Shown here in pieces: positions 1 through 34,964 of a stretch of DNA of 34,964 nt. A program made the translations under genes and the position numbers. The stretch is from Thermotoga sp. (lineage in GTDB: Bacteria; Thermotogota; Thermotogae; Thermotogales; Thermotogaceae), in the NCBI RefSeq assembly GCF_021162145.1, contig NZ_JAGGZH010000117.1:1-34964 (forward strand), given 5' to 3'. The stretch's first letter is position 1, and every line of letters starts with the position of its first letter. The notes under the pieces are model-generated. The model saw nothing but the letters and a program-made list of their open reading frames with translations, was not told the DNA's origin and searched no databases.

Positions 1-426
1 CATCTGCATGACCGCTTCATCAAGATCCATGTTGAGCAGAGAAACTCTTTTCACCGAAGAGATCCTGTCGGAAGGGGAAAATTCTCCAGGTTCCTCAAGG
101 GGCTTTTCAACCGGCACTGATTTTCTGTGATCGTGGTTCTTTGTTTTCTCTTTCAATCTTTTCACTTGTTTTTCCAGAGCATCGGATGCAAAATCTATCG
201 CCGTGTAAATGTCTGGATGTCTTTCTTCCACGTTTATGATGTTTCCCTTCAAATTCATGTTGAATTTCACAACGTACTGGTTTTTTCCGTCTTTTTCTAT
301 CCTGACGTTGAATGAAACCAGCTCGTCATCGTAGATCACTCTGTCCACTTTATCGAGACGTTTTTCAAGATAATTCTTGATGGCATCTGAGACCTCCACA
401 CCTTTTCCTGTTATTCTGTAATCCAT
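1..426 (-). CDS. hpf: Ribosome hibernation promoting factor, long form (3' end missing)
   Basis: Binds the small ribosomal subunit and, in long forms, pairs ribosomes into inactive dimers in starved cells. The N-terminus (MDYRITGKGVEVSDAIKNY) is the classic HPF/RaiA start, and residues 1-95 fit the beta-alpha HPF fold. A charged linker (about 96-125) leads into the beginning of the second, dimerising domain (SVKRVSLLNMDLDEAVMQM). The frame is open for 142 codons to the window edge, so the C-terminus lies outside. The ATG is preceded by GAGGAGGTG. The gene follows the DegV-family gene by 12 bp and is the last visible gene of the ATP synthase transcription unit, which would couple an energy gene cluster to a ribosome-storage factor. 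Confidence 0.9.
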   Translation of the reverse strand, partial: MDYRITGKGVEVSDAIKNYLEKRLDKVDRVIYDDELVSFNVRIEKDGKNQYVVKFNMNLKGNIINVEERHPDIYTAIDFASDALEKQVKRLKEKTKNHDHRKSVPVEKPLEEPGEFSPSDRISSVKRVSLLNMDLDEAVMQM

Positions 427-438
427 GAATGCACCTCC

Positions 439-1278
439 TCATTCGAGTGTCAAAATCCCAGCTCCAAACATCTTGGGCCCGGAGTGAACAGCAAGAGTAG
501 GTGGTAATCTGACAATGTCCACTCTCTTTACTCTCTCATCCAGAAGTCTTTTTTCTATCTCAAGAATAGTTTTCTTCATCTCTTCACCAGCGTAGGCCAG
601 CCCAAGCATTCTGGGTTTTTCTGTCTTCAGATCCTGCACGATTCTTTCAACAACGTTTTTCAAACCCCGCTTCTTCGCAATGATCTTCAGTTCTCCGTTT
701 TCGAGACTCATGATAGGAAATATCTTCATCAGATTTCCCAGCATACCAACTGTTGCCTTGACTCTTCCGCTCTTTATGAGATAGCTGAACTCGAGAACAG
801 AAAATCGTATTTTTATTCTTCTGTTCACATCCTCAACGATGCCTTCCAGATCTTCTTCCCCTCTTTCGACCGCTCTCATCAGCTCCAGTAACACATACCC
901 TGCTCCGATCGAGATCTGTTTGGTATCGATCACCTTGAATTCCACGTTCGGGAATTCTTCCTTCAAGCGTTTCACAACGCCACTCATGACACTGTAGAAA
1001 GCACTCAATTTCGAGGACAGGTGGACACAGTATATTCTGGTGTAGCCTTCAGAAATTATATCACGCAAAATCTTCTCCATCTCAACTGGAGAAGGAACAG
1101 CTGTCCTGAAGTTTTTTGCTTTTCCAAAAAAACTGTAGAAGGTTTCCGAAACCAGATCCACTCCGTCGGTGAATTCCTTGTTTTCAATGTACACCTTTAT
1201 TCCTACTGTTTTCAATGGAAACGGGAGCTTCCAATCACCAACGGTTACGGCGCTGTCGGTTACGAAGACTGGAAGAAT
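439..1278 (-). CDS. DegV family fatty-acid-binding protein, probable AUU start
   Basis: DegV proteins bind a fatty acid between two alpha/beta domains; some serve as FakB subunits of fatty acid kinase. The frame reads VTDSAV, then a GVDL segment, an [11 protein letters not shown] segment, [12 protein letters not shown] and a C-terminal [11 protein letters not shown], which is the family order. The family's N-terminal motif (VTDSAV, nt 1246-1263) lies upstream of the first ATG/GTG/TTG codon (TTG at 1213-1215). No such codon occurs between there and the in-frame TAG at 1318-1320. The best initiation site is ATT at 1276-1278, preceded by GGGTGAG (1282-1288 on the opposite strand). It gives 279 aa, a normal family length, and a 19-bp overlap with atpC. 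Starting at TTG would give 258 aa and remove strand 1 of the fold. The family call is firm; the start is inferred. Confidence 0.85.
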
Positions 1279-1583
1279 TTTCTCACCCTTTCTACCCTTT
1301 CTCTCGCTTCCATGAATCTATCCGGTGAGATGTCTTCCTCTCTTCCCGCCTCCTCTGTTATTATGGTCACCTCTTTTCCATCACACATGAGAAAACCGCC
1401 TGCGACTTTGAGATGAAACTCTTCTTCGCTGGCCCTGATCTTTATATCGCACACGGAGAGCTGAGCGATTATGGGCGCCCTCCTCGGTAGGATACCCATG
1501 GCTCCTTCGACGGTACGAAAGGAAATGAAGTCGCTCTCTCTGTCGAACACCGTTCCGTAAGGTGTTACGATCTTCACTTTCAC
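1260..1583 (-). CDS. atpC: ATP synthase F1 epsilon subunit, short form
   Basis: Central-stalk subunit linking gamma to the c-ring and able to regulate ATPase activity. It has 107 aa and begins at GTG, preceded by GAGGAGTTGA. The N-terminal beta-sandwich is clear ([13 protein letters not shown], then [17 protein letters not shown], then VAGGFL with a downstream VTIITEEA strand). Only about 27 residues follow ([21 protein letters not shown]), enough for one helix. E. coli-type epsilon, at about 138 aa, has two C-terminal helices, so the second, inhibitory helix appears to be absent. The gene sits 4 bp after atpD, with its ribosome binding site inside the end of atpD, and overlaps the DegV-family gene downstream. 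Confidence 0.93.
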
Positions 1584-1587
1584 GGTT

Positions 1588-3000
<1,413 letters not shown>

Positions 3001-3005
3001 TCACC

Positions 3006-3842
3006 TCATTTTTCGATTTCTTTCAGTGCCTCTGCACCCGTCACTATTTCTATGAGTTCTTGGGTGATCGAAGCCTGACGCGCCTTGTTGTAAGCCAGAG
3101 TCAACTCTCTGATCACTTCCTGAGCGTTGTCGGTTGCGTTCTTCATGGCGTTCTGTCTGGCGTAGAACTCTCCTATCCTTGTCTGGAACATGAACTCCAT
3201 CAAAGTGGCAGACAGATAATAATGGAGCACGACAGGAACGAGTTGCTCGGGAAGAGGTTCATATTCAAAGTCTTCTTTCCTTTTCTCCTTTCTTTTGAGT
3301 GGAATGAGATTGTACACTTCCGGTTTTTGAATGAGGATGTTCTTGAACCGACTGAATACCACCCTGACGTTCACGGGTCTACCATCCAGGAACTCGAGGA
3401 TATCTTCTACGATCGTTGAACCGTTTCTGAAATCCGGTATCTCGTAGAATCTATCGTACATCTTCAGAACGTTTCCCGTTTTGAAGTGATTTATAGCCTT
3501 GAGACCTATGAGTACAAGATGGGGATCCCTGGACTCGGAAATCACCCTCTCTGCTTCCCTTATGATTTCACTGTTGAAAGAACCACAAAGCCCCATATCA
3601 CTCGTTATCACTACAATCAGATCCCTGTCTCCTTCTTCGAAAAAGATGGGATCGAGACTTTCATCGGGTATCAGTGACCACAATTGTTTTATCTCTTCGT
3701 AGAAGGGTTTGAACTTTTGATATTCTGCTTCCAGTTTCCTCGATTTTGCACGTGCCACCATTTCCATGGCACGTGTGATCTTCATAAGAGATTGTGTAGC
3801 ACTTATTTTTCGCCTTATTTGTAACATTCGTCCTCTACTCAT
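3006..3842 (-). CDS. atpG: ATP synthase F1 gamma subunit (rotor shaft)
   Basis: Central rotor shaft of F1. It has 278 aa and begins with an ATG (MSRGRMLQIRRKISATQSL). The conserved KITRAMEMVA segment of the N-terminal helix is at about residues 22-31. The central Rossmann-like part includes ITSDMGLCGSFNSEI, and the C-terminal helix carries the family signature MKNATDNAQEVI followed by LAYNKARQASITQELIEIV. A second Met at residue 6 is an alternative start, but the first is conventional for the family. It is flanked by atpA (6 bp upstream) and atpD (11 bp downstream). Confidence 0.97.
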   Translation of the reverse strand: MSRGRMLQIRRKISATQSLMKITRAMEMVARAKSRKLEAEYQKFKPFYEEIKQLWSLIPDESLDPIFFEEGDRDLIVVITSDMGLCGSFNSEIIREAERVISESRDPHLVLIGLKAINHFKTGNVLKMYDRFYEIPDFRNGSTIVEDILEFLDGRPVNVRVVFSRFKNILIQKPEVYNLIPLKRKEKRKEDFEYEPLPEQLVPVVLHYYLSATLMEFMFQTRIGEFYARQNAMKNATDNAQEVIRELTLAYNKARQASITQELIEIVTGAEALKEIEK

Positions 3843-3848
3843 CGACTA

Positions 3849-5360
3849 TCACACCCTGAACAGAGACTTGAATTCTTCGATCGCCTTCTTGAGCTTTTCT
3901 TCTGTTTCGGGAGTGAGTTCTCTTTTCTCTCTGATATCATCCAGTATATCCTGGTGTTTTTCATGCAAGAATCTAAGGAACTCCCTTTCGAATCTTCTGA
4001 CCGCCTCCACAGGTAGGTCATCGAGATATCCTCTGACACCCGCAAATATCACGACGACCTGTTCTTCAACAGGCATTGGACTGTATTGTTCTTGTTTCAG
4101 AAGCTCCATGAGTCTTTGTCCTCTTATGATTTGGGCGCGCGTGGCCGGATCCAATTCCGTTGCAAACTGGGCAAAGGTTTCCAGTTCTCTGTACTGTGCG
4201 AGCTCTATTCTCAACATCCCAGCTACCTGCTTCATGGCCTTTATCTGTGCGGCACCACCTACCCTGGATACGGACAGACCTACGTTGATGGCCGGCCTTT
4301 GCCCCGCGTAGAACAATCCCGGCTCAAGGTATATCTGTCCGTCCGTAATGGATATCACGTTCGTTGGTATATAAGCAGATATGTCGTTTGCTTGTGTTTC
4401 AACGATCGGGAGTGCAGTCAAAGATCCTCCACCGAGTTTGTCGTCCAGACGGACTGCTCTTTCAAGAAGTCTGGAGTGCAAATAGAATATGTCTCCAGGG
4501 TACGCTTCTCTTCCGGGGGGTCTTCTCATGAGAAGCGAGAGTTGTCTGTAGGCAACGGCATGCTTCGAGAGGTCGTCGTACACCACAAGAGCATCTCTTC
4601 CAGAGTATGCGAAATACTCACCCATGGCGCATCCTGCGTAGGGTGCTATGTACTGGAGTGTTGCCGGGTCAGATGCGGAAGCTACCACCACGGTGGTGTA
4701 TTCCATGGCTCCGTACTGCCTGAGCTTGTCTATGATTCTTGCTATGGCAGATTTTTTCTGACCGATGGCCACGTATATACAATAAACACCCTGTCCTTTC
4801 TGGTTGATGATTGTGTCGATGGCAATGGCGGTCTTTCCAGTTTGTCTGTCACCTATGATTAGCTCTCTTTGACCTCTGCCGATGGGAATCATGGAATCTA
4901 TGGCCTTTATACCCGTCTGAAGGGGCGTGTCAACGGGTTTTCTGTAGATGACACCGGGGGCTTTTATCTCTATTGGCCTGAAATTCTTAGTGCTTATGGG
5001 TCCTTTCCCATCGAGGGGCTCTCCCAGGGGATTCACCACTCTTCCAAGGAGCTCTTCACCAACGGGTACTTCTATGATCCTTTTGAGCCTTCTGACGGTG
5101 TGTCCTTCCTTTATGTCTTTGTATTCACCGAGCACGATGATACCAACGTTGTCTTCCTCCAGGTTGAAGGCCACACCTTTAACACCCGTTTCCACGAACT
5201 CCACGAGCTCACTCACCATCACCTTGTTCAAGCCATACACACGGGCTATGCCATCTCCCACCTGGATAACCTTTCCGGTGTCTTCGAGGTCTATCTTTTC
5301 CTCAAAGCTCCTTATCTTTTCTTCCAGCACCTTGGTGATCTCACCGGGATTTATCCTCAA
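3849..5360 (-). CDS. atpA: ATP synthase F1 alpha subunit
   Basis: Non-catalytic nucleotide-binding subunit of the F1 hexamer, 503 aa. The P-loop GDRQTGKT is at residues 170-177, preceded by the typical [21 protein letters not shown] region. The VVASASDPA segment, the [18 protein letters not shown] Walker B region and the [15 protein letters not shown] segment with the arginine-finger neighbourhood are all intact. Start is TTG (5358-5360), preceded by GGGGTGAG, and it overlaps the stop of atpH by 4 bp (TTGA), implying translational coupling. Confidence 0.98.
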
Positions 5361-5908
5361 CTTATCTCACCCCTTTTGAGGGCTTCTTGAGAGATCTTCT
5401 TCAATCTGCCCTGCACAGTTGTATCCAATCTGAACCCTTCAAACTCCACAACTGCTCCCGCTATTAGAGATTCGTCCACAGTCGTTTTGAACACGGGATC
5501 TCTGAGGGCGTATTTTCGTATGAACTTTCTGAGGAGGGACAACTCCTCGTCTTCTGGAGCGTGCGCTATTTTCAGATCGGCGGGCACTTTCTGCTCTGAA
5601 AGTATTTTTTCGTACTCGAACAGGTCCCGAATGTTTCTGAGCAGTTTCTGTCTTTTTCTTTCAAAAAGAAGGATCAGGAATCTCTCCTGGTATTCGTCCA
5701 TTTCTTCTCCAAAGTCTCTCAACACATCTTCTATCAAAGCCACTTTCTTTTCTGGTTTTACAATCGGATTATCGAACAGGTCTCTGTTCGATTCGTAAAC
5801 TTCACAAACAAAGTCCAGAAATCTCAGATACTCGCCTTCTTTTTCGTTTTCAATGGCGATGCCCAAAAAAGCCCTGGCGTACCTTCCGGCTACTGCGGAG
5901 AGCTTCAT
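5357..5908 (-). CDS. atpH: ATP synthase F1 delta subunit (stator)
   Basis: Delta subunit (OSCP homologue), which joins the peripheral stalk to the top of F1. It has 183 aa. The N-terminus ([20 protein letters not shown]) is the helical domain that binds alpha. The C-terminal part contains [15 protein letters not shown], the family signature near the end, followed by a [11 protein letters not shown] helix. It overlaps atpF upstream and atpA downstream by 4 bp each, so the three stator and head genes look translationally coupled. Confidence 0.95.
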
Positions 5909-6399
5909 GACCTTTCTAGCTCCTCTTTGAGGATTTTGATGAGGTATTCTTTCTTCGCTCTTTCATCCTGGAAGACCCTCTGGAGCAACTTGGTGGCCAG
6001 AATCACAGAGAGCTCCGCCGCACGTTCCTGAATCTGCTCCAGAGCTTTTTTGTACTCGACTTCTATCTGTGTTTTTGCGGAGTCCACAATGTTCTGTGCT
6101 TCCCTCTTTGCTTTCTCTCTGGCGTCTTCAATTATCGACTCTGCTTCCTTTCTTGCATTCTCGACTATTTCGCCAGCTCTCTGGCGAGCCTCTGACAGTT
6201 GTTTTTCTGCTTCTTCTTTCATCTTCTCCGCTTCTTTTTTCAGTTCTTCGGCACTCTTCAGATCACTTTCGACCTTTTTTCTCCTTTTTTCAGCCATTTC
6301 GATGAACGGAGTGTAAAGGAACTTGTTCAGAAAGTAGACCATCAGTACAAAAAGCATCAGCATTGCTGCTGAGGTCCAATTTATCTCCAGAAAACCCAA
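5905..6399 (-). CDS. atpF: ATP synthase Fo b subunit (peripheral stalk)
   Basis: Forms the peripheral stalk that stops F1 rotating. It has 164 aa, with one membrane helix at about residues 9-28 ([18 protein letters not shown]) followed by a long, highly charged, right-handed coiled-coil region (about 35-125). The [15 protein letters not shown] segment after the membrane helix is typical of bacterial b. Start is TTG, preceded by GAGGAGGGG at good spacing; the gene follows atpE by 13 bp. Only one b gene is present, so the stalk should be a b2 homodimer. Confidence 0.95.
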
Positions 6400-6412
6400 A
6401 GTTATCCCCTCC

Positions 6413-6670
6413 TCACACCACGAGGAGGATCATGAAGGCTATGAGGAGCGAGTATATACCCGTTGTTTCTGCCACGGCGTCGGCAAGGAGCATTCTCGTG
6501 GTGATGGTACCGACCATCTCAGGCTGCCTTGCCATGGCGTCCATCGCATGGGCACCTATGTTACCTTCTCCCATACCCGGCCCTATGGCACCCAGTCCCA
6601 TACAAAGTCCGGCTCCAAGATATTTTCCAAGCAGTGCCAATCCCTGTGCGAGATCACCCAAGTTCTCCAT
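6413..6670 (-). CDS. atpE: ATP synthase Fo c subunit, Na+-type with two carboxylates
   Basis: Rotor-ring subunit, 85 aa, with two membrane helices joined by the polar loop ARQPE. The ion site reads P31...E35 in helix 1 (AIGPGMGEG) and V66-A-E68-T69-T-G-I-Y73 in helix 2. The V-x-E-(S/T)-T-x-x-Y pattern is the Na+ signature of Ilyobacter-type c subunits. The Gln of that motif in helix 1 is replaced by Glu, as in the two-carboxylate Na+ rotor described for Fusobacterium nucleatum. Start: ATG at 6668-6670 has GGAGG 7 nt upstream; the ATG two codons earlier (6676) is too close to that site. Na+ coupling is inferred from motif only. Confidence 0.95.
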   Translation of the reverse strand: MENLGDLAQGLALLGKYLGAGLCMGLGAIGPGMGEGNIGAHAMDAMARQPEMVGTITTRMLLADAVAETTGIYSLLIAFMILLVV

Positions 6671-6682
6671 CTTCATCCCTCC

Positions 6683-7525
6683 TCACGAAAGTTGTGAACT
6701 GATGTATGCAACAGCGAGCATGCTGAACACGAAAGCCTGCACCAGACCCACGAATATTCCAAAGAATCCCCAGAAGACGATGGGTGCGAAGAAGTACTTC
6801 GTCATGTAAGAGAGAATGTAAACGAGTATCGCTCCACCACCTATGTTACCAAACAACCTCAAGGAGTGAGAAATGGGTTTTGCCAGCTCGCCTATGAGAT
6901 TTATAGGAAACATCACAGGATTCGGATAAAACCACGATTTCAACCATTCCTTGAATCCTTTGGACTTTATTGCAAACACGTGGCTGACAATCAAAACGAA
7001 AATGGCGTAGGTGAGATTCGTGTTCAGATCTCCTGTAGGAGCAGGCCAGACGTCGGAAAAGAGAGTGATTTTCTGGATGGAGCCATCTTCGGCTGCGACG
7101 ACGTTTATTCCAGGCACCGCTCCACCGATCACGTTGGAGAGAGCGATGAAAAGAAAGAGCGTAGTTGCAATCACAAAGGTGAGCTTTACGAACCTCTTGT
7201 CCGGAATCGATTCGTCAACGATCTCGTAGAACATCTCAAGGATAGATTCCATGAAGGCTTGTTTTCTGTTTGGTACGATCTCGAACTTCCTCAACCTGTA
7301 CGCGATGGATATGAGAAGAATAGCTATGCCAGTTCCCATTATTATCGTCATAGGATTGAATCTGAAACCGTTTATGTCCACTATCCACCTTTTTCCAAGA
7401 CCGCCGAAGATCTCTTCCATTGGCGTTCTTTTCAGTTGTTGGATATTCAAAATCGCAACCACTATGTAAAGCGTTATGAAAACTGTCAGAAATATTTTCT
7501 CCTTTTTGGTGAACGTGATCTTCAA
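6683..7525 (-). CDS. atpB: ATP synthase Fo a subunit
   Basis: Membrane stator subunit carrying the ion half-channels. It has 280 aa with about five to six hydrophobic helices. The essential arginine is in ISHSLRLFGNIGGG in the penultimate helix region, followed by a Gln-containing last helix (FGIFVGLVQAFVFSML). The open frame continues about 81 codons further upstream, but that extension is polar, unrelated to the family and lies wholly over atpI. The likely start is TTG at 7523-7525 with GGAGGTG just upstream, giving LKITFTKKEKIF as N-terminus and a 4-bp overlap with the stop of atpI. Confidence 0.93.
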   Translation of the reverse strand: MKITFTKKEKIFLTVFITLYIVVAILNIQQLKRTPMEEIFGGLGKRWIVDINGFRFNPMTIIMGTGIAILLISIAYRLRKFEIVPNRKQAFMESILEMFYEIVDESIPDKRFVKLTFVIATTLFLFIALSNVIGGAVPGINVVAAEDGSIQKITLFSDVWPAPTGDLNTNLTYAIFVLIVSHVFAIKSKGFKEWLKSWFYPNPVMFPINLIGELAKPISHSLRLFGNIGGGAILVYILSYMTKYFFAPIVFWGFFGIFVGLVQAFVFSMLAVAYISSQLS

Positions 7526-7872
7526 TCCATCCACCTCCAGGCGACGAAAGAAACAATTTTCAGATTCATCAGCCCGATGAAGACACCCAAGAGGGTTTCG
7601 AGTGAAATTAATCCACCTATTAGAAGAAGAGCCGCGCTGAACGTGTACCTGCCCAAGTATCCGAAGACCCAGCCTCTTGTCGTCCTCTTGGATACCATCT
7701 TCTCTATATCTCTCTTCAAAGAAAAGAGATTCGCAATCGCTCCACCACTTCCAAGAATTGGCCCCCATCCTTTCTCGAAGCCGGAGATCAAACTGAAAAT
7801 GAATGTTTCAACCAGTCCCAGCATCACTATTGCCGTTGTCATCTTTTTTGTTAGCCTTTTCACTTTTATCAT
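7522..7872 (-). CDS. atpI: AtpI-like membrane protein of the ATP synthase operon
   Basis: Small membrane protein with about four hydrophobic segments (116 aa from the first ATG). AtpI/UncI proteins help c-ring assembly or ion supply in some bacteria. Visible segments are TTAIVMLGLVETFIFSLI, ILGSGGAIANLFSL (a glycine-rich helix start typical of AtpI), FSAALLLIGGLISL and LLGVFIGLMNLKIVSFV. It lies between atpZ and atpB, where AtpI is usually found. The first ATG (7870-7872) overlaps the end of atpZ by 65 bp, and its spacing to a GAGAGG is very short. An internal ATG (MTTAIVML, codon 11) would still leave an overlap. The start is therefore uncertain; the call rests on topology and place, not on a diagnostic motif. 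Confidence 0.75.
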   Translation of the reverse strand: MIKVKRLTKKMTTAIVMLGLVETFIFSLISGFEKGWGPILGSGGAIANLFSLKRDIEKMVSKRTTRGWVFGYLGRYTFSAALLLIGGLISLETLLGVFIGLMNLKIVSFVAWRWMD

Positions 7873-8098
7873 ACCTCTCGGATTCTTTCAGGAGTATTTT
7901 GAAACCGTTATACAAACCCGAAAAAATCCCTAAAATTGTAAAAACAAAGAGTAAAATTCCGTTTTTAAACGTCCATTTGTCCAGGTAGTAACCCAGCAAA
8001 GCTCCCACGACTATGTTCGATATTAACGTTGTTGTGAACATAACAACCATGTTGTACTTTCCAAAGTCCCGAAAAAGATTCTTCGAAATGTTCATCAC
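7808..8098 (-). CDS. atpZ: AtpZ/AtpI-type small membrane protein
   Basis: A 96-aa protein with two hydrophobic helices (about VVMFTTTLISNIVVGALLG, then ILLFVFTILGIFSGLYNGF) and a polar, lysine-rich tail (DKSEKANKKDDNGNSDAG). The GYYLDKW motif between the helices and the G-x-x-x-G helix 2 fit the AtpZ family (putative F0F1 ATPase subunit / Mg2+ transporter), which sits at the head of many bacterial atp operons. The GTG start overlaps the cheX stop by 4 bp (GTGA), with an ATG as second codon; GGAGG lies just upstream. Its 3' end runs 65 bp into atpI. Confidence 0.75.
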   Translation of the reverse strand: MMNISKNLFRDFGKYNMVVMFTTTLISNIVVGALLGYYLDKWTFKNGILLFVFTILGIFSGLYNGFKILLKESERYDKSEKANKKDDNGNSDAGTG

Positions 8099-8559
8099 CC
8101 TCCACTCTTCACAGACAGATGAAGATCGAAGTCCTCATTTGAGAAAACAGAGATCGGCAGTTTCAAAATAGCTCCAAAGCTTTTTATTCTGAGGTCTCTT
8201 CCGCTTACCACCGTGGGCGGTGTGATGTCGACGTGTTTGTCAAGAGCTTCAAGTCTCATGGCAAGCTTCCCAGCTGTCATATTTCCAAGCTCTCCTATAG
8301 CACTCATGGCGAGCTCGTCGAGTTGACCGTACTCCATTCCCATCATCGCAGAAACAACCCTCAAGGCGGTTTCAGAAGAGAAGGAATAAATCAAACTTCC
8401 TTCCATGTCACCTGTTATTCCGATGACGGTTACCACCGAGTGAGGGATCTCGATGCGTGTTACTGCAGAAGGCTTCCCAAGTTTTGGTTCCACTCTCAGA
8501 ACGTCTCTTATGGTTTCGTACACGGATCCAACGAGGGCGTTCACCATCTTCGCATCCAT
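8095..8559 (-). CDS. cheX: CheX, CheY-phosphate phosphatase
   Basis: Dephosphorylates the chemotaxis response regulator CheY-P in the cytoplasm, ending the motor signal. The 154-aa protein matches T. maritima CheX closely as I remember it, including length. The active-site pair of the CheX/CheC/FliY family is in E90-L-G-N93-M (SAIGELGNMTAGK). The remaining family landmarks are SVVTVIGITG and the C-terminal LPISVF strand. Unlike CheC it carries only one E-x-x-N motif. No other chemotaxis gene is in the window; it lies 13 bp after polA and overlaps atpZ by 4 bp, so it is expressed with the ATP synthase cluster. Confidence 0.95.
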   Translation of the reverse strand: MDAKMVNALVGSVYETIRDVLRVEPKLGKPSAVTRIEIPHSVVTVIGITGDMEGSLIYSFSSETALRVVSAMMGMEYGQLDELAMSAIGELGNMTAGKLAMRLEALDKHVDITPPTVVSGRDLRIKSFGAILKLPISVFSNEDFDLHLSVKSGG

Positions 8560-8572
8560 ACCATTGCCTCCT

Positions 8573-11254
8573 TCAAGACCATGTTTTCCCGATGCTTATA
8601 TCAACTTCCAGAGGTACAGAGAGTTTCACCACGTTTGTCATTTTGTTCTTTACCAGATCAACGAGTTCATCTTTTTCCTCGTCGGGAACCTCAAAAACCA
8701 GCTCGTCATGAACCTGAATGATCATCTTGGATTTCATATTTCTTTTTCTCAACTCTTCGTCTATATCTATCATAGCCAATTTTATAATATCCGCCGCTGT
8801 GCCTTGGATAGGAGTGTTTATAGCGATCCTTTCACCTTCGGATTGGGTGTTTTTATCCCTTGCCATGAGTTGAGGAATATCCCTTTTCCTTCCAAAGAGA
8901 GTTCTCACATAGCCTTTTTCCTTTGCCTCCGTAACGACCTGCTGGATGTAGCTTCGCACTTTCGGATACAGCGTAAAATAGCTGATGATCATCTTTTCCG
9001 CTTCTTTAACTGGTATTCCGAGTCTTACAGACAGACCGTACGGGGTGACGCCGTATATTATGGAGAAGTTCACCATCTTCCCAACCCGGCGCATGTCTTC
9101 ACTCACTTCTTCTGGTTTTACGCTGTAGATCCTGGAGGCGGTCAAAGCGTGTATATCAACACCTTCTTCGAAAGCTCTGACAAGATTTTCATCACCGCTG
9201 AGATGGGCAAGGATCCTGAGCTCTATTTGGGAGTAATCCGCACTGACGATCCACCAGTTTGGATCCTGAGGCACTATTGCTTTTCTGATTTCCTTTCCCT
9301 CTTCACTCTTCGTTGGAAGATTTTGAAGGTTCGGATCGCTACTGCTCAATCTACCGGTTGCGGTACCGGTTTGGTGGAAAGACGCATGGATCCTGCCAGT
9401 TTTTGGATTCACGAGTTTTGGGAGAGTGTCTATATAAGTTGATTTCAACTTTTGGATCTTTCTGTACTCGAGAATGAGAGGCACTATCTCGTGCTCGTTT
9501 GCTATTTCTTCTAGCACCTCTATTCTGGTGGAATAGTCTCCCGTTTTCGTAGTTTTACCACGAGGTTTTATCCCTAACTTCTCGAAAAGAATCTTTGAGA
9601 CCTGCTTCGGAGAGTTGATGTTGAAAGGCTCACCGGCTATTCGGTAGATCTTTTCGGCAAGTTCTTCGAGTTTTTTGCCGTACTCCTCTGAGAGCTTTTT
9701 CAGAAATTCCGTGTCCACGTACACTCCGTTCAGTTCCATGCGGGCAAGAACATTCACAAGGGGCATTTCTATTTTGTAGAAAACGTTCTCCAATTCCGCT
9801 TCGTGAAGCTTCATGCTGAGCATTTTATAGAGCCTATAAGTGATATCAGCGTCTTCACAGGAATAGTTCGCGGCCTTGTCGACAGGAACATCCGCAAAGC
9901 TGAAGCCAAAGAGGGGTGAAGAAAACGACATCAGTTCCTGATAGGACGTCATCTTGTATCCGAGGAACTTCAGTGACAGATCTTCGAGGTTGAACTTCTT
10001 CTCGTTCGGTTCCAGCAGGTACGCGGCTATCATCGTGTCGAAATGAGGGTGAACCGGTGATATGTTCTTCACCATCAATACTTTGTAGTCGTACTTCAGG
10101 TTCTGTCCCACAACTTTCGAAGATGGATCTTCGAGGATCTCTTTCAACTTCGACAGAACTAATCCTTCATCAAGATTTTGAGCGCTTCTGTGATGGAGCG
10201 GTATATAATACGCTGCCTTCGGCTTGAAGGACACGGAAATGCCGATTATCTCGCAGTTGAACGGGTCGAGGGAAGACGTTTCCAGGTCCAGAGCAAAGGA
10301 TGGAACCTCCTTCAACTTCTTGACAAGATCTTCGAACGCTCTTTGATCTTTCACGATTTCATATCCGGTGGGTTCTACTTCCTCGTACAGCTGCAGCTCC
10401 TTCATTATGGAAGCGAACTCCAGCTCTTTCAATATCGAAAGGAGTTTTTTCTTATCGTATCCCCTGTATCTGATCTCCTCCCAATCTATTCTTATGGGTA
10501 CGTTTGTTTCCAGGTTCGCAAGTTTCCTGCTGAGGATGGCAGCTTCTCTGTCTTTCAGAATGGCTTTTTTCACTCTTTGAGGAAGCTCACGGACATGTTC
10601 TAGAATGTCCTCAAGGTTCCTGTACTTACTGAGCAGCTGCACAGCAGTCCTCTCTCCTATTCCTGTCACACCGGGAATGTTGTCGATCTCGTCCCCCGCC
10701 AGTGCGAGAAAATCAGGTATTTGCTGGGGTTCTACTCCATACCTTTCCTTCACTTTCTTCGAATCGTAGAGCTCGAGATCTGAAATTCCCCTCACAATCC
10801 TCCACACTTTTATCTTTTCATTAACGAGTTGAAGCATGTCTTTATCGCCGGTTATTATGAATATCTCGCCGAACAACGCGGATCCTTTCACCGCGAGCGT
10901 AGCAATGATATCGTCTGCCTCGTACCCTTCCACTTCCAGTACTTTGAGGCCGAGCGCTTCTATCAAACGTTTGATATGAGGAAGTTGTTGAATCAGAAGA
11001 TCCGGTGTTTTCGGCCTTTGTGCCTTGTATGTCTCAAGAAGTTTATGCCTGAACGTCGCTGCCCTTTTGTCGAAGGCCACAGCTGCGTAGTCTCTTTCAG
11101 GTGTTATGTGTTCCTTTATGAACTTCACAAGCATCCTTGCAACACCATAGACAGCGTTCGTTGGAATTCCCGTAGATGTGGAGAGTGATCTGTCCAGGGC
11201 GTAATACGCCCTGTAAGCCAAGGCTGTGCCATCAAAGAGAAACAATCTCGCCAT
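8573..11254 (-). CDS. polA: DNA polymerase I
   Basis: Repair and Okazaki-fragment polymerase, 893 aa, the full length known for Thermotoga. It has an N-terminal 5'-3' exonuclease/flap domain (residues 1-290; acidic residues in FLFDGT, VEGYEADDIIATL, ITGDKDM and GDEIDNIPGV). A 3'-5' proofreading domain keeps its carboxylates (D323 and E325 in DLETSS, plus a YSCEDADITYRLY segment). The polymerase domain has motif A (DYSQIELR), motif B (RRVGKMVNFSIIYG) and motif C (VHDEL). The sequence looks nearer to T. neapolitana than to T. maritima PolA from memory. It starts inside the last 23 bp of the upstream GDPD/AhpD gene. Confidence 0.98.
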   Translation of the reverse strand: MARLFLFDGTALAYRAYYALDRSLSTSTGIPTNAVYGVARMLVKFIKEHITPERDYAAVAFDKRAATFRHKLLETYKAQRPKTPDLLIQQLPHIKRLIEALGLKVLEVEGYEADDIIATLAVKGSALFGEIFIITGDKDMLQLVNEKIKVWRIVRGISDLELYDSKKVKERYGVEPQQIPDFLALAGDEIDNIPGVTGIGERTAVQLLSKYRNLEDILEHVRELPQRVKKAILKDREAAILSRKLANLETNVPIRIDWEEIRYRGYDKKKLLSILKELEFASIMKELQLYEEVEPTGYEIVKDQRAFEDLVKKLKEVPSFALDLETSSLDPFNCEIIGISVSFKPKAAYYIPLHHRSAQNLDEGLVLSKLKEILEDPSSKVVGQNLKYDYKVLMVKNISPVHPHFDTMIAAYLLEPNEKKFNLEDLSLKFLGYKMTSYQELMSFSSPLFGFSFADVPVDKAANYSCEDADITYRLYKMLSMKLHEAELENVFYKIEMPLVNVLARMELNGVYVDTEFLKKLSEEYGKKLEELAEKIYRIAGEPFNINSPKQVSKILFEKLGIKPRGKTTKTGDYSTRIEVLEEIANEHEIVPLILEYRKIQKLKSTYIDTLPKLVNPKTGRIHASFHQTGTATGRLSSSDPNLQNLPTKSEEGKEIRKAIVPQDPNWWIVSADYSQIELRILAHLSGDENLVRAFEEGVDIHALTASRIYSVKPEEVSEDMRRVGKMVNFSIIYGVTPYGLSVRLGIPVKEAEKMIISYFTLYPKVRSYIQQVVTEAKEKGYVRTLFGRKRDIPQLMARDKNTQSEGERIAINTPIQGTAADIIKLAMIDIDEELRKRNMKSKMIIQVHDELVFEVPDEEKDELVDLVKNKMTNVVKLSVPLEVDISIGKTWS

Positions 11255-12278
11255 TCTTCTGCATCCTCCTGAGCTCCTCCAGAAAACTCACCGCTCGCCT
11301 CAGATGAGGAATCACGATCGATCCTCCTACTACGAGGGCGACGTCGAAGGCCTCGAAGATCTCCTCATCACTCAGCCCTTCCTGTACACATCTCACGAGG
11401 TGGTATCTTATGCAGTCATCACATCTTAAAACCATTGATGCAACAAGCCCCATCAATTCTTTGGTTTTTGCATCGAGTTTTCCTGTGCTGTACACGGCGG
11501 TATCCAGGTTGAAGAATCGTTTGGTGTTCAACGTTCCTTTCGACAGTACTTTCTCGTTCAGCTTGCGTCTGGTCTCGACGAATTTTCTGTACTCCATTTT
11601 TTTCACCTCGTTCTTGTGAAGAGTGAAGAGCTCCACTTCGTCGGTTATGATACCATCGATGTGGGTTTTTATCTTCTGGAAAGTTTCCAGATCGTTCAGG
11701 GTCCACACGAAGATCTTAACTCCTTTTTCTCTGAATTTATCACAAAGCTCTGTCACGAATTCGATCTCGAACGCCTGGTACGGAATGTGAATGGAGTAGG
11801 GACGTTCTCTTTCTACACGCTCGACAAAACTCTGGAAGTCCCCGAAGTTTTTTTCGTCTATAAGATAGCCATACCTTGTTCCTTTGAACTTCTCATCCAG
11901 AAGATTCAGGTCGAAAGAAGAAAAGATCACGTTTTTTCTACCTTTCGAGAGCTCAAGGACTAGCTCAGCGGCTTCTCTTTCTTTTATTTCAACGTTCACA
12001 ATCCTATCGTCAGGGATGTGTTCGTACACCTCATCCAGTGTGACTATCTTACCACTCGAGAGCTCTTTCAACTCGCTGAGTGTGGCATTCCTCACCTTCA
12101 CATCCCTGCCGAACAGTCTTTTCAGGTCTTCATCGTGTGACACCACTACTTTTTCATCTTTCGAAAGCCTCACGTCCAACTCTATACCATCCGCCCCAAA
12201 TTCGATGGCTTTAATGAACGCCTCCAGAGTGTTCTCCAGATACTTTGCTGAATATCCTCTGTGACCCAGCACGATCAT
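11232..12278 (-). CDS. Glycerophosphodiester phosphodiesterase fused to an AhpD-like domain
   Basis: 348 aa. Residues 1-220 are a GDPD that hydrolyses glycerophosphodiesters to glycerol-3-phosphate. Active-site motifs are HRGYSAKYLENT, ELDVRLSKD, VVSHDEDLKR and, near the end, VWTLND and GIITDEVEL. It is then joined in frame by a short linker (FTLHKNEVKK) to a 121-aa carboxymuconolactone-decarboxylase/AhpD-like domain starting MEYRKF. That domain has a C-x-x-C-x3-H motif (RCDDCIRYH). From memory, in T. maritima these are two separate adjacent genes. Here no stop codon separates them, but the linker DNA still contains GAGGTGA placed correctly before the internal ATG (11595-11597), so a separate C-terminal protein may also be made. 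The gene overlaps the upstream lipoprotein gene by 4 bp and polA by 23 bp. Confidence 0.9.
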   Translation of the reverse strand: MIVLGHRGYSAKYLENTLEAFIKAIEFGADGIELDVRLSKDEKVVVSHDEDLKRLFGRDVKVRNATLSELKELSSGKIVTLDEVYEHIPDDRIVNVEIKEREAAELVLELSKGRKNVIFSSFDLNLLDEKFKGTRYGYLIDEKNFGDFQSFVERVERERPYSIHIPYQAFEIEFVTELCDKFREKGVKIFVWTLNDLETFQKIKTHIDGIITDEVELFTLHKNEVKKMEYRKFVETRRKLNEKVLSKGTLNTKRFFNLDTAVYSTGKLDAKTKELMGLVASMVLRCDDCIRYHLVRCVQEGLSDEEIFEAFDVALVVGGSIVIPHLRRAVSFLEELRRMQKNGEIVSL

Positions 12279-12739
12279 TCTTTCAACACCCCGTACACCC
12301 TGTACACGTGTTTCACAAACTCATCCACTTCGTTTCTACCTTCTGCAATGAAAAACCAGCTCTTCTTCCACCAGGCGACGATCTTTTTTCCGTTCAACAC
12401 CGTGGAAAACTTTCCCATGTTCGGTAACTCCAGAATACTCCTCACCGAGAGAAATCCCGACTTCTTGTTTATTGCCTTCCACACTTTCTTGGCATCTTCG
12501 CCCTTGTGCACGTAGAGAAGCAGGGCATTACCGGTCTTCGATTCGAACACCGCCACTTTTCCCTTCATTTCTACGTCTTTGTACTGATCTACATCCTTCA
12601 TGTCTATCAATTTGTATTCCTGGTTCTCCAATATCTGGAGTGCGGTGTCCACCGAGTAAGCATCAGGAGGTACCTCTATCTGGAAAAACGAGCAGGAAGA
12701 AAGAAGGAGAATGATCATCGGTAGAAGGAGCCATTTCAC
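12275..12739 (-). CDS. Small lipoprotein, DUF3242-like, function unknown
   Basis: 154 aa. It has a short hydrophobic signal with a lipobox (WLLLPMIILLLSSC; Cys16 would be lipidated), then a mature domain of about 138 aa with no enzymatic motif that I recognise. The mature part is rich in Lys, Val and aromatic residues (KKIVAWWKKSWFFIAEG near the end). It resembles the DUF3242 family built on the T. maritima protein found at this place, from memory. Predicted location is the cell envelope, anchored by lipid. GTG start with GGTGAT upstream; 4-bp overlaps with lepA upstream and the GDPD gene downstream. Confidence 0.8.
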   Translation of the reverse strand: MKWLLLPMIILLLSSCSFFQIEVPPDAYSVDTALQILENQEYKLIDMKDVDQYKDVEMKGKVAVFESKTGNALLLYVHKGEDAKKVWKAINKKSGFLSVRSILELPNMGKFSTVLNGKKIVAWWKKSWFFIAEGRNEVDEFVKHVYRVYGVLKE

Positions 12740-14559
12740 TTTTCATCACCTTCTCCTATCTTCAAAAGGGCCAGGAACGCCTCTTGAGGAATGGTGACGC
12801 GTCCTATTTCCCTGAGTTTTTTCTTACCTTCTTTTTGCTTCTCCAGAAGTTTCATCTTTCTCGTTACATCTCCACCGTAGCACTTGGCCAAGACATCTTT
12901 TCTGAGCGCTTTTATATCGGCTCTTGCTATTATTCTACCTCCCGCTTTTGCCTGGATCGGTATCTGGAATTGATGCCTTGGGATCAACTCTTTCAATTTT
13001 TCCACCATCTTTCGTGCCATTGGATAGGCTTTCGATCTGTGGACGATGAAGGAGAGCGCGTCGACCGGTTCTTTGTTGACCAGTATCGTCACTTTCACCA
13101 GGTCGCTCTTCCTGTACTCTTTGAATTCGTAGTCCATCGAGGCGTAACCCCTGCTCACTGCCTTCATTTTATCAAAGAAGTCGTATATTATCTCCGAAAG
13201 CGGAGCATCAAACTTCAGTATCACACGGTTTTTTCCTGCGTTCTCTGTTGTTCTCAGTTCCCCTCTTTTTTCGTTCTGAACAAGGTTGATGAGAGGACCT
13301 ATGTAGTCAGTTGGAGTTATTATCGAGAGATCAACGTAAGGTTCGTACACCTCTAAGATCTCACCTTCATCTGGAAATTTCGAAGGATCGGTAATTTCCA
13401 GTTCTTTTCCGTTTCTCAAAATGACTTTGTATCTGACGTTCGGAGCCGTTAAAATGACTGCCAGGTCGAACTCTCTCTCTATCCTTTCTTTCACCACGTC
13501 CATATGAAGAGGACCGAGAAAGCCACACCTGAAACCAAATCCCATGGCAGGAGACATGGTTGGCTCAAAGTACAGGGCGGAATCGTTCAGCTTTAACTTT
13601 TCGAGAGCCTTCCTCAGCTCTTCGTAGTACTCTGGAAGCCCCGGGAACATCCCCGCGAATACCATGGGTTTTATCTCCTTGTATCCGGGAAGCGGTTCTT
13701 CCACCGGGTCGTCAGCAGACGTTATGGTATCTCCCACACGAGCGTCAGCCACTTCTTTTATACCAGCTATTATGTATCCGACCTCTCCTGCACTGAGCGC
13801 ATCCGTCGGTGTCATCTCCGGTGAGAACACTCCCACTTCTTGAACTTCGTACACCTTCTTGTTTGAAAACGTCATGATGCAGTCACCGGGTTTAACCTGT
13901 CCGTCAAAAAGGCGAGTATGTACGATAACGCCCTTGTAATTGTCGTACTTGGCGTCAAAGATCAGGGCTTCCAGCTTTCCATCAACGTTTCCTTTTGGCG
14001 GAGGAACTTTCTTTACGATAGTCTCAAGAAGCTCCTTGACTCCGGTCCCTTCTTTTGCGCTGACAAGCAGTATCTCGTCTTCTTTGACTCCGAGGAGATC
14101 CTTTATCTCCAGAGCTGTCTCATCGATGTTGGCGTTTGGAAGATCTATCTTGTTTATCACGGGAATTATTTCCAGGTCGTGCTCTATGGCGAGATAGGTG
14201 TGAGCAACAGTTTGTGCCTCCACTCCCTGTGTTGCGTCCACAAGCAGCACAGCCCCTTCACAGGCTGCCATACTTCTTCCCACTTCGTACGAGAAGTCCA
14301 CGTGACCTGGCGTGTCGATTATGTTTATCTCGTAGGTGTTTCCGTCTTCTGCTCTGTACATGACCTTCACCGGTTGGGCTTTTATCGTAATACCGCGTTC
14401 TCTCTCTATGTCCATCATGTCCAAGTACTGTTCTCTCATCTTTCGACTGTCCACCGTGTTGGTGATTTCCAGAATCCTGTCCACAAGGGTAGTTTTCCCA
14501 TGATCTATGTGAGCGATTATGCAGATGTTCCTGATCAGGTCAGGTCTGTACACTCTCAT
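12736..14559 (-). CDS. lepA: Elongation factor 4 (LepA), ribosomal back-translocase
   Basis: GTPase that acts on stalled or mis-set ribosomes, 607 aa. G motifs are AHIDHGKTT (G1), ERERGITI (G2 region), DTPGHVDF (G3), NKIDL (G4) and SAKEGTG (G5). LepA-specific features are the HMDVVKERIEREF segment and the C-terminal domain with KCYGGDVTRKMKLLEKQKEGKK. Start is the ATG at 14557-14559 (MRVYRPDLIRN), directly after GGAGGTGG. An in-frame ATG 14 codons upstream adds non-family residues and lies upstream of the likely promoter. First gene of the long minus-strand unit. Confidence 0.97.
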   Translation of the reverse strand: MRVYRPDLIRNICIIAHIDHGKTTLVDRILEITNTVDSRKMREQYLDMMDIERERGITIKAQPVKVMYRAEDGNTYEINIIDTPGHVDFSYEVGRSMAACEGAVLLVDATQGVEAQTVAHTYLAIEHDLEIIPVINKIDLPNANIDETALEIKDLLGVKEDEILLVSAKEGTGVKELLETIVKKVPPPKGNVDGKLEALIFDAKYDNYKGVIVHTRLFDGQVKPGDCIMTFSNKKVYEVQEVGVFSPEMTPTDALSAGEVGYIIAGIKEVADARVGDTITSADDPVEEPLPGYKEIKPMVFAGMFPGLPEYYEELRKALEKLKLNDSALYFEPTMSPAMGFGFRCGFLGPLHMDVVKERIEREFDLAVILTAPNVRYKVILRNGKELEITDPSKFPDEGEILEVYEPYVDLSIITPTDYIGPLINLVQNEKRGELRTTENAGKNRVILKFDAPLSEIIYDFFDKMKAVSRGYASMDYEFKEYRKSDLVKVTILVNKEPVDALSFIVHRSKAYPMARKMVEKLKELIPRHQFQIPIQAKAGGRIIARADIKALRKDVLAKCYGGDVTRKMKLLEKQKEGKKKLREIGRVTIPQEAFLALLKIGEGDEK

Positions 14560-14584
14560 ACCACCTCCGGAAAAATTAACCTCT

Positions 14585-14600
14585 CTTTTGAATTTTACCA
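14585..14600 (-). promoter_or_regulatory. Candidate extended -10 promoter for the lepA unit
   Basis: On the minus strand the sequence TGG-TAAAAT (14600 to 14592) is an extended -10 element. Transcription would begin near 14585, about 26 nt before the lepA ATG, leaving room for its ribosome binding site. No good -35 hexamer is seen at the usual distance. This is the only gap of any size upstream of the 17-gene run. Confidence 0.4.
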
Positions 14601-14622
14601 TTTCGTTTTTTCATCTTTTCTG

Positions 14623-14640
14623 TGGTATACATTCATGATG
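14623..14640 (+). promoter_or_regulatory. Candidate extended -10 promoter for the beta-mannosidase gene
   Basis: TGG-TATACA at 14623-14631 is an extended -10 element. It would start transcription near 14638, about 20 nt before the GTG start at 14659. No clear -35 box is visible. It is back to back with the lepA element, about 25 bp apart. Confidence 0.4.
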
Positions 14641-14658
14641 AGGAAAGGAGGCGGTATT

Positions 14659-17022
14659 GTGAAACGAGTTGATCTGAGCGGGAAATGGCACATCAGAGAT
14701 TCGAAAGGGGAATTTTCTCTCACGGGTGTTGTTCCAGGAGTTGTTCAGGCCGATCTGGTCAGGGAAGGACTGCTTCCCCATCCCTACGTGGGGACCAACG
14801 AAGATCTTTTCAAAAAGATTGAGGACAGAGAATGGATCTACGAAAAAGAATTTGACTTTCATGAAAAGCTTTCCGACGAAGATAGAGTCGACCTTGTTTT
14901 CGAAGGAGTAGATACACTGGCCGACATTTACTTGAACGATGTGTATCTTGGAAGTACCGAAGACATGTTTCTTGAATATCGATTCGATATCAAGAGTGTG
15001 TTGAAGGAGGAAAACCACCTGAGGGTGTTCATAAAGTCTCCTGTGGAAGTTCCGAAGACTTTAGAACAGAATTACGGGGTACTGGGAGGACCGGAAGACA
15101 GTATCAGGGGCTACATTCGGAAAGCCCAGTACTCCTACGGCTGGGACTGGGGTGCTCGAATCGTAACGAGTGGTATCTGGAGACCCGTTTACATCGAAAC
15201 ATACAAAAAGGCTCGCCTTCAGGATTCTACCGCCTGTCTGGTTGATCTCGAGGGGAAAGATGCTTTTGTAAAGGTGAACGGATTCATCTACGGTGAAGGA
15301 GATCTTGAGGTTGAGGTTTTCGTGAAGGGTGAAAAGATGGGAAGCTATCAGGTAGTGGAAAGAAACGGAGAAAAGTTCTTCGAAGGTATTTTTAAGTTAA
15401 AGAACGCAAAGCTCTGGTATCCCTGGAACGTGGGAGATCCGTACCTTTATGATTTCTCCTTTGTGTTGAAGGAATCAGGAGGAGAAGTCTACAGGGAGGA
15501 GAAAAGAATCGGTTTGAGAAAAGTGAGAATTCTACAGGAATCCATCGAAGATGGGAAGACGTTCATTTTCGAGATAAACGGTGAAAAGGTCTTCGCGAAG
15601 GGAGCAAACTGGATACCGGCCGACAACATCCTCACCTGGCTGAAAGCTGAGGATTACGAGAAACTCATAAAGATGGCAAAAGAGGCCAACATGAACATGT
15701 TGAGGGTTTGGGGTGGGGGAATCTACGAGAGTGAAGATTTCTACAAGCTGTGTGACGAGCTGGGTATCATGGTCTGGCAGGACTTCATGTACGCGTGCCT
15801 GGAATATCCAGATCACTTACCGTGGTTCAGAAAGCTCGCAAACGACGAGGCGAGAAAAGTGGTGAGGAAACTCAGATATCATCCTTCCATCGTTCTCTGG
15901 TGTGGTAACAACGAGAACAACTGGGGATTCGATGAATGGGGTAACATGGCAAGAAAGGTGGACGGCATCAATCTGGGAAACAGGCTCTATCTCTTTGACT
16001 TTCCCAAGATATGTGCAGAGGAGGATCCAGCAACACCGTACTGGCCCTCCAGTCCGTACGGTGGGGAAAAGGCGAACAGTGAGAGAGAAGGTGACAGACA
16101 TGTCTGGAACGTCTGGAGTGGCTGGATGAACTACGGTCATTATGAGGAGGACACTGGAAAGTTCATAAGTGAATTCGGTTTCCAAGGAGCCCCTCATATG
16201 AAGACGATCGAGTTCTTTTCAGAACCAGAGGAGCAAGAACCATTTCACCCCGTCATGTTGAAACACAACAAGCAGGTGGAAGGACAAGAAAGACTCATCA
16301 GGTTTATCTACGGAAACTTTGGCCAGTGTAGGGACTTTGAAAGTTTCGTTTATCTATCTCAGCTCAACCAGGCAGAAGCGATCAAGTTTGGTGTGGAACA
16401 CTGGAGGAGTAGAAAGTACAAAACAGCCGGAACGCTCTTTTGGCAGCTCAACGACAGCTGGCCTGTCTTCAGTTGGTCTGCTGTGGATTATTTCAAAAGA
16501 CCCAAAGCCCTGTATTACTACGCAAGAAGATTCTTTGCAGATGTGTTGCCAGTTGTGAAGAGGGTCGATGGTAAGGTAGGACTCTTCATCGTGAGCGATC
16601 TGAGGGAACTCAAAAAGGCCGGCGTCAGATTTGCAGCCTACAAAATGTCTGGGGATCTGGTGTTTGAAAAATTCTACGATGTGACACTGCCTCCCGATTC
16701 GGTAACTCTGGTAGATATCGTTTCTGCTTCGAACGATCTAGTGTTCTTTGCCGAGGTGCAAATAGAGGGCAAGACTTTCAAAAACTACAGAATCTTAAGA
16801 AAGTGGAGAGAGATGAACATTTTAGATCCGATGATCTCGGTGAGCGAAAAAAAAGATACGATCGAAATAACGGCGAAAAGACCCGCTTTCGGTGTTAAGA
16901 TCTTTTCGAAAGAGCTGCCGGAAGACGACTTCTTATTTCTCGAACCCGAAGAAAAGATTCTGCTTAAAAAACCCGGTGGATTCTCCGATGTAAAGTCTCT
17001 CTTTGACTACCTGAAAAGATGA
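14659..17022 (+). CDS. Beta-mannosidase, glycoside hydrolase family 2
   Basis: Removes beta-linked mannose from the non-reducing ends of mannan oligosaccharides; 787 aa. No signal peptide is seen, so it is probably cytoplasmic. It opens with a GH2 jelly-roll sugar-binding domain (VDLSGKWHIRDS, WIYEKEFDF, GVDTLADIYLNDVYLG). An immunoglobulin-like domain and a TIM barrel follow. The acid/base is E419 in CGNNENNWGF and the likely nucleophile is E505 in ISEFGFQG. The ANWIPAD and LRVWGGGIYE segments are typical of the beta-mannosidase branch. The frame is open far upstream, but GTG 14659, with AAAGGAGG 7 nt before it, gives the family N-terminus. It is a single-gene unit between two minus-strand operons, and its stop codon lies in the terminator stem. 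Confidence 0.93.
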   Translation: MKRVDLSGKWHIRDSKGEFSLTGVVPGVVQADLVREGLLPHPYVGTNEDLFKKIEDREWIYEKEFDFHEKLSDEDRVDLVFEGVDTLADIYLNDVYLGSTEDMFLEYRFDIKSVLKEENHLRVFIKSPVEVPKTLEQNYGVLGGPEDSIRGYIRKAQYSYGWDWGARIVTSGIWRPVYIETYKKARLQDSTACLVDLEGKDAFVKVNGFIYGEGDLEVEVFVKGEKMGSYQVVERNGEKFFEGIFKLKNAKLWYPWNVGDPYLYDFSFVLKESGGEVYREEKRIGLRKVRILQESIEDGKTFIFEINGEKVFAKGANWIPADNILTWLKAEDYEKLIKMAKEANMNMLRVWGGGIYESEDFYKLCDELGIMVWQDFMYACLEYPDHLPWFRKLANDEARKVVRKLRYHPSIVLWCGNNENNWGFDEWGNMARKVDGINLGNRLYLFDFPKICAEEDPATPYWPSSPYGGEKANSEREGDRHVWNVWSGWMNYGHYEEDTGKFISEFGFQGAPHMKTIEFFSEPEEQEPFHPVMLKHNKQVEGQERLIRFIYGNFGQCRDFESFVYLSQLNQAEAIKFGVEHWRSRKYKTAGTLFWQLNDSWPVFSWSAVDYFKRPKALYYYARRFFADVLPVVKRVDGKVGLFIVSDLRELKKAGVRFAAYKMSGDLVFEKFYDVTLPPDSVTLVDIVSASNDLVFFAEVQIEGKTFKNYRILRKWREMNILDPMISVSEKKDTIEITAKRPAFGVKIFSKELPEDDFLFLEPEEKILLKKPGGFSDVKSLFDYLKR

Positions 17023-17048
17023 AAGCCCCCTCGTGGGGCTTTCATTTT
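17020..17048. terminator. Bidirectional intrinsic terminator between convergent genes
   Basis: A perfect 10-bp stem, TGAAAGCCCC (17020-17029) and GGGGCTTTCA (17035-17044), with a 5-nt loop CTCGT, then TTTTA on the plus side. On the minus strand the stem is followed by the A-rich/T-rich end of the mannosidase gene. The stop codons of both convergent genes (TGA 17020-17022 plus; TGA 17044-17042 minus) are part of the stem. Confidence 0.9.
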
Positions 17049-17443
17049 ACGTCCGTCTTTCTTTTTATTTGAGTTATCAGCTGTTTCAAGCGGCTTGCTC
17101 TCCTGTAATCTTCGTTCTTTATGGCCTCCCTCAGTTTTCGTTCCAGGAATATGATCCTTCTCTCGTTCAGGAGAGCTTCCCTTTCCTGTGAATGCCACTT
17201 TTCGAACATTTGCTCTAGCACGCGAATGGGAATCTCTACGAACACAGTCATTTCACCCTCAAGGGAAATACGCTTGCCTTTCCTGAGAGTTTCATCCAAA
17301 ACACCTGGGGTCTTTCTGAGAGGTACACTGTTTTTCAGAATTTCGACCGTACATCTTTTGCAGTAAGAAATCTTTTTTTCCACGCCATCGAAGTTTATCT
17401 TGTAAACATTCGAGGTTTCCTGACCACATTTCATGCACTTCAT
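17042..17443 (-). CDS. UVR-motif zinc-finger protein (McsA-like)
   Basis: 133 aa. The N-terminus holds two C-x-x-C pairs (MKCMKCGQE and YCKRC), a likely zinc site. The C-terminal third is a UvrB/UvrC (UVR) motif helix pair ([21 protein letters not shown]). That order resembles McsA, an activator of the arginine kinase McsB and of Clp proteolysis in Firmicutes, but McsA usually has more CxxC pairs and a McsB partner. Neither McsB nor ClpC is in the window. Function is therefore not assigned. It overlaps pth by 4 bp and is the last gene of its unit. Confidence 0.8.
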
Positions 17444-18000
17444 GCTCTCACCTCTGCGGAGTTGTAGACGGACATCGCTTTGTCGATTCCTTCAACAAGA
17501 ATCGTCACCAGTGCGTTTCTGGAAAGCTCGAAGACCTTTTGAAGCACGACGAGTTCCTCTTCTGAGAACTCCCCCAAAACGAAGTCTACCAAGCTCATTT
17601 CCTCTGGTTTTTCTCCTATTCCTACTCTTATACGTTTTATCTCCTGCGTTCCAAGTGTTTGAATGATCGACTTCATACCGTTGTGTCCACCGTCTGAACC
17701 TTTCTTCCTGATTCTGATCTTTCCAAGCTTCAAACTCACATCGTCGTACACTACTATTATATCATCCACGTTTACTTGGAAGAAGCGCATTATATACGGC
17801 ATTGCAACACCGCTAAGGTTCATATAGGTCAGAGGTTTTACGAGTATGACCTCATGATCGTCCAGCTGTGTTTTGTTCCATTCGAAGAACTTCTCCGGTT
17901 TCCAACCCTTGCTTTTCAGGTGATCCAGAAACAAGAAACCCACGTTATGCCTCGTGAAGGCATAACGTGGGCCTGGATTTCCCAATCCCACGACGACCAT
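17440..18000 (-). CDS. pth: Peptidyl-tRNA hydrolase
   Basis: Cleaves the ester bond of peptidyl-tRNAs dropped from ribosomes, recycling tRNA. It has 186 aa, the normal length. Family motifs are [18 protein letters not shown] with catalytic H18 and N8, [10 protein letters not shown], and [14 protein letters not shown] with the catalytic aspartate, followed by [12 protein letters not shown]. The ATG abuts the stop codon of rplY with no gap. Codons about 10-20 contain a perfect 13-bp inverted repeat, described separately. Pairing with bL25 puts two translation genes next to each other, a common bacterial arrangement. Confidence 0.97.
17939..17971 (-). repeat. Perfect 13-bp inverted repeat inside the start of pth
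   Basis: Arms CCCACGTTATGCC (17939-17951) and GGCATAACGTGGG (17959-17971) are exact reverse complements with a 7-nt loop. In the pth mRNA this is a very stable hairpin beginning about 10 codons after the start. It is followed by TTTCTTGTTTC, a T-rich tract. It resembles an intrinsic terminator inside the coding sequence, but the T-run is interrupted. It encodes the conserved region around the catalytic histidine. Confidence 0.85.
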
Positions 18001-18648
18001 TTACTCTTCCTCTTCTTCCTTTCTCTTTATAACTTCTGGCTCTGCCGCTTCTTCTTCTGTGACTTCTTCTTCCTCGATGGTCACCTCTTTCGGAACGAGG
18101 ACGGATACTACCGCTTCTTCATCTTCGAGAAGGCATTTCGCACCCTCTGGAAGTTTCAGATCTTTTGCGTGGATCACATCTCCCAGGTCAAGCGAGGAAA
18201 CATCCACCTCTATCTCCTGGGGAACCCTGTCGGGATCCGTTTCAATGGGGATTTCCTCGTGGTAAATCTCGAGGAATCCTCCTTTTTCTACACCAACAGG
18301 TTTTCCAACTACTTTGAGAGGGACGTTGATCCTCATCCTGTGGCCTCTGGTGGGTTCGTAAAAATCCACGTGAACGATTGCTTCGGAGACCTTATCCCTC
18401 TGGATCATCTTCAAGAACACGGTTTTCTCTGAAACTGTTTTTTCTTCCTCGTCCTTGATAACGAGCCGGATAGGAGTGGTCTCCGTTATAGTGTGGAAAA
18501 CCTTTTCGAGTACCGATCTTTTTATTTTCACGGGGATGGGGTCCGTTGCGGGACCGTACACGATAGCAGGTATTTCTCCTTTTCCTCTGAGACGTCTTGA
18601 TTCCCTTTTACCTTTCGGCTTTCTCAACTTGACCTCTAGACTTACCAT
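18001..18648 (-). CDS. rplY: Large ribosomal subunit protein bL25, long Ctc/TL5 form
   Basis: Binds 5S rRNA. It has 215 aa. Residues 1-95 are the bL25 core (LRKPKGKRESRRLRGKGEIPAIVYG, then HVDFYEP). Residues 96-185 are the Ctc C-terminal beta domain (VPLKVVGKPVGVEKGGFLE). The tail is acidic and repetitive (rich in EEE and EEEE), as in other long forms. Start ATG is preceded by AGGAGGGAG. The gene lies 22 bp after prs, an order (prs-rplY-pth) seen in many bacteria. Confidence 0.96.
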   Translation of the reverse strand: MVSLEVKLRKPKGKRESRRLRGKGEIPAIVYGPATDPIPVKIKRSVLEKVFHTITETTPIRLVIKDEEEKTVSEKTVFLKMIQRDKVSEAIVHVDFYEPTRGHRMRINVPLKVVGKPVGVEKGGFLEIYHEEIPIETDPDRVPQEIEVDVSSLDLGDVIHAKDLKLPEGAKCLLEDEEAVVSVLVPKEVTIEEEEVTEEEAAEPEVIKRKEEEEE

Positions 18649-18670
18649 CTCTTCTCCCTCCTGTAGGTCT

Positions 18671-19618
18671 TCATCTGAAGAGTATGCTCACCGATAGGTG
18701 TTTTCTGATCCTCATGATGGCTTCTCCTATCAGGTTCGCTACCGAGATAACCTTCACCTTTTCGGGTAGTTTTTCATGGTGAATAGTATCTGTTATATAA
18801 ACAGTGTCTATCGAAGAATTCTCTATTCTCTCGAGGGCATTTTCCGAAAACACTCCATGTGTTGCACAGGCGATGATCTTCTTTGCACCGGCTTTTTTCA
18901 GAGCCTCGGCACCCTTCACTATCGAATAGGCAGTATCTATTATATCATCGAACAGGATTACTACCTTGTCTTTCACTTCTCCTATTATGTTGACAACCTC
19001 CGCTACGTTGTCACTCGGCCTTCTTTTGTCAAGGATGGCAAGAGACGTTTTCAATCGCTCTGCCATCCTTCTTGCTCTCCTCACACCTCCCACGTCTGGG
19101 GACACGACTACCGTCTCTTCGGGAACTATCTCTTCTCTCTTTCGAAGCTCCTCGGCGAAGACAGGGTAACTCCAGAGATTGTCAACTGGTATGTCGAAAA
19201 ATCCCTGAATTTGCTCTGCGTGGAGATCAATTGTGAGAACTCGAGTCGCCCCCGCCACAGTGATCAGATTCGCCACCAGTTTGGCGCTTATCGGATCTCT
19301 TCCCTTTGCCTTTCTGTCTTGTCTCGCGTATCCATAGTAAGGAATGACAACGGCTATTGTGTTAGCCGAAGCCCTCTTGAACGCATCGATCATGATAAGC
19401 AGTTCCATGAGGTTCTCGTTGACGGGGGGAGATGTGGATTGAATGAGGAATATATCGTGTCCCCTCACCGTTTCGTTGATTCGAACGTTTATCTCTCCAT
19501 CCGCAAACCTGCCTACTTCGCAGTCGCCGAGCTGGAGGTTCAGATACTTGGCTATCTTCTCCGCAAGGGGCTTGTTAGAATTCCCAGCGAAAATCTTCAT
19601 TTCATTTGAAAAGGACAT
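18671..19618 (-). CDS. prs: Ribose-phosphate pyrophosphokinase (PRPP synthase)
   Basis: Makes 5-phosphoribosyl pyrophosphate from ribose-5-phosphate and ATP for purine, pyrimidine, NAD, His and Trp synthesis. It has 315 aa, with MKIFAGNSNKPLAEKIAKYL at the N-terminus, the Asp/Glu/His-containing GRFADGEINV loop, QDRKAKGRDPISAKLVANL and VSPDVGGVRRARRMAERL. The PRPP-binding loop is VVILFDDIIDTAYS. Class I Prs. ATG start with AAAGGAGG 6 nt upstream, sharing sequence with the end of glmU (1-bp gap). Confidence 0.97.
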   Translation of the reverse strand: MSFSNEMKIFAGNSNKPLAEKIAKYLNLQLGDCEVGRFADGEINVRINETVRGHDIFLIQSTSPPVNENLMELLIMIDAFKRASANTIAVVIPYYGYARQDRKAKGRDPISAKLVANLITVAGATRVLTIDLHAEQIQGFFDIPVDNLWSYPVFAEELRKREEIVPEETVVVSPDVGGVRRARRMAERLKTSLAILDKRRPSDNVAEVVNIIGEVKDKVVILFDDIIDTAYSIVKGAEALKKAGAKKIIACATHGVFSENALERIENSSIDTVYITDTIHHEKLPEKVKVISVANLIGEAIMRIRKHLSVSILFR

Positions 19619-19619
19619 A

Positions 19620-20954
19620 TCATTCCTCCTTTCTTTTCAGCACCCATCCTTCCTTTACAATCTGACGGGCCCTTCCCAGTCCTAAAGAGTGGGGAGGAAC
19701 ATTCTGGGTGATTACTGATCCAGCCCCTATGAGTGCTCCTTCCCCTATACGAACGGGAGCCACCAAAGAAGTGTTGCTTCCTATGAAAGCTCTGTCCTCG
19801 ATGAAAGTTGGATTTTTCTTCTTCCCATCGTAGTTGCACGTGATGGTGCCAGCTCCTATGTTTACGTCTTTTCCCACGTGGGCGTCCCCTATGTAACTAA
19901 GGTGTTGAGCTTTTGTCCCCTCTCCAATTGTACTTCTTTTGATTTCAACGAAGTTTCCAATTTTTGACGATTTCTTCAAAACGGTTCCTTCCCTCAACCT
20001 GGCGAAAGGTCCTACAGAGACATTGTCTTCAATCACACTTCTAAAACACTCCGAACGCACTATCTTTACGTTGTTTCCCACTTCGCAGTCGACGATGCGG
20101 CTCATGGGCCCTATTTCACAACCATCGCCTATCTTCGTCTTTCCTTCTATGAAGGTCATGGGATGTATCACCGTGTCCACTCCTATTTCTGCGGAGTAAT
20201 GTATATAGGTGGTGTTTGGATCCAGTATCGTAACGCCATTTTCCAACAGTTCTTCTATCTTTCTTTTTCTCAACTGTTCTTCAAGCCAGACCAGTGTTTT
20301 CCTGGTGTTCACACCCGTGATTTCCAGAAGATCCGTTGTCTTGACGATTCGAACGTTCTCAGCAAAGTTCACTGCATCTGTGAGATAGTACTCTCCCTTT
20401 GCGTTGTCATTTTTGATCTTTGGGAGCATTTCCAGGAGAAATCTACCGGAGAAGATATAGAATCCGGTATTGATCGTCCTGATACTTCTCAGGTCCTCTG
20501 GAAGATCCGCGTCTTCTATTATTTTGTACCTTCCTTCGTTTTCTATGACTCGTCCGTACCCGGAGGGATTTTCCGCGTCTGCCACCAGGATCGTGACGTC
20601 TGCTCCCTTTTTGTGCTCCTCGACCATCCTTTTGAGAGTGCTGTCGCTTATCAATGGGACGTCTCCGTACAGGATGATAACATCGTCATCTGGGTCCAGG
20701 AACTTTCTTGCACACATCACAGCGTGTGCCGTTCCCAGCTGCCTTTCCTGGATGAAAACATCGACCCACCTCGGAAGATGTTCCTTGACCTGTTTTGCTC
20801 CAAAACCGAGAACAACTCCGACTCTTTGAGCCACCTTCCCTGCTGTTTCAATTACCCACTCTATCATGGGTTTACCGGAGAGCTTGTGCAACACTTTTGG
20901 CATTCTGGACTTCATTCTTGTTCCTTTTCCAGCGGCCAGAATGAGTGCTTTCAC
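19620..20954 (-). CDS. glmU: Bifunctional UDP-GlcNAc synthesis enzyme (uridyltransferase/acetyltransferase)
   Basis: Acetylates glucosamine-1-phosphate and then transfers UMP to make UDP-GlcNAc for peptidoglycan. It has 444 aa. The N-terminal pyrophosphorylase is shown by LAAGKGTRMKSRMPKVLHKL. Further motifs are QLGTAHAV and YGDVPLI. The C-terminal left-handed beta-helix of hexapeptide repeats (about 235-430) carries FVEIKRSTIG, HLSYIGDAHVG and ITCNYDGKKK, the acetyltransferase site. Chosen start: GTG at 20952-20954 with GAGGGGTGA upstream, 11 bp after the 100-aa gene. A TTG five codons earlier lies on top of that binding site. Confidence 0.96.
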   Translation of the reverse strand: MKALILAAGKGTRMKSRMPKVLHKLSGKPMIEWVIETAGKVAQRVGVVLGFGAKQVKEHLPRWVDVFIQERQLGTAHAVMCARKFLDPDDDVIILYGDVPLISDSTLKRMVEEHKKGADVTILVADAENPSGYGRVIENEGRYKIIEDADLPEDLRSIRTINTGFYIFSGRFLLEMLPKIKNDNAKGEYYLTDAVNFAENVRIVKTTDLLEITGVNTRKTLVWLEEQLRKRKIEELLENGVTILDPNTTYIHYSAEIGVDTVIHPMTFIEGKTKIGDGCEIGPMSRIVDCEVGNNVKIVRSECFRSVIEDNVSVGPFARLREGTVLKKSSKIGNFVEIKRSTIGEGTKAQHLSYIGDAHVGKDVNIGAGTITCNYDGKKKNPTFIEDRAFIGSNTSLVAPVRIGEGALIGAGSVITQNVPPHSLGLGRARQIVKEGWVLKRKEE

Positions 20955-20965
20955 GGTTTCACCCC

Positions 20966-21268
20966 TCAAAACCAGTTTTTCTTCTCAAGATCCAGCTCGC
21001 CCAGTTCTCCTTTCAAAAAGCCTTCAATCTCTTCTTTTGTTATCTCGTCCTCCACGAACACCCTCTTTTCCCTGGGGTAAACCTCGAAGACATGATGAAC
21101 AATCGGTTTTTGTGAGATCTCCATGGCAAACAGTATCATTTGTAGCGCCTCGTGGATTTCCTCATCGGAATACTTTCTTCTGAGATGGTGGATGTGTCTT
21201 TCCATGAGATCGAAGATGTCCTCCTGGGATTCTTCGAGGGCGTTCAGTATATCATCCAAGGCACTCAC
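20966..21268 (-). CDS. Small acidic protein of unknown function
   Basis: 100 aa, strongly acidic, mostly helical by composition, with no membrane segment. Motifs seen: an N-terminal ALDDILNALEESQEDIFDLM helix, a middle VHHVFEVYPREKRVFVEDE strand pair, and an EIEGFLKGELGEL helix. I do not recognise a family. It overlaps the DUF72 gene by 4 bp and precedes glmU by 11 bp, so it is co-translated with the former. Conservation of coupling suggests a real gene. Confidence 0.75.
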   Translation of the reverse strand: MSALDDILNALEESQEDIFDLMERHIHHLRRKYSDEEIHEALQMILFAMEISQKPIVHHVFEVYPREKRVFVEDEITKEEIEGFLKGELGELDLEKKNWF

Positions 21269-22050
21269 ACTCTCTCCTCCAGCATCTTTTTGAACTCCAG
21301 TGCGTTGATCGCCGCCTGGCCTTTGTAACAGTTGTTGAAGAAAGCGTACGTTTCTTTCACCTTCCGGGATATGTTCAGTACATCGTTTAAAAAGGAACTC
21401 AACTCTTCACGACTGTAAAGGTAGTTGTATCGTTCTTCCCCTTCTACTTCAAACCAGCGCTCATTTCTTCCATGGAATCTGAAGTAAGCATAATCCGTCG
21501 TCACAATCGGTTTGTACGGGAACAAACCTGAGATTTTTGGTGCGTCTACTATCACAAACGTTATCTCCTGCTTCCTCAGGAAATGATACACGTCGTCCCT
21601 ATCCCAGGAGCGGTGACGAAATTCACATGCAAGATGAAGAGAACAGCTCTCCTTCAATCGCTTCAGGTACTCCAGATTGCTGGAAGAATATTTGAACGAA
21701 AACGGGAATTGGGCAAGAGACATTTTCAATCTTCCCTCTTCGACGAGTGGTTTTATCTCTTCAATAAAGTTCTTCATTTCGTCTCTTGGATCCTTTTTTT
21801 CTTTCCAGAGGAGGTGCGTCACACTCCCTGGAAGCTTTACGGTAAAATAGAAGTCGGGAGGGGTCTTTCTCAACATCTGAACAAAAGAACGCCACGATGG
21901 CTGTGTATAATATGTGAAGTTCAGCTCGACTATTCTGAGCCCGAGTACCGCCCAGTAGTATTTTAAAAACTGAGAGGGTTTCAGATGTTCAGGATACACG
22001 GGTCCTCTCCAATCTTCAAAGGAAAAGCCACTCGTTCCCACATAGACCAT
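21265..22050 (-). CDS. DUF72 (YecE-like) protein, TIM-barrel, function unknown
   Basis: 261 aa. It begins VYVGTSGFSFEDWRGPVYP, the diagnostic start of DUF72. It continues with FTYYTQPSW, the FYFTVKLPGSVTH strand, SLAQFPFSFKYS, ACEFRHRSW, and YFRFHGRN plus AFFNNCYKGQA near the C-terminus, the conserved order of this barrel family. The biochemical role is unknown. ATG at 22048-22050 gives the family N-terminus and has AAGGAG upstream; an upstream in-frame start adds 30 unrelated residues lying over the divergent promoter. First gene of its unit. Confidence 0.92.
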   Translation of the reverse strand: MVYVGTSGFSFEDWRGPVYPEHLKPSQFLKYYWAVLGLRIVELNFTYYTQPSWRSFVQMLRKTPPDFYFTVKLPGSVTHLLWKEKKDPRDEMKNFIEEIKPLVEEGRLKMSLAQFPFSFKYSSSNLEYLKRLKESCSLHLACEFRHRSWDRDDVYHFLRKQEITFVIVDAPKISGLFPYKPIVTTDYAYFRFHGRNERWFEVEGEERYNYLYSREELSSFLNDVLNISRKVKETYAFFNNCYKGQAAINALEFKKMLEERV

Positions 22051-22059
22051 CCGTCTTGT

Positions 22060-22074
22060 CTCCTTCCGAAGGAG
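22060..22074. repeat. Small palindrome covering the DUF72 ribosome binding site
   Basis: CTCCTTC-C-GAAGGAG is a 15-bp palindrome with one central base in the 66-bp divergent intergenic region. In the minus-strand mRNA it could hide the AAGGAG before the DUF72 start. It could also be a small operator. Confidence 0.4.
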
Positions 22075-22087
22075 TGCTTCAATATGT

Positions 22088-22115
22088 ATTGTACAACACA
22101 CGTGGAGGAATGAAA
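22088..22115 (-). promoter_or_regulatory. Candidate promoter for the DUF72-glmU-prs-pth unit
   Basis: On the minus strand TTTCAT (22115-22110) and TACAAT (22093-22088) are separated by 16 bp, giving an expected transcript start near 22081 and a leader of about 30 nt. The match is modest. A plus-strand promoter for tsaE must overlap this region, but I cannot place it with confidence. Confidence 0.3.
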
Positions 22116-22116
22116 G

Positions 22117-22602
22117 ATGAAGAAACTCGTGTTTGAACATCTGGACGAAGAAAAGCTCAAAAGACTGGCCGAGGTGATGACGAAGGCTCTGAGAGGAAGA
22201 GAGGTGGTCGTACTGTCGGGTGACCTTGGAGCGGGGAAGACAACGTTCGTGAGGGGGATGGTCAGAGCGATCGGGTTGGAGGAGTCAATTGTGAAGAGCC
22301 CCACCTTTACCCTCATGAACGTCTACCCTGGAACGAAGACGATATACCATCTCGATCTTTACAGAGTGCAGGATCCTGAGTTTCTTCTTCTAGACGTTGA
22401 GGATGTGCTGGAAGGCGAAGAAGGAGTGTTGGTTGTGGAGTGGGGAGACCTGTTCAAAAACTTCTGGCCGGAGGACACGATAAAAGTGAAGATCGAAGTG
22501 GCAGATGAACTTTCCAGGAACGTGGAAATCTCAATACCTGAGGAGGTGAACTATCTTGCCGAAGCAATCGAAAGAGACGGGAAGGAGCTTCAGAGTTCTT
22601 GA
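22117..22602 (+). CDS. tsaE: tRNA threonylcarbamoyladenosine synthesis ATPase TsaE
   Basis: Small ATPase that works with TsaB and TsaD to put t6A on position 37 of ANN-decoding tRNAs. It has 161 aa. The P-loop GDLGAGKTT is at residues 35-43, and the SPTFTLMNVYPG and IYHLDLYRVQDPEF motifs and the VVEWGDLF motif are diagnostic. ATG follows GGAGGAATG. The last 47 bp are shared with the start of lon. TsaB and TsaD are not in the window. Confidence 0.95.
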   Translation: MKKLVFEHLDEEKLKRLAEVMTKALRGREVVVLSGDLGAGKTTFVRGMVRAIGLEESIVKSPTFTLMNVYPGTKTIYHLDLYRVQDPEFLLLDVEDVLEGEEGVLVVEWGDLFKNFWPEDTIKVKIEVADELSRNVEISIPEEVNYLAEAIERDGKELQSS

Positions 22603-24919
22603 AAAATACGCCAGACAGCAGGAGAGAGATCTCAAAATACCAGACAACCTTCCCTGTATTCCTTTGAGGAACGGTTTGGGAGTCTTCCCTAACACTGTTG
22701 TTCCTTTCTACGTTGGAAGAGAAAAATCTCTCATCGCCCTCGAGGAGGCGATGGAGAGGTACGATAGACTTCTTTTCGTTGTTAACCAGATCGATCCATC
22801 CGTTGAAAAACCAACTCCCGAAGATCTTTACAGGGTGGGAACGATCGTCAAGGTTCTTCAGATAATGAAACTTCCCGACGACACCTTCAAAGTACTGGTG
22901 GAGGGACTGGAGCGGGCTCGCTTGAAAGACTTCGTCTCTACGGATCCTTTTTTCCTTGTGAAGTTGGAAGTGCTGAAGGTAAAATACCGGAAGACAAAAA
23001 AGCTGGAGGCATTGATGCGAAGTGTGAAAGATAAAGCGATCAGGTATTTCAACCTCACCAGGAAATTTCCTCAAGAAACCCTGGCCACACTGAGAGAAAT
23101 GCAGGATCCAAACAGACTGGCAGACTTCGTGGCTTCTATCTTGCCGGTTCCACTCGAGACAAAGCAAGAATTGCTGGAAACAGTTCATCCCCTTCATCGC
23201 TTGGAGAAAGTTCTCTCCATCCTGGTGAAGGAGATAGAGATCCTGGAGATAGAAGAGGAAATAGAAAAAAAAGTCAAAGACAGAATAGAAAAAACGCAGA
23301 GAGAGTATGTTTTGCGAGAAAAATTGAGAGCCATAAAGGAAGAATTGGGAGCAGAGGAAGAACTGGAGATCAAAGAACTTTACGAAAAGGTTGAAAGAGG
23401 TGACTATCCAGACTACGTGAAAGAAAAAGCCATGAAGGAGATCCAGAGGTTGGAGAAGATGTCTCCGTACAGCGCAGAAGCCACCGTCGTGAGAACTTAT
23501 CTAGATTGGCTGTTGAACCTTCCGTGGAACACCACAACGAGTGACAGGATAGATGTGAAAGAGGCAAGAAAAATTCTGGACAAGAATCACTACGGATTGG
23601 AAGAGGTCAAAGAGAGAATCCTGGAGTATCTCATTGCGAGGAAGTTTTCAAAGAATCTGAAGGCACCGATTCTGTGCCTTGTTGGTCCCCCAGGTGTTGG
23701 AAAGACTTCCCTTGGAAGGACTATCGCGGAGGCTATGGGCAGAAAGTTTGGAAGAATGTCCCTTGGAGGTCTGAGGGATGAGGCTGAAATAAAGGGCCAT
23801 CGCCGAACTTACGTGGGTGCCATGCCTGGAAGGATCGTCCAGATAATCAGGAGAGTGGGAACGAAAAATCCTGTCATCCTGCTGGACGAGGTGGACAAGA
23901 TGGGTATCAGCTTCCAAGGGGATCCCGCTTCAGCTCTCCTCGAAGTTCTGGATCCAGAGCAAAATAAGGATTTCGTGGACCACTATCTGGAGATACCATT
24001 CGACCTTTCACAAGTTCTCTTCATTACGACTGCGAATGTGTTGCACACGATTCCCTCAGCCCTCAGAGACAGAATGGAAGTTATAGAGATACCGGGATAT
24101 TCCGACCTGGAGAAGTATCACATCGCAAAAGATTACATCGTTCCAAGGATTGTAAACCAATACGGTCTGTCCCAGGTGAACTTCACTCCGAGTGCGATCA
24201 AAAAGATCATCAGAGAGTACACAAGAGAAGCGGGTGTGAGGAATCTGGAAAGGCTCATAGAAAAAGTGGTGAGAAAAAGCCTCGTGAAGAGCGAGCGGGA
24301 GTATTTGAAGATAAGAGTGGGGGATGTAAAAGAATTGCTTGGACCGGCCGTTTACAGAGCAGAAGATGTGCTGGAAGAAGATGCAGTGGGAGCCGTCACT
24401 GGTCTTGCCTGGACACCAACAGGTGGAAGCGTTCTTGTTGTAGAGAGCCTTCTTGTTCCAGGTAAAGGGAATCTCATATTGACAGGGTATATGGGAGACG
24501 TCATGAAGGAGTCCGCTAAAATTGCACTCAGTGTAGTGAGAAAAATGTGTGGAGAAGAGTGCAGAGATGTTTTTGAAAAGAACGATATACACATACACGT
24601 TCCCGAAGGTGCTGTGCCAAAAGACGGACCCTCGGCTGGTGTTACCATTACCGTTGCTCTATACTCTGCTGTTACCGAAAAGAAGGTAAGAAAAGACGTG
24701 GCCATGACGGGCGAAATCACATTGAGAGGGAAAATACTTCCAGTGGGAGGCATCAGAGAAAAGCTTCTTGCCGCGAAGAGGGCAGGAATCAAAAAAGTGA
24801 TCTTGCCTGAACGGAACAGGCCGGATGTGGAGAAGATACCAAAAGAGTATTTGAACGGGCTGGAAATCGTGTTCTGTAGAGAAATAAAAGAAGTTTTGAA
24901 GGAGGCAGTACGCGAGTGA
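22556..24919 (+). CDS. lon: ATP-dependent protease Lon
   Basis: Cytoplasmic AAA+ serine protease for damaged and regulatory proteins, 787 aa. N-terminal substrate-binding domain (about 30-230; LPCIPLRNGLGVFPNTVVPF), coiled-coil (about 235-300), AAA+ module with Walker A GPPGVGKT (377-384) and Walker B VILLDEVDKM. The protease domain has catalytic S693 (KDGPSAG) and K736 (GGIREK). Start is TTG at 22556-22558. Although inside tsaE, it has an excellent AGGAGGTGA 6 nt upstream, and it matches the expected N-terminal length. Confidence 0.97.
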   Translation: MPKQSKETGRSFRVLEKYARQQERDLKIPDNLPCIPLRNGLGVFPNTVVPFYVGREKSLIALEEAMERYDRLLFVVNQIDPSVEKPTPEDLYRVGTIVKVLQIMKLPDDTFKVLVEGLERARLKDFVSTDPFFLVKLEVLKVKYRKTKKLEALMRSVKDKAIRYFNLTRKFPQETLATLREMQDPNRLADFVASILPVPLETKQELLETVHPLHRLEKVLSILVKEIEILEIEEEIEKKVKDRIEKTQREYVLREKLRAIKEELGAEEELEIKELYEKVERGDYPDYVKEKAMKEIQRLEKMSPYSAEATVVRTYLDWLLNLPWNTTTSDRIDVKEARKILDKNHYGLEEVKERILEYLIARKFSKNLKAPILCLVGPPGVGKTSLGRTIAEAMGRKFGRMSLGGLRDEAEIKGHRRTYVGAMPGRIVQIIRRVGTKNPVILLDEVDKMGISFQGDPASALLEVLDPEQNKDFVDHYLEIPFDLSQVLFITTANVLHTIPSALRDRMEVIEIPGYSDLEKYHIAKDYIVPRIVNQYGLSQVNFTPSAIKKIIREYTREAGVRNLERLIEKVVRKSLVKSEREYLKIRVGDVKELLGPAVYRAEDVLEEDAVGAVTGLAWTPTGGSVLVVESLLVPGKGNLILTGYMGDVMKESAKIALSVVRKMCGEECRDVFEKNDIHIHVPEGAVPKDGPSAGVTITVALYSAVTEKKVRKDVAMTGEITLRGKILPVGGIREKLLAAKRAGIKKVILPERNRPDVEKIPKEYLNGLEIVFCREIKEVLKEAVRE

Positions 24920-25302
24920 AGAAAGACATGTTTTATGTGATCGTTCTGACGATATTTGCATTTCTTTTCATCGTCACGTACTTCTCCTACAGGGCGCTGA
25001 GCGAAAGAGTTGAGCGTACAGAGAAGATGTTGAAGGCCTACGAACTTTACATTTTCTCCGATTACGAAAAGTTCGCTGATTACGTTAAAAAAGAAGGGCT
25101 GGAAATAGAGGGAATGGATCTTCTGAAGGAGAGAAAGGCACGCTCCCTCCTTGCAGAGGCAAAGGATCTGTACAGGCTTGCCGACTACGGAGAAGCCCTG
25201 GTGTTGTTTGAAAAGGCTTCAAATTTGACAGACAGCGAAGAGGTCAAGAAGATAGCGAATTTCTACATAGAAGAGTGCAAGAAAAGGCTGGCGGGTGATT
25301 GA
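24916..25302 (+). CDS. Membrane-anchored TPR-like protein, function unknown
   Basis: 128 aa. One N-terminal membrane helix (MFYVIVLTIFAFLFIVTYFS, about residues 5-24) is followed by a helical soluble part. The C-terminal half has a TPR-like pair of helices (ARSLLAEAKDLYRLADYGEALVLFEKA, about 70-96). There is no lipobox. Orientation is probably N-in with the helical domain outside the membrane. GTG start overlaps the lon stop by 4 bp (GTGA), and it is followed after 1 bp by mre11. No named family recognised. Confidence 0.8.
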   Translation: MKKDMFYVIVLTIFAFLFIVTYFSYRALSERVERTEKMLKAYELYIFSDYEKFADYVKKEGLEIEGMDLLKERKARSLLAEAKDLYRLADYGEALVLFEKASNLTDSEEVKKIANFYIEECKKRLAGD

Positions 25303-25303
25303 A

Positions 25304-26446
25304 TTGAAGGAGTTGAAGCTGCTTCACACCTCAGACTGGCATTTTGGAATCACTTCCTGGAACAGTTCAAAGCCTGTGGATCGCAGGGTTGAGATAAAAA
25401 AGGCACTGGATAGGGTGATCGAAGAGGCAGAGAGAGAGGACGTAGACCTTTTCTTGGTAACAGGGGATTTGCTTCACAACAGATCGAATCCCGGTGTTCT
25501 TGCCGTGAACGAAGCCATGGAGTACTTAAGAAAGATGCTGAAGATCGCACCAGTTGTGGTGCTACTGGGTAACCACGATTGGCGTGGCTTGAAAGCGTTC
25601 GGGGATCTGCTTCAAGTTCTATCGAGTGACCTTGTCTTTTTGAGGCATTACGAGCCTGTGGATGTTGTCGCAAAACGGGGGCAGAAGGTAAGAATCCTCC
25701 CCTTTCCATATCCGGAGGAATCGGAAGGACTCGAAGCAAAAATATCAAAAGGAAAAGATTTCTCCCTGTATCTTGAGTCGAAACTGTCAAAACTCCGGGA
25801 GGCAGGTAAAGAAGACTTTGCGGTGTTCATGGGTCACTTCACAGTGGAAGGTCTAGAGCCTTACGTGAGTGTTGAGCAAGGAAGGGAGATTGTGATAAAC
25901 CGAAATCTTATTCCATCCTTCGTTGACTACGTGGCGCTCGGGCACCTACACGGTTTTCGAGTGGTACAGGAACAACCATTGATGGTTTACTCTGGATCCC
26001 CTATAAGACTGGATTTTGGTGAAGAAGGAGATGAAAAAGGTGCAGTGCTTGTGGTTGTGAAAAGGGGAAGCGAACCCGATTACAGAAGAATCGATACCGA
26101 TCCACTTCCACTGAAGACCCTGTTTTACAAAACGCTGGACACCTCTGCAAGGAGAGAAATAAAAGAATTCTGTCGCACCTTTCAAGGTTATGTGAGAGTC
26201 ACCTACGAAGAAGATCCTTTCAACATAGCTCATGAGATTCTCGGTGAGATCGACAATGTAGTGAAGGTTGAAAAAAGGATCGAAAAAGTGTTTCGAAGCA
26301 GCGTGAACGATGTGAGAGAAGAAATATCGAAACTGGATTTCTTCGAGCTCTTCAAAGAGTACGTGAAGATCCGTGTGGAGAATCACGAGAACATCATAAA
26401 ACTTTTTGAGGAGTTGCTCGAAGAGGTGAGAAAGAATGAAACCTGA
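25304..26446 (+). CDS. Mre11/SbcD DNA double-strand-break repair nuclease
   Basis: Mn2+-dependent 3'-5' exonuclease and endonuclease that acts with Rad50 on DNA ends and hairpins; 380 aa. All phosphodiesterase motifs are present: HTSDWHFG, VTGDLLH, LLGNHDW, MGHFTVEG and ALGHLHGF. A cap domain and a Rad50-binding helix-loop-helix (FFELFKEYVKIRVENHENI) follow. Start: TTG at 25304 (LKELKLLHTSDWH) has GGGTGA 5 nt upstream and corresponds to the T. maritima protein start as remembered; GTG at 25295 in the same frame is an alternative. Mre11 itself is intact although its partner is frameshifted. Confidence 0.95.
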   Translation: MKELKLLHTSDWHFGITSWNSSKPVDRRVEIKKALDRVIEEAEREDVDLFLVTGDLLHNRSNPGVLAVNEAMEYLRKMLKIAPVVVLLGNHDWRGLKAFGDLLQVLSSDLVFLRHYEPVDVVAKRGQKVRILPFPYPEESEGLEAKISKGKDFSLYLESKLSKLREAGKEDFAVFMGHFTVEGLEPYVSVEQGREIVINRNLIPSFVDYVALGHLHGFRVVQEQPLMVYSGSPIRLDFGEEGDEKGAVLVVVKRGSEPDYRRIDTDPLPLKTLFYKTLDTSARREIKEFCRTFQGYVRVTYEEDPFNIAHEILGEIDNVVKVEKRIEKVFRSSVNDVREEISKLDFFELFKEYVKIRVENHENIIKLFEELLEEVRKNET

Positions 26447-29002
26447 AAGACTCGTAGCTAAAAATTTCCTCGGGTTGAAGAGTGTGGATATAACTTTCGA
26501 AAGAGGCATCACGATTATAGAAGGTCCAAACGGTGCTGGAAAGTCATCGATATTCGAAGCCATCTCTTTTGCACTGTTCGGAGAGGGTATAAGATACGGA
26601 AGAAGCGTTTATGACTATGTGAACACGGGATCTTCAGAAAGAAAGGCCCAGCTGGTCTTCCGTTTTGAGCGAGGAGGCAGAAGATACGAAGTCCTGAGGG
26701 AAATAGACTCGAGTGGAAGAAAGAGACATTCTGCTGTCCTTGTTGAAGTGTTGGAAGAAGGGAAGAAAGCGAGGCAAGCAGTGAAAGTGGATGATGTGAG
26801 AAAGAAAATCGAGGAGATTCTGGGAGTGGACTCCAAACCTTCACGAAGACGATCTTCCTCCCACAGGGAAAGATCGATGAGCTCTTGAAGTCAACCCCCG
26901 GTGAGGTATCCAAGATCATATCAGACGTCTTTTTGGACGAGGATATTTTGAAGAAGCTGGAGGACACACTCAGCAAGAAGGTGAGCGAGTTGAGTCAGGA
27001 GATATCGGGTCATGAAAAAGTCCTTTCAGAGATCCTCGGCTACCTCGATGAGTACAGGCTGGAGGATTTGAACAAAAAGCTTGCAGCCTTGTTGAACGAA
27101 AAAGAAAGGCTTCTGGACGAGGAGAGAAAGCTCCGAGAAGAAGAAAAGAGGCTGTCTTACCTTGTTGAACGATATCGGGAGCTGGAAGAAAAGAGAAGAA
27201 GACTGGAAAAGCTGCTCCAAGAGAAGGAAAAGCTGGAGGAAGAGGTGAAGCAGGAAAGGAAAATAAAGAAGGCAAGGGAACTCAAACCCATTTTTGAAGA
27301 GCTACGTATTAGGGAAAGAGAGCAAGCACGCCTTTCCGATGAGATGAGCAGATACAGAGCACGTTTCAACAAACTTCAGGTGGAAAAGGAGAAGGCAATA
27401 GAAAGACTTTCGTTGTATGAAAAAAGTTTTTCACAGAAGAGAGAGCAAGCAGAGGATCTTCGCGATGAAATAGAAGAGTACGAGAGAATACTGGAAGGTT
27501 CACAACCGCTTGTGGAGAGAAGGATCAGAGTATTTGAGGCCATAGAGCGAATTGAACAGGAAGTGAAGGAACTCCGTGAGGAACTGGAAAAGAGAAGGAA
27601 GGAATTCTTTCACCTTGAGAGTATCATAGAAGAGAAGAAAGCAACCCTTCAAGAGACGGAGGAAAGGCTCCTTGAGCTGAAGAAAAACCAGCTGATGTGG
27701 TTAGCATATCAGATAGCATCGCATCTGAAAGATGGAGATACGTGCCCGGTATGTGGTGGAAAGTTTCACGGAGAGGCAAAAGCAGTTGATTTTGATCGTG
27801 AATATTTCGAGAAACTGGAAAAGGAAAAGGCCATCCTGGAGAGCAAGCTGGGTGTTCTCGAAGAAAGAAGGAGAAATCTTTCAGCATCGATCGAGGAAGT
27901 GGAAAAGGCTCTGGCCCACAAAGAACAAATACTGAACGAGTTGGTAGAGGAGAAAGGAACGATAGAAAAAGAACTCGACCGAATCGGGTATAAAGAAGGA
28001 ATGGAAAGAATCATCAGAGAAAGAAGAAGAATCGTCGAGGAACTCGAGAAAGAATGTAGGGCTCTTTCAGAAAAAGTGGCCTCGGAGAAAGCAAGGATCG
28101 AGCAACTCGATGAGCAGATCAGAAACATCCTGAGCGAAATGGAAACAAAGAAAGAGAGCCTTGATGCTTCGAGAAGAGAGTTGGAACGCTTGAAAGAAGA
28201 TTTTATGAAGAGATTGAAGGACACGGGTTTGAACTCCGAAGAATTCGAGATTCTGGTGAGAGAAGAGCCAAGGAATGTTGAGAGCGCGCTGAAGGCTGTT
28301 GAAACGGAGATCTGCTTACTCGAAAGGGATGTTAAAAGCTTGGAAGAGAAGGGATTGAACCCGGAGATAGTGAAGGAGTACGAAAGGGTCCTGGGCCAGC
28401 AGGATGAGGTGAAAAGAAAACTTTCCGAGCTAAACAGGGAAGAGGGTAGGGTGCGGCACATAATAGAGGAAGTGAAGACGAAGGAGAAGAAGGGAAAAGA
28501 ACTGGAGGTCAAATTGCTGGAGCTGAAGAAGAGACTCGAGGAGTTTGGACTTTTGAAAAGGCTTTTGTTCCGTAAAGACGAGTTTTACTCGTACTTCACG
28601 GAGAAGGTGCTCGAAGCTGTTTTAAAGCGAACCAACTCCTATTTAGAGGTGTTAACGGACGGTCGGTTCAAAATGGATTTCGTTTCCAGCAAAGGATTCG
28701 TGATATATGACAGAGGGATCGAAAGGCTAGCAAGCGGGCTTTCCGGAGGAGAGAGTTCCCTGATAGCGATTTCTCTCGCCATGTCTTTAGCTGAAGTTGC
28801 TTCCGGCAGACTCGACGCATTTTTCATAGACGAGGGGTTTTCAAGCCTCGACGTCGAAAACAAGGCGAAGGTGGCCTCTGTTTTGAAAGAACTGAAAAAA
28901 CTGAACAAAGTGATCGTTCTGATCACGCACGACAGGGAATTCTCGAATGCTTTCGAGAGAAGGCTGAGAATAGAAGAAGGGGTTGTCGTATCGAATGAGT
29001 GA
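26436..29002 (+). pseudogene. rad50: Rad50/SbcC repair ATPase, split by a 1-nt frameshift
   Basis: SMC-like ATPase partner of Mre11. The first frame (from ATG 26436) encodes the N-terminal ATPase lobe with Walker A EGPNGAGKSS, but ends after 150 codons at 26886-26888. The rest continues in the -1 frame. Frame loss occurs at 26835-26837, where AAA stands for an expected AAAA. Adding one A restores KTFTKTIFLPQGKIDELL, the Rad50 Q-loop region. The restored protein is 855 aa with long coiled coils, a zinc hook CPVCGG (Cys codons 27743 and 27752), signature LSGGESS, Walker B AFFIDEGFSSLD and an ITHD switch. Everything else looks intact and under selection, so this is a very recent mutation, a sequencing error or, less likely, recoding. 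ATG has GAGGTGA upstream and overlaps mre11 by 11 bp. Confidence 0.9.
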
Positions 29003-29615
29003 GGAAAGGAGAAAAAAAGAAGAACTGATAGAGAGGATTATCAGGGAGAAAGGTGAAGAGGCGTTTCCAAAACTGGTTGAACTTCTGGAGGATGAGGATC
29101 CAGAAGTGAAAGAAATCGTCGCGGAGGTGTTCTACAGATTCGGAGACAGAGCAAGAGAATTTCTCTTCAACGAAATTCAGAAGAGAAGAGAAAAAGGCTT
29201 TGAAAAAAACGACATCACAAACCTCTACATAGTAGATATCCTAGGAGATCTCGGAGAAAAAAGGATGAAGAACATCCTCTACGAGCTCATGGAAAAATAC
29301 GACTCAGAGGAAGCTTTGCTCGTGATATACGAAGCGTTGGCGAAGATAGGTGAAGGAGAAGTGTTTCTACCGGAGCTGGAGTATCTCATGTTCGAAGATA
29401 GCTACAGAAAAGAGCTCTGCGAACAGGTGGCCATGGTCCTAGCGCACATTCCAAACGAGAGATCTCTGAAGATACTCCTGAAATCCATGAAAAGCAACGA
29501 ATTTTCCGAGGATCAAAAAGAGTTCTTCAGAAGGGCGGTGGAGATGATTCTGTACAAAAACCCAAAGCTCGTCTCTCTTATCAATGAAAGCGAAAGAAAG
29601 GAGCTGGGATTATAG
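28995..29615 (+). CDS. HEAT-repeat-like protein, function unknown
   Basis: About 206 aa, highly charged and all-helical. The pattern of paired helices ending in LEDEDPEVKEIVAEVFYRFGD (about 30-50), with similar units around VDILGDLGEKRMKNIL and VYEALAKIGEGEVFLPELE, looks like HEAT or PBS-lyase HEAT repeats, a protein-binding scaffold. No catalytic motif. ATG at 28995 overlaps the rad50 stop by 8 bp; TTG at 28983 in frame is an alternative with AAGGGG just before it. It ends 8 bp before the ABC ATPase start. Position suggests a link with Mre11-Rad50, but nothing in the sequence proves it. Confidence 0.75.
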   Translation: MSEERRKKEELIERIIREKGEEAFPKLVELLEDEDPEVKEIVAEVFYRFGDRAREFLFNEIQKRREKGFEKNDITNLYIVDILGDLGEKRMKNILYELMEKYDSEEALLVIYEALAKIGEGEVFLPELEYLMFEDSYRKELCEQVAMVLAHIPNERSLKILLKSMKSNEFSEDQKEFFRRAVEMILYKNPKLVSLINESERKELGL

Positions 29616-29623
29616 TCAGACCT

Positions 29624-30243
29624 GTGGTCGCGGAGAACATCAAAAAATCCTACGGTAAAAAGCGGATCCTGGAAGGGATTTCCCTTTCCGTGAAAAAAGG
29701 AGAATCGCTCGGGATCGTTGGGAAAAATTCGGCGGGCAAGACAACTCTTCTGAAGATCCTTGCAACCATCCTGAAACCGGATGAAGGAAGGCTGTTCCTC
29801 TTTGGAAAAGATGCCCTCAAAGACCTCAGAAGTGTTCGCCGAAGAATAGCCTTTGTTCCGGAGTTCCCCTCCCTTTTGGAAGAGCTCTCTGTTTACGAAA
29901 ACCTGGTGTTCTTCTCTCAGCTCAAAGGCACTCGAGTGAAGAATTCGCTGATATCGGAGCTTATGCTGGAATCTTTCTTGAACACAATCGTTCAAAACGC
30001 TTCAAAGGGAGTAAAACAGAGACTGGCGATTGCAGTGGCACTTCTCGGCGAGCCTGAACTGGTGATCCTGGACGAGCCCACCAGCGGATTGGATATAGAA
30101 TCTGCAGGCGTTGTGAGAGATATGTTGAAAAGATTGAAGAAAGAGGGTATCACAATAATCGTTTCTTCACATATAGAGGAGGATATAAAAAGCGTATGTG
30201 ACAGGATCCTCTTCATCAACAACGAACACAGGGGGGAAGGACA

Positions 30244-30247
<4 letters not shown>
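29624..30247 (+). CDS. ABC-type ATPase subunit, partner unknown
   Basis: 207 aa, one nucleotide-binding domain. Walker A is GKNSAGKTT, the Q-loop lies in RRRIAFVPEFPSL, Walker B is LVILDEPTSGLD and the switch His is in IIVSSH. The signature motif is degenerate (ASKGVKQRL instead of LSGGxxQR). No membrane subunit gene is adjacent, so substrate and direction of transport are unknown. GTG at 29624 gives a typical N-terminus (VAENIKKSYGKK) but has no nearby ribosome binding site. The good AAAGGAG at 29597-29603 points instead to ATT at 29609 or ATA at 29612, both in frame. The stop overlaps nfnA by 4 bp. Confidence 0.85.
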
Positions 30248-32968
<2,721 letters not shown>

Positions 32969-32980
<12 letters not shown>

Positions 32981-32995
32981 GTGCGATATTTTTTT
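32969..32995 (+). terminator. Intrinsic terminator after the DHFR gene
   Basis: Stem TCGCACC (32969-32975) and GGTGCGA (32980-32986), loop GATA, then TATTTTTTT. It overlaps the last codons and stop of the DHFR gene and lies about 20 bp before the pyrBI start, separating pyrBI from the upstream unit unless read-through occurs. Confidence 0.88.
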
Positions 32996-33014
32996 GAGAG
33001 GGGGTGCGTGAAAC

Positions 33015-34598
33015 TTGAAAAGGGACTTTCTTGGGCGCTCTCTGGCAGTCATCGAAGATCTGAGTGTCGAGGAACAGATGTTCCTGTACGAGAAAACGCG
33101 AGAGTTGAAGCAAAAGTGGCACGAAAGAAAAGATGTCTCGGATTTCAAAATAAAGAAGAAAAACGTGGGAATATACATAGTCTTTGTGGAGCCCAGTACC
33201 AGAACGAAGGAATCCTTCATAAACGCGGCGAAGTTTCATTCCGGACCGAATGTAAAGGTGAACGTTTTCGATTCCGAACACTCTTCTTTCAACAAACAAG
33301 AAAGTTATGTGGACACCTTCTCGATGCTGACAAGCTACAGCGATTATTCCATTTTCGTGGTGAGGACCAGATTAGAAGGTGTCTGCAGGCTTCTGGAAAG
33401 AAAAGTTTCGGAGTTTGCCGTCAGAAACAACATAGAAATTCCATCTTTCATAAACGCGGGTGATGGGAAACATGAGCACCCCACTCAGGAGTTGCTCGAC
33501 GAGTACACCTTCCTTGAGCAGAACAATTTCGACAACACTTTCATCCACGTTGCCTTGGTTGGTGATCTTTTGCATGGAAGAACAGTGCATTCCAAGGTGA
33601 ACGGTCTCAAGATATTCAGGAGCGTGAAAGTGGATCTCATAGCCCCTGAGGAACTCAAAATGCCGGAGTACTACATCGAAAAGATGAGAGAAAACGGCTT
33701 TGAGGTGAGAGAATTTCACTCCATAGAGGAGTACTTAAAACAAAAAGACATTGCAAGGGTATGGTACTTCACACGTCTTCAATTGGAAAGAATGGGAGAA
33801 GACATCCTGGAGAAAGAACATCTTCTAAGAGAGGCGGTCACGTTCAAAAAGGAATATCTGGAAAAGTTACCGGATGGGGTGAAATTCTACCATCCACTAC
33901 CACGACACAAACTCTACCCCACCATTCCAAGTTTTCTTGATCCACTTCCTCTCAATGGATGGGAAACTCAGGCCAGAAATGGATACTGGGTGAGGATAGT
34001 GCTTCTCTCTATGTTTGGAGGTGCTATCGAAGCGCCTTTTGATACATCGAGAAAACAGATAAAGCACGAGGAGGACTTCATCATTCCGGCTCCAATAACA
34101 CACGGTAATAAAGGTGTACAAAAAGATGGAAAGAGAGGAATAAAACCTATCGATAACGGAACCGTTATCGACCACATTGCCAAGGGGAAAACACCAGAAG
34201 AAATATACGCTACAATTGTTAAAATAAGAAAAATCCTTCACCTCTACGATGTGGACAGTGCTGATGGAATCTTCAGGTCGAGTGATGGTAGTTTCAAGGG
34301 ATACATAAGTCTTCCAAATCGCTATCTCTCCAAGAAGGAAATCAAGAAACTCGCGGCAATATCTCCCAGCACGACGGTGAACATCATAAGAAACAGTACA
34401 GTTGCAGAAAAGTACAGGATAAAACTCCCACCCACGATCTATGGCTTTGAAGAACTGAGGTGTAAAAACGAAAGCTGTATAACGAACCCCGCCCACGGGG
34501 AAAACGTCTCTCCCTCCTTTGTGAGAAACAAAAAAGGACAGTTTGTCTGCGAGTACTGTGAAACCCCCCATTCGTTTGAAGAGATATGGAGCATCTGA
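33015..34598 (+). CDS. pyrBI: Aspartate carbamoyltransferase, fused catalytic-regulatory chain (PyrBI)
   Basis: Condenses carbamoyl phosphate and aspartate, the committed step of pyrimidine synthesis. It has 527 aa. The catalytic chain spans residues 1-345 with the carbamoyl phosphate loop STRT (61-64), HPTQELLD (155-162) and HPLPRH (293-298). A linker (about 346-372) follows. The regulatory chain (373-527) has the nucleotide-binding part GIKPIDNGTVIDHIAKG and a zinc site C483, C488, C512, C515. Such fusion is known for T. maritima. The SKVNGLKI and GDGKHEHPTQ segments are ATCase-like, not OTCase. Start TTG 33015 with GGGGGTG about 8 nt upstream. Confidence 0.97.
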   Translation: MKRDFLGRSLAVIEDLSVEEQMFLYEKTRELKQKWHERKDVSDFKIKKKNVGIYIVFVEPSTRTKESFINAAKFHSGPNVKVNVFDSEHSSFNKQESYVDTFSMLTSYSDYSIFVVRTRLEGVCRLLERKVSEFAVRNNIEIPSFINAGDGKHEHPTQELLDEYTFLEQNNFDNTFIHVALVGDLLHGRTVHSKVNGLKIFRSVKVDLIAPEELKMPEYYIEKMRENGFEVREFHSIEEYLKQKDIARVWYFTRLQLERMGEDILEKEHLLREAVTFKKEYLEKLPDGVKFYHPLPRHKLYPTIPSFLDPLPLNGWETQARNGYWVRIVLLSMFGGAIEAPFDTSRKQIKHEEDFIIPAPITHGNKGVQKDGKRGIKPIDNGTVIDHIAKGKTPEEIYATIVKIRKILHLYDVDSADGIFRSSDGSFKGYISLPNRYLSKKEIKKLAAISPSTTVNIIRNSTVAEKYRIKLPPTIYGFEELRCKNESCITNPAHGENVSPSFVRNKKGQFVCEYCETPHSFEEIWSI

Positions 34599-34617
34599 AA
34601 GTCCTATCACCCAAATG

Positions 34618-34650
34618 AAAAGCAGGGGACTTCCCCTGCTTTTATTATTT
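34618..34650 (+). terminator. Intrinsic terminator after pyrBI
   Basis: An 11-bp perfect stem, AAAAGCAGGGG (34618-34628) and CCCCTGCTTTT (34633-34643), loop ACTT, then ATTATTT. A-rich sequence on the left means it could also stop transcription coming from the CRISPR side. Confidence 0.92.
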
Positions 34651-34660
34651 ACGCCTGGTG

Positions 34661-34690
34661 GTTTCCATGCCCAGGCACTGGAGCGCTCAC
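34661..34690. repeat. Decayed CRISPR repeat remnant
   Basis: GTTTCCATGCC at its left end matches 10 of the first 11 bases of the CRISPR repeat, after which similarity is near chance (13 of 30 overall). It lies 65 bp before the next repeat, close to the 68-bp period of the two clear repeats, leaving a 35-nt relic spacer (34691-34725). Placement, not identity, supports it. Confidence 0.5.
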
Positions 34691-34725
34691 AAAAGAGACG
34701 GTCTGGTACGTTGCAGGTTCATTCT

Positions 34726-34823
34726 GTTTCCATACCTCTAAGGAACTATTGAAACTCTGTCTCAAGGTGTGCGAAGATCAAACACCGGCTTTGGTTTCCA
34801 TACCTCAAAGGAAGTATTGAAAC
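34726..34823 (-). CRISPR. Two-repeat CRISPR mini-array
   Basis: Repeats at 34726-34755 and 34794-34823 are 30 bp, differ at two positions, and flank a 38-nt spacer (34756-34793). The right copy reads, on the minus strand, GTTTCAATACTTCC ... GGTATGGAAAC, which is the T. maritima-type repeat as I remember it; its ends are inverted (GTTTC/GAAAC). The left copy is the altered one. Degeneration usually affects the end far from the leader, so the array probably runs leftward, with the leader to the right. No cas genes are in the window. Confidence 0.88.
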
Positions 34824-34964
34824 TGAATTTTTCCATCACCGGTAATTGCATACTCCGTATCTACCTCTACATGCCTCATACAAACATCACCTGCTTTGTG
34901 AACAATCGGAACTAATCAGGTTTTTGTGAATAAAACTTTACTAGATCACGATCTGATAAAAATA
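34824..34964 (-). promoter_or_regulatory. Possible CRISPR leader; otherwise nothing recognisable
   Basis: The 141 bp right of the array have no further repeat and no convincing gene. The outer 50 bp are A/T-rich, which would suit a leader reading leftward into the array. I cannot identify a promoter with confidence. Confidence 0.3.

What the first reader, a model, noticed from the sequence alone, without database searches (positions are those of the whole stretch)
26815..26906. rad50 is broken by a single-base loss at its Q-loop while mre11 is intact
The N-terminal lobe and the rest of Rad50 lie in frames offset by -1. One added A in the AAA at 26835-26837 restores an uninterrupted 855-aa protein including the FLPQG Q-loop. 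There is no classic X-XXY-YYZ slippery heptamer at the switch, so programmed recoding is unlikely. Either the strain has lost Rad50 very recently, which matters because mre11-rad50 is expected to matter at high temperature, or the base is a homopolymer error.
Basis: partly seen in the sequence, partly recalled or inferred. Interest (0 to 1): 0.7.

Follow-up and report, generated by a model that had tools for sequence, protein, structure and literature searches.

The report
Single-base frameshift in Thermotoga rad50
The rad50 DNA-repair gene in this draft heat-loving Thermotoga genome is one base short near its start and therefore splits into two reading frames; all relatives have it whole and there is no other sign of decay, so it is either a very fresh mutation or an assembly mistake, and ordinary either way.

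Summary
mre11 (25295-26446) is intact. The rad50 that follows is open in one frame at 26436-26888 (150 aa, Walker A) and in the -1 frame from 26795 to 29002 (705 aa from its first usual start, TTG 26885: zinc hook, signature, Walker B). The joint is at 26835-26837, nine codons before the Q-loop Gln. All six genus relatives and 14 other genomes of the order carry one unbroken ~853-aa ORF; only this genome is split. There is no slippery site, and the break is not conserved, so recoding is rejected.

The 'homopolymer error' reading is weakened. Five relatives read AGA and one CGT at the affected codon, so the missing base most likely came from a mixed triplet, not from an A-run. The assembly shows no more frameshifts than a single-contig relative (15 joints/395 genes against 12/412). 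Purifying selection has continued: no extra stops, no second frameshift, no acceleration, so the lesion occupies at most about 3% of the lineage. Contigs stop at about 2.5 kb, which suggests a metagenome bin, so a strain variant is possible too.

Verdict: a real, extremely recent loss or population variant (about 0.5), or an assembly or base error (about 0.42). Reads are needed. Interest is low.

The parts
25295..26446 (+). mre11/sbcD, 383 aa, intact
   Evidence: Pfam Metallophos, Mre11 capping domain and bacterial Mre11 C-terminal domain; TIGR00619 above its cut-off; aligns end to end in six relatives
26436..26888 (+). 5' part of rad50: N-lobe with Walker A (GPNGAGKSS), 150 aa, the last 16 out of frame
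   Evidence: PF13476; matches solved Rad50 chain 3qf7_A residues 1-132, E 4.9e-48; 89% to G002/G005 over residues 1-135
26795..26888 (+). stretch in which both reading frames are open; no slippery heptamer and no ATG/GTG/TTG in the -1 frame before 26885
26835..26837 (+). place of the one-base deficit; window TCC-AAA-CC, relatives TCC/CAC AGA ACC or CAT CGT ACT
   Evidence: alignment with six relatives
26840..26869 (+). Q-loop segment FTKTIFLPQG, present only in the -1 frame and in neither conventional product
26885..29002 (+). 3' part of rad50 in the -1 frame, 705 aa: coiled coils with CPVC zinc hook, LSGGE signature, Walker B FFIDEG, ITHDRE
   Evidence: translation; PF13558; 3qf7_A C-terminal part, E 1.5e-64; 71% to G002 Rad50 130-853

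Best explanation
This is the ordinary Thermotoga mre11-rad50 operon in which rad50 has lost one base at codon 134-135. The ribosome would make a 150-aa N-lobe fragment ending in 16 wrong residues. At best it would make an unlinked C-terminal fragment starting at TTG 26885, and neither product carries the Q-loop, so no working Rad50 ATPase is expected while Mre11 is made. The deletion is a genuine and extremely recent change in the sequenced cell line, or a minority or strain variant picked by the assembler. Shown: the frameshift in the assembled sequence, intact copies in all relatives, no second copy, no further decay. Inferred: that the base is really absent in the DNA, and that function is lost.
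For: Frame break confirmed. Unbroken ORF of 851-905 codons in all 6 genus relatives and 14 other genomes of the order; only G000 is split. No second Rad50 in the genome: the other full-length AAA_23 hits are the SMC (C44) and a 790-aa protein (C14) that does not match Rad50. The missing base is not in a run of four or more and the ancestral codon was most likely AGA. Apparent frameshift load equals that of the single-contig relative: 15 joints in 395 genes against 12 in 412. After inspection, three own-only cases (rad50; C14:13340, intact in all relatives; C5:5540) stand against at least two G002-only cases. So a low rate of frameshifts is normal in genomes of this genus. Selection held until now: C-part dN/dS about 0.11-0.13 against G002/G005; 43 v 50 amino-acid changes in the relative-rate test (p=0.53); no stops although 3 would be expected at 0.024 substitutions per site.
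Against: A gene conserved across the order and under purifying selection right up to the present, with exactly one lesion, is also what a base or assembly error looks like. Only one genome of this species is held, in 152 contigs, and no reads can be seen. No second strain was found in genome contigs or viral contigs.
Confidence: 0.5

Rival explanations
1. Assembly, consensus or base-calling error: the organism has an intact rad50 and one base was dropped in the draft.
For: Single draft of 152 contigs; strong conservation and no other lesion; no independent strain. A published precedent: a frameshift in the Deinococcus radiodurans ssb gene of the 1999 genome was reported as a misassembly, and sbcC differs there at 11 positions from later assemblies (PMC11276467).
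Against: Not at a homopolymer of four or more. No excess of frameshifts in 395 comparable genes. The contig is 35 kb, and 31 relative genes matched in it with rad50 the only relative gene split there.
Confidence: 0.42
2. Split but functional Rad50: the two pieces are both translated (TTG 26885 overlaps the TGA stop as TTGA, allowing termination-reinitiation) and reassemble.
For: Stop and start overlap by coincidence of frames. Archaeal Rad50 catalytic halves have been solved as separate chains A and B (1f2t, 1ii8).
Against: The Q-loop segment 26840-26884 is in neither product, and no ATG/GTG/TTG lies upstream in the -1 frame. There is no Shine-Dalgarno match of four or more bases before TTG 26885, whereas rad50's own start has GAGGTGA. 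No relative is split.
Confidence: 0.04
3. Programmed -1 ribosomal frameshifting or transcriptional slippage restores full-length Rad50.
For: A 94-base stretch has both frames open, and purifying selection persists in the -1 frame.
Against: No X-XXY-YYZ heptamer and no run of five or more A or T in the overlap. All 20 intact relatives use one frame.
Confidence: 0.02
4. Old pseudogene: rad50 was lost long ago in this lineage and is decaying.
For: The C-part is fairly diverged from G002 (71% identity).
Against: Equal divergence in the sister branch (35 v 38 and 43 v 50 unique sites); no stops, no second frameshift; at most about 3% of the branch by the stop-codon bound and 28% by the codon-position bound.
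Confidence: 0.02

Closest known systems
Thermotoga Rad50/SbcC (solved as 3qf7, 3qg5, 4w9m, 3tho; that these are T. maritima is from memory)
   Same: Same operon with mre11, same N-lobe, coiled coil, CXXC hook, signature and Walker B; strong matches to both halves
   Different: Here the reading frame breaks between the N-lobe and the Q-loop
Recent single-lesion pseudogenes and frameshift artefacts in draft genomes (e.g. the misassembly frameshift in D. radiodurans ssb, PMC11276467)
   Same: One indel in an otherwise conserved gene with no other decay
   Different: Whether this one is biological or technical is undecided; the site is not a homopolymer of four or more
Programmed -1 frameshift genes (dnaX type)
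   Same: Overlapping open frames offset by -1
   Different: No slippery heptamer and no conservation of the break in relatives

Membership tests
Rad50/SbcC ATPase | Walker A in the N-lobe | tested here: met
   GPNGAGKSS in 26436-26888; PF13476, 73 bits
Rad50/SbcC ATPase | Zinc hook CXXC in the coiled coil | tested here: met
   CPVC in the C-part translation
Rad50/SbcC ATPase | Signature motif, Walker B and D-loop in the C-lobe | tested here: met
   LSGGESS and FFIDEGFSSLD; PF13558
Rad50/SbcC ATPase | Q-loop joined in frame to the N-lobe, one continuous protein | tested here: not met
   FLPQG is in the -1 frame; the N ORF stops at 26888
Rad50/SbcC ATPase | Next to mre11/sbcD | tested here: met
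   mre11 at 25295-26446 overlaps the rad50 start
Programmed -1 frameshifting | Slippery heptamer in the overlap | tested here: not met
   No X-XXY-YYZ in frame in 26795-26888
Programmed -1 frameshifting | Break conserved in relatives | tested here: not met
   All 20 relatives are unbroken
Homopolymer sequencing error | Indel in a run of identical bases | tested here: not met
   AAA only, relatives AGA or CGT
Homopolymer sequencing error | Raised frameshift load in the assembly | tested here: not met
   15 joints in 395 genes against 12 in 412 in a single-contig relative
Homopolymer sequencing error | Reads disagree with the consensus | not testable with these tools
   No reads held
Established pseudogene | Further lesions or relaxed selection | tested here: not met
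   No stops or other frameshift, no acceleration

The most novel reading that the evidence does not exclude
A natural hyperthermophilic bacterial population has just lost Rad50 while keeping Mre11, showing that Rad50 is dispensable at high temperature in Thermotoga, unlike in hyperthermophilic archaea where rad50 could not be deleted (PMC4471258).
Probability: 0.3. Interest if true: 0.4.

Novelty: new member of a known kind. Interest (0 to 1): 0.15.

Why it matters
If the base is really missing, a hyperthermophilic bacterium lives, at least for now, without a working Rad50. That would bear on whether Mre11-Rad50 is as indispensable at high temperature in bacteria as it appears to be in Thermococcus and Sulfolobus (PMC4471258). 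If it is an error, it matters only for annotation: the gene should be flagged as frameshifted and not counted as two genes or as a loss.

Tried and rejected
A first genome-contig scan with the C-part found no relatives, and a junction pattern scan found nothing in genome contigs or viral contigs, so no second strain could be compared. In one search, pieces of three relatives were cut from the wrong strand, so that alignment is not used; replace it. In the frameshift screen several joints turned out not to be lesions. L031/L061 is two genes fused in G002 only. L103/L128 is a 5' extension broken or stopped in most genomes. L122/L131 looks like a 5' extension not open in most genomes (identity as secA from memory). 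L099 is a compensated pair of indels. L117 overlaps a tRNA-like stretch and was not followed. Programmed recoding, old pseudogene and homopolymer error were considered and rejected or lowered as described. Literature on Thermotoga rad50 frameshifts: nothing relevant found.

Full report
What is there. The window is one contig (C117) of a 1.69-Mb genome in 152 contigs, 99% complete. Its nearest held relatives are six genomes of one genus. From memory, the contig lengths of G001, G002 and G003 (1,860,725; 1,884,562; 1,823,511) are those of Thermotoga maritima, T. neapolitana and T. petrophila; this is a lead, not a test. In the window, mre11/sbcD (25295-26446, 383 aa) is followed by rad50. mre11 is intact: Pfam finds the phosphoesterase, the Mre11 capping domain and the bacterial Mre11 C-terminal domain, and it aligns end to end with six relatives.

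The break. rad50 starts at ATG 26436 with the sequence GAGGTGA in front of it. It runs 150 codons to TGA 26886-26888, the last 16 residues being unlike any Rad50. The rest of Rad50 lies in the -1 frame, open from 26795 to 29002. The two parts match consecutive residues of the G002 protein, 1-135 at 89% and 130-853 at 71%, and consecutive parts of the solved Rad50 chain 3qf7_A. The joint falls at AAA 26835-26837. The Q-loop FLPQG follows in the -1 frame, with its Gln at 26864-26866.

Relatives. All six genus relatives have one unbroken frame of 854-855 codons. In the wider order, 14 more genomes have one unbroken Rad50 frame of about 850-905 codons, and only the window's genome is split (one further hit, G007, covers only part of the query, in a 71%-complete genome). 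No second Rad50 exists in the window's genome.

Which kind of indel. At the affected codon five relatives read AGA and one CGT. By parsimony the ancestor read AGA, so the missing base came from a mixed triplet and the remaining A's merely look like a run. There is no X-XXY-YYZ heptamer in the 94 bases where both frames are open, and the break is in no relative, so recoding is not a serious option.

How old. I compared the two parts, each in its own frame, with the relatives. The C-part has dN/dS of about 0.11-0.13 against G002 and G005. Amino-acid changes unique to the window number 35 against 38 on the sister branch, and the relative-rate test with G006 as outgroup gives 43 v 50, p=0.53. With the more distant G001 as outgroup it gives 54 v 35, p=0.06, which is not significant but should be noted. 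There are no in-frame stops and no other frameshift. In that ORF three stops would be expected after 0.024 neutral substitutions per site, about 3% of the branch; codon-position counts alone give only an upper bound of 28%. The lesion is therefore extremely recent or not biological.

Is the assembly error-prone? I took 606 kb of this genome and 1.6 Mb of G002 (a single contig) and looked for genes split over two frames in each direction. 395 G002 genes tested on this genome gave 15 joints; 412 of this genome's ORFs tested on G002 gave 12. Inspection removed several from each side. Own-only breaks confirmed against the genus are rad50, a 314-aa protein gene at C14:13335-13350 with a two-base expansion in an AGAG stretch, and a 181-aa protein gene at C5:5537-5588. 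G002-only breaks confirmed are a 585-aa protein and a 370-aa protein. Not every remaining joint was checked. So this draft is no worse than a single-contig genome. Among 78 contigs whose lengths were seen, none is below 2,533 bases and 15 lie between 2.5 and 3.5 kb. A floor at 2.5 kb suggests a binned metagenome, in which the assembler may have chosen one of several strain variants; this is inference.

Consequences if real. The N-lobe fragment carries Walker A but neither Q-loop nor C-lobe. A C-fragment could start only at TTG 26885, which overlaps the TGA stop (TTGA) but has no Shine-Dalgarno match of four or more bases before it and no ATG/GTG/TTG upstream in frame. Isolated N and C halves of an archaeal Rad50 have been solved as separate chains (1f2t), so a split alone need not be fatal. 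But the Q-loop segment would be in neither piece, so loss of ATPase function is the expected result. In hyperthermophilic archaea rad50 could not be deleted, whereas in halophilic archaea it could (PMC4471258). For Thermotoga I found no test.

Verdict. Reads would settle it. The finding is of low general interest.

Noticed in passing
L095:13335-13350 (G000:C14), minus strand: Another own-only frameshift: a 314-aa protein gene intact in all six relatives is split by a two-base expansion in an AGAG stretch.
   Followed up: yes
L086:5537-5588 (G000:C5): A 181-aa protein gene, whole in the six relatives (one with a TGA read through), is split over two frames here, apparently with more than one indel.
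   Followed up: partly
G002:C1:887313-887317 and 1129813-1129853: Two genes (585 and 370 aa) intact in this genome and the other relatives are frame-split in G002.
   Followed up: yes
L031:6870-6880 (G000:C10) and G002:C1:325609-327396: Two neighbouring genes that are separate in all other genus members are fused into one 596-aa frame in G002.
   Followed up: yes
G000 contigs: None of 78 contigs seen is shorter than 2,533 bases and 15 lie between 2.5 and 3.5 kb, the mark of a length cut-off as used in metagenome binning.
   Followed up: partly
window:28983-29615: A 210-aa ORF directly after rad50 without any NCBIfam match (it looks HEAT-repeat-like by eye).
   Followed up: no
window:11232-12278 (minus strand): This 348-aa ORF matches two frames in G002 (840568-841604), perhaps a gene fusion or extension here.
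   Followed up: no
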